Position numbers and translations under genes: made by a program. From IMG/VR virus record IMGVR_UViG_3300042511_000273, positions 1-40,879 of that record: a DNA stretch of 40,879 nucleotides; one strand, written 5' to 3'. The DNA is from a virus. The notes beneath the pieces are model-generated. The model searched no databases, had not been told where the DNA came from, and saw only the letters and a program-made list of their open reading frames with translations. Of this stretch, positions 1 to 40,879 are shown piece after piece (within the stretch, counting starts at the first letter, position 1; every line of letters starts with the position of its first letter).

Positions 1-677
1 CAACTCCTGCAAATGGAGCGGGAGGTGGCGGTGGTGGCTTGGGATATAGGAATAACTTCGCTGTAACTGCTGGAAATTCTTATACTCTAAGAGTTGGGGG
101 GCAAGAAGAATCAAGTTTTTTTATTAATGATGGCACAATGAGTGGGTTAGGTGGTGTAAGTGGACAGTCAGGTGGTGGCGGTGTAGGTGGCGCATTTAAT
201 GGTGATGGTGGAGGCCCCGGAGCAGAGGGGGGTAACTCATCTGGGAATGGAGGAGGTGGCGGTGGCGCTGGAGGATATTCCCAAGGCGGTGGCAGGGGAG
301 GAAGCGGTGCATCTACTACCTCAGATAGAGGTGGTGGAGGTGGTGGCGGCGTTGGCTTACTTGGTTCTGGAACAAGTGGTTCTGGAGGAACTGGAGGAAC
401 TGGTCAAGATGGTTTAAGCGGGTTTGGTGGTGCTGGCGGTGGTGGAGAAGCTGGAGGGCAACTTAGTCCGGGAAATGGTGGCGGTGGTGGTTCTTTAGGT
501 GGAAACGGAGCAATAGCAAACTCTAGTATTGGAGGCAATGGAGGATTGTATGGTGGTGGTGGCGGTGGAAATGGAAATGGAACGAGTTTAGGAGGCTTCG
601 GTGGGGGTGGAGCAGTCCGAATTATTTGGCCCGGAACAACAAGGCAATTCCCTTCAACAAACACAGGAAATATATAG
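1..677 (+). CDS. Glycine-rich tail fibre tip/adhesin, C-terminal part (5' truncated)
   Basis: The frame is open from the first base (codons in phase from position 3), so the gene begins upstream of the window. About 225 residues are visible. A short non-repetitive stretch (NNFAVTAGNSYTLRVGG) is followed by about 130 residues of dense GG/GGGG/GN/GS runs. It ends in GGGGAVRIIWPG followed by FPSTNTGNI, a closing motif I recognise from glycine-rich tail proteins of marine and T4-like phages. Such sequences can pack as polyglycine-II sandwiches and display receptor-binding loops, as in gp38-type adhesins. The next gene is a fibre-chaperone homologue 12 bases downstream, which supports a fibre role. 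Inference: distal adhesin or fibre tip. The N-terminal attachment domain is not visible. Confidence 0.8.
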   Translation, partial: TPANGAGGGGGGLGYRNNFAVTAGNSYTLRVGGQEESSFFINDGTMSGLGGVSGQSGGGGVGGAFNGDGGGPGAEGGNSSGNGGGGGGAGGYSQGGGRGGSGASTTSDRGGGGGGGVGLLGSGTSGSGGTGGTGQDGLSGFGGAGGGGEAGGQLSPGNGGGGGSLGGNGAIANSSIGGNGGLYGGGGGGNGNGTSLGGFGGGGAVRIIWPGTTRQFPSTNTGNI

Positions 678-688
678 GAGAAAAAAAT

Positions 689-1150
689 ATGTCATTCTTA
701 ATTAAACTAGAAAACAACATCCCAACAGGAAATGCAGTTGATGAATTAAACTTTAGAATGCTATTTCCAAAAACGTCATTTCCATCTTTATTAACTTCAG
801 AAGTCGTTGAGCCATTTTGTTTTGGAATGTATGATTTTTCCAGTCAACCTAATCTGGAAAGATACGAGAAAGCTATCGAAGCAACTCCTATTAAAAATGA
901 ATTTGGAGTATTCATTCAATCTTGGGATATTGTTTCTATGTCAGATGAAGAAAAAAGCAAGGTTGATTATTTGAATTCTAACATGGTTAGGAGGGAAAGG
1001 AACTATAAGTTAATGGAGTGTGATTGGACGCAACTACAAGATGCTCCAGTTAATTCGCAAGATTGGGTTAGTTATAGGAATGCATTGAGAGAGTTGCCTT
1101 CGCAAGTTGGTTTTCCTTGGGATATTATTTGGCCTTTAAAACCTGAATAA
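689..1150 (+). CDS. Tail fibre assembly chaperone-like protein (Phage_tail_APC type)
   Basis: Encodes 153 residues. I chose the ATG at 689 because AGGAG at 676-680 is a correctly spaced Shine-Dalgarno, one of the few clear ones in this window; the frame opens earlier but without a signal. The C-terminal 50 residues match the phage tail assembly chaperone pattern: RRERNYKLMECDWTQLQDAP, then a WVSYRNALRELPSQ segment, then GFPWDIIWPLKP. Known members help fold or trimerise the fibre encoded next to them. The N-terminal half (about residues 1-95) is not recognised and may contact a specific fibre. It lies between the glycine-rich fibre and the collagen-like fibre, so either could be its client. 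Confidence 0.75.
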   Translation: MSFLIKLENNIPTGNAVDELNFRMLFPKTSFPSLLTSEVVEPFCFGMYDFSSQPNLERYEKAIEATPIKNEFGVFIQSWDIVSMSDEEKSKVDYLNSNMVRRERNYKLMECDWTQLQDAPVNSQDWVSYRNALRELPSQVGFPWDIIWPLKPE

Positions 1151-1164
1151 AAAGTAATTGACTA

Positions 1165-4182
<3,018 letters not shown>

Positions 4183-4186
<4 letters not shown>

Positions 4187-5046
4187 AATTAACCGATTCC
4201 AATGCGGGAGAAGTGGGAACTAGCAATGTAACTGCAATTGCGTCTGCAACTGCGGCGTTTCGTCAGATTTTGTGTTACGCCGCGACAACTATTTCGCAAG
4301 CGATTACTGGTGCAATAGGGCTAATTAAGAACGGGGCTGGTCAATTAACTCTATCTGGAGTCTGCAACTATACTGGGGCGACTCAAATCAACGCTGGAAC
4401 GCTTGAAGTTACAAACGCATCTACCTTAAACGGAGTAATTAGCGGATCGGGAACATTAAGGAAATCTGGAACGGCAATTTTAACAATAGGTGGGAACAAT
4501 ACTTACTCTGGAGGGACATCGTATTTCGCTGGAGGAACAAGTGCCTATATATTATTTACATCGAGCAATGCTTTTGGAACGGGACTTCTTACTGTGTCTA
4601 ACGCTGTAGGACGCATCGACACAGGGAGTAGTGTAACCCTACCTAACGATTTTCAATTAAATACTGCAATTCAGATTCGCACACTCGGAGCAAACACGAT
4701 AACTATTACGGGTAATATTGCAGGGGGCGGAAACTTGACCAAATCGGGCAACGGAACCCTTATTCTGTCTGGAACATTAACCTACACAGGGCAAACAATT
4801 ATTACGGGATTGTTGCGAGCGTTCCGAACAACTGGAGCGTCAACCGCGACTGCAACATTTAACGCGACTGGCTTATTCGTTGCTGTTTCGTTCAATGTTT
4901 CACCTCCATCTGGAGTTACAACTTTCCGATTTTTCCAAGGCTCGACAGCAAACACTTGGGGCGTAGGGACACTTACAGGAGTTCCTGCTGGAACAACGGC
5001 AACTTATAATTCAACAAACTCAACCCTTTCAGTTACAGTCCCATGA
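4183..5046 (+). CDS. PATR-type beta-strand repeat protein in the fibre operon
   Basis: Encodes 287 residues and starts by ATGA overlap with the collagen-like fibre, so translation is probably coupled. Residues about 45-215 carry repeats of the autotransporter-associated beta-strand (PATR) type: [18 protein letters not shown], then [28 protein letters not shown], then [11 protein letters not shown]; and [19 protein letters not shown]. In cellular autotransporters these repeats build right-handed beta-helical passenger stalks. There is no signal peptide and no beta-barrel translocator, so it is not an autotransporter itself. The likely role is a beta-helical fibre or tail-spike component, or host mimicry. 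The C-terminal about 70 residues ([17 protein letters not shown] region) look like a separate beta domain. The gene is richer in GC than its neighbours, which fits acquisition from a cellular genome. Confidence 0.75.
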
Positions 5047-5264
5047 TCATTACTCCAAGTGCAAATAGCTGGTCATACGACGATTCTGTAGGAAAATGGA
5101 AATTGGTATATGAAGATAAAACAATTATTTTCTACCAACAAACAGACCAATCCATTGCCACGCCACAAACATTATTTGTAGGGACTCACGAAGAATGTGA
5201 AAAACACATCGTGGATTTTGGATTGCATTTTCCAGACACAAAGGAAACCGAGGAAACAGAATGA
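5043..5264 (+). CDS. Hypothetical protein, 73 aa
   Basis: Starts by ATGA overlap with the PATR gene and ends in ATGA overlap with the next small membrane protein. It is a compact acidic protein containing SYDDSVGKWKLVYEDKTIIF, then YQQTDQS, and an acidic tail. I do not recognise the family. Its position between the fibre operon and the lysis genes suggests a fibre accessory or virion role, but nothing in the sequence proves this. Confidence 0.7.
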   Translation: MIITPSANSWSYDDSVGKWKLVYEDKTIIFYQQTDQSIATPQTLFVGTHEECEKHIVDFGLHFPDTKETEETE

Positions 5265-5443
5265 GCGACAACTCTTTTAACGCTAGTATGACAGGTATGC
5301 TTGCAACATCCACATCAATTGCTATTTCCTACTTGCCAGAAATTGAGCAATGGTTGAGATTAGCATCTCTTTGTATGGGTATTTTAGTAGGTGCGGGATC
5401 TCTTGCTATAATAATTAAAAATTGGAGCAAAAGAAGTTCTTAA
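5261..5443 (+). CDS. Small membrane protein, holin candidate 1
   Basis: Encodes 60 residues. One strong membrane segment (about 32-52, LRLASLCMGILVGAGSLAII) is followed by a basic tail (KNWSKRSS). A weaker hydrophobic stretch lies at about 14-26. The size, the single or paired membrane segments and the cationic C-terminus fit a small phage holin or antiholin. It heads a run of lysis-type genes: lipoprotein, second membrane protein, YkuD-like lysin. Sequence alone cannot separate holin from antiholin. Confidence 0.6.
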   Translation: MSDNSFNASMTGMLATSTSIAISYLPEIEQWLRLASLCMGILVGAGSLAIIIKNWSKRSS

Positions 5444-5449
5444 TAAATA

Positions 5450-5647
5450 ATGTTATTTAAAAATACATCTTGTTATAAATACTGTATTGTTTTTATAACG
5501 CTTTTACTTAGTGGATGCATATCAATTCCAATACCTCCCAATGGAGAGAATGCTGGATCACTAGGATATTTGACTTTGACATTTGGTTATAAATTCCCTA
5601 GAATGAATACTGAAATATATAACTCACCAACAATTAGAGATAAATAA
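5450..5647 (+). CDS. Small lipoprotein (o-spanin-like candidate)
   Basis: Encodes 65 residues. A basic N-terminus and hydrophobic core (CIVFITLLLSGC) end in the lipobox LLSG-C with the modified cysteine near residue 23. The mature part is only about 43 residues (ISIPIPPNGENAGSLGYLTLTF region). A tiny outer-membrane lipoprotein in a lysis cassette is the usual form of an outer-membrane spanin, but no separate inner-membrane spanin was found and the mature part is not strongly proline-rich. It implies a host with an outer membrane. The start lacks a Shine-Dalgarno. Confidence 0.6.
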   Translation: MLFKNTSCYKYCIVFITLLLSGCISIPIPPNGENAGSLGYLTLTFGYKFPRMNTEIYNSPTIRDK

Positions 5648-5648
5648 T

Positions 5649-5822
5649 ATGAAAATTCTTAACGTAATTCTTGACCACCTTAGCCAGAATTCTACATGGA
5701 GGGGTTTGCTTTTGATTGCAACAGCAGTTGGGGTAAAATTAAACCCAGAGCTTCAGACTCAAATCATTACAACTGGGTTGTCCGCAGTAGGATTGATTAA
5801 CGTGATCCGAAAAGGTAAATGA
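5649..5822 (+). CDS. Small hydrophobic protein, holin candidate 2
   Basis: Encodes 57 residues. After MKILNVILDHLSQNSTWRG come a hydrophobic stretch (LLLIATAVGVKL), a short NPELQTQ turn and a second one (IITTGLSAVGLINVI) ending in RKGK. Two membrane segments linked by a short polar turn, then a basic tail, resemble small phage holins of this layout (ISPELxxxI...GLINVIR). The stop overlaps the start of the lysin gene (AAATGAG), so holin and lysin would be translationally coupled. It is the better holin candidate of the two. Confidence 0.65.
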   Translation: MKILNVILDHLSQNSTWRGLLLIATAVGVKLNPELQTQIITTGLSAVGLINVIRKGK

Positions 5823-6364
5823 GTTCAATCCTCCCAAAAGGGAAGCCGCAACAAAAGCGAGAAGAGTCAGAATCCATTCTGACAAAGTTTTCTGTTAGCG
5901 ATAATGTTTCCTTACTTGGAATCCGTGGATATTATTCTGAAACATTTCAGCCATCAGGAAACCAAAGGGGCGTTTACGATGATGCTATTTTTGTTATTTC
6001 TCCTGATGCATATGTTTCATTCAATGCTAACACAGATCCTTCGATTTTCAGAAAAGGAATAGCTACACTAAAGGCTGGAGTTCATAGGTTCAAGAAGGGC
6101 AAACATGGTTTGTCTAAACCAGGTGGTGGTTATCCAGCGTTACGTGCAGCTAATGCAAATGAAGAGTTGCCAGTGACAAGAGATGAAGAAGGCGACTCAC
6201 TTGGCATTGCTATCAATATTCATAAGGGTGGATATGGAACCACAAGTTCATTGGGTTGCCAGACAATATATCCTGACCAATGGGATGCTTTTATTAATTT
6301 AGTTTATACTGAAATGGATAGGTATAAACAAAAAACAATTCCATATTTACTAATAGAAAAATAA
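5819..6364 (+). CDS. Endolysin candidate with L,D-transpeptidase (YkuD)-like active site
   Basis: Encodes 181 residues. Near the C-terminus the segment INIHKGGYGTTSSLGCQTI carries the H-x-G...S-x-G-C arrangement of the L,D-transpeptidase/carboxypeptidase fold, with the expected catalytic cysteine in SLGCQ and a partner histidine in IHKGG. Upstream, GIRGYY, GVYDDAIFVISPDAY and NANTDPS are features I know from a phage protein family of about 150-180 residues found near holins. The expected target is peptide cross-links of peptidoglycan. It is coupled to the holin candidate just upstream. No signal peptide is seen, so release through a holin is expected. Lytic rather than transpeptidase activity is inferred from context. 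Confidence 0.65.
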   Translation: MSSILPKGKPQQKREESESILTKFSVSDNVSLLGIRGYYSETFQPSGNQRGVYDDAIFVISPDAYVSFNANTDPSIFRKGIATLKAGVHRFKKGKHGLSKPGGGYPALRAANANEELPVTRDEEGDSLGIAINIHKGGYGTTSSLGCQTIYPDQWDAFINLVYTEMDRYKQKTIPYLLIEK

Positions 6365-6368
6365 AACA

Positions 6369-6614
6369 ATGACACCAGAAGAATTGCAGAAAGCTCTTGA
6401 TGATGCCGTAACAAAAGAAGCAAAATTTAGAAAAAATAAAATGGATAGGGAAGCTGCTGCTATGGAGGAAGAAAAAAACAAAAGTGGGTGGCAGAAATTT
6501 GTTGAAAGTTGGACAACTACACCTAAAACTAAGCCAAAAATAAATAACGATCCTCTAGGTAGAGATTTAACTAAAGCTGAAATTCTAGCGAGGGCAGCTA
6601 GGGGTGAAAAATAA
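6369..6614 (+). CDS. Hypothetical charged helical protein, 81 aa
   Basis: A highly charged, mostly helical protein with a Lys/Glu-rich first half (KFRKNKMDREAAAMEEEKNK) and a TKAEILARAARGEK C-terminus. No family is recognised. It lies directly after the lysin in the same orientation. The start has no Shine-Dalgarno (AAAATAAAACAATG). Confidence 0.65.
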   Translation: MTPEELQKALDDAVTKEAKFRKNKMDREAAAMEEEKNKSGWQKFVESWTTTPKTKPKINNDPLGRDLTKAEILARAARGEK

Positions 6615-6635
6615 AACAATTTGTTTCGCATAATT

Positions 6636-6755
6636 ATGTCAAACACTGATAGTCTCGAAAAAGAAATCCAATTGTTAAAGGCAGCATTAAATCAATGCCT
6701 CAAAGCTAGACAGATTTCTCATGTTAAAAAAATCATTAAAGAAGTAATGAAGTGA
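6636..6755 (+). CDS. Hypothetical micro-protein, 39 aa
   Basis: The ATG at 6636 opens 39 codons (MSNTDSLEKEIQLLKAALNQ, then CLKARQISHVKKIIKEVMK). The product is predicted as one amphipathic or coiled-coil helix. The stop overlaps the GTG start of the metallopeptidase gene (GTGA), which supports it as a real coupled gene. Function unknown. Confidence 0.5.
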   Translation: MSNTDSLEKEIQLLKAALNQCLKARQISHVKKIIKEVMK

Positions 6756-7045
6756 AAACAAAAACTGCCACAATTCCTATACGTAGTGAAAAGTGGAAAG
6801 TTTTCTTTAAGCCTCCACCAAAAACAGCAGATGGAGCTATTGGTTTCTGCATATTTGATCAGAGAAAAATCTACGTTACTCCAGATGAAGATTGTCTTGG
6901 AACAATGATCCACGAATTGCTTCACGCTTTATTCCCGCAGCTTAATGAAGAAGCAATAGTGGAAGCTGAAACAGTATTAATGATTGGGTTATCCAAGTTT
7001 CCACAAGAGTATTTACTTGACGAAGATGGGGCAATTGAACTATGA
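6752..7045 (+). CDS. Small zinc metallopeptidase-like protein (HExxH)
   Basis: Encodes 97 residues from a GTG start that overlaps the preceding stop. The key segment is GTMIHELLHALFPQLNEEAI: HELLH supplies the two zinc-binding histidines and the general-base glutamate (HExxH), and an acidic residue in the following helix (NEEAIVEAE) is the likely third ligand. The N-terminal half is a short beta region ending in KIYVTPDED. Small phage proteins of this form are common; their substrates are unknown. It ends in ATGA overlap with the next gene. Confidence 0.7.
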   Translation: MKTKTATIPIRSEKWKVFFKPPPKTADGAIGFCIFDQRKIYVTPDEDCLGTMIHELLHALFPQLNEEAIVEAETVLMIGLSKFPQEYLLDEDGAIEL

Positions 7046-7242
7046 GCTTAAAATACGAACAACATAACTCACTTAAAAAGACACAAAGTTTTTTGCGTGA
7101 TTTAATGTTTACTGATACCCGACCAAAAACTGTAAAAGAATTAAAGGCTAGAGCTTATTCATGCTTGCGACACTTTCCACACCTAAAAGAAAATGGTGAA
7201 CCAATGTTTTCGCAAGATGGCTTCTCAGATGAAACAAAATAA
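7042..7242 (+). CDS. Hypothetical protein, 66 aa
   Basis: Starts by ATGA overlap with the metallopeptidase gene. It is basic and mostly helical (LKKTQSFLRDLMFTDTRPKT, then VKELKARAYSCLRHFPHL). No zinc site or recognised domain. The pattern resembles small phage proteins often found next to phosphoesterases, but I cannot name a family. Its end overlaps the next gene. Confidence 0.65.
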   Translation: MSLKYEQHNSLKKTQSFLRDLMFTDTRPKTVKELKARAYSCLRHFPHLKENGEPMFSQDGFSDETK

Positions 7243-8044
7243 AACTAAAAGAAAACCAATCGGCGCAGTAGTCATCTCTGACTTGCACGTTGGATCAACA
7301 GTTGCTCTTTGGCCTCCAGATGGGGAACTGAGTAGCGGAAACGTGGTGGGATTTGGAAAGAACTATCACCAAAAATGGTTGTGGGATGTATGGCAACACA
7401 CAATTAAGACTGCTTGCGAGCATTTTGGCAGTGATCCTTGGGTTCTTATTTGCAATGGAGACTTAATGGATGGTGTTCACCACCACAACACAGAGGTTAC
7501 AGCAGCCATTGAAGCTGACCACATGGAAGCATCTGTTAAATGTATCAAGTTGCTATCCGAAAAAGCACAGGAAACCTACGTTGTACGTGGAACTGAATGT
7601 CACACTAAAGAATTTGAAAAGGTAATAGCTCAAAAATTAGGCGCAGTTTATTGTGGCGACACAGGGTTGCTGGAGATTCACGGCACATTGCTTGACGTGA
7701 AGCACCATACAACTACATCAGGAAGGGCTTACCTTGAAGCTGGTGGCATGTCTATTGCAATGGGCAACGCTAGGCTTAACTACGCAAGAGTGGACCATCG
7801 TATCCCAAAAGTATTTATAAGGGCACACAGACACGTTGGAGGAGTATATACAGACGGGTCTGCTGCAATAGTAATCACTGGAGCATATCAATTGCTAACT
7901 CGATGGGGGAAAAAGGTAGTAGGAGATTCAGTTTGCCGTCCAGCATTCGCTATTCTCGATTGGCGAAACAAACCACAAAATTCATTGCCAGCTATATCAC
8001 TCCCAACATATGACCCTCGCCAAGAAGCAATCACTATTGTCTAA
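7229..8044 (+). CDS. Calcineurin-like metallophosphoesterase
   Basis: Encodes about 271 residues from the ATG at 7229; in-frame ATGs at 7193 and 7217 are alternatives and none has a Shine-Dalgarno. All metallophosphoesterase motifs are present in order: ISDLHVGS (D-x-H), CNGDLMDG (GD-x-x-D), VRGTECH in the GNH(E/D) position with Asn replaced by Thr, VKHHTTT, and RAHRHVGG (H-x-H). These ligate two metal ions for phosphodiester or phosphomonoester hydrolysis. Whether it acts on DNA (Mre11/SbcD-like), RNA or small molecules cannot be told. It overlaps both neighbours. Confidence 0.85.
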   Translation: MKQNKTKRKPIGAVVISDLHVGSTVALWPPDGELSSGNVVGFGKNYHQKWLWDVWQHTIKTACEHFGSDPWVLICNGDLMDGVHHHNTEVTAAIEADHMEASVKCIKLLSEKAQETYVVRGTECHTKEFEKVIAQKLGAVYCGDTGLLEIHGTLLDVKHHTTTSGRAYLEAGGMSIAMGNARLNYARVDHRIPKVFIRAHRHVGGVYTDGSAAIVITGAYQLLTRWGKKVVGDSVCRPAFAILDWRNKPQNSLPAISLPTYDPRQEAITIV

Positions 8045-8282
8045 CAATAAAGTAATGGAGTCAGCATGGGATGCTTTCTTTTTTGAAGGTCAAAGAAACC
8101 TAATTGATGAATTAAAGAAGGAAGGATGGATGCCTACTTTTGAGCTTTGCCAAAAACTTAAAATTAAAAAGAGCGCATGCCTCGACAAGATGAAAAAAGA
8201 CGAAAGATTTGAAAGTAGAAAATTTAAAGTTTTTCATCTTGGATCTACAAGACATATATCATTCTTCAGGTTCAAGAAGTAA
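8010..8282 (+). CDS. Winged-helix-like small protein
   Basis: The open frame from the ATG at 8010 encodes 90 residues and overlaps the phosphoesterase by 35 bases. An internal ATG at 8055 (MESAWDAFFFEG) gives a more ordinary N-terminus and could be the true start. The segment ELKKEGWMPTFELCQKLKIK followed by basic residues and a beta-strand pair (FKVFHLGSTRHISFFRFKK) looks like a winged helix. Role unknown; DNA binding is possible. It is the last plus-strand gene before a terminator. Confidence 0.65.
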   Translation: MTLAKKQSLLSNNKVMESAWDAFFFEGQRNLIDELKKEGWMPTFELCQKLKIKKSACLDKMKKDERFESRKFKVFHLGSTRHISFFRFKK

Positions 8283-8286
8283 AAGA

Positions 8287-8314
8287 GAAGGGAGGGGAAC
8301 AACCCCCTCCCTTC
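8287..8314. terminator. Bidirectional terminator hairpin between convergent operons
   Basis: A perfect 11-bp stem: GAAGGGAGGGG at 8287-8297 pairs with CCCCTCCCTTC at 8304-8314, with a 6-base loop. It lies just after the stop at 8282 and about 70 bases before the convergent minus-strand gene end at 8382. On the minus strand the hairpin is followed by a T-rich run (TCTTTTACTT), so it looks stronger in that direction. Confidence 0.75.
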
Positions 8315-8381
8315 CAATGAACACATAACATAAACGCACCATCAGAACACGAAACGAATGATGCGTAGTTAATTTAACTAA

Positions 8382-8846
8382 TTAATTAAAATAGTCAATA
8401 GGATATTGAATTTCTATTTCAGTTTTTTCTTCTTCGTAATGTTTAACTTTTTCTTGGTCTGTTTCGAGGATGATTTTCCATGGCTCGTCGCCTTCGATAA
8501 TCCCGCTTCTGTGGAGAAAATCGAGGCAGTCTTTAATTGATCCAGCAAAGTTGTCTGGATCGAGGGGTTTGACCCTGTGACCTGTGAATTTGATTCGCAC
8601 CCTTTCCTGCAAGCCTCCCATGCTATCTTTTTTTCTTTGAGTTGAACTGCCCAATGCTGACGCTTTGTTACATTCAACGAAGGTGTCCTGTAGTTTATAG
8701 TTATCTTTATTGAGTTCATCTTTTAATTCATGTTTCTTTTGCGTTATACGCCTCTCCACGATGTTTTCATAGATAGACCCATGGTTTGCCTTCAAGAATC
8801 CACCAGAGGCATTAGGGAACATTTTACGAAGTTCAACTTCAGTCAT
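8382..8846 (-). CDS. RusA-like Holliday junction resolvase
   Basis: Encodes 154 residues; the start overlaps the HNH gene stop (ATGA). The C-terminal half carries the RusA acidic motif: KPLDPDNFAGSIKDCLDFLH, then RSGIIEGDEPWKI, then EQEKVKH-like and EEEKTEIEI segments. The aspartates of DPDN, the Asp of KDCLD and GDE bind Mg in RusA. The N-terminus (MTEVELRKMFPNASGGFLKA) resembles the start of some phage RusA-like proteins. It would resolve branched DNA during recombination or before packaging. The usual RusA N-terminal strand and SLN motif is missing here but is encoded in the -1-related overlapping frame (see the overlapping frame and the finding). The middle of this frame (about residues 45-80) may be a linker. 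Confidence 0.75.
   Translation of the reverse strand: MTEVELRKMFPNASGGFLKANHGSIYENIVERRITQKKHELKDELNKDNYKLQDTFVECNKASALGSSTQRKKDSMGGLQERVRIKFTGHRVKPLDPDNFAGSIKDCLDFLHRSGIIEGDEPWKIILETDQEKVKHYEEEKTEIEIQYPIDYFN
8414..8719 (-). CDS. Overlapping frame encoding a RusA-type N-terminal segment
   Basis: A 101-residue frame inside the RusA-like gene. Its first 40 residues, MNSIKITINYRTPSLNVTKR followed by QHWAVQLKEKKIAWEACRKG, read like the N-terminal strand, PSLN loop and helix of RusA-family resolvases. After that it becomes low-complexity and Ser/Lys-rich, as expected out of frame. At 8633-8627 (minus strand) the in-phase heptamer A-AAA-AAG, the classic dnaX-type -1 slippery site, would join this frame to the frame holding the RusA catalytic half. 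Options are a programmed frameshift, an ancestral or sequencing indel in the A7 run, or a genuine overlapping gene. Confidence 0.4.
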   Translation of the reverse strand: MNSIKITINYRTPSLNVTKRQHWAVQLKEKKIAWEACRKGCESNSQVTGSNPSIQTTLLDQLKTASIFSTEAGLSKATSHGKSSSKQTKKKLNITKKKKLK

Positions 8847-9106
8847 ACAAGGTAGCCCATTTCCCTAGCCCACTTGCCGTTTGATTCTATTTTAATATGG
8901 CATGGTCTGCATACAGACATAAATGTTTCTGCGTTGCACATATTCAAACCCCTGCGTTCCTTGTGATGGATATCCGTTGCTGAAACACCGCAGACTTCAC
9001 AAAACATATGCAGCATCATGTATTCTTTTCTCACTTTTGAATACTCCATGAGCTTCTTCTTGTGCTTGGAAGAAACTTTATTCATGGGTTTCTTGGACCT
9101 AAGCAT
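8843..9106 (-). CDS. Small HNH endonuclease-like protein
   Basis: Encodes 87 residues. After a very basic N-terminus come FCEVCGVSATDIHHKERRG and FMSVCRPCHIKIESNGKWAR. The two CxxC pairs bind a structural zinc, and the DIHH...CH..I pattern is the HNH catalytic ββα motif. Small phage HNH proteins like this are found near terminases or recombination genes and can nick or cut DNA. It overlaps the MazG-like gene upstream and the RusA-like gene downstream, so the three are one operon. Confidence 0.8.
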   Translation of the reverse strand: MLRSKKPMNKVSSKHKKKLMEYSKVRKEYMMLHMFCEVCGVSATDIHHKERRGLNMCNAETFMSVCRPCHIKIESNGKWAREMGYLV

Positions 9107-9449
9107 TCTTGTCTGCTCTTTCTTGTGCCTGACTGTCAGAATATGACAGTTTGTGGTATCTAGCTTTTAGTTTTGCAATATTCATTTCAATGCATGTTTC
9201 GCGCGTTAGTCCAACTGCTTGACGAAATCCTTCCAAAAAGAATTCAATGTCTCCTAGTTCTTCTAAAACATTTTCCATATCTAGTGGTTTTCGGTAGATG
9301 GTTGACTTTTTAACCGCATCTAACAGTTCTCCCGCTTCTCCGCTCAAGCCTAAAACCATGTGTATTAGGTGACATTCTGCTGGAGTAATTTCGGATTTGA
9401 TTTGATCTCCAGATTTCAATAGTGCTTTTACGAATTCATTATAGTTCAT
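9099..9449 (-). CDS. MazG-like nucleotide pyrophosphohydrolase
   Basis: Encodes 116 residues, all-helical. The diagnostic segment is VLGLSGEAGELLDAVKKSTI, followed by ENVLEELGDIEFFLEGF: ExxE and ExxD pairs bind Mg for hydrolysis of NTP or dNTP to the monophosphate plus pyrophosphate. The length fits single-domain phage MazG-like proteins. Proposed roles are cleaning of the dNTP pool (for example dUTP or modified nucleotides) or lowering of host alarmones. It belongs with ThyX and dCMP deaminase in this genome. It overlaps both neighbours. Confidence 0.85.
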   Translation of the reverse strand: MNYNEFVKALLKSGDQIKSEITPAECHLIHMVLGLSGEAGELLDAVKKSTIYRKPLDMENVLEELGDIEFFLEGFRQAVGLTRETCIEMNIAKLKARYHKLSYSDSQAQERADKNA

Positions 9450-9702
9450 TTAGTTTGTTTTGGATGCGCTCAACCCAGTCTAAGGAATGGATCTTTTTTG
9501 GTTTCGGTTTACTTACTTTCTTAACTCTCTTCACCCTGTAAATATCAGGGATTGGAGAAATATCTAATGTCATTTCATGTGTAATAAAAGAGTGATTGTT
9601 CTTGCACCTTTTAGTTCTTCTAACAAAACTTAACCCATCGTTAGTTTCAAGTGATCTACTCTCCGTAGTCTCTAATTTTTCACTACAATTCTGACACTTC
9701 AT
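9439..9702 (-). CDS. Zinc-ribbon protein resembling the NrdR N-terminal domain
   Basis: Encodes 87 residues. MKCQNCSEKLETTESRSLET, then FVRRTKRCKNNHSFITHEM parallels the NrdR zinc ribbon (CxxC...RRRxxCxxCxxRFTTxE), except that the second knuckle is CxxNH rather than CxxC. The ATP-cone domain of true NrdR is absent; a basic tail (KRVKKVSKPKPKK) follows. It may be a small DNA-binding regulator, possibly of the nucleotide genes beside it. It is the first gene of the leftward operon and faces a palindrome-containing divergent promoter region. Assignment to NrdR function would be an over-reach. Confidence 0.65.
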   Translation of the reverse strand: MKCQNCSEKLETTESRSLETNDGLSFVRRTKRCKNNHSFITHEMTLDISPIPDIYRVKRVKKVSKPKPKKIHSLDWVERIQNKLNEL

Positions 9703-9708
9703 TAGAAA

Positions 9709-9744
9709 TATATTGACCTACATGTAGAGTCGTGTCAATATAAC
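9709..9744. promoter_or_regulatory. Divergent promoter/operator region with nested palindromes
   Basis: The 48-base gap between divergent starts holds a 9-bp inverted repeat (TATATTGAC at 9709-9717 and GTCAATATA at 9734-9742) around a perfect 10-bp palindrome, CTACATGTAG (9718-9727). On each strand the arms supply a TTGAC -35-like and a TATA -10-like element, but at a spacing of about 20. The plus-strand TATAAC (9739-9744) lies only 6 bases before the ATG at 9751, so that transcript would be leaderless. A dimeric regulator bound here could control both operons. Confidence 0.45.
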
Positions 9745-9750
9745 AGTTCA

Positions 9751-10008
9751 ATGAACATAAAAGTAGAAGATAAACTTGCTGATTATCTCGATGACGAAGA
9801 GTCAATATTATTAGCTGATGGGTTTGATGATGCTTTCTTAGGAATAGGAAGGCAATTTGGAAAACCATTTGCAATTTATGACAAAGAAAGATGTTTGAGA
9901 ATATTGCAGGAAACCATGAGCGAAGAAGAAGCTATTGAATATTTTTCATTCAATGTGGAGGGAGCTTGGGTTGGTGAAAAGACACCAATATTTTTGGAAT
10001 TTTTATAA
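9751..10008 (+). CDS. Conserved phage-type hypothetical protein, 85 aa
   Basis: Acidic protein whose second half, RCLRILQETMSEEEAIEYFS followed by FNVEGAWVGEKTPIF, matches a widespread but uncharacterised phage/bacterial pattern (EEAxEYxxFNxxGAWVGExTPxF). No catalytic motif is visible. It is the first gene of the rightward operon, with no Shine-Dalgarno and a probable leaderless start. The stop overlaps the next ATG (TAATG). Confidence 0.75.
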   Translation: MNIKVEDKLADYLDDEESILLADGFDDAFLGIGRQFGKPFAIYDKERCLRILQETMSEEEAIEYFSFNVEGAWVGEKTPIFLEFL

Positions 10009-10202
10009 TGGAAATAAAAAAAGTAAATCCACCTGATCTTGCAGCGTGGATCAATATTGGGAACGCCAATTCAGACATAACACTTGCTAAATCTTCATAT
10101 GAAAAAAAAGATTATGTGGACTGCTGCATGTGGATTGACATGGCAATCGTAGAACTAATGAACGCTTACGCTAGAATAAAAAAAGATAATAACATACAAT
10201 GA
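10008..10202 (+). CDS. Hypothetical protein, 64 aa
   Basis: Starts by TAATG overlap and ends in ATGA overlap with the glycosyltransferase. Predicted helical, with SSYEKKDYVDCCMWIDMAIV, then ELMNAYARIKK, which resembles a short TPR-like hairpin. No family named. Likely a coupled accessory of the operon. Confidence 0.65.
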   Translation: MEIKKVNPPDLAAWINIGNANSDITLAKSSYEKKDYVDCCMWIDMAIVELMNAYARIKKDNNIQ

Positions 10203-11317
10203 AACATACATATCATATACTCGGATTACCGCATACAGTTACAAGTAAAGAGTTTAACGCATGCGCTTATACTCAAAAGGTTTGGAAGTTTGCAAAAATG
10301 GCTACAGCAAATGGTCATAATGTAATACATTACGGACATGAAGACTCAGATCCAATCTGTGCTGAACACGTTCCAGTATTAACGAACGATGACTTCATGC
10401 GTGTCTATGGAACGCATGACTGGAAGAGTAAATTTTTTACGTACAATACTCAAGACGATGCCTATCAAACCTTCTACAAAAACGCTATTCGTGAGATAGG
10501 TTTTAGAAAGAAAAAGTATGACTTTATTCTTCCATTTTGGGGCAGCGGAGTACGACCTATATGCGATGCACATCAAGACCTTATAACAGTTGAACCAGGA
10601 ATAGGGTATGCGGGGGGTCACTGGGCGCGATGGAAGGTGTGGGAATCCTATGCAATTTACCATGCTTATTGTGGCATGAAAAATGTTGGGACGTGTCAGC
10701 AAGATTGGTACGATGTTGTTATTCCGAACTACTTTGAAGTAGAAGATTTCGACTTCAACGCTAAGAAAGAAGATTACTTTTTATATTTGGGCAGGGTGTA
10801 CAATGGCAAAGGAGTTGATGTAGCTATTCAAGCGACTGAAAAAGCTGGAGTTAAACTTGTTATCGCTGGACAAAAAGAAGAAGGATACAAACTTCCTGAC
10901 CATGTTGAGTATGTTGGCTACGCAAATGTAGCAACTCGAAAAAAACTAATGGCTAATGCGAAGGCATCATTTTTACCCTCAATGTATGTTGAGCCATTTG
11001 GTGGAGTTCAAATAGAAAACTTATTGTCTGGCACTCCTACAATAACCACCGATTGGGGATCATTTGCTGAAAATAATCTACATGGAGTAACGGGGTTTAG
11101 GTGTCGGACCATGGGTGATTTTGTGGATGCGGTCGAAAATATCGACCAGATTAAGCCAGAGAATTGCAGGAAATGGGGAGAAAACTTCTCACTTGAAAAT
11201 GTTTGGCCTCGTTATGAAAAGTATTTTGAGGACGTGCTTGATGTATATCAAGGCAAAGGATGGTACTCAGATGGGAACAACATTAACGCAATGAGTATGG
11301 AGTACCCAATTAAATGA
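10199..11317 (+). CDS. Glycosyltransferase, GT4-like (GT-B fold)
   Basis: Encodes 372 residues. The N-terminal Rossmann half starts MKHTYHILGLPHTV. The C-terminal half has YFLYLGRVYNGKGVDVAIQA (donor-domain start, G-R-x-x-x-x-K-G), KLVIAGQKEEGY, and ASFLPSMYVEPFGGVQIENL followed by LSGTPTITTDWGSFAE, which contains the E-x7-E nucleotide-sugar motif of GT4 enzymes. It would transfer a sugar from an NDP-sugar. The substrate is unknown; phage examples modify host surface glycans, virion proteins or modified DNA bases. It is coupled to a methyltransferase and then ThyX. Confidence 0.85.
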   Translation: MKHTYHILGLPHTVTSKEFNACAYTQKVWKFAKMATANGHNVIHYGHEDSDPICAEHVPVLTNDDFMRVYGTHDWKSKFFTYNTQDDAYQTFYKNAIREIGFRKKKYDFILPFWGSGVRPICDAHQDLITVEPGIGYAGGHWARWKVWESYAIYHAYCGMKNVGTCQQDWYDVVIPNYFEVEDFDFNAKKEDYFLYLGRVYNGKGVDVAIQATEKAGVKLVIAGQKEEGYKLPDHVEYVGYANVATRKKLMANAKASFLPSMYVEPFGGVQIENLLSGTPTITTDWGSFAENNLHGVTGFRCRTMGDFVDAVENIDQIKPENCRKWGENFSLENVWPRYEKYFEDVLDVYQGKGWYSDGNNINAMSMEYPIK

Positions 11318-11850
11318 AACGAATAATTGATGTTGGGTGTGGTCCAGCAATCTATGTGAAAGCACTGCGAGATTGTGGATTTATTGTGGATGGCATTGAC
11401 CCTGATCCATTGTGTCCCGAAAAGGTTGTAAGCATGTTTGATTACTCTGTTGAGGAAAGATATGACATGGCACTTTGCTTGGAGGTTGCGGAACATATCG
11501 ACCCATATGAAGCGGATTATGTGGTTGATAAGCTGATAGAATTAGCTCCAGTCATTATGTTTTCTGCGGCACTTCCAGGGCAAGGTGGTCATGGGCATAT
11601 CAACTGCCAGCCAAAAGAATACTGGGAGCATAAATTTGGATGCAAAAATTATGTTCTCGATAAAGAATTGACTGAGAAATTCCGTGACTTCATGCGTCAA
11701 GGATACCACATGGGATGGTTGCTCAATAACATTCAGATATTCCGTGCATATGGTAGTGTGTGCTATGAGTCCATAATAAAAGAAGAGACTCCACAGGCTA
11801 TTCGTGTGGCAGAGTGGGTGAGCAAAAATATAAATCAGCTATGCAAGTAA
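11314..11850 (+). CDS. Class I SAM-dependent methyltransferase
   Basis: Encodes 178 residues; starts by ATGA overlap with the glycosyltransferase. RIIDVGCGPAIYVKALRDCG is motif I (SAM-binding D-x-G-x-G), VDGIDPDP ends strand β2 with an acidic ribose ligand, and MALCLEVAEHIDPYEAD is motif IV. GHGHINCQPKEYWEHKFG is seen in small methyltransferases linked to sugar or lipid modification. No DNA target-recognition domain or catalytic (D/N)PPY is present, so a DNA base substrate is unlikely; a sugar is plausible next to the GT4 enzyme. The ThyX start lies inside its 3' end. Confidence 0.8.
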   Translation: MKRIIDVGCGPAIYVKALRDCGFIVDGIDPDPLCPEKVVSMFDYSVEERYDMALCLEVAEHIDPYEADYVVDKLIELAPVIMFSAALPGQGGHGHINCQPKEYWEHKFGCKNYVLDKELTEKFRDFMRQGYHMGWLLNNIQIFRAYGSVCYESIIKEETPQAIRVAEWVSKNINQLCK

Positions 11851-13499
11851 AACTGATAAGCGTCACCAAACCCTGTGTAGAAGGAATCAACACGGCAGAG
11901 GAACTTGTCGCATATTGTGCGAGAGTTTCAAATCCAAGTAACCAATTAAATACTTCAACATCATCAAAGTTGTTGAGGTATTGCGCCGACCACCATCATT
12001 GGTCAATCTTTGAGATGGTAAATATGTGCTGTGAGATTAAGACAAGTAGAGCTATAGCCGCACAGATTCTACGCCACAGGTCATTTTCATTTCAAGAATT
12101 CTGTATATCTGGAGACTCTTTAATTACTGTAATTTTACCAAAAAATAAAAAACCATATTACATACCCATTAAAAAACTATTTGATCGTCAAAATTGGAAA
12201 TCTTATAAAAATATATTAGTTAGAACATTTGATGAAAAAACTAAAACATTTAAATTTTCTAAAATAAAAGAAGTATTTAATACTGGGAAAAAATCAGTTT
12301 ATGAATTGACTTTACACGATGGGAAAAAAATTAAATGCACAAAAGAACATAAATTTTATACTGAAAATGGATTTGATACATTAGAAAATATAGTAGGATT
12401 AAATTCTAAATATCACTCAATGTCTAAGATTGCTTATATTGGAGTTAATGGAATACCTGTATATCAATCATATGATTGGTTAAAAACAGCTAAATTAGAA
12501 TCAATTCAAAATAAAATTGGTTTAAAATATATAGCTGAAAAAGCGGGATGTTCTTATTACACTATAAGAAAATGGTTAAAAATTAATAATTTATCTTTTT
12601 CTAAAAAAGAAGTCTCTAGTTATACAGAACCTTGGAACAAAAATAAATTTGGTTATAAAACATCATTGATTGTTTCTGAAAAACATAAGGATGCTATAAG
12701 AAAAGCAAGAAGCGGATCAAAATCTAATTGGTGGAAAGGTGGATGTGATAGATCTGATAGACTTAAAATATGTGATTGGTGTAATTCTATACGTTCAAAA
12801 AAATTAAAAGATTATAATTATTCATGTTCATTATGTTTATCTAATAACAAATTAGAATTAGATCATATTATTCCAGTTTGGAAGAATAAAGAATTATCAT
12901 ATGATTATAATAATATTCAGGTTTTATGTTCATCATGCCATGATAAAAAACATTCACTTGAGGGTGACGCAAAAGTATTTAGGCAATTACATAATGGAAA
13001 TAAATTAACTGTAAAATTCACTAAAGTAAAAAAAATTAATTTTATAGGATATGAAGAAACATTTGATTTAGAGGTTGATGACATTAACCATAACTATGTA
13101 GCAAACAAAATTTTAGTACATAACTCGCAAAGGTACTCATCGGTAACTGAACTTGAGCCAATCGAATTGCGTAGGCAGGGTAAAACAAATCGTCAGGTCG
13201 GTGATGGAGACTTTGATTTAGCTCCAGAGGATCGAGCATGGATGTACCAACTGCAACATGAGTCACAATTGTTGTACAATAAACTAATAGATTCTGGTGT
13301 TGCCCGTGAATCGGCAAGGTTTATCCTTCCTCTCAACACGCAGACTACCTTGTATATGTCTGGAACTATTCGATCATGGATAACCTACCTACAGCTTCGC
13401 AGTAATGAAGACACACAGAAGGAACACAGAGACATTGCTGAAGCATTGAAGGTGATATTCAAAAATGAATTTCCAGCTATCTACGATGCTTTATTTTGA
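11841..13499 (+). CDS. thyX: Flavin-dependent thymidylate synthase ThyX, interrupted by an intein
   Basis: The precursor is 552 residues from the ATG at 11841 (the frame opens at a GTG at 11814). After removal of a 341-residue intein (residues 88-428) the mature enzyme is about 211 residues, normal for ThyX. The join rebuilds the ThyX signature exactly: RHRSFSFQEF plus SQRYS gives RHR-x2-S-x4-S-x-RY. The N-extein has CARVSNPSN and HHWSIFEM; the C-extein has ESARFILPLNTQTTLYMSGT and the SWITYLQLR region. ThyX makes dTMP from dUMP using methylene-tetrahydrofolate, FAD and NADPH. The enzyme should be inactive until splicing. It overlaps the methyltransferase by 10 bases. Confidence 0.92.
   Translation: MQVKLISVTKPCVEGINTAEELVAYCARVSNPSNQLNTSTSSKLLRYCADHHHWSIFEMVNMCCEIKTSRAIAAQILRHRSFSFQEFCISGDSLITVILPKNKKPYYIPIKKLFDRQNWKSYKNILVRTFDEKTKTFKFSKIKEVFNTGKKSVYELTLHDGKKIKCTKEHKFYTENGFDTLENIVGLNSKYHSMSKIAYIGVNGIPVYQSYDWLKTAKLESIQNKIGLKYIAEKAGCSYYTIRKWLKINNLSFSKKEVSSYTEPWNKNKFGYKTSLIVSEKHKDAIRKARSGSKSNWWKGGCDRSDRLKICDWCNSIRSKKLKDYNYSCSLCLSNNKLELDHIIPVWKNKELSYDYNNIQVLCSSCHDKKHSLEGDAKVFRQLHNGNKLTVKFTKVKKINFIGYEETFDLEVDDINHNYVANKILVHNSQRYSSVTELEPIELRRQGKTNRQVGDGDFDLAPEDRAWMYQLQHESQLLYNKLIDSGVARESARFILPLNTQTTLYMSGTIRSWITYLQLRSNEDTQKEHRDIAEALKVIFKNEFPAIYDALF
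12102..13124 (+). mobile_element. HNH homing-endonuclease intein inside the ThyX active-site motif
   Basis: The 341-residue insert begins with Cys1 (CISGDSLITV, block A), has a block B with CTKEHKFY, and ends in block F/G (ETFDLEVDDINHNYVANKIL then VHN) before a +1 Ser, so all class 1 splicing residues are present (Cys1, block-B His, penultimate His, terminal Asn, +1 Ser). The central part holds a helix-turn-helix (YIAEKAGCSYYTIRKWLK), a NUMOD-like basic stretch with NWWKGG, and an HNH nuclease (CDWCNS...CSLCLS, LELDHIIPVW, VLCSSCHDKKH) near insert residues 224-280. It is much more AT-rich than the flanking thyX exteins, a sign of recent mobility. The endonuclease looks intact. Confidence 0.93.
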
Positions 13500-13636
13500 C
13501 ATCTGATTCTGATGTGATATAAAAAATACATCCACAAGGATTGTCGTTTAGAACCGACATAGAAAATATTTTACCCTGCCTCATGCCTATGCTGTTAGCT
13601 TAGGAGTTCTACGTGAGGTGGGGATTTTTTTTAATT

Positions 13637-14500
13637 ATGAAATTCAAAGTTGAACATGGTGAATCGTTGGTTGATGGATCAATCGAGGATCACCTTATTG
13701 GCATTACAAAACCATCCATAGATAGAATGCTGCGGATGGAGAATCCAGCGGACGCAATAGCCCTTTACACGTTCTATTGCTACACAAGGAAGTGGCAACA
13801 CAACAATGCCGTGTACGCAACATCTGACTACGCAATGACAGCACTTGATTGGGGTCGTGACAAGTTCGCCAAAGCAAAGAATCAATTGAAAGATGCGGGG
13901 TTTATTGAGGACATTCAACGCAAGGATTCCACAGGTAAAGTTGTCGGTTGGTACGTTGGTGTTAAGTTTGTTCAAAACCACCCTGCGGATTTCCCACAGG
14001 GTGGATCGACCACAGTGTGGGAAAACCCCATACAAATACCTAGTACTGGTAATAAAATACCTAATACTAATAATAAAATACATCCATTGGCTGAAGACTT
14101 TGAAAAATTCTGGAATGCTTACCCAAAGAAAGTTTCAAAGGAACAAGCTAGGAGAGCATTCTATAAAGCTAAACCAAACATGAGTGTAATCATTCCTGCT
14201 CTTGAGAAGTTCAAGGTTTGCCAGCAGTGGCAGGACAAACAATACATACCTAACCCCGACACATGGGTTCGCAACCAGAGATGGGAGGATGAAATTATTG
14301 TTGAACAAGCGAAGAAAGAATCTGCTCCTATTCAAACTACAGATAAAAAGAATCCCATGTGGAAACAGATCAAAGATTCTGGAGAGGAACAAGAGTGCAT
14401 TGAGTGGCTAAAAGAAAATACTACTTCATCGACATACGAATTACGTTGCGTTGAGGAGCGGCACTTGCTAGAATTTAGGAATCGGGTATTTGAGTTTTAA
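13637..14500 (+). CDS. Phage replisome organiser/DnaT-like replication protein
   Basis: Encodes 287 residues from the ATG at 13637; the frame opens at 13613. The N-terminal half (about 1-125) looks like a winged-helix domain: SIDRMLRMENPADAIALYTF and YATSDYAMTALDWGRDKFAK, then AKNQLKDAGFIEDI. A Thr/Asn-rich linker follows. The C-terminal domain FEKFWNAYPKKVSKEQARRA, then QYIPNPDTWVRNQRWEDEI, matches the C-terminus of phage replisome organisers and DnaT-like primosomal proteins. Such proteins bind the origin and load helicase, and a DnaB-like helicase is encoded at 28314-29579. The 137-base gap upstream contains a weak TGTCG/CGACA dyad but no convincing promoter. Confidence 0.7.
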   Translation: MKFKVEHGESLVDGSIEDHLIGITKPSIDRMLRMENPADAIALYTFYCYTRKWQHNNAVYATSDYAMTALDWGRDKFAKAKNQLKDAGFIEDIQRKDSTGKVVGWYVGVKFVQNHPADFPQGGSTTVWENPIQIPSTGNKIPNTNNKIHPLAEDFEKFWNAYPKKVSKEQARRAFYKAKPNMSVIIPALEKFKVCQQWQDKQYIPNPDTWVRNQRWEDEIIVEQAKKESAPIQTTDKKNPMWKQIKDSGEEQECIEWLKENTTSSTYELRCVEERHLLEFRNRVFEF

Positions 14501-14501
14501 C

Positions 14502-14600
14502 ATGAACACTAAAACAAAAGCTAAGTATGCAATGATGATTGCATTCATTATCATTGTGATTGGATACTCATTGGTAGGGTATCTTGTCGCATTAAAATAA
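14502..14600 (+). CDS. Single-span membrane micro-protein, 32 aa
   Basis: MNTKTKAKYAMMIAFIIIVI followed by GYSLVGYLVALK: a basic N-terminus, then one hydrophobic helix. It starts 1 base after the stop of the replication gene and ends 4 bases before the next ATG, so it fits an operon. Function unknown. Confidence 0.5.
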   Translation: MNTKTKAKYAMMIAFIIIVIGYSLVGYLVALK

Positions 14601-14604
14601 AAGT

Positions 14605-14838
14605 ATGTTACACATCGAGCCACAAGACGGCGCAGAATATTATTTCCTATGCGAAGATGGAGAGATTTACGGACCATTCAATTCGCTTCAAGCGATGGAA
14701 GAACTCTTCAAAAAAGAGTCTGAGATTTTCCTAGATGAAGACACGGGTGAATCAAACATAACCATCCTAAAAAAGATTTCGTCAGCAGTAGTAAAAAAAG
14801 AAACGTCAGTAACAATAACACAAACACAAACAACATGA
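14605..14838 (+). CDS. Hypothetical protein, 77 aa
   Basis: The N-terminus (EYYFLCEDGEIYGPFNSLQA, then MEELF) resembles a GYF_2-like fold (YY-x-G-Y-GP-F-S-ExM), a small protein-interaction module, but the match is partial. The rest is Ser/Thr-rich and possibly disordered. It overlaps the downstream nuclease gene by ATGA. Confidence 0.6.
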   Translation: MLHIEPQDGAEYYFLCEDGEIYGPFNSLQAMEELFKKESEIFLDEDTGESNITILKKISSAVVKKETSVTITQTQTT

Positions 14839-15590
14839 ACACAGCAGGACATTGGTATGACAGGAACGGAGAAGCAAAGCACACAATCCTTGGCAAGAAT
14901 GGAAAGATCCGTTCTACCACATTGCGTGATGCAAGAAGCGAAGGTTGGTATCCTTCCGTGACAACAATAATGAAAGTGCTTGCAGCACCAGAATTGGACA
15001 AATGGAAGCAACAGCAAGTGCTACTAGCGAGCATGACGCTCCCTCGCCAAGCAGATGAGGATGATGAATCGTATATGTCTCGCATAATGCAGGACGCATT
15101 CAAGCAAGTTGACGATGCGGCTGATCTCGGAACACAGATTCACGCAGCATTGGAGGCACACTTCCAAGGACTGCAATACGCTCCAGAAATGGAATCGTAT
15201 GTTGCACCAGTAAAGAAATGGGCAGAACACAATCGCATTAAATTTTTACAGCATGAACTTCGTCTAGTTAATCACGAAGTTGGTTATGCTGGAACAACGG
15301 ATGCGTTAATTGAGAAGGATGGAGTTCTTCATATCCTTGACTACAAATCCCGCAAAACAAAAGCGGAGTATGAAGTCAAGCCTTGGTCAAAGGAACCAAT
15401 GCAGATCAGTGCTTACGCCACTATCGTTGGAGCAAAACGTGGTTGCAATCTTTACATTTCAACAACAGAACCTGGACGTATCGGTGAAGCGTGGTATGAC
15501 GAAGCGACCCTAGAAAAAGAATACAAGGCATTCCAGCATGTCTCCGCTTACTGGCAGCATTCAAACAATTATGTCCCACCTAAAAAATAG
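14835..15590 (+). CDS. PD-(D/E)XK exonuclease (Cas4/RecB-like phage nuclease)
   Basis: Encodes 251 residues. The catalytic core is in the second half: a His-Glu segment (QHELRLVNHEVGYAGTTDAL) provides the acidic residue and GTTD, and ILDYKSRKTK provides D-x-K. QISAYATIVGA is the conserved QL.AY helix. The first half (WYPSVTTIMKVLAAPELDKW, then ADLGTQIHAALEAHFQG) is the usual TxxLxxxxxxxLxxW...GTxxHxxxE entry of this family. No four-Cys iron-sulfur cluster is seen. Together with the Erf-like protein it would form a Red-like two-component recombination system, making 3' single strands. Confidence 0.82.
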   Translation: MNTAGHWYDRNGEAKHTILGKNGKIRSTTLRDARSEGWYPSVTTIMKVLAAPELDKWKQQQVLLASMTLPRQADEDDESYMSRIMQDAFKQVDDAADLGTQIHAALEAHFQGLQYAPEMESYVAPVKKWAEHNRIKFLQHELRLVNHEVGYAGTTDALIEKDGVLHILDYKSRKTKAEYEVKPWSKEPMQISAYATIVGAKRGCNLYISTTEPGRIGEAWYDEATLEKEYKAFQHVSAYWQHSNNYVPPKK

Positions 15591-15593
15591 TGC

Positions 15594-15622
15594 TTGCATT
15601 CCATTAAAAAAAATTTAATACT
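15594..15622 (+). promoter_or_regulatory. Predicted sigma70-type promoter for the recombination genes
   Basis: TTGCAT (15594-15599) and AATACT (15617-15622) are separated by 17 bases, within an A/T tract. The ATG of the Erf-like gene is at 15632, only 9 bases after the -10, so the transcript would have almost no leader, in keeping with the missing Shine-Dalgarno. Confidence 0.45.
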
Positions 15623-15631
15623 GAAAGTTCA

Positions 15632-16339
15632 ATGAACACACACTCAGATGACATCAGCGAATTAGCGGTTGCTCTTGCAAAAGCGCAATCCGAAAACGGA
15701 ATTGTAATCAAGGATGCAGCTAATCCTTTTTTTAAATCGAAGTACGCTACGCTTGCTTCGGTTTGGGAGGCAGTTCGTCCTGCATTAACTAAACATGGAC
15801 TATCAATCGTGCAGATGCCGTCTCACGATGAGCATGGCTACTATGTTGAAACAATGATGATCCATGGAAGCGGACAATGGATTAAGAATAGGACATACAT
15901 GAAGGTAGTTAAAGACGATCCTCAAGGAGTTGGTAGTTTGATTTCTTACGCTCGCAGATATGCACTCCAAGCAATGACCATGATTTGTCCAGAGGATGAC
16001 GATGGTGAAATTGCAATGGGTAGGACACAGAATGTCCAACAACAGAAGCCAGCGTTTGTAAAAGCAGACGTGGATATTAAGGTTGTAAAAAAAGAAGAAC
16101 CTAAAGCTGAATCAGGAACCTCTAAGTTCAATGGCCCTTCGCATCAGGAGTTGTTCCAAGCTCTAATGAAGGCAGGACATACCCAAGACGATTTCATGGC
16201 AGCTATGCGCCATTCTGGAGCGATTCCAGCGGCAGCTAAAGACTACTTCGCTATGAAAGAAGGAACAGCAGATAAGTTTCTAAAAGAATTAGAAAAAACA
16301 ACCAACGTAATTATAGAATGGAAAGCATTAGTTAAATAA
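15632..16339 (+). CDS. Erf-family single-strand annealing recombinase
   Basis: Encodes 235 residues. The ERF pattern is clear: ISELAVALAKAQSENGIVIK, NPFFKSKYATLASVWEAVRP, then ALTKHGLSIVQMP, SGQWIKNRTYM, and the hallmark GVGSLISYARRYALQAMTMI. A charged linker and a C-terminal helical domain (about 165-235) follow. ERF proteins form rings on single-stranded DNA and anneal complementary strands; the upstream nuclease and downstream SSB-like protein are natural partners. No Shine-Dalgarno. Confidence 0.88.
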   Translation: MNTHSDDISELAVALAKAQSENGIVIKDAANPFFKSKYATLASVWEAVRPALTKHGLSIVQMPSHDEHGYYVETMMIHGSGQWIKNRTYMKVVKDDPQGVGSLISYARRYALQAMTMICPEDDDGEIAMGRTQNVQQQKPAFVKADVDIKVVKKEEPKAESGTSKFNGPSHQELFQALMKAGHTQDDFMAAMRHSGAIPAAAKDYFAMKEGTADKFLKELEKTTNVIIEWKALVK

Positions 16340-16340
16340 T

Positions 16341-16565
16341 ATGGAGTACGATAATACAAATCGCGGCGTTTTGTTTACGAACAAAAAGAAAAATGAAAAG
16401 CAACCAGACTTTACTGGCCAAATCAACATCGAAGGAAAAGAGTGGGAGATTTCAGGCTGGAAAAAAACTTCAGCTAAAGGAACTGAATTCACTTCTCTCT
16501 CAGTTCGTGAACCATACGTAAAAGAAACAAAAGCATCTGAAACAAAAGATGATATTCCTTGGTAA
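16341..16565 (+). CDS. DUF736-like protein with an SSB-type acidic tail
   Basis: Encodes 74 residues. RGVLFTNKKKNEKQPDFTGQ, then EWEISGWKKTSAKGTEFTSL, then SVRE is the small beta-barrel pattern of DUF736. The C-terminus ends DDIPW, almost the DDDIPF tip by which bacterial SSB recruits partner proteins. It lies 1 base after erf. Inference: a compact phage single-stranded DNA-binding protein that could recruit host repair proteins. DNA binding itself is not shown by the sequence. Confidence 0.7.
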   Translation: MEYDNTNRGVLFTNKKKNEKQPDFTGQINIEGKEWEISGWKKTSAKGTEFTSLSVREPYVKETKASETKDDIPW

Positions 16566-16566
16566 T

Positions 16567-16689
16567 ATGGATGAGCCAAATGGAATGGTTTCAAATAGCA
16601 CTGATCATGACGATGTTGATGATGATTTTGCTGATGAAAAGGTAAAAGTTTGTCGCATCGACGATCCTGAATGTGAATCATGTCAGTAA
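16567..16689 (+). CDS. Acidic micro-protein, 40 aa
   Basis: MDEPNGMVSNSTDHDDVDDD, then FADEKVKVC and a short Cys-containing tail (DDPECESCQ). It starts 1 base after the SSB-like gene stop and overlaps the next start by 10 bases. Very acidic; it could be a DNA mimic or simply disordered. Function unknown. Confidence 0.45.
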   Translation: MDEPNGMVSNSTDHDDVDDDFADEKVKVCRIDDPECESCQ

Positions 16690-16922
16690 TCAAAGACCCA
16701 GACCTAGACTCGCACCACCTTGGAGTTATTGTGACTAAGCAGATCATGCGCGAAGTAGAGAAGAGTGCAAAGCTGAATTACAGGACTGCTTCGATGCAAG
16801 CTAGGTTGGTTATTGAATTATGGTTACGAGAAGCATGCGGGGTCAAGCTAAAGACCCCTGCATGCAAACCAATATACGAAGACATTAAAATAAATTGGGC
16901 AGAGGTAAACGATTTCCAGTAA
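16680..16922 (+). CDS. Ribbon-helix-helix-like DNA-binding protein candidate
   Basis: Encodes 80 residues. The core VIVTKQIMREVEKSAKLNYR, then TASMQARLVIELWLRE has the strand-helix-helix spacing of Arc/CopG-type regulators (T..M...ve..A......S...arl.Ie.wLre). A Cys-containing tail follows. It would bind DNA as a dimer. It may read one of the palindromes described in this window, but no target can be assigned. Confidence 0.5.
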   Translation: MSVIKDPDLDSHHLGVIVTKQIMREVEKSAKLNYRTASMQARLVIELWLREACGVKLKTPACKPIYEDIKINWAEVNDFQ

Positions 16923-16955
16923 CATTGGCATGATAAATGCTATGTAAATTCCCGA

Positions 16956-17942
16956 ATGAAAACAGAACATAAACTACGTGGTCAATTCAAAACGCCAAGC
17001 GGCATGATGGACAGGATGCAATTTGCAGAAATGCTTGCAGCCAAACATAAAACAGACGTTAAAACCGCACTAACTCTAATCAAAGTTTGCGAGAAAGAGG
17101 ATGAGATCGAAGAGGACTCTCCTACAAATCACTACGCTTTGTTAGAGGAAGCGTGTCACATTATCGAATTTACGGATGGAAATGTGGATGAGTTGCCTGT
17201 TGCGATCTGCAAACCAGAGTTTGCTATTGGTTCTGACCAGTCAATCTTAGATGCAGCCATTGATACTCGCCTAGATAATGGTTACTCTAAGTTAGCTGAG
17301 AGGTATGATTTCGGACCGCACATGACGCAGTTTAAGCCCAAGGCAGGAGTCATTCCAACTCCAGAGGATTACGCTGGAGCTATAGGCATGGGTGTGGACA
17401 TGTCTAGCAAAGGAATGTGGCTTGCGGGTGATGGCATCCGTCACCTTATGGCAATGGGGCATGAAGATGTATTGACGCAAATTGCGGCTAGTCTAAAGCT
17501 GTCCTACTCGCACGTTTCAAATTGGCATCGTGCCGCTCAACGAATCCCTTCTCATCTTCGGCATGAAATTTCACCAACTGTAGCTATTGAAATCGCAACT
17601 GCTAAGTTTTCTGACAATGAAATCGAAAACAATAAGCAAGTTTTGGAGTTAGTCCAACAAGCCCGTGCTGAGAAGTGGTCATGTGCCGAAGCTCGTAGCC
17701 ACGTGAAGATGATAAAAGGGCAGGAGCCACTAGGTAAGATCGTTAAAACTGACAAGTGGGTTAAGCATTTCGGAGGGTCAGAACAACTTCTGATTCTTGC
17801 TATCAAACATTGCGTATCTACTGACGCAAGCGAGATTGATCGTGAGTTTTTCCTTGGAAAAATGCGTGAGATTTTCCATGAGTTAAGTGATAAAACACAG
17901 GATATTCTAAATAAAATGATCGAAAAAAATGGCAGCGCATAG
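16956..17942 (+). CDS. Hypothetical DNA-binding protein with internal helix-turn-helix
   Basis: Encodes 328 residues, probably soluble and mostly helical. A helix-turn-helix is likely at QIAASLKLSYSHVSNWHRAA, then QRIPSHLR. It is flanked by an N-terminal helical region (QFAEMLAAKHKTDVKTALTL) and a C-terminal region of unknown fold. It directly precedes the small terminase with a 14-base overlap. It could be a ParB-like or packaging-associated DNA-binding protein, but no ParB nuclease-box motif is seen. Confidence 0.6.
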   Translation: MKTEHKLRGQFKTPSGMMDRMQFAEMLAAKHKTDVKTALTLIKVCEKEDEIEEDSPTNHYALLEEACHIIEFTDGNVDELPVAICKPEFAIGSDQSILDAAIDTRLDNGYSKLAERYDFGPHMTQFKPKAGVIPTPEDYAGAIGMGVDMSSKGMWLAGDGIRHLMAMGHEDVLTQIAASLKLSYSHVSNWHRAAQRIPSHLRHEISPTVAIEIATAKFSDNEIENNKQVLELVQQARAEKWSCAEARSHVKMIKGQEPLGKIVKTDKWVKHFGGSEQLLILAIKHCVSTDASEIDREFFLGKMREIFHELSDKTQDILNKMIEKNGSA

Positions 17943-18429
17943 AAAAACCTACGAGGATTTAACGAACAAACAGAAAAACTACGCACTCAATCGGGTGCGT
18001 GGTATGTCGTTGTCTCAAAGCTACCTTAAAGCAGGGTATACGCAGGTAGAAACCAAGTATGCGTCAATCCGTGGTGCTAAAATAGAACAAAGACCACACG
18101 TTAAGGAGTACATCAAACATTTGCGTGAGTCTGAGTGGGTTCAGAATGTTTTAACAATAGCAGAAAAGCGTTCGATGCTTGCTGATTTGGCAAGGGTAAA
18201 GCCAAATGAAGTAACAGAAGAGAGTCAATTTGCATCTATCTCCATTGACGCAGAGGGTAACAGGAGCATTCAAGGGCCAAAGATTTCCGACAAGCTCAAA
18301 GCGATTGAGCTAGACGCTAAGATCGCAGGGGAGTTACGTGAGTCCGACGATAAGAATCAAGTTCTAATCCAACTTATCGACGATAGATTGACCATTGATT
18401 CTCCGAAGCAAAGCCTATTGGAACAATGA
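17929..18429 (+). CDS. terS: Terminase small subunit (Terminase_2-like)
   Basis: Encodes 166 residues. YEDLTNKQKNYALNRVRGMS, then LSQSYLKAGYTQVETKYASI is the N-terminal helix-turn-helix of the Terminase_2 family (LT.kQ..F......g.s...A...AGY). A central helical region (SEWVQNVLTIAEKRSMLADL) is the oligomerisation core, followed by SDKLKAIELDAKIAGELRE. It would recognise the packaging site and recruit the large terminase, which is not in this window although it usually follows immediately. Confidence 0.82.
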   Translation: MAAHRKTYEDLTNKQKNYALNRVRGMSLSQSYLKAGYTQVETKYASIRGAKIEQRPHVKEYIKHLRESEWVQNVLTIAEKRSMLADLARVKPNEVTEESQFASISIDAEGNRSIQGPKISDKLKAIELDAKIAGELRESDDKNQVLIQLIDDRLTIDSPKQSLLEQ

Positions 18430-18971
18430 ACTACACAAAAATTGGCGCATTACAAACTCACCGATACATTTGGATAGATAGCGAATACACCCACGAAAAT
18501 CCAATCGGACCAGTAGAGGCAATGTGGGTTGGGATTACATCAATACCATCGAGGGTATGGGGGATCAATGTTATCTTGAGGGATGGAGGAGCTTTGTATC
18601 GGAACGTCCCTCCTCATGCGATTCGATTCCAAAAGGAATCAATTAACTGGAGCGCACAAGATTCGCAGCTTTGGAATTGCTACTCGTATAACTTTGCAAT
18701 CTTGCAGAACCACATTCTTGCTGGCTTGCCTGTTACAACAAAAATAAAAGACAAGATATTTTCTGGAACATATTTATTTTCAACAACCCATCTACACGAT
18801 GGTTGGTCTGACTCTCCAGAGCAAGATAAAGAGTTTATATTTATCCAGTTGTCGAATGGCAGGTTGACTATTCAGCCGACCAACAGGGTTGCATTCATTG
18901 ACTTGTCGTTTACCAATAGCAATCTTCCCAAACTAAAACTGCATGATACGATATACTCATGCGAACAATAA
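18426..18971 (+). CDS. Hypothetical phage protein, 181 aa
   Basis: Starts by ATGA overlap with the small terminase. It is beta-rich (HRYIWIDSEYTHENPIGPVE, AMWVGITSIPSRVWGINVIL, then RDGGALYRNVPPHAIRF). I recall similar uncharacterised proteins near phage terminases but cannot name a family. No catalytic motif is visible. It is the last gene before a terminator. Confidence 0.65.
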   Translation: MNYTKIGALQTHRYIWIDSEYTHENPIGPVEAMWVGITSIPSRVWGINVILRDGGALYRNVPPHAIRFQKESINWSAQDSQLWNCYSYNFAILQNHILAGLPVTTKIKDKIFSGTYLFSTTHLHDGWSDSPEQDKEFIFIQLSNGRLTIQPTNRVAFIDLSFTNSNLPKLKLHDTIYSCEQ

Positions 18972-18973
18972 AA

Positions 18974-19001
18974 AAGGGAGCATGATTTCTCATGCCCCCT
19001 T
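18974..19001. terminator. Bidirectional terminator between convergent operons
   Basis: AAGGGAGCATGA (18974-18985) pairs with TCATGCCCCCTT (18990-19001) around a TTTC loop: 12 bp with one A-C mismatch. It lies just after the stop at 18971 and before the convergent gene end at 19015. Reading leftward it is followed by TTTTTTATTG; reading rightward by TGGTTAAGTTTT. It probably works in both directions. Confidence 0.8.
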
Positions 19002-19014
19002 GGTTAAGTTTTAG

Positions 19015-19140
19015 TTATTGGTCAGGGTCTATGCCTTGATCCATGTCTCGTTTGGCACACCTGTAATTGTGTTCCTCCTCCCTTTGCTCTTGCATTTCAT
19101 CGTCGTATTTTCCGTAGTCGTATTCTTCTTCGTATGGCAT
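19015..19140 (-). CDS. Acidic micro-protein, 41 aa
   Basis: The ATG at 19140 opens MPYEEEYDYGKYDDEMQEQR, then EEEHNYRCAKRDMDQGIDPD. Very acidic and Tyr-rich. It is the last gene of the long leftward operon, starting 2 bases after the preceding stop. Possibly a DNA mimic or disordered; function unknown. Confidence 0.5.
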   Translation of the reverse strand: MPYEEEYDYGKYDDEMQEQREEEHNYRCAKRDMDQGIDPDQ

Positions 19141-19142
19141 AA

Positions 19143-19310
19143 TTAGTTTAGTTTGAATGTGTATAACTGCACTATCTCCATGTAGGCTTGCTTCATTGTT
19201 AGTTTCCAGACGTTGCCGATTGGAATATTGTATTTAGTTTTCAACGCCATAAGAAGTTGTAATTGATTCTTAGTCGCTGGTTTTGTGCTATTTAGTTGAA
19301 ACATTTTCAT
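19143..19310 (-). CDS. Hypothetical protein, 55 aa
   Basis: MKMFQLNSTKPATKNQLQLL, then MALKTKYNIPIGNVWKLTMK. The start overlaps the preceding stop (ATGA), which supports a coupled gene. Basic and helical; no family recognised. Confidence 0.5.
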   Translation of the reverse strand: MKMFQLNSTKPATKNQLQLLMALKTKYNIPIGNVWKLTMKQAYMEIVQLYTFKLN

Positions 19311-19444
19311 AAGAAAAAAGATATTATCTTCTGTAATAATGTCGTGTGTTTTTTAGTTGTAGCAAGTCTGAAATAGACTGCTGGTGTCCACAAGGGACGA
19401 TCTCCTTCGTAGTTTCGTGCGTATGTTTTGTTATGTGTTTTCAT
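19307..19444 (-). CDS. Hypothetical protein, 45 aa
   Basis: MKTHNKTYARNYEGDRPLWT, then PAVYFRLATTKKHTTLLQ. ATGA overlaps at both ends bind it into the operon. Basic, with no recognised family. Confidence 0.5.
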   Translation of the reverse strand: MKTHNKTYARNYEGDRPLWTPAVYFRLATTKKHTTLLQKIISFFL

Positions 19445-19656
19445 GCGTATGTTTTTACTAGTTTTTCTACTGCTGCTTTTACTCCTGCGTCATCTTTTTC
19501 GTAACACAGGATTAAACTCCATGCAAAGCGTGTCAGCTTTGGCTTTAAAGCCTCAGGGGTCATCTCTACGCCTCCGTTGGCTACCATAGTTCCATCTTCG
19601 TAAAACTCCACGTCTAGCTTGTGACCAGATCGGGTTGGTAATCGTAGTTTTATCAT
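19441..19656 (-). CDS. Hypothetical protein, 71 aa
   Basis: MIKLRLPTRSGHKLDVEFYE, then DGTMVANGGVEMTPEALKPK: a short beta hairpin region followed by helices (LTRFAWSLILCYEKDDAGVK). ATGA overlap with the downstream gene. No family recognised. Confidence 0.6.
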   Translation of the reverse strand: MIKLRLPTRSGHKLDVEFYEDGTMVANGGVEMTPEALKPKLTRFAWSLILCYEKDDAGVKAAVEKLVKTYA

Positions 19657-19802
19657 CGTGCCATGTGTTCAAAGTTAATTTGGCACACATAGGACATTGG
19701 TTGGTTGCATTGCATGCTTATCCCAATACCTACGCATGAAACTAATGTCTCATGTATGAAGAAGAATACCCTAATTAGCATATGTGTGATCTCGTTATTC
19801 AT
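19653..19802 (-). CDS. Cysteine-containing small protein, 49 aa
   Basis: I chose the ATG at 19802 because it overlaps the preceding stop (ATGA); the frame opens further upstream inside that gene. MNNEITHMLIRVFFFIHETL is hydrophobic, and the rest has three cysteines (SCVGIGISMQCNQPMSYVCQ). It could be a small metal-binding or membrane-associated protein. Function unknown. Confidence 0.45.
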   Translation of the reverse strand: MNNEITHMLIRVFFFIHETLVSCVGIGISMQCNQPMSYVCQINFEHMAR

Positions 19803-20080
19803 AATGCTTTGACTATATTTCCTTCCATCTTTAAACCTTGTGCTTTCATAAATGCGGCAACGCACTTTTCAACTACGTTATAGTCATCCACATTGTCTAT
19901 GACATATTCTAATGCTTCCATCATTGCTGGAGCGGCACATATTAGTCGTGCATTTTTCCTACGTGTTTCGTCATCTAACCCTACCATTTCGCAAATGTCT
20001 GAAATTGCTTGCGTGTCATTGGCATCGTGTATGTATTTCCATCCATCACATTGCCAGTTTTGTTTTTGTAGTGTGTTCAT
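19799..20080 (-). CDS. Conserved phage-type hypothetical protein, 93 aa
   Basis: Contains DDETRRKNARLICAAPAMME, then ALEYVIDNVDD, the (N)ARLIxAAPxMLEAL motif found in many small uncharacterised proteins of phage early regions. The first half is W/D-rich. The start reads ATGAACACA and is preceded by an AACACTTAC leader rather than a Shine-Dalgarno. Function unknown. Confidence 0.7.
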   Translation of the reverse strand: MNTLQKQNWQCDGWKYIHDANDTQAISDICEMVGLDDETRRKNARLICAAPAMMEALEYVIDNVDDYNVVEKCVAAFMKAQGLKMEGNIVKAL

Positions 20081-20092
20081 ATTGTAAGTGTT

Positions 20093-20302
20093 TTAATTGT
20101 AATAATCTACGTCTTGTTTCTTGTCTTCTCTGACTGCGCGATATGAGGAGGTTCCTTCTGATAGTTCCTCGCACATATCGGTGATCTCGTCTTTTGCATC
20201 TTGCTTGGAGTCAAACAAGAGTGTTTCGTAATCTCCCCCTTCACTCTCTTTCATATCACCCCATTGGTTGAGGGCATTTACCATTTGGATTTTGTATTTC
20301 AT
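20093..20302 (-). CDS. Hypothetical protein, 69 aa
   Basis: Acidic (QWGDMKESEGGDYETLLFDS, then KQDAKDEITDMCEE). The N-terminal strand and the FDSKQDAKDEI helix fit a small ββα-type domain seen in phage proteins of unknown function. No family named. Confidence 0.6.
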   Translation of the reverse strand: MKYKIQMVNALNQWGDMKESEGGDYETLLFDSKQDAKDEITDMCEELSEGTSSYRAVREDKKQDVDYYN

Positions 20303-20303
20303 G

Positions 20304-20492
20304 TTAATAGTGTTTGATGATTTCGTCGATTTCCTGCTCTAGTTTCGTAGCATCTATCGTGCCAATCAATTTCGATATGTCTTTTGCTACGTATTCTGCC
20401 ATGTTTGTGTTCAAGAATAGGAGGGCGTATCGGATGATCTTGTATTCCCTATCAATTTTCTCTTCGATTTGTTTTAGTTTGTTTGTTTTCAT
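20304..20492 (-). CDS. Hypothetical helical protein, 62 aa
   Basis: The ATG at 20492 was chosen because it overlaps the preceding stop (CTATGA). MKTNKLKQIEEKIDREYKII followed by two more helices (YVAKDISKLIGTIDATKLEQ). Likely a coiled coil; no family recognised. Confidence 0.55.
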   Translation of the reverse strand: MKTNKLKQIEEKIDREYKIIRYALLFLNTNMAEYVAKDISKLIGTIDATKLEQEIDEIIKHY

Positions 20493-20803
20493 AGTGTTAT
20501 TTCCTCGTCTGTTGTTGCGCCTTGGCAATCGTTGCAAAATGCTTTTCCTAAATCTTCTAGTTGAAACTCCTGCTTCTCTTTATTCCATGCCATAATCGAA
20601 TCGAACCAAATGTTTTCCGATTTGCAATGCGAGCAAACATATGTTTTGTTTTGTGTTTTGCGTTCTAATTCATCTAATTCATCTATAGCTTCCTGTGCTT
20701 CATTTATAGCTTCCTGTATCGTTCCATCCTCATCATTGAAAAGCCCTTGCATTTGTTCTGTTTGATACAATAGATTCTTAAGTATTGGCTTTAATATGTT
20801 CAT
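20489..20803 (-). CDS. Zinc-finger protein with coiled-coil N-terminus
   Basis: Encodes 104 residues. An acidic helical half (EAINEAQEAIDELDELERKT) is followed by a four-Cys zinc ribbon: YVCSHCKSENIWFD ... AFCNDCQGATTDE. The zinc ribbon may bind nucleic acid or protein. Function unknown. It overlaps the downstream gene. Confidence 0.65.
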   Translation of the reverse strand: MNILKPILKNLLYQTEQMQGLFNDEDGTIQEAINEAQEAIDELDELERKTQNKTYVCSHCKSENIWFDSIMAWNKEKQEFQLEDLGKAFCNDCQGATTDEEITL

Positions 20804-20809
20804 AATGTT

Positions 20810-20881
20810 TTACTTTTTATTTTGTTTTCCCCAAAAATGGACAGCCATTTTGCAAGTGTCGTTTTGATTGTTAGTTTTCAT
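20810..20881 (-). CDS. Possible micro-protein, 23 aa
   Basis: MKTNNQNDTCKMAVHFWGKQ, then NKK. The ATG follows the AACACACT leader sequence that precedes several neighbours, and the start reads ATGAAAACT. It is very short and could instead be leader sequence for the 20803 gene. Confidence 0.3.
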   Translation of the reverse strand: MKTNNQNDTCKMAVHFWGKQNKK

Positions 20882-20903
20882 AGTGTGTTTTATGTTGTGT
20901 GTT

Positions 20904-20916
20904 ATTGTTAAACAAT
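20904..20916. promoter_or_regulatory. Operator-like palindrome ATTGTTAAACAAT
   Basis: A 13-bp near-perfect palindrome (arms ATTGTT/AACAAT, 1-base centre). The identical site in the other orientation is at 31788-31800, and closely related sites are at 33640-33651 and 22640-22655. Here it overlaps the 3' end of the 20908-21228 gene and lies upstream of the 20881 and 20803 starts. Confidence 0.45.
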
Positions 20917-21228
20917 TTCTAATGTTCTTTGGATGTCACGTCTAAGAACCTCCCGAATCCCTGTGATTTTCCTGTCAGATTCGCTAATGATTTTTGCCGC
21001 TTGCGATTCAGCCTGTGATATAAGTTTTGCCGAATGTTCTGAGGCTTCTTTCCGCATGGCATCACATTGTGAGCGTGTTTCGCTGATTGTGAGGGTTGGA
21101 ATCATGTCGCACTTCATGAGCCACTCGACTTCTGGCAGGACAGATTTAAGCCATTCACCGCAATAGCTGTTTGATCCTAATTTCTGGACGCAATCGGTGA
21201 GGATTGCCAATTCATTTGCTTTTGTCAT
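20908..21228 (-). CDS. Hypothetical coiled-coil protein, 106 aa
   Basis: The second half is a long helix with many Ala/Ser/Glu (SQCDAMRKEASEHSAKLISQ, then AESQAAKIISESDRKITG), like an ATP-synthase-b-type or DivIVA-type coiled coil. The first half contains NSYCGEWLKSVLPEVEWLMK. The start is preceded by the AACACACTT leader. Function unknown. Confidence 0.6.
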   Translation of the reverse strand: MTKANELAILTDCVQKLGSNSYCGEWLKSVLPEVEWLMKCDMIPTLTISETRSQCDAMRKEASEHSAKLISQAESQAAKIISESDRKITGIREVLRRDIQRTLEIV

Positions 21229-21263
21229 AAGTGTGTTTTCTGTTGTGTGGTTTACTGCAATTA

Positions 21264-21434
21264 TTACTCAGCATGAAGTGTGCCAAGTGTGTTTAATTCC
21301 CTTCCTGTATTGATGAGGGATTTTGCGTGTTGGATTTCGAGTTGAAAATATTCTGCAAAGCGTTTGATTGTCAGAAAATCGTTGAACCATGTTAAATAGG
21401 CGTATTCTGGATCATTTAAAATGCGTGTTCTCAT
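21264..21434 (-). CDS. Hypothetical protein, 56 aa
   Basis: MRTRILNDPEYAYLTWFNDF, then LTIKRFAEYFQLEIQHAKSL, then INTGRELN. The FLTIKRFAEYFQLEIQHAKS segment resembles a helix-turn-helix (excisionase-like entry) but is short. It starts at the base before the preceding gene's stop codon region, tightly packed in the operon. Confidence 0.55.
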   Translation of the reverse strand: MRTRILNDPEYAYLTWFNDFLTIKRFAEYFQLEIQHAKSLINTGRELNTLGTLHAE

Positions 21435-21662
21435 TTAATTGTGATCCTCCCAATTTTGAATCAGTTCATTTACTGCCGCATCAATTACCACGTGTTCAAT
21501 CGAACCGAGGCAGAGGGCTTGCAGGGCTTCTTTGATTTCATCTATTCTGTCCTGTATTTCGATTATGTGGAGGGCTGGAATCTCAACTATGGCTTGAGAT
21601 TCTCCCCGTTCGATTGCTCCAGTGACGTGATATTGTAGGCGTTTTTTTAGTGTGTTATTCAT
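21435..21662 (-). CDS. Hypothetical helical protein, 75 aa
   Basis: I chose the ATG at 21662 (MNNTLKKRLQYHVTGAIERG); in-frame ATGs at 21689 and 21716 are alternatives. The central region (HIIEIQDRIDEIKEALQALC) is amphipathic helix. No family recognised. Confidence 0.55.
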   Translation of the reverse strand: MNNTLKKRLQYHVTGAIERGESQAIVEIPALHIIEIQDRIDEIKEALQALCLGSIEHVVIDAAVNELIQNWEDHN

Positions 21663-21705
21663 TATGTTTATGTTTTTTAGAGTGTTCATTTTTTTGTGTA
21701 GTGTG

Positions 21706-22104
21706 TTAATTTCCAAGGTAAAAGAAGATTTCGCCAGATTCGGAGCGGAAAAGATTAGACGGGGCTTGCCCTGCTAATTGTGATTCTTCCGCTTCCTGCC
21801 AATCAATATCTTGTAAAGAATCGGCCCCCAATTCTCGACAATCGCCCGAAATCCATTGGAGGAAAAGGGCGTTTACCTCATTTTCATTCCATGCCGTAAC
21901 CTCCTCTTGATCCCAACCACCAGAGGAACGCGCGAAATCGCGCATAGCTTGTAACTTTTCTGGAGTGTCCAGCAATTTAATTTCTTGCGCTTTTGACTGT
22001 GACGCTTTCCAAGTATTATTTCCGGCATTCTCTCCGCCCTCCGCCCTTGAATGGGAGAGGGTAAAGCAGTTCATTTCTAATAATGCTGTGATTTTGATTT
22101 CCAT
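21706..22104 (-). CDS. Conserved phage-type hypothetical protein, 132 aa
   Basis: FTLSHSRAEGGENAGNNTWK ... FARSSGGWDQEEVTAWNENE, then VNALFLQWISGDCREL: the AEGGxNAG and GGWxxEEVxAWxxxExNALFxQxxxGDxRE patterns occur in many phage and plasmid early-region proteins of unknown function. Acidic. The start follows a double AACACACTACACACTAA leader with no Shine-Dalgarno. Confidence 0.72.
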   Translation of the reverse strand: MEIKITALLEMNCFTLSHSRAEGGENAGNNTWKASQSKAQEIKLLDTPEKLQAMRDFARSSGGWDQEEVTAWNENEVNALFLQWISGDCRELGADSLQDIDWQEAEESQLAGQAPSNLFRSESGEIFFYLGN

Positions 22105-22125
22105 AATTTTAGTGTGTAGTGTGTT

Positions 22126-22362
22126 TTAACGTGAAACTAGGCAATAAAGGGCGATATATGGCCCCTCAGCGTCCCTTTGTGATTGCGTGAATATAGCTTG
22201 AACGTGTTCAGCGCATTCAATCTCACGTCCGATAAATTTTTGAGGCTTGTATTTTCCTAAATCATAACGTGTTCGGGTTAATGTTTGCCCATTAACTGGA
22301 TGGAACAGGGAATTTAAAAGCATCGCATCGGCTTTGCGCTTTGAAATGATTGTGATTTTCAT
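22126..22362 (-). CDS. Hypothetical protein, 78 aa
   Basis: Start at 22362 (MKITIISKRKADAMLLNSLF), which overlaps the preceding stop by ATGA; the frame opens further upstream. Contains PVNGQTLTRTRYDLGKYKPQ, then KFIGREIECAEHVQAIF. Basic, mixed alpha/beta. No family recognised. Confidence 0.6.
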   Translation of the reverse strand: MKITIISKRKADAMLLNSLFHPVNGQTLTRTRYDLGKYKPQKFIGREIECAEHVQAIFTQSQRDAEGPYIALYCLVSR

Positions 22363-22586
22363 AATATTTGATAGTTGGCAGATTTGATATTTTCGATGTG
22401 TTTGCAAAGTTGATCTAGAACGGCTTGCTTTGTTCCTTTAAATTTGAATTCTTGTTTGACAATAGGACACACAGAACGTCCGCTTGAGTGTTTCATTCCC
22501 GCACACTCAAGACGTAGTGCGGAGCGTAGCTGTAGAATGCGCCAATATTTATGTTGATCTGGTGTTTCAATTATTAGTGTGTTCAT
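22359..22586 (-). CDS. Hypothetical protein, 75 aa
   Basis: MNTLIIETPDQHKYWRILQL, then RSALRLECAGMKHSSGRSVC. The sequence after the start (ATGAACACACT) repeats the leader motif of neighbouring genes. It has three cysteines and could bind metal. It is preceded by an operator-like palindrome at 22640-22655. Confidence 0.6.
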   Translation of the reverse strand: MNTLIIETPDQHKYWRILQLRSALRLECAGMKHSSGRSVCPIVKQEFKFKGTKQAVLDQLCKHIENIKSANYQIL

Positions 22587-22639
22587 TTTGATGGTTTTTT
22601 GTTTGCTGTGTATTGATTAGAGGTATTCTTGCGTTCTTT

Positions 22640-22655
22640 TTATTGTTTACAATAA
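22640..22655. promoter_or_regulatory. Operator-like palindrome TTATTGTTTACAATAA
   Basis: Arms TTATTGT/ACAATAA with a 2-base centre, in the gap between the gene ending at 22656 and the one starting at 22586. Related to the ATTGTTnAACAAT sites at 20904, 31788 and 33640. Confidence 0.4.
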
Positions 22656-23111
22656 TCAGTTAAACCAACGGGAAGCAATGCCACGCCCAAATTGACGTTT
22701 GCATTTTTTGCGTATTTGATCGCCTTGGTTTTCACCCGTTACCCCATCGGCGAAATAATGCCAAACCACAGACGCAAGCAACTGGCAAACTGCGGCGCGG
22801 TATTCAGTAGGGAAGTATTGACCCGAGCAATAATCCAGCGCAATTTCTCCATTCCTATCAATGAAAGTTAAACGATTCCGACCCTCTTTCAATATGTCGG
22901 ACGCTGTGCAAAGATCGCGGCTTTCAATGAATGAAAGCAAAGCTCTTGCGTCCCTTCCATGCTTTAGAATTTGCCGATAGTCACACATGAATGCCTCACG
23001 GCTTCCCCCATAATTTGCCCATTCGATCCCGCTACGCTGTGCAATATATTTATACAAAGCGGCTGTGATTTCTTGTTTATTGTATTTTTCTAGGTTGCTT
23101 GCAATGTTCAT
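22656..23111 (-). CDS. Conserved hypothetical protein, 151 aa
   Basis: Mostly helical. EITAALYKYIAQRSGIEWAN, then YGGSREAFMCDYRQILKHGR, then DARALLSF, and a C-terminus KKCKRQFGRGIASRWFN. The IxQRxGxEFANYGxxxAYxxDxRxIxxxxRDA pattern is one I know from uncharacterised proteins in mobile-element and phage early regions. Function unknown. It probably marks the early end of the leftward operon. Confidence 0.68.
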   Translation of the reverse strand: MNIASNLEKYNKQEITAALYKYIAQRSGIEWANYGGSREAFMCDYRQILKHGRDARALLSFIESRDLCTASDILKEGRNRLTFIDRNGEIALDYCSGQYFPTEYRAAVCQLLASVVWHYFADGVTGENQGDQIRKKCKRQFGRGIASRWFN

Positions 23112-23141
23112 TTGATTTGATTTTCTGTTTTTTGGTTTGGA

Positions 23142-23444
23142 TTAGTTGGAGGCGCGGATTTCAAGGAAGGGGACACAATCGACCTCAAGCGAGAATGTGC
23201 TATCCCATCCCGTGTCTTGAATATCTTTTACCCTAGCTCTGGGAAGATAGTTTACTTTTAATACCTCCCAACGTCCCCGTGCGGATTCCATGACTTCGGA
23301 CAGATCAGCATTTCGTTTGAGATACCATGACGAGTTTGTTTCAAATCCTTCATTCTTGTTTCCCCAAAGCTCATGGGCTATCACGTCGAAGTGAGTTGCG
23401 TTAGTTTCACCGATTAGTTGGCTTATTTTGTTTTCGAGTTTCAT
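23142..23444 (-). CDS. Hypothetical protein, 100 aa
   Basis: Mixed alpha/beta: NATHFDVIAHELWGNKNEGF, NADLSEVMESARGRWEVLKV, then NYLPRARVKDIQDTGWD. No family or catalytic motif recognised. Confidence 0.6.
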   Translation of the reverse strand: MKLENKISQLIGETNATHFDVIAHELWGNKNEGFETNSSWYLKRNADLSEVMESARGRWEVLKVNYLPRARVKDIQDTGWDSTFSLEVDCVPFLEIRASN

Positions 23445-23453
23445 ATTATTTTT

Positions 23454-23540
23454 CTATTGTGGAATTAATGAGATTAGAATCGCGCCCATGATAAGGGCCG
23501 CAATTATACTTGTGATTTTATCGAATGTGTCTTGTTTCAT
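23454..23540 (-). CDS. Membrane micro-protein, 28 aa
   Basis: MKQDTFDKITSIIAALIMGA, then ILISLIPQ: an amphipathic start then one membrane helix. It is the first gene of the leftward operon, next to the gene-free region. Function unknown; possibly an early host-membrane effector. Confidence 0.4.
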   Translation of the reverse strand: MKQDTFDKITSIIAALIMGAILISLIPQ

Positions 23541-23777
23541 ATTTTTAAAGCGGGATAGTTCCCATCTATTACATAGCATAAGCTGTGCCAACTATTACAA
23601 AGGGGAAAACATAGGGAAAACATAGGGGAATGGACACAATTTGCCATGCTATGGCAGGATTTGCCTAGTGAAAATAGGTATTGGCATTAAAACAAGACAC
23701 TTACGCAAAAAGACACAATTTGCCTAGTGGCAGAATTTACCTAGCATCACAGGTGGTATTCTTTGCAAGTGCATCAA

Positions 23778-24264
23778 TTCAAGTGAATTGCAAGATTGCG
23801 TAGCATTTACCATGCCAAGATTTAAAGGGTTTTCAATGGATAAGATGGGAAAATATAGGGAAAATATGAGAGGAACTAGGGACAGACTAGGGAAAGGGTA
23901 GTGATTTCACTTGGGAAGGATGATTTCACCAGAGAGTAAAACTAGGGAATCCTAATGCAAATAGCTTGCATCAATTTTCCTAGTCTCTCCATATACAGCA
24001 AAGGAGCCAATGGCCACACAGCAAACGCCAATCTAATTCTTGCAAGTGGCTTGCATTAAAACGATTGCCTAGGTATTGCGTCACGTTGCCAATGGCAAGG
24101 CCTTTGATTGCTTCGGGTATGATGACACTAGGAAGAAAAGAAAAGGCCTAGGATCGCCTTATAGCGTAAAGGATTTTCACTATGCATTATCTGTATTATG
24201 AGAAGTTATTGATATAAGGTATTGATTGACAATGGATTGCAAAGATCCATGCAAGTGACTTGCA
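23778..24264. repeat. Four dispersed copies of a 15-bp dyad, TGCAAGTGRCTTGCA
   Basis: Copies: TGCAAGTGACTTGCA at 24250-24264 and TGCAAGTGGCTTGCA at 24041-24055, perfect hyphenated palindromes with a 3-base centre; TGCAAATAGCTTGCA at 23956-23970, one arm mismatch; and TTCAAGTGAATTGCA at 23778-23792, two differences. Arms of 6 bp fit a dimeric initiator or regulator. Spacing is irregular (178, 85, 209 bases). Confidence 0.6.
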
Positions 24265-24274
24265 ACAATAACGT

Positions 24275-24322
24275 GACCAACCGACTGACCAACCGACTGA
24301 CCAACCGACTGACCAACCGACT
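24275..24322. repeat. Four perfect tandem copies of GACCAACCGACT
   Basis: Four uninterrupted 12-base units, followed by two GACT units, leading directly into the GATG microsatellite. The strand is C/A-rich and then switches to G-rich, giving strong local strand asymmetry. Confidence 0.85.
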
Positions 24323-24331
24323 GACTGACTA

Positions 24332-24385
24332 GATGGATGGATGGATGGATGGATGGATGGATGGATGGATGGATGGATGGATGGA
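24332..24385. repeat. GATG tetranucleotide microsatellite, 13 copies
   Basis: Thirteen perfect GATG units from 24332 to 24383. Not in a credible gene: the frame through it reads MDGW repeats then low-complexity. Such tracts are rare in phages and expand or contract by slippage. Confidence 0.9.
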
Positions 24386-24433
24386 CAGCGTAGAGCGGGG
24401 AGCGGGGCGGAGTGGTAACATGGCAGAATCGGC

Positions 24434-24466
24434 GGGGGGACGGGGCGGGTGGAGGGTGGGGGAGGG
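24434..24466 (+). other. G-quadruplex motif on the plus strand
   Basis: Six G-runs of 3 to 6 bases within 33 bases: 24434-24439, 24442-24445, 24447-24449, 24454-24456, 24458-24462 and 24464-24466, with loops of 1-4 bases. More G-runs precede it at 24395-24410. This meets the usual four-tract quadruplex pattern several times over, in an otherwise AT-rich genome. Confidence 0.75.
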
Positions 24467-24704
24467 TCGAGACGCTGGAGCGTGGGACGAAAACTACGAC
24501 CTAAAGGATTCCCTAAAAAATAAAATTAAAAATAAAAAATAAAAAAGAATATCTCTTTCCCCTAAACTATACCCGCAATCGCACGAGAATGCCCTGTAAA
24601 GCCTTTTTATACCCTTAACGTCACATCATAGCCAAACTGTGTATCTGCGTAGAATTTGACGTTCTTGTTAAGTGTGGCTTAATGTATAGTGAAGTTAGTG
24701 TGTA

Positions 24705-24856
24705 TGCGGATAACTTTGTGACAAATACTACCTATTATTTGTCACTAAGCGGAGTGGCGTATAAGAGGGGAATATGCGGTAAAATGGATAGCTACGTAGG
24801 TGGAAGGCTACTTTGTTGTATATGGGGATAACTTGATTTATGGGGAGTTATACACG
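24705..24856. promoter_or_regulatory. Cluster of three near-consensus DnaA boxes
   Basis: TTATCCGCA (minus strand, 24705-24713), TTATCCCCA (minus strand, 24823-24831) and TTATACACG (plus strand, 24848-24856) each differ by one base from the DnaA consensus TTATNCACA. About 160 bases to the left is an A-rich tract (24510-24548) that could serve as an unwinding element. No bound protein is proven. Confidence 0.4.
24718..24745. other. Perfect 10-bp hairpin/inverted repeat
   Basis: GTGACAAATA (24718-24727) and TATTTGTCAC (24736-24745) around an 8-base loop. No T-run follows on either side, so an operator or structural element is more likely than a terminator. It sits between two of the DnaA-like boxes. 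Confidence 0.6.
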
Positions 24857-24915
24857 GAATCGAGTATAAGTGTGTATACGTTGACTATAAGCTAGCTATA
24901 CTCTAGCTATACTCT

Positions 24916-24971
24916 GACTATATCGCCTGATGTAAGGTGACTATATCGCCTGATGTACTCTGACTATATCG
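24916..24971. repeat. Tandem direct repeats of GACTATATCGCCTGATGTA
   Basis: Two perfect 19-base copies (24916-24934 and 24939-24957) and a partial third, GACTATATCG (24962-24971), at a 23-base step. Related TATACTCTAGC/TATAAGCTAGC elements precede them (24880-24915). On the minus strand each unit contains TATAGT, a -10-like hexamer. They lie between the DnaA-like boxes and the tRNA genes. Confidence 0.65.
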
Positions 24972-25016
24972 TAAGCTATACGCATGATTCTTTGTAAGTC
25001 GTTGATTTAAGAAAAG

Positions 25017-25089
25017 TGGGGGTGGACGGATTTGAACCGACAACCAATCAGTTATGAGCCGACTGCTCTGACCATTGAGCTACACCCCC
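25017..25089 (-). tRNA. tRNA-Met (CAT); tRNA-Ile2 possible
   Basis: 73 bases. The acceptor stem GGGGGTG/CACCCCC is perfect and the discriminator is A. The D arm is GCTC/GAGC with loop AATGGTCA, the anticodon loop is CTCATAA (anticodon CAT), the variable loop has 5 bases, and the T loop is TTCAAAT with one T-T mismatch in the T stem. CCA is not encoded. CAT could also be a lysidine-modified isoleucine tRNA reading AUA, which would suit an AT-rich phage. Confidence 0.9.
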
Positions 25090-25093
25090 GAAG

Positions 25094-25176
25094 TTGGCAA
25101 TGCGGGAGTTGAACCCGCACATCATTACTGATAGGAGATTTTAAGTCTCCTGCGTCTGCCGTTTCGCCAATTGCCA
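25094..25176 (-). tRNA. tRNA-Leu (TAA)
   Basis: 83 bases with the long variable arm of a class II tRNA. The acceptor stem is TGGCAAT/ATTGCCA, the anticodon stem-loop GGAGA-CTTAAAA-TCTCC gives anticodon TAA, and the T arm is TGCGGGTTCAACTCCCGCA. CCA is not encoded. It lies 4 bases upstream of the tRNA-Met gene, so the two are probably co-transcribed. It reads UUA, a frequent codon in this AT-rich genome. Confidence 0.92.
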
Positions 25177-25308
25177 GTTATGGTCAGCGTTTTTTGGGAT
25201 GCGCTGCCCCCCTTGTCCCCTGCCAACCGAGATTTCTCAGCCTTGCGAGGAAATTATGTACGCACTAAACTATGGTAGATGCGTGAAAATTGGTATAGTG
25301 TTGGTAGA

Positions 25309-25602
25309 TTATTGGCTCTCTTTTTCCCTTTCACGGAATTTTACCACATAAGTCATGTTGATATTGTTCTTTTGCATGTAGTCGAGAATGATTGTGAGAT
25401 CTGATCGCATGATGTCATTCTCTTCTTCTAGCTTTTCAATCTCTAGGTAGGCTTCTGTGAGTTCGTGAGTAAGTGCTGCGAGGCTTTCGTCTCTATCGTT
25501 GATAATTTCGGTTACGATCCCTGCCATCTCCTTCACGTCTTCCGTACCTTTATCTACTTTATTGGTGATTGAGTTTATGATTTTGATGAAGTTGTCTTCC
25601 AT
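25309..25602 (-). CDS. Hypothetical coiled-coil protein, about 97 aa
   Basis: The ATG at 25602 (MEDNFIKIINSITNKVDKGT) is preferred; the frame opens at 25620. A long heptad-like helix follows (LTHELTEAYLEIEKLEEEND). Acidic. It lies just upstream of the tRNA genes in the same orientation, separated by 130 bases that hold only a weak CAGCG/CGCTG dyad. Function unknown. Confidence 0.6.
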   Translation of the reverse strand: MEDNFIKIINSITNKVDKGTEDVKEMAGIVTEIINDRDESLAALTHELTEAYLEIEKLEEENDIMRSDLTIILDYMQKNNINMTYVVKFREREKESQ

Positions 25603-25656
25603 ATAGTTTAATGTAGGCACTCTTACCTAGATCGTCACCTAGGTTCACATGTTAAT

Positions 25657-25803
25657 TCATGTTGGCAGTAACTTTTGAGGGAAGTTAAACATCCGAGTGG
25701 GTTTGTTGAAATTAAGTTCTCGTTTTTTTTCTCTGAATAAAGGGCGCATAACATTGCTCCCACCGAGTAAAACAGTAATGTTTTTATAAAGCACGTTTTT
25801 CAT
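25657..25803 (-). CDS. Hypothetical basic protein, 48 aa
   Basis: MKNVLYKNITVLLGGSNVMR, then PLFREKKRELNFNKPTRMFN. GGAA lies just before the ATG. Basic. The ORF fits between two minus-strand genes but has no recognised relatives, so it may be fortuitous. Confidence 0.35.
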   Translation of the reverse strand: MKNVLYKNITVLLGGSNVMRPLFREKKRELNFNKPTRMFNFPQKLLPT

Positions 25804-25851
25804 TTCCGATCCAAACGATTTTGTTTTGTTTTGCTTTATAAAAGGTTCGTG

Positions 25852-26031
25852 CTACTCAAAGTCATCTAATGTAGCACCAAGATCTCTTTTGGCTTTAATG
25901 GACTTGTCCTTCTTGTTCCTAGACCAGTCGATAGAATCCCAGTTTTCTTGGTATTGCTTACCATACGTTCCAGGTCTTGGCTTATCGCCCTTTCCATTAC
26001 GATGTCTTTCAGTGTATGTTTTAATTTTCAT
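25852..26031 (-). CDS. Conserved phage-type small protein, 59 aa
   Basis: MKIKTYTERHRNGKGDKPRP, then GTYGKQYQENWDSIDWSRNK. The GKGDKPRP...Y..NWD.I pattern is common in small uncharacterised phage proteins of about 50-60 residues. Basic; function unknown. A plus-strand ORF over the same bases is a shadow. Confidence 0.65.
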   Translation of the reverse strand: MKIKTYTERHRNGKGDKPRPGTYGKQYQENWDSIDWSRNKKDKSIKAKRDLGATLDDFE

Positions 26032-26065
26032 ATGTCATCACTAACATAAGTATGCACTATATATG

Positions 26066-26269
26066 CTAAAAATCAAATTTTTTTTCACCAATATCTAAAG
26101 AAACTTTTCCTACATCCATTCGTTCTAGCCAAGCTACAGCTTTCCCTGAATCTATAACATCCCATGGTTTAATGCATTCATCACTAATAACCCCATTATC
26201 CTGCAACTGATCCATGATGCTATCAGCGTTGCGCTTTTTTACCCTAACATAATGCTCTAGTGTATTCAT
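26066..26269 (-). CDS. Hypothetical protein, 67 aa
   Basis: MNTLEHYVRVKKRNADSIMD, then QLQDNGVISDECIKPWDVID. The start overlaps the preceding stop (ATGA). Helical N-terminal half. No family recognised. Confidence 0.6.
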   Translation of the reverse strand: MNTLEHYVRVKKRNADSIMDQLQDNGVISDECIKPWDVIDSGKAVAWLERMDVGKVSLDIGEKKFDF

Positions 26270-26454
26270 CTGATAGTTACACGGGACCGATATTGCTTTC
26301 CATTGTATTTGAATGTCATTAGATCGTACCCCTGTAGGTCTTCCTCGATATTCAAGAACTCAGTCTCACTTACTGGTATCCAGTTATTGTTAACCATAAC
26401 GTAGGATTGTCTCTCTCCGTGATCAGAATCGTAGAACTTTTTCTTACTTGTCAT
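26266..26454 (-). CDS. Hypothetical protein, 62 aa
   Basis: The ATG at 26454 is favoured by GGAG 6 bases upstream; an in-frame ATG lies at 26466. MTSKKKFYDSDHGERQSYVM, then VNNNWIPVSETEFLNIEEDL, then a beta hairpin FKYNGKQYRSRVTI. No family recognised. Confidence 0.6.
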   Translation of the reverse strand: MTSKKKFYDSDHGERQSYVMVNNNWIPVSETEFLNIEEDLQGYDLMTFKYNGKQYRSRVTIR

Positions 26455-26755
26455 ATGATACTCCATCTCCAGATTCTTCTAGTCCAAAGAACAAAGATAT
26501 TCTAACCCAAGGTTTCCCGTCATCTTCTCCGCATTCTTTAGTTGCAGTAAATCCTCCAGAACCAGATGTCCTGTAATCTCCACGCAAAGCATTCAAAGTC
26601 TTCCTTGCACTCTGCCTAATCTCAACAATGCCTGGAACATCTTCATGTGAATACCACTTCCAGTCTAATGCCGTCATTACAGTTTGAACTCTATCGAATT
26701 CAAATGTGTCCATGATGTTGTCTATCTGATCCTGTATTGCTTCTTGTTTTGTCAT
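26444..26755 (-). CDS. Conserved phage-type hypothetical protein, 103 aa
   Basis: MDTFEFDRVQTVMTALDWKW, then YSHEDVPGIVEIRQSARKTL, then ALRGDYRTSGSGGFTAT. The FDRVxxVMxALDWxW...VPxxxxLRxxAxxLL......GGFxA pattern is widespread in phage early regions and uncharacterised. It overlaps both neighbours. Confidence 0.75.
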   Translation of the reverse strand: MTKQEAIQDQIDNIMDTFEFDRVQTVMTALDWKWYSHEDVPGIVEIRQSARKTLNALRGDYRTSGSGGFTATKECGEDDGKPWVRISLFFGLEESGDGVSYDK

Positions 26756-27060
26756 CGTAATATGTCGTTTAATTCTTTTATTTTATTTAGTGCCTCGTCT
26801 CGTTCTAACTCTGCTCTTGCTGCCATTTCTACAGCAAACTTCCATTTGTTCTCCCAACCGATAATGTCATTCCTTGCCTCGTCACGCTCTTGGCAGTATC
26901 TCTCTGCTCTTTTCTCCGCTTGAGCAATCTGTGACAAAGCATCGTCGCGCTCGCGTTCCATCTTGCGACTGTGTTCCCACAAAATCGGATGCGAGTGCGT
27001 TGCCGCTTGCCCTAATTGAACTTCAAGATGATCTGTTTCAGGCGTATCGCTCATATCCAT
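26752..27060 (-). CDS. Coiled-coil protein of the phage DTPETD type, 102 aa
   Basis: MDMSDTPETDHLEVQLGQAA, then HSRKMERERDDALSQIAQAE, then KRAERYCQERDEARNDI. The SDTPETD start followed by REx-LERERDEA heptads is a familiar layout in phage genomes; function unknown. It overlaps both neighbours by a few bases. Confidence 0.72.
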   Translation of the reverse strand: MDMSDTPETDHLEVQLGQAATHSHPILWEHSRKMERERDDALSQIAQAEKRAERYCQERDEARNDIIGWENKWKFAVEMAARAELERDEALNKIKELNDILR

Positions 27061-27239
27061 TCTCCATTCTTAATCTCTTCGATTTCAATGTTGATTCTCC
27101 AAAGATGCTTCCAAACAGATTGCTCTTTTAGCCAATCAAAAAATATAGCCATTGCAACGCTAGGTTCATTTGCTTTGGTAAACAACTCTCCAGAGAATAT
27201 GTTTTTTTCTGAGTTATATTTTATCTTATATGTTTTCAT
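27051..27239 (-). CDS. Hypothetical protein, 62 aa
   Basis: The ATG at 27239 (MKTYKIKYNSEKNIFSGELF) is preferred; the frame opens at 27266 inside the upstream gene. Beta-strand start, then a helix (EPSVAMAIFFDWLKEQSVWK) and an acidic strand. No family recognised. Confidence 0.55.
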   Translation of the reverse strand: MKTYKIKYNSEKNIFSGELFTKANEPSVAMAIFFDWLKEQSVWKHLWRINIEIEEIKNGEWI

Positions 27240-27243
27240 GTTA

Positions 27244-28272
27244 TTAAAATAATTCCTTTTGTCCATTATTTACAAAACTGTTTAATATACTTTCTATTAA
27301 AACATTAGAGTTTTTAGAAAAAATTAAAACAGGTTCGCAAAATCCAGCGGTTTGACTTTTTTTATTATTCATATTTATTCTTTTACCTAGAGAATATCCA
27401 ATTGAACCATGGTATGTGGAACCAATTGATTTCATGTAATTAATTAATGGGTAACAAATTGCATTATATTCATGGTTGCAATAAACATCAGAAATATTAA
27501 ACACAATAAACCCGCCGTCTTTTACTGCATTAAAACAATTTTTCCCAGTTGGAAATAAAAACCCATTCAACCAATCATTTATTTTTTTAAACAAAGCATG
27601 ACTTTGCATATCTCCATTATATTTTTCAATTTTAAAATATGGTGGAGAAGTGAAAGTTAAATCAAAATAATTTTCTTCTGGGCAATCTATTTCACAACCT
27701 TTCATTTCAAAGTGAATATTTGTTTTTGATTTTAAATTTTTAACCTGTTCACTATATCCAGAAAAAACAAAAGGATTAACATCTCTTCCATAATATAATT
27801 CAACATTACTTGCTAGTGCTGCTGAAAGTCTATCTCCCCATCCCATGCATGGATCATATATTTTTTTAGCATTAAAAATTGAAAATATAGTTTTTGCTGC
27901 TGATGGTCTAAATTGAGCAGGAATATACTTTCTTAAAGCTAATGCAGTCTTAGGACTCTTTTCATAAAACTTAGATGACTCTAATCCTTTTCTGAATTTT
28001 TGAATATACCAACTTCTAATAACTGAAGGAGAATTAATGGAATCACACGCCATTCTTGCTCCATAATGGTATCTATTAGATGACAATAATCCAGTTCTAT
28101 CTATTGGTATTATGAAATCCATTTTGTTTTCTATTTTTACGCTCCTTGATTCCCATTGCATTTTCTTCAAAACAGGAGTGTATTTTTTTAATTTTAAAAA
28201 ATCATTATGTGATTCTTGGTCATTAGGACAATCTATTGGAAGAGTACAATCAAACTTTTGCATATTTATCAT
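27244..28272 (-). CDS. DNA methyltransferase, TSPPY (N4-cytosine/N6-adenine) type
   Basis: Encodes 342 residues (an in-frame ATG at 28263 is an alternative start). IYDPCMGWGDRLSAALASNV carries the SAM-binding motif (D-P-x-x-G-x-G), YYGRDVNPFVF the acidic ribose ligand, and FDLTFTSPPYFKIEKYNGD the catalytic (S)PPY, here in the TSPPY form usual for N4-cytosine enzymes. FCEPVLIFSKN is a late core motif. No restriction partner is encoded next to it, so it is an orphan enzyme, probably shielding phage DNA from host restriction. It is visibly more AT-rich than its neighbours, which suggests recent acquisition. Confidence 0.85.
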   Translation of the reverse strand: MINMQKFDCTLPIDCPNDQESHNDFLKLKKYTPVLKKMQWESRSVKIENKMDFIIPIDRTGLLSSNRYHYGARMACDSINSPSVIRSWYIQKFRKGLESSKFYEKSPKTALALRKYIPAQFRPSAAKTIFSIFNAKKIYDPCMGWGDRLSAALASNVELYYGRDVNPFVFSGYSEQVKNLKSKTNIHFEMKGCEIDCPEENYFDLTFTSPPYFKIEKYNGDMQSHALFKKINDWLNGFLFPTGKNCFNAVKDGGFIVFNISDVYCNHEYNAICYPLINYMKSIGSTYHGSIGYSLGKRINMNNKKSQTAGFCEPVLIFSKNSNVLIESILNSFVNNGQKELF

Positions 28273-28313
28273 TTTTTTAGGCTTATTGCTTTAATGTTGA
28301 TATATACCGCAAA

Positions 28314-29579
28314 TTATATTTGCTCCTCAAACCTAGCTTGGTGCTTGATAAACTTAAATGGAATCATTGGAGTTCCACCATGCCTGTTATGAGTAACATG
28401 CATGATATATGCATACGGATCATCACGCTTCTCTTCATCTGGTATTACCTTGGTAAAACTATCGCAATCCATGTAGAATGTTCTTGATTCACGTACTGAA
28501 CCATTCTCGTTCAACTGAGCTAACAATACAATGCAAACATTCAACTCTTTTGAGATGATCTTTGCCGTGCGGCTAACTTCAGCTACTTCACGTTCACGGT
28601 TCTTGGGATCTCCAGATGCCTCCATTAATTGAGCGTAATCGACCATTATGATCTCTACCTTCTGTTCTGTGACCAACCTACGGCAGCGAGCTTTAAACTG
28701 CGCCACAGTCATTGATGCTTCATCTACGATATATATCGGCAGCTTGGATGATTTGTTGATAGCTGCTGATAACTTCTTGTGGTCTTCGTTCTTTAACTTG
28801 CCATCGAGAAGATCACTCAAAGCAATCCTGCTTGTAGCTGCAATATACTTGTCAACCAATTCTTCAGCGGACATCTCCATGCTAATGACAGCTACTGGAA
28901 CATTATCGTTAAATGCTGAGTTTGTTACCATCTGTAGCGATGATGTAGTCTTCCCAGCCTTGGCTGCTCCAGCAATGATGTGAAGTGTGCGTGGGCGAAA
29001 CCCTCTGGTTGCCATATCCCACTTCATAAATCCAGAAGAGTGTCCACGATTGACTGCCCCATTCGTAACAGCAGCTTCCTCCCAACGATTGATGCAGGAG
29101 TTAAGGACTTCTCCGATATGCTTCACTTCTGTGCGAGTTGATGACATTGAAACAATGTCCTTGCTTGCTTCTTCCTGTAGCTCGATTGGATCTTTGGTTC
29201 GGTCAACAGCATCGTTCATCATGCGTTTGCATACAGAAAGAATCTTTCTGCGGACCATGCAATCCTTAATCGTCTCAAAGTATGATGTCCAGTTAGCTGA
29301 GCTATAAACGATAGTATATAACTCAGAGACGTAGTGATCTCCACCGATCCTGTCTAGTTCTCCAGATGATCGCAGAAAAGAAATGACAGTCAGCATATCA
29401 ACTGGATTTTTATCTAGCCACATTTGGCTAATTGCATTCCAGATTATTTTGTGACTATCGAAGTAAAAGAACTCAGGAGTTAACTTCTCTATTGTCTTCT
29501 CTATGACTCTTATATCTTGCATTGCGGAAGAGAGAAAACCTTTCTCTGCCTCCATGTCGTGTGGTAGTATTGTGTTCAT
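28314..29579 (-). CDS. dnaB: Replicative DNA helicase, DnaB-like
   Basis: Encodes 421 residues from the ATG at 29579 (ATGAACACAATACTACCACA); the longer frame uses a TTG at 29618. The N-terminal domain (PHDMEAEKGFLSSAMQDIRV, GGDHYVSELYTIVYSSANWT) is DnaB-like. The RecA-like domain has Walker A GAAKAGKTT, VISMEMSAEELVDKYIAA (motif H1a-like), Walker B IIMVDYAQLM, and VCIVLLAQLNENGSVRESRT. Walker A deviates from the usual GRPSMGKT but keeps GKT. It would unwind DNA 5'-3' as a hexamer; the replisome organiser at 13637 is its likely loader. No primase was seen. Confidence 0.9.
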   Translation of the reverse strand: MNTILPHDMEAEKGFLSSAMQDIRVIEKTIEKLTPEFFYFDSHKIIWNAISQMWLDKNPVDMLTVISFLRSSGELDRIGGDHYVSELYTIVYSSANWTSYFETIKDCMVRRKILSVCKRMMNDAVDRTKDPIELQEEASKDIVSMSSTRTEVKHIGEVLNSCINRWEEAAVTNGAVNRGHSSGFMKWDMATRGFRPRTLHIIAGAAKAGKTTSSLQMVTNSAFNDNVPVAVISMEMSAEELVDKYIAATSRIALSDLLDGKLKNEDHKKLSAAINKSSKLPIYIVDEASMTVAQFKARCRRLVTEQKVEIIMVDYAQLMEASGDPKNREREVAEVSRTAKIISKELNVCIVLLAQLNENGSVRESRTFYMDCDSFTKVIPDEEKRDDPYAYIMHVTHNRHGGTPMIPFKFIKHQARFEEQI

Positions 29580-29614
29580 GTTCGTATGCACTGTATGTAG
29601 TGCTGTGAAGCATG

Positions 29615-29863
29615 TCAACTCATTTTGAATATTTTCATCAAGTCATCTAATCCCTTTGAGGAATTCTTGTGGTATGGAGTGTAGTCAATATCTTCATCAA
29701 GATCTTCGTCGCTTTCTGGCATTTGACGGAAGCCTTGTTTGTAAGCAACCTCATACGTTGTCTCAAAGAATTTTTTTATTCCAGCTTTAGTGAAAGTAAT
29801 TTTATCTCCAGATAATGCTGGAGTTTTTTTTAAATAAAGTTTGAATAATTCCTCTTTACTCAT
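29615..29863 (-). CDS. Hypothetical protein, 82 aa
   Basis: MSKEELFKLYLKKTPALSGD, then FTKAGIKKFFETTYEVAYKQ, then an acidic stretch ESDEDLDEDIDY. First gene of the leftward helicase operon, so it might be a helicase accessory. No family recognised. Confidence 0.6.
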   Translation of the reverse strand: MSKEELFKLYLKKTPALSGDKITFTKAGIKKFFETTYEVAYKQGFRQMPESDEDLDEDIDYTPYHKNSSKGLDDLMKIFKMS

Positions 29864-29891
29864 AATTGTGTAAATGTTATATGCTTAAATA

Positions 29892-30071
29892 ATGAAAAAG
29901 AATTCTATTGAAAAATCTTACGACAAGATGGGTTTGCCATTTCCATATCGTGATACAAAAGATAATGGATCATTTATAACTAAAGAGCAAGCAAAAGGAA
30001 AAAAAGGTTTTACTAAAAATAGAGTTACTGGAAAAGTTAAAGCGAGTGAACTTGGAAAATTAAATTACTAA
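29892..30071 (+). CDS. Hypothetical basic protein, 59 aa
   Basis: MKKNSIEKSYDKMGLPFPYR, then DTKDNGSFITKEQAKGKKGF. Very Lys-rich and AT-rich. It is divergent from the helicase operon 28 bases away; the gap contains TTATAT/TTAAAT -10-like elements but no convincing -35. Function unknown; possibly a minor virion protein by analogy with the neighbouring genes. Confidence 0.5.
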   Translation: MKKNSIEKSYDKMGLPFPYRDTKDNGSFITKEQAKGKKGFTKNRVTGKVKASELGKLNY

Positions 30072-30072
30072 T

Positions 30073-30534
30073 ATGTATATTAAACAATCTATGGATCGAA
30101 TGGGTGTAATGAATCCTAAAAACCCGTTTGTAATAGCGCAGCAGGAAGACGAAGAAAAAAGACGGCTAGGAATTGAGAGTTTTAATAAACGGAATAAAAT
30201 TAAAACAACACCTCAACCATCAGCAGCAGGAAGGCAACAAATCCAAGAAGATTATTTAAAAAAAGGAATAGCAAAAGAAAGTCAACAAAAATCTTTTGAA
30301 GATCAAAGATTTAATGAAATTTTTGGAGAAGGATTAAGAAATGCACAAGCTGCTGAAAGACGAAAAAGTGCATGGATGGATTTAGAAAACTCTAAAAGAG
30401 ATCCACAAAAAGAATTTTTAGAAAAAAAAGAAGCAAAGAGAAAACAACTGCAAGAAGAACAGAACGCAGAGTTTGATAGAAATCTTAAAAATATGGCTAT
30501 AGTGGCTGATATAAATAAAACAAATAGAAGTTAG
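30073..30534 (+). CDS. Hypothetical charged protein, 153 aa
   Basis: Gln/Lys/Glu-rich, helical: NPFVIAQQEDEEKRRLGIES and a C-terminal QKEFLEKKEAKRKQLQEEQN. The style is like the 35949-36554 protein and the next gene, which look like disordered virion-associated proteins. It starts 1 base after the preceding stop. No family recognised. Confidence 0.6.
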   Translation: MYIKQSMDRMGVMNPKNPFVIAQQEDEEKRRLGIESFNKRNKIKTTPQPSAAGRQQIQEDYLKKGIAKESQQKSFEDQRFNEIFGEGLRNAQAAERRKSAWMDLENSKRDPQKEFLEKKEAKRKQLQEEQNAEFDRNLKNMAIVADINKTNRS

Positions 30535-30546
30535 TCTTAAATCCTT

Positions 30547-30900
30547 ATGAAAAATATACAATACTCTTATGATAAGCTTTTAGAAGAACAAGAAAAGCAA
30601 AACAAACAAACCCCAAATGGGACATGGATTGAAAATAAAGCTACTTACGATCCCCAAGGTCAACCTGGTGAAAAAAAATCAAAATATATACCAAGAGGAA
30701 ATGTGCCAGGTGATCCTCTTGCTGGCGTAAGGGGAGCGGAGCAAAGAGTAAATGGTGCAATCCAACAGTTTGGTAGACGTTCAGAAGAAGCTGAAAAGGC
30801 TTATGCAGGTTATAAAATGAGTCGGGAAGAGTTTGAAAAAAAACAAAAAGATGAGTTGAAAACCAAAGGAATTAGAACAAATTACGGACAGATGTTATAA
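30547..30900 (+). CDS. Hypothetical protein, 117 aa
   Basis: SYDKLLEEQEKQNKQTPNGT, then a Pro/Gly-rich middle (YDPQGQPGEKKSKYIPRGNV, then PGDPLAGVRGAEQRVNG) and a charged helix. It converges on the dCMP deaminase with a 6-base overlap of the 3' ends, so there is no room for a terminator. Function unknown. Confidence 0.6.
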   Translation: MKNIQYSYDKLLEEQEKQNKQTPNGTWIENKATYDPQGQPGEKKSKYIPRGNVPGDPLAGVRGAEQRVNGAIQQFGRRSEEAEKAYAGYKMSREEFEKKQKDELKTKGIRTNYGQML

Positions 30901-31284
30901 TTTAATTAGTGTAATCCCAAAATCACTAGCAACTTCTAACGCTATTGTATCGTTTAAGTATACTTCCTTGTAGTATACTTTCTTTATTCCATATCCTGCA
31001 AATGCACGAAGGCAATCTCTACATGGGAGAAGTGTACATGCAGCCATGTAACACTCGTTTGGTCTAACGTATCTCAATGCATTTTGTTCTGCATGGACAA
31101 CGTAAATTCTACGCCTTTCTCTGCATGACCAATCTTCTTTCATTCCTTGCGGGAATCCATTGTATCCCACAGATGCGATTGAATTATCGTGACGAAGTAG
31201 AACCGCTCCTACTTTCTTCCACGGATCTTTAGATTTCAACGAAACAGCTTCAGCTATATTCATTGCGTATTTATGCCATGTCAT
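30895..31284 (-). CDS. Deoxycytidylate (dCMP) deaminase
   Basis: Encodes 129 residues from the ATG at 31284, which has AAGGAT upstream; the frame opens at 31335. The cytidine/deoxycytidylate deaminase zinc site is complete: VVHAEQNALRYV (H-A-E) and LLPCRDCLRAFAGYGIKKVY (P-C-x-x-C). SVGYNGFPQGM is the substrate-loop motif of the dCMP deaminase family. It makes dUMP from dCMP, feeding ThyX. It stands alone on the minus strand, with a long structured leader-like region upstream (31285-31655). Confidence 0.9.
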   Translation of the reverse strand: MTWHKYAMNIAEAVSLKSKDPWKKVGAVLLRHDNSIASVGYNGFPQGMKEDWSCRERRRIYVVHAEQNALRYVRPNECYMAACTLLPCRDCLRAFAGYGIKKVYYKEVYLNDTIALEVASDFGITLIKL

Positions 31285-31321
31285 TATCAATATCCTTATT
31301 TGGTGGTGAGTTTGGTGCATA

Positions 31322-31632
31322 GCAGTTCCTACCAAAAGAAACTGCTAAAATCATACCTCCTTGTTCGTATGGAGCCGTTCGTATGCTTTTATGAATCACT
31401 CAGCCAGAGGTCGTCCTTATCCTAGCTTTACTTAGTTTACACCTTTCGGTGAGAGTCAGTCTGATTCGCAATCTCCTTCCTTTCGGAAGGAGCGTATTAA
31501 GTTGGTAGTCTATTAACCCTTCCAACACCTCTCCTTCACACGGGAGTCCTTTACAGGTTTGTTCCATAGTCAGGGGATAGAACCCTGCCGTGCTACACTC
31601 ATCTTATTTTACAGGCTCATTTCGGGAACTGC
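31322..31632 (-). ncRNA. Candidate structured RNA upstream of dCMP deaminase (class unknown)
   Basis: About 310 bases with no gene and many helices. The ends pair: GCAGTTCC (31322-31329) with GGAACTGC (31625-31632). Inside are CACC/GGTG (31440-31451) and CTCCTTCC/GGAAGGAG (31473-31492), whose loops read GAAA on the minus strand, the GNRA form typical of folded RNA and the main reason for choosing that strand. Other helices are CAGGG/CCCTG (31571-31587), GTTGG/CCAAC (31501-31526) and GCTAC/GTAGC (31592-31638). AGCAGTT/AACTGCT (31321-31346) competes with the end-closing helix, as in a switch. The segment is less AT-rich than its surroundings. I could not match it to group I, group II, RNase P or tmRNA cores. 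Plus-strand orientation is not excluded, because a terminator follows on that side. Confidence 0.55.
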
Positions 31633-31655
31633 CGTAGCTTCATGCGAAAGAAAAA

Positions 31656-31692
31656 CCCGCCTTGATATTCACAGTATCAAGACGGGATTTTT
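31656..31692. terminator. Intrinsic terminator, bidirectional
   Basis: CCCGCCTTGATA (31656-31667) pairs with TATCAAGACGGG (31675-31686), 12 bp with one C-A mismatch and a 7-base loop, followed by ATTTTT on the plus strand and preceded by AAAAA, giving TTTTT on the minus strand. It ends any plus-strand RNA across the structured region and shields the genes starting at 31808. Confidence 0.85.
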
Positions 31693-31771
31693 GCGGGGAA
31701 AAATGTATCTGAATTCTGTGAAAATTCAATTAAGATGAATTTAAATTATCAGCACTAAACAAAATGTCAAC

Positions 31772-31800
31772 TTGATTTTTTTTAAAAATTGTTTAACAAT
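31772..31800 (+). promoter_or_regulatory. Predicted promoter with overlapping operator palindrome
   Basis: TTGATT (31772-31777), 17 bases, AACAAT (31795-31800). The palindrome ATTGTTTAACAAT (31788-31800) covers the -10 and is identical, in the other orientation, to the site at 20904-20916. The ATG at 31808 is 7 bases after the -10, so the transcript would be leaderless. Confidence 0.45.
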
Positions 31801-31807
31801 AACTGCG

Positions 31808-31999
31808 ATGAACAAAACACAAAGCTCTGAACAAGCTATGAAACGTAAACTCAGCGAGTGCATGGCATCTCTATCCAAGTGGTGCTTCAATCGCGCAAGT
31901 GGGAACTACAATCCAGAAACTACAATGATAATGCTGGCACACAAAGTTGTTGAGATGACAGATCGAATTGATCGGGCTGGAAAGACTAGATATAAATGA
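31808..31999 (+). CDS. Hypothetical protein, 63 aa
   Basis: The ATG at 31808 fits the promoter; the frame opens earlier. MNKTQSSEQAMKRKLSECMA, then SLSKWCFNRASGNYNPETTM and a C-terminal helix. It is coupled by ATGA overlap to the GT9-like gene. No family recognised. Confidence 0.55.
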   Translation: MNKTQSSEQAMKRKLSECMASLSKWCFNRASGNYNPETTMIMLAHKVVEMTDRIDRAGKTRYK

Positions 32000-32862
32000 A
32001 CGCATTTCATTCAGGCTGCATAGGAGACATTATATATTCAATTCCAACGCTACACAAACTTGGTGTAGAGTCCCTGTTTATTGCAGATAGACCATGGACA
32101 AAACCAATCGTCAATAGAATCGGTGCATTTGATAGGATACTTGAGAGTCAAGGGATAAAGGTTAGAGAGCATAAAGGAGAGAATATTGACTATGATCTAT
32201 CTACTTACCGCAGTGCGGGTCACAAGTACGGGGAAACTATTGTATCAAAGATAGCTAGATGGGTTAACGTCCACTTAGATATGTCGGAAAAAAGTATACG
32301 TATTTCCGACAAAACTCCTTATACAAAAGGAAAGATTGTTTTAGGTAGATGCCCTAGATGGCATGGTGAAAACTTTCCTTGGAGAGAGATTGTTGAACAA
32401 TACGGGAGCGACATTGTTTTCATTGGACTGCCTGAAGAACACAAGGAATTCACCCGTGAATTTGGGAGCGTGGATTATTATCACACAATAGACCTGTATG
32501 ACGTTGCTGAAGCTATTAATGGGTGCGACATCTACTTTGGAAATCAAAGCTCCCCAATGGCTATTTGCGAAGGATTAAAGCATGACTGTGTACAAGAATG
32601 TTGTCTATACGCTTTTGACTGCGTTTATCACAGAGGAAATAAAGTTCATGTTATAGATGGAAACTTTACGTTCACGCATAAAGGAAGGTTGTTTGATTAT
32701 AAAATTGAAACACCAAAACATGGATATAAAATAACTGTTAATGGTTATGACTTCCATTCAAGAGATAAAGATGTATGTGTAACAATAGCACGGGCATACT
32801 TGACTATGAATAATATACAATGTAATGTTGATTCATTACATGAATTAGTTAAATCATATTAA
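31996..32862 (+). CDS. Glycosyltransferase, GT9/heptosyltransferase-like
   Basis: Encodes 288 residues. FHSGCIGDIIYSIPTLHKLG is the N-terminal GDxxxxxPxLxxL motif of GT9 enzymes, GKIVLGRCPRWHGENFPW opens the donor domain, and YDVAEAINGCDIYFGNQSSP, then MAICEGLKH is the C-terminal nucleotide-sugar site. Phage homologues are often called capsid or host-surface modifying glycosyltransferases. It sits at the head of a virion-gene block, so a virion or host-surface glycan target is plausible. The last 30-40 residues are AT-rich and lower complexity. Confidence 0.72.
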   Translation: MNAFHSGCIGDIIYSIPTLHKLGVESLFIADRPWTKPIVNRIGAFDRILESQGIKVREHKGENIDYDLSTYRSAGHKYGETIVSKIARWVNVHLDMSEKSIRISDKTPYTKGKIVLGRCPRWHGENFPWREIVEQYGSDIVFIGLPEEHKEFTREFGSVDYYHTIDLYDVAEAINGCDIYFGNQSSPMAICEGLKHDCVQECCLYAFDCVYHRGNKVHVIDGNFTFTHKGRLFDYKIETPKHGYKITVNGYDFHSRDKDVCVTIARAYLTMNNIQCNVDSLHELVKSY

Positions 32863-33398
32863 TGGCTATAAAAACAAAAAACGGAAAGGTTCTTTTAAAG
32901 AATGGGAAACCTAGTTGTGAGTGTTGCGGAACACCATTTGGTCTTTTAGCTTCAGCAACATCTGCTGGAGGTAGTCAAGAATGCGCTATGGGACCAGCCG
33001 TTCAGACATATTTTATAAATCCTCCATATTCATTATCCAAAAATAAACAATATAAATTAAGAATTAATTTTAATTCTGGAGACAGTTTGTATCATGTAAA
33101 TTCATTTTATCAAGCTAATTATACATTAAATCCCAATATAAACATCACATGGACAACAACATACGGAGGGACATCTGGCAATCCTTGGACTATAAGCAAT
33201 GGCGGTAAAACGATAAGATATTCATTGGAGAACTCTCAGAATTGCGGAGGTTCAAATTCAAACACTCAAACGGGAACTGCTGAAGCTATTATTATTAACA
33301 CGACAAGTAAAATAACAATGGGATTTAGTTTTACAGGTATAGCTGAACTTCAAGATTCTGGTTTTGAAAATATTCAATTTTATTTAGAAGATGTATGA
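32862..33398 (+). CDS. Probable virion protein with N-terminal Cys knuckle, 178 aa
   Basis: The first 25 residues, AIKTKNGKVLLKNGKPSCEC, then CGTPFG, resemble a short GKVLLxxGKPSCxCC leader seen on several phage structural proteins. The remainder is beta-rich, Asn/Thr/Ser-rich (NITWTTTYGGTSGNPWTISN), like an Ig-like or jelly-roll decoration domain. It starts by TAATG overlap after the glycosyltransferase, which may modify it. No firm family. Confidence 0.6.
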   Translation: MAIKTKNGKVLLKNGKPSCECCGTPFGLLASATSAGGSQECAMGPAVQTYFINPPYSLSKNKQYKLRINFNSGDSLYHVNSFYQANYTLNPNINITWTTTYGGTSGNPWTISNGGKTIRYSLENSQNCGGSNSNTQTGTAEAIIINTTSKITMGFSFTGIAELQDSGFENIQFYLEDV

Positions 33399-33631
33399 GA
33401 GGAAAAATTAAGTGCGAACATCAAATTAAAACAAATTCTACAAATTTATTTGTATGCAAAATAGGAATGTACGGGGGGCATCCATATATTGGCAACTGCA
33501 TTTCTTGCATTAAAGAAAATCAAAACAATCAAGAGTATGCTGAAAAACTTATTGAGATACTTGAGCGTTCGCATCCTTCAAGAGCAAGCAAAGTAAGCGG
33601 GTGCTGTGACTCAGCTAAAAATTACACTTGA
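33395..33631 (+). CDS. Cysteine-rich small protein, 78 aa
   Basis: KCEHQIKTNSTNLFVCKIGM, then YGGHPYIGNCISCI has C-x-H, C and CxxC ligands spaced as in a small zinc or iron-sulfur binding module; a CC pair follows near the C-terminus (SGCCDSA). I recall similar small proteins with HP..G.C..C next to phage structural genes, without known function. Confidence 0.6.
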   Translation: MRGKIKCEHQIKTNSTNLFVCKIGMYGGHPYIGNCISCIKENQNNQEYAEKLIEILERSHPSRASKVSGCCDSAKNYT

Positions 33632-33656
33632 ATAAGATAATTGTTAACAATATAGT
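33628..33656 (+). promoter_or_regulatory. Strong predicted promoter with palindrome in the spacer
   Basis: TTGAAT (33628-33633), 17 bases, TATAGT (33651-33656). The spacer contains the perfect 12-bp palindrome ATTGTTAACAAT (33640-33651). The ATG at 33666 lies 9 bases after the -10, so the leader would be about 3 bases. A repressor or activator dimer bound here would directly control the virion genes. Confidence 0.6.
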
Positions 33657-33665
33657 ATAAGTTTT

Positions 33666-35630
33666 ATGACTCCAGTAACTAATAAACCTCCAATGCCACA
33701 AGCACCAGGAAAGGGAATTAAATCTTTTCCAACACCTGTAATTGATGACGTTGTAATTACTGAGATTGTTAATGCATGGAAAGGCGATTATAAGGCATTA
33801 GATTACGGAGTTAAGTGGGATGAAGCACCTCACGCCTCGATGCAGGGAAGTCACCCTGAACATAAACTTGTTTTTCAAGATCCAGCTAGTGCAGATGGAG
33901 AATGGATCAAACGCATATGGGTAAATGATAGGGTAAATCAAGATAGCTATAATTACGCTATTAAGTATAGCGGAGGTTCACAGAGTCACCCTATTTACAT
34001 TAGGACATATGTTCTACCAAGGGAAAGTTACGCTCCATTACCTGACTTAACTCCAGATGATGTATATCCAACGGCATTACTTGTTGAGGAAGAAGTTCAA
34101 CGGAATGAAGGTGAGCTTGATTCTAAATATATAAAAGTAACTCGCGTATTTGAAACCCTTCAAGGACCAGAGATAAGTAGCCTTAGATATAACGAGCGTG
34201 GTGATTTAGAAGAAATAATTAGTCAGCAAGTAACACCTAATACTTCTCCAGATCCAGATGGACTACTTGTAACTCAATCTCAAGTTATAAAAGAAGATGT
34301 AAGTAAAGGAACAAAAATTACAGCTACTGTTCCTAGTCACTCAACGCTTACTTCTAAGGAAGTTAAAGGAGGTCTTCTTGGTGAAACAGTTATTACGGAT
34401 AACATTGTTTCTCCAACAACTGCTCCAGATGCTCTATCTATAAATGTAATATCTTCTTCAGTTGAACAAACATCAGCTACGAAAGCTAGAAAAAGAACAG
34501 TAGCATCTACTTCTCCAACTACACTAACATCAGATGTACTTGCATCAACTCCACTTGGATTAGTTAAATCTAAAAAAATAGAAAGCATTGTTCCAACAGG
34601 AACTTTGCCAACAAATTCTTTAACTAAAATAGCAGATGATGTTAATGCTATAGATTCAGCAAAGAGTCAAAAAGATGAAACAATAGTTGATTCATGGCCT
34701 ACATTGGTTGGATCAGATTATGATGAAACTTTAGGATTAGGGTTTGCTTGGAAAAAAACAATAGTTTCTCCACCATTAACAACATGTGATTCTTATCTTA
34801 AATGGGACGCTCAACCAATAGATGAAAAGAAAACATTAAAAAAAGAATATATAGATTGCCAAGTTCAAAGAACATTAGAATCTTATTACAATCAAATAAA
34901 CACATCAATACCCATTAAACTTCCAGATACGTTACAGGAAATAACAGCTTATTTTGGTTTAAGTTATGGTGCTGGCGACTCTACTTCTACAGGTAATGGA
35001 AGTGGATCAAATTGGAGTTGGAGTACAGGAACATCTAAAAAAAATAGCGCATCAGTCAAAGGGGATTTATATTTTAAAATAAAACAAGGATTCTCTGGTT
35101 CTATTCCATGTATTCAACATGTTTTCTTTATGAAAACTTCAGATGTAAAAACAACTAATTTATTGACAGCATTAAATAATTTAAGAGCATATGCATCAAC
35201 TAGAGCACGAACTAGTGGAAATTTAAAATACTTTAAAGATTGGCCCGCAATAAGATTAATAAGTGAAAATATTGTAATGATTGGTGGTTCCATGTCAGAA
35301 ACACTTGCAACAAATCAAAGTCGTTCAGCAAGTAATCAAGGTGGATCAAGTTCAACTTCTAATTCAAAATCAATTGACGTTGATGTGTCAGTTAATTCTA
35401 TTGTTGTTCCTCAAACTCTACATGATAATTTACCTATAAATATAGTTCAAATTGGAAATACAGGCAATTTAAGTATACCATTTTCCGTTAACCCTAATAC
35501 TCTTGCTGCAACTGATCCCGTAAAAATGCCAGTTGGTAACTATTTATATTCTTCTGATGTTCAATTATATAAATTTGGATACTCAAAAGTAACAGCAATC
35601 ACAATTGAACTAACAGAGGATTACGTTTAA
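33666..35630 (+). CDS. Large putative virion/tail protein, 654 aa
   Basis: No catalytic motif. An N-terminal segment (KPPMPQAPGKGIKSFPTPVI) is followed by beta-rich regions, a long Ser/Thr-rich middle (about 200-330), and a C-terminal region (ITAYFGLSYGAGDSTSTGNG, SLRKNSASVKGDL-like stretch, VQIGNTGNLSIPFSVNPNTL). The composition and position, at the head of a block that ends in fibres, suggest a tail or baseplate protein. It starts at a strong promoter with a near-leaderless ATG. I cannot name a family. Confidence 0.6.
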   Translation: MTPVTNKPPMPQAPGKGIKSFPTPVIDDVVITEIVNAWKGDYKALDYGVKWDEAPHASMQGSHPEHKLVFQDPASADGEWIKRIWVNDRVNQDSYNYAIKYSGGSQSHPIYIRTYVLPRESYAPLPDLTPDDVYPTALLVEEEVQRNEGELDSKYIKVTRVFETLQGPEISSLRYNERGDLEEIISQQVTPNTSPDPDGLLVTQSQVIKEDVSKGTKITATVPSHSTLTSKEVKGGLLGETVITDNIVSPTTAPDALSINVISSSVEQTSATKARKRTVASTSPTTLTSDVLASTPLGLVKSKKIESIVPTGTLPTNSLTKIADDVNAIDSAKSQKDETIVDSWPTLVGSDYDETLGLGFAWKKTIVSPPLTTCDSYLKWDAQPIDEKKTLKKEYIDCQVQRTLESYYNQINTSIPIKLPDTLQEITAYFGLSYGAGDSTSTGNGSGSNWSWSTGTSKKNSASVKGDLYFKIKQGFSGSIPCIQHVFFMKTSDVKTTNLLTALNNLRAYASTRARTSGNLKYFKDWPAIRLISENIVMIGGSMSETLATNQSRSASNQGGSSSTSNSKSIDVDVSVNSIVVPQTLHDNLPINIVQIGNTGNLSIPFSVNPNTLAATDPVKMPVGNYLYSSDVQLYKFGYSKVTAITIELTEDYV

Positions 35631-35906
35631 ATGAGTGCAAATTCATCAGCATCATCTGAATATATTCCAGATCCACCTAGTGGTGGATTTCATATTTTGG
35701 TAGCAAATGGAGGAATAGCTAACTGGGTCCCATTATCTGGAAATGGATTACTCCAATTACAAGGAACAAGTATTAGTACGTTAAATCTTTCTGGAGATGG
35801 TTTATTAAGAATAAATGGAACAAATATTAGTGTATTAAATAAATCTACATCTAGTGAATTGTTAAATGGTGGACTTGGTTGGACTGGCACGGAGGCTTGT
35901 CCATAA
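35631..35906 (+). CDS. Small virion-type protein with a duplicated motif, 91 aa
   Basis: Contains an internal repeat: LSGNGLLQLQGTSISTLNLS and LSGDGLLRINGTNISVLNKS, about 20 residues each, likely a pair of beta strands. PDPPSGGFHILVANGGIANW precedes it. It starts 1 base after the previous stop. Possibly a short fibre or connector. Confidence 0.6.
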   Translation: MSANSSASSEYIPDPPSGGFHILVANGGIANWVPLSGNGLLQLQGTSISTLNLSGDGLLRINGTNISVLNKSTSSELLNGGLGWTGTEACP

Positions 35907-35948
35907 ATACATTATTGACTTTTTTAAAATAAAAAATATAAAAACAAT

Positions 35949-36554
35949 ATGCCATTAACTAAACAAAGCCCAATTCAGAATCAAGGTTCGCAACCTCTTA
36001 TGTCAAGAAGAGGTGCAGTTGAAAAACAATATTCCGATAGCGATTTGAATTTTAATAGTGTTCCATATGGCGAACAAACACTTGGGTATTCTACTAAATT
36101 ATCTCCAGATCAAATACGCAGCGTAAATAAATATTCAGATAAACAAATTCCAGTTCCAGAAGATGAACCTAATAATTCATTTTCATCAATAAACGATTCT
36201 TACAATAAGATGTTTAGTGATTATGAAAGTTATAGTTTTGATCCAATGAAACGTGCTCCAACAAAAGAAAAACGAAAAGTAAGTATGGCATTACGAGATC
36301 CTAGTAAGGGAGCAGGGTTTTATGATGACCCCAAAAATTATACTAGCGTAACATTAGATGCTGGCACGATGCCTAGAAATGAATTCTCAGATAAATATAG
36401 CGGAGTTAAAAAAACTGATTTAACTAGTTTTGAAAAAAATAAATCATATCAACAGGATTTATTAAAAAATCCTGCATTATCTATGTTTGATGAAAGAACT
36501 TCGTTTGTTGATAAATTTAATACATTATGGAAACCTAACAAAAAATATAAATGA
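35949..36554 (+). CDS. Hypothetical disordered protein in the virion block, 201 aa
   Basis: Rich in Ser, Asn, Asp, Lys and Pro (IPVPEDEPNNSFSSINDSYN, then KMFSDYESYSFDPMKRAP). Little predicted fold. It may be an internal or scaffold-like virion protein. It overlaps the next start (ATGA). Confidence 0.55.
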   Translation: MPLTKQSPIQNQGSQPLMSRRGAVEKQYSDSDLNFNSVPYGEQTLGYSTKLSPDQIRSVNKYSDKQIPVPEDEPNNSFSSINDSYNKMFSDYESYSFDPMKRAPTKEKRKVSMALRDPSKGAGFYDDPKNYTSVTLDAGTMPRNEFSDKYSGVKKTDLTSFEKNKSYQQDLLKNPALSMFDERTSFVDKFNTLWKPNKKYK

Positions 36555-37516
36555 GAATTACACTTGGACAAGCTAGAGAACAACTTTATCAATCCATTGT
36601 TCCATCTATTGATAATCAATTAAATATTGATAAGTTTAACTCTTATTTAAACTTAGCTCAAGAAAGATTAATAAATAGTGGTAAATGGAATGGGACTATA
36701 TTACCTGTTAGGTTTTTATCTCCTGATGGAATTATAACTCTTCCAAGGAAGTTTATATCAATATTAGCTTCTAAGTGGGTTAAAGATCAAGCATCTGGCC
36801 CGATTCAAATACATAACAATTGGTTTTCATATCTGAATGCTACAACTGATTTGTGGTCTTCATCTCATTGGCCTCGGTATGGATATAATAATACTTTTAT
36901 AAATGATATTGGAGATGGATTTTGCACATTCAAAGATTCTCCATATACATCCTGCACATTAAAAATAGAACTAGAAAGCAATTTTGATTCAGGTAATAGC
37001 GTTGTAATACAAGGCAAGGATACTAACGATAATCCAGTTACAATTACGCACACGTTATCTTTCCCTAACTCAACTACAACTCAAGTTTTTAATGGGACTA
37101 TAACGATGTTCCAAAAGCCCATAACATTTGGTCGCATTAATTTGTATGCTGTTGATGGTGTAAATCAAACTTTAATAGGTTCATATGAGGCATCTGAAAC
37201 AACAGCAAGTTATCATAGATATTCAGTTCCTAATGAGCCAGAAGTTGATTATATTGATGCGTTGTGTAAGATGAGATATGTTCCATGCGTAACTGATACA
37301 GATGAAGTTATTGTTTCAAATTTAGGCGCATTAAAAAACATGCTTACTTCATTAAGGTTTGAAGATGAAGCTGATTTAGAAAGATCTGAAATGTTCTTTA
37401 ATAAAGCATTGCAATTATTGAACGGAGAAAATAAAGAAACTAGGGGTGGATCTAAGTGGACATTAAACATAGATCCAGCTACAATGCAGTTTAATAACCT
37501 TTGGCAAGGAAGATAA
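36551..37516 (+). CDS. Head-tail connector/tail tubular-like protein
   Basis: Encodes 321 residues. The N-terminal helical part ([20 protein letters not shown] ... [20 protein letters not shown]) and the C-terminal helices ([20 protein letters not shown], then [18 protein letters not shown]) flank a beta-rich central domain. This layout (helices-beta-helices with LNxAQERL...W) resembles tail tubular A/adaptor-type proteins of short-tailed phages, but similarity is by pattern only. It lies immediately upstream of the large fibre. Confidence 0.5.
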
Positions 37517-37518
37517 TT

Positions 37519-40500
37519 ATGGCTACTTTTACACAAACACCTGGACGAATTGATATTGAAGCGACAGTTGGTTCTGAATTTGCAACTAACTTAAATTTCA
37601 ATGCAAATATATCTACAGCTACATTTGATGCTGCTATTATAATTCAAGAATATCCATCTGTTATTGAAGTTCCAATGACAGTAACAGTTCTTGGAACTCA
37701 AAGTATAGCCCTTTCAATGTCTGCAACACAGACGCAAAATATTGGAGCTATATCTAATAAGAAGTGGTATTTAAAATGGACATACTCTTCAATAACTCAA
37801 ACAATATTAAGTGGCAGGATTCAGCTATCAGTTGTCCCCATCAATGTAAATGTTCCTAATAATGTTAATGCAATTATTGAGAATTTTGATATTAATGTAA
37901 CAGTACCTTATGTTTCTGCTATTGGGGCTACAGGTTCCACTGGCTCAGACGGAGCTACTGGTCCTCAAGGGTCTACTGGTTTACAAGGTTCCACAGGAGC
38001 AACTGGAGCAGGGTCTACTGGAGCTACTGGTATTCAAGGAGCAACTGGAGATTTCGGAGCCACAGGACCAACAGGTATTGGATATGATTTTGTGTTTTCA
38101 ACCACTCCAGCAATACCATCTCAACCATCTCCAATACAATTAATTGTTAACGATAGAGGGGCATTCTTTACTGGAATGCGAGTAAGGGCAGTTAATTCAA
38201 GCACAAATTTCTTTGAAGGACTTGTTACAATAACAAGTGATACGATATTTACAATTGATGTAGATTACTTTGTTGGATCAACCGCTGGTTCTTTTTGGAC
38301 AATATCTGTTGCTGGAACAATGGGTACACAAGGATCTACTGGATCTACTGGAGTTCAAGGTGCTACTGGAATAACGGGAAATATAGGTGCTACTGGTTCA
38401 ATTGGTATAACTGGATTGACAGGAGCAACTGGATCTTCTGGAATAGATGGAGCAACTGGTGCTACAGGACCAGAAGGGGCAACTGGATTAGGCGCAACTG
38501 GGGCCACTGGAGTTACTGGATTAACAGGTCAAACAACTACATTTTACAGATATGACGCTGAAGTAACTCAAACATCTGGATTTCCAACTGCTGGATATTT
38601 GTATTGGAATAATTCTACTCAAATAAATTCTACACAAGTAGCATTATCACACACAACGGCATCATCTGAAGATATAGACTTATTGCTTGCACTAATTTCT
38701 GTTGGAAATCAATTTGTTATACAGTCAAAATCTAGTTCTACAAGTTTCCAAAAATGGGAGGTTTCAGGTGCGCCAGTAGTTGTTGCTAATAGTTACATTG
38801 AATTACCAGTAACACTTATTAATAGCGGAGGAAATGGAAGTACTAATTTCTCTCAAGGAGATAATTTAATATTTGTAATTACACAACAAGGAATTCAAGG
38901 AGCTACTGGACTAACTGGAGCAACAGGCATAGGTGCTACTGGGATTCAAGGAGCGACTGGATCACAAGGATCAACTGGAACAGCAGGAACTGGAATAACA
39001 TTAAAGGGAACTGTAGCTAATATTGGAGATTTACCCTCTGTTGGAAATACTGTAGGAGATTTATATATTGTTACAAATTCTAATGGAGATGGATTTGCTT
39101 GGGATGGAATAACTTGGAATAATGTTGGAGCAATTCAAGGACCACAGGGGAGTACGGGTTATACTGGAATTCAAGGTAATGTTGGAGCTACTGGTTTAGT
39201 TGGAGCTACTGGGATTCAGGGTCCACTTGGAGCTACAGGATTAGGAGCTACTGGAGCTACTGGAGCTACTGGAGCAACGGGAGCAACGGGATTAGGCGCA
39301 ACTGGAGCTACTGGAGCTACTGGATTGGGCGCAACTGGAGCTACTGGAGCTACTGGAGCTACTGGATTGGGAGCTACAGGAGCAACTGGTCCAGTTGGTC
39401 CAACCGCTCCACTTTACCAAGCTACATATTACAAGAGTGCAAACCAAAATCTAGTTAACGGATCTACGGATATTACATTTGATCAAGATGCTTCTTGGAA
39501 TAATGCAAATGGATATATTACACACGCATCTGGAGCAGCAAATTTTGTTGTAGTACAATCTGGATTATATCAATTAGAATGGAATGCTTCTGTAAATGCA
39601 AATGGAGCTACATGGAATACTAGCACAAATAAAGTAGTATCCATTGACATTACTCGTTCTCCTATTTCTGAACAAGTTGTAATTGGTCAAACCGCAGTCG
39701 CGGCTACAACTCAAAGTTATACGCAAAATGTTGTTTCTACTTTTAATCTTGAAGCTGGCGATATAATAAATCTTCGTCATTTTGGGAACTTCGCAACAGC
39801 CACTCCATTTGCTCAAGGAGTTCAAAATACAATTGATCTTAATACTTGGTTTTCTTGGAGGTATGTTTCAAGTGGACCAATTGGAGCAACTGGAATTCAA
39901 GGGGCGACTGGACCAAGTGGTGGTGCAACTGGCTCGACTGGCTCGACTGGATCTACTGGGTCTACTGGGTCTACTGGGTCTACTGGCTCCACTGGACCAG
40001 CAGGAGCAACTGGAGCGGGAGCAACTGGGATTCAAGGCGCAACAGGAATTGGCGCACTAGGTTCTACTGGGGCAACTGGGGTTTCAGGGGTTTCCCCTTG
40101 GTCTTTAAATGGCAGTACTGTTTATTACAATGCTGGCAATGTTGGAATAGGTGAATCTAATCCTGCTCAAAAATTAGTTGTTAATGGGGATATTCTTTCA
40201 ATAACTGATTCTACATTTAACGGAATTCGTGTTGGTAAAGGAGGAGGTAATAGTGCAAACAACACTACAGTTGGAGCCCTTGCGTTTAGTGGCAATTTAA
40301 CAGGAACTGGAAATGTTGCTGTTGGAACATATTCTTTGCTAGTTTCTAATTCAAATTATAACACAGGAATTGGATCGCAAGCTGGAACTAATAATACTAG
40401 CGGAACTAATGGAACATTTGTAGGTGCTGTTTGTGGAGCATCAAATTCCATAGGAAACAAAAACACATTTGTTGGATCACTCGCAGGATTACTTAATACA

Positions 40501-40879
40501 ACTGGATCATTTAATTCATCAATTGGTTATTCGGCAGGCTCAACAACAACAGAAAGCAACACAACTTGCCTTGGAAGTAATTCTTTTGTTACAGCAGCAA
40601 ACCAAGTTCAACTTGGAGACTCAGCAACAACAACATACGCATATGGTACAGTTCAGAATCGTTCCGATATACGAGATAAATCAGACATTCAAGACACTGC
40701 ATTAGGACTTGATTTTATCAATTCACTTCGTCCAGTTGATTTTAAATGGGACTATCGTGAGGATTATCGTGAAGAAGCACCTATTATTCCATCTCCAGAT
40801 GCTTTAGAAGAAGAAAAAGAAGCATATAAAATAGCTTTTGAAAAGTGGAAAGAAAACTCAAAACTTTCAAATATTACAC
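37519..40879 (+). CDS. Giant collagen-like tail fibre with C1q-like domain and S74 chaperone (3' truncated)
   Basis: 1120 residues are visible and the frame runs off the window. Order: an N-terminal virion-attachment domain (1-134); a collagen tract; a beta insert (about 195-270); a collagen tract; a globular domain (about 337-456) similar to residues 807-926 of the left fibre; collagen; a [20 protein letters not shown] domain typical of phage fibres; a long GATG tract; a jelly-roll domain resembling C1q/TNF (about 632-784); collagen; a [18 protein letters not shown] segment; YadA-head-like repeats ([20 protein letters not shown]); and the start of an S74 intramolecular chaperone ([20 protein letters not shown], then [10 protein letters not shown]). 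The S74 domain would trimerise the fibre and then cut itself off; its catalytic part lies partly outside the window. Confidence 0.88.

What the first reader, a model, noticed from the sequence alone, without database searches (positions are those of the whole stretch)
31285..31655. Unclassified structured RNA upstream of dCMP deaminase
Within a gene-free segment at least six helices can be drawn, closed end to end by GCAGTTCC/GGAACTGC about 300 bases apart. Two hairpins have GAAA loops on the minus strand. The 3' closing strand can instead pair locally (31321-31346), a mutually exclusive choice as in riboswitches. It is upstream of a nucleotide-metabolism gene and less AT-rich than its surroundings. 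A new riboswitch, ribozyme or phage noncoding RNA is possible.
Basis: partly seen in the sequence, partly recalled or inferred. Interest (0 to 1): 0.78.

Follow-up and report, generated by a model that had tools for sequence, protein, structure and literature searches.

The report
Uncatalogued structured phage noncoding RNA
The window carries a gene for a roughly 450-base folded RNA of unknown function, with its own promoter, that is absent from the RNA family library, recurs in about 20 related aquatic phage contigs, and has a second form with a completely different body in the same genomic places.

Summary
Twenty IMG/VR contigs carry it. The covarying structure has 91 pairs, 96% formed against at most 70% in phylogeny-aware nulls, and 36 pairs with compensatory changes. 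A promoter lies at a fixed distance upstream in 32 of 33 leaders. The first 140 nt fold into a domain whose two hairpin loops kiss through 5-9 bp that change together across phages. The same 5' domain is joined in 19 contigs to an unrelated structured body (type 2), in the same genomic settings; one contig carries type 1 at one end and type 2 at the other. The next gene is convergent in about 15 loci, which excludes a leader of one fixed gene. Rfam has no match. Most likely it is an autonomous trans-acting structured RNA, comparable in kind with GOLLD and ROOL but not a member. Unexplained: an internal ~15-nt segment recurs at the RNA's own 3' edge and changes with it in both types.

The parts
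31745..31770 (-). sigma-70-like promoter: TTGACA (31770-31765) and GATAAT (31750-31745), ending 7 nt before the first base of the RNA
   Evidence: TTGAC found 33-34 nt upstream of the CATC start in 32 of 33 distinct leaders, with a -10-like hexamer at a near-fixed place, although the spacer is not conserved. The generic scan did not flag this site.
31280..31737 (-). the whole noncoding RNA (type 1), inferred 5' end about 31737, 3' edge about 31280
   Evidence: alignment of 20 sequences A1; 5' end inferred from promoter plus helix P1; 3' edge inferred from loss of similarity and from the convergent genes that end there in relatives
31601..31737 (-). 5' domain shared by type 1 and type 2 RNAs, closed by P1 (31736-31731 with 31606-31601)
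   Evidence: 37-sequence alignment A2, 91% of cells paired against 38-50% in slid controls; type 2 profile matches type 1 RNAs only over positions 1-141, best E 1e-37
31711..31727 (-). hairpin P2; its loop TTCACAG (31722-31716) kisses the loop of P3
   Evidence: loop-loop complementarity mean 6.87 bp against 3.99 when partners are permuted, maximum 4.63 in 2000; 7 of 7 pairs with compensatory changes
31656..31686 (-). hairpin P3 with loop CTGTGAA (31674-31668), followed by TTTTTC; looks like a terminator but appears structural: the divergent L085, L091 and L095 keep the hairpin without the T tract
   Evidence: scan lists it as terminator-like
31620..31649 (-). helix P4 (31649-31645 with 31624-31620) that encloses the conserved GGCAGTTCCC
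   Evidence: 96% of cells paired, 4 of 6 pairs compensatory in A2; column pair 137-163 of A1 has 5 pair types and is the one pair significant in an all-pairs test
31317..31598 (-). type 1 body, closed by P6 (31598-31594 with 31321-31317)
   Evidence: P6 pairs in all sequences but hardly varies
31571..31587 (-). hairpin P7 with a T-loop-like loop, GGTTCTATCC, as in tRNA
   Evidence: covaries (GC, AU, UA at columns 201-213), loop mostly TTCNATC; the T-loop reading is by eye
31473..31492 (-). hairpin P11, GAAA loop
   Evidence: 6 of 8 pairs compensatory
31393..31467 (-). helix P12 (31467-31462 with 31398-31393) enclosing P13 (GAAA/GCAA loop, 31451-31440) and P14 (31427-31424 with 31405-31402)
   Evidence: P12 4 of 6, P13 2 of 4, P14 2 of 4 pairs compensatory, 100% of cells paired
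31408..31530 (-). long-range pseudoknot AGG/CCT (31530-31528 with 31410-31408)
   Evidence: one A-U to U-A double change, in L090 and L101; weak on its own
31322..31345 (-).
   Evidence: kept in 95% of cells but without compensatory change
31345..31362 (-). repeat X, AAGGAGGTATGATTTTAG, inside the RNA
   Evidence: similarity of X to X' within a phage exceeds every one of 20000 permutations in both RNA types
31280..31297 (-). repeat X', AAGGATATTGATAATGAC, at the 3' edge; here it overlaps the start codon (31284-31282) and probable ribosome binding site of the deaminase
30895..31284 (-). dCMP deaminase gene, neighbour, not part of the RNA
   Evidence: phrog_174, E 2.6e-34

Best explanation
It is an autonomous noncoding RNA gene of a family of aquatic phages (largest contigs 60-70 kb). 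Transcription starts at helix P1 from its own promoter (inferred). The 5' domain folds around a kissing pair of hairpin loops (shown by covariation); the body folds separately behind it (shown by covariation). The product works in trans as a folded RNA, alone or with a protein, rather than as the leader of one gene (inferred from gene context). The same 5' domain can carry another body in the same genomic setting (shown; reason unknown). The most likely mode is a stable RNA scaffold or RNA-only assembly comparable with GOLLD and ROOL, in which kissing loops with phage-specific sequences hold the fold, or hold copies together. That last step is a guess.
For: Two independent motifs scanned over 2.9 million viral contigs hit the same 20 contigs. 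Covariation: type 1, 91 pairs, 96.4% paired, 135 doubly changed cells against a maximum of 59 in 200 phylogeny-aware nulls; shared 5' domain, 137 against a maximum of 77. Kissing loops. Promoter at fixed distance in 32 of 33 leaders. GNRA loops and T-loop on the minus strand. Convergent gene as the next gene in about 15 loci. Both types in the same settings, e.g. L089/L098 against L109 and L097/L099 against L104/L108, and both on contig G001, at 480-507 and 68837-68864. No Rfam family at gathering score.
Against: No transcript data. The number of independent sequences is modest (about 11 clusters at 90% identity for type 1), and an all-pairs covariation test without a given structure had power for only one pair. 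No 3' terminator was found at the 3' edge, so the end is inferred. In the window the RNA is followed directly by the deaminase, so some cis effect there is possible.
Confidence: 0.65

Rival explanations
1. A cis-acting nascent-RNA element: promoter, then a terminator-like hairpin whose loop is captured by the upstream hairpin, so that RNA polymerase reads through into the next genes, as with HK022 put RNA or an attenuator.
For: Promoter, kissing hairpins and GGCGGG-TTTTT lie in that order within about 120 nt. In L010 and L015 the same promoter is followed by a plain terminator without P2 and then by protein genes.
Against: The T tract is missing in L085, L091 and L095 while the hairpin and kissing pair remain. 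In about 15 loci a convergent gene follows, so there is no co-directional gene next to it to read into. It does not explain 300 nt of conserved body.
Confidence: 0.15
2. An RNA that guides its own placement: internal segment X recognises the DNA at the element's 3' edge X' (bridge-RNA-like or intron-like mobility), perhaps with an endonuclease supplied in trans.
For: X and X' change together in both types (0 of 20000 permutations each), no complement of X was found in the RNA, and no clear further copy in the DNA held. Same RNA in several genomic settings. HNH-like proteins follow some type 2 copies (L007/L102/L114).
Against: No recombinase or transposase is known to be tied to the RNA. X' is not a fixed target: it differs between phages that share the rest of the flank. 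No empty site was found. Swapping can be homologous recombination in the shared leader and flanks. Shared descent inflates the permutation result.
Confidence: 0.12
3. A riboswitch for a nucleotide that controls dCMP deaminase.
For: Position in this window directly upstream of the deaminase; SD-like AAGGA in X'.
Against: Different downstream genes, convergent genes, deaminase about 2.5 kb away in L020, switching helix not conserved.
Confidence: 0.03
4. A replication primer RNA in the manner of ColE1 RNA II (recalled from general knowledge).
For: Long structured transcript with kissing loops and an undefined 3' end.
Against: No GC-skew switch at the locus; phages with the same neighbours lack it; no G-rich/C-rich hybrid anchor was noticed.
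Confidence: 0.04

Closest known systems
GOLLD RNA (giant ornate phage/prophage RNA)
   Same: large, elaborately folded phage RNA of unknown function, one conserved and one less conserved part, kissing loops in its class (PMC12286853)
   Different: no Rfam match; about 450 nt against often more than 800; here the 5' part is the constant one and the body differs; not next to a tRNA island in the window (tRNAs are 6 kb away)
ROOL RNA
   Same: large phage/prophage RNA with pseudoknots and quaternary kissing loops (PMC12286853)
   Different: no Rfam match; multimer formation not tested
HK022 put RNA
   Same: phage nascent RNA element close behind a promoter (PMC9378689)
   Different: far larger, followed by convergent genes in many loci, T tract not conserved
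IS110 bridge RNA
   Same: a segment that resembles DNA at the element's edge, as a target-binding loop matches target DNA (compare PMC11208160)
   Different: no IS110 recombinase noticed, larger as far as recalled, X' variable

Membership tests
GOLLD (Rfam) | match to the covariance model | tested here: not met
   no match at gathering score in the window, not among the E<=5 matches in 30600-32600, no match at E<=0.5 in eight homologous loci
GOLLD (Rfam) | often near tRNA islands | tested here: inconclusive
   tRNA-Met and tRNA-Leu at 25016-25176, 6 kb away
ROOL (Rfam) | match to the covariance model | tested here: not met
GOLLD/ROOL | homo-oligomeric RNA-only complex | not testable with these tools
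   needs native gel, mass photometry or cryo-EM
nucleotide riboswitch | conserved position upstream of genes of one pathway | tested here: not met
nucleotide riboswitch | conserved mutually exclusive helices | tested here: not met
nucleotide riboswitch | ligand binding | not testable with these tools
   in-line probing needed
group I or group II intron | match to the Rfam models | tested here: not met
   no match
group I or group II intron | interrupts a gene | tested here: not met
   the RNA is intergenic with its own promoter in the loci examined
processive antitermination element (put) | acts on the polymerase to pass terminators | not testable with these tools
   needs a transcription assay
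processive antitermination element (put) | stands before the genes it controls | tested here: not met
   convergent gene next downstream in about 15 of some 35 loci
IS110 bridge RNA | encoded with an IS110 recombinase | not tested
   neighbouring ORFs were not searched for this family systematically
IS110 bridge RNA | loop segments matching target DNA | tested here: inconclusive
   X resembles X' but X' is not a fixed target

The most novel reading that the evidence does not exclude
A new mobile RNA module of phages with interchangeable folded bodies on a constant kissing-loop domain, in which an internal guide-like segment is matched to the DNA at the element's own 3' edge and takes part in its placement or exchange.
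Probability: 0.12. Interest if true: 0.92.

Novelty: new variant of a known kind. Interest (0 to 1): 0.72.

Why it matters
Large phage RNAs such as GOLLD and ROOL are ornate and functionally unexplained. A further class with a defined promoter, a kissing pair that covaries across nearly all members, and two unrelated bodies in the same settings gives a natural experiment: what stays constant and what is exchanged can be compared in closely related phages. It adds two RNA types to search models, and the matched repeat at the 3' edge is a concrete, testable oddity.

Tried and rejected
Rfam scans (no match; the E 2.2-4 hits are far below their gathering scores). Nucleotide searches in annotated phages for type 1 and type 2 (nothing beyond pieces of about 30 bases). 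The core motif in 84,980 bacterial and archaeal genomes: two hits, both chance matches in unrelated sequence. Pairing of the single-stranded linker between P2 and P3 with X looked good by eye in six phages but failed permutation. A partner for X elsewhere in the RNA: none. Replication origin by GC skew: no sign. Sequence homology of the type 1 and type 2 bodies or 3' domains: none detected, so the resemblance of their 3' ends (hairpin, X, hairpin, X') is architectural only. Four of the ten new hits to the type 2 motif (L123-L126) were chance.

Full report
What is there. The window is a 40,879-base IMG/VR virus record. Between the dCMP deaminase (30895-31284, minus strand; phrog_174) and the next ORF at 31772 there is no ORF of 60 aa or more, and GC is 44% against 33-40% in the neighbouring 400-base bins. 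Further on lies a gene on the plus strand (31996-32862), divergent from the deaminase. Single-sequence folding is only modestly better than shuffles on either strand, so the case rests on comparison.

Homologues. The deaminase protein brought 80 viral loci, of which five (L002-L005 and L020) carry the RNA along its whole length at 82-98% identity, while five others (L007, L009, L018, L026, L027) match only its first ~110 bases. A 19-base core pattern found 20 contigs in IMG/VR, and a second, independent pattern found exactly the same 20. The same core gave only two chance hits in 84,980 prokaryote genomes, and no annotated phage record matched. A glycosyltransferase of the window is 70% identical to that of cyanophage S-CAM7, so a cyanobacterial host is possible, but one gene is thin evidence.

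Strand and limits. In 32 of 33 distinct leaders TTGAC stands 33-34 nt before the CATC that opens the first helix, with a -10-like hexamer near the right place, although the spacer is not conserved. GNRA loops (GAAA exchanged with GCAA in P13; GAAA, GTAA and GGAA in P8) and a T-loop-like TTCNATC loop occur on the minus strand. The RNA is therefore read from the minus strand, starting near 31737. The 3' edge, near 31280, is where similarity ends and where, in many relatives, a convergent gene ends.

Structure. With 20 type 1 sequences, a 91-pair structure with a kissing pair and one long-range pseudoknot has 96.4% of cells paired against 39-46% when the partners are slid, and 36 pairs with changes on both sides against 20.5 in shuffles. 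In nulls that keep the tree and the number of substitutions per branch, the best of 200 gave 70% and 59 doubly changed cells, against 96% and 135 observed. The structure was partly derived from the same sequences, which favours it; I judge the difference larger than that bias would give. An all-pairs test without a given structure reached significance for one pair only, because type 1 has about 11 independent clusters.

The 5' domain. P1 closes it; inside are hairpins P2 and P3 and helix P4. The loops of P2 and P3 are complementary over 5-9 bases in every one of 30 distinct leaders, mean 6.87, while permuted partners give 3.99 and never more than 4.63. All seven pairs of this kiss have compensatory changes. 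P3 looks like a terminator, but the divergent relatives L085, L091 and L095 keep the hairpin and the kiss and lack the T tract, so its constant role is structural.

Two bodies on one domain. Nineteen contigs have the same 5' domain followed by another body. A profile of type 2 matches type 1 RNAs only over its first 141 positions. Type 2 is structured too: 98 predicted pairs, 34 with compensatory changes, 94% of cells paired (no null was run for it). Both types occur in the same settings: L089/L098 (type 1) and L109 (type 2) before one convergent gene, L097/L099 and L104/L108 before another. Of 12 records searched whole with the leader pattern, none has more than one match except G001, which has type 1 at bases 480-507 and type 2 at 68837-68864, both at contig ends, with the same leader and a closely similar flank. 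I read this as one locus with two alleles in the sampled population (inference). In L010, L014 and L015 the place is taken by protein genes behind a plain terminator, so the RNA is accessory.

Why not a riboswitch. The downstream gene is the deaminase here, but elsewhere an HNH-like protein, a glycosyltransferase, an unrelated ORF, or, in about 15 loci, a convergent gene. In L020/L088 the deaminase is about 2.5 kb away.

The repeat at the edge. Behind the hairpin-like CTCCATACG in type 1, or TTCCTATACGGAA in type 2, lies a segment X, and a similar segment X' ends the RNA about 72-75 bases later. L120 has CGGGAGCTATATTAGAA twice. Within a phage X and X' are more alike than in any of 20,000 permutations in each type. 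Relatedness is not removed by that test, so its strength is overstated. X has no complement in the RNA and no clear third copy in the DNA held. I have no convincing mechanism; a guide-like role is the boldest reading, a common outside partner or a by-product of recombination are plainer ones.

Mechanism and class. I commit to an autonomous RNA that acts in trans as a fold, probably an RNA or RNA-protein scaffold in the manner of GOLLD and ROOL, which form multimers stabilised by kissing loops and other contacts (PMC12286853). Shown: homologues, fold, kiss, constant domain with differing bodies, varied neighbours. Inferred: start and end of the transcript, independence from the downstream gene. 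Guessed: scaffold function. It is not a member of GOLLD, ROOL, the introns or any other family in Rfam 15 by covariance search.

Noticed in passing
window 11814-13499: ThyX thymidylate synthase interrupted by an intein with an HNH endonuclease (Pfam Thy1, Intein_splicing, HNH).
   Followed up: partly
window 1196-4186 and about 37950-40090: Long collagen-like Gly-X-Y repeats in tail-fibre-like proteins towards both ends of the record.
   Followed up: no
window 24274-24389: Two adjacent tandem repeats, TGACCAACCGAC and GATG units, about 600 bases from the tRNA pair.
   Followed up: no
window 25016-25176: tRNA-Met(cat) and tRNA-Leu(taa) side by side on the minus strand.
   Followed up: no
L007 2050-2754: HNH-like protein (weak Pfam match) directly behind a type 2 RNA, its ORF overlapping the 3' end of the RNA; another HNH-like ORF (read by eye) lies behind the type 2 RNA of L106/L107.
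   Followed up: partly
L094:2510-2650 and L121:2294-2433: One type 1 and one type 2 RNA share the same variant of the 5' domain in which GGCAGTTCCC is replaced (CAAAAGGCATC follows) while helix P4 can still form: a hint of exchange between the two types inside the 5' domain.
   Followed up: no
L111 9434-9890: A more divergent type 2-like body on the same leader as L102; may be a third body type.
   Followed up: no
window 18426-18971: Ferredoxin-like auxiliary metabolic gene (phrog_3704).
   Followed up: no
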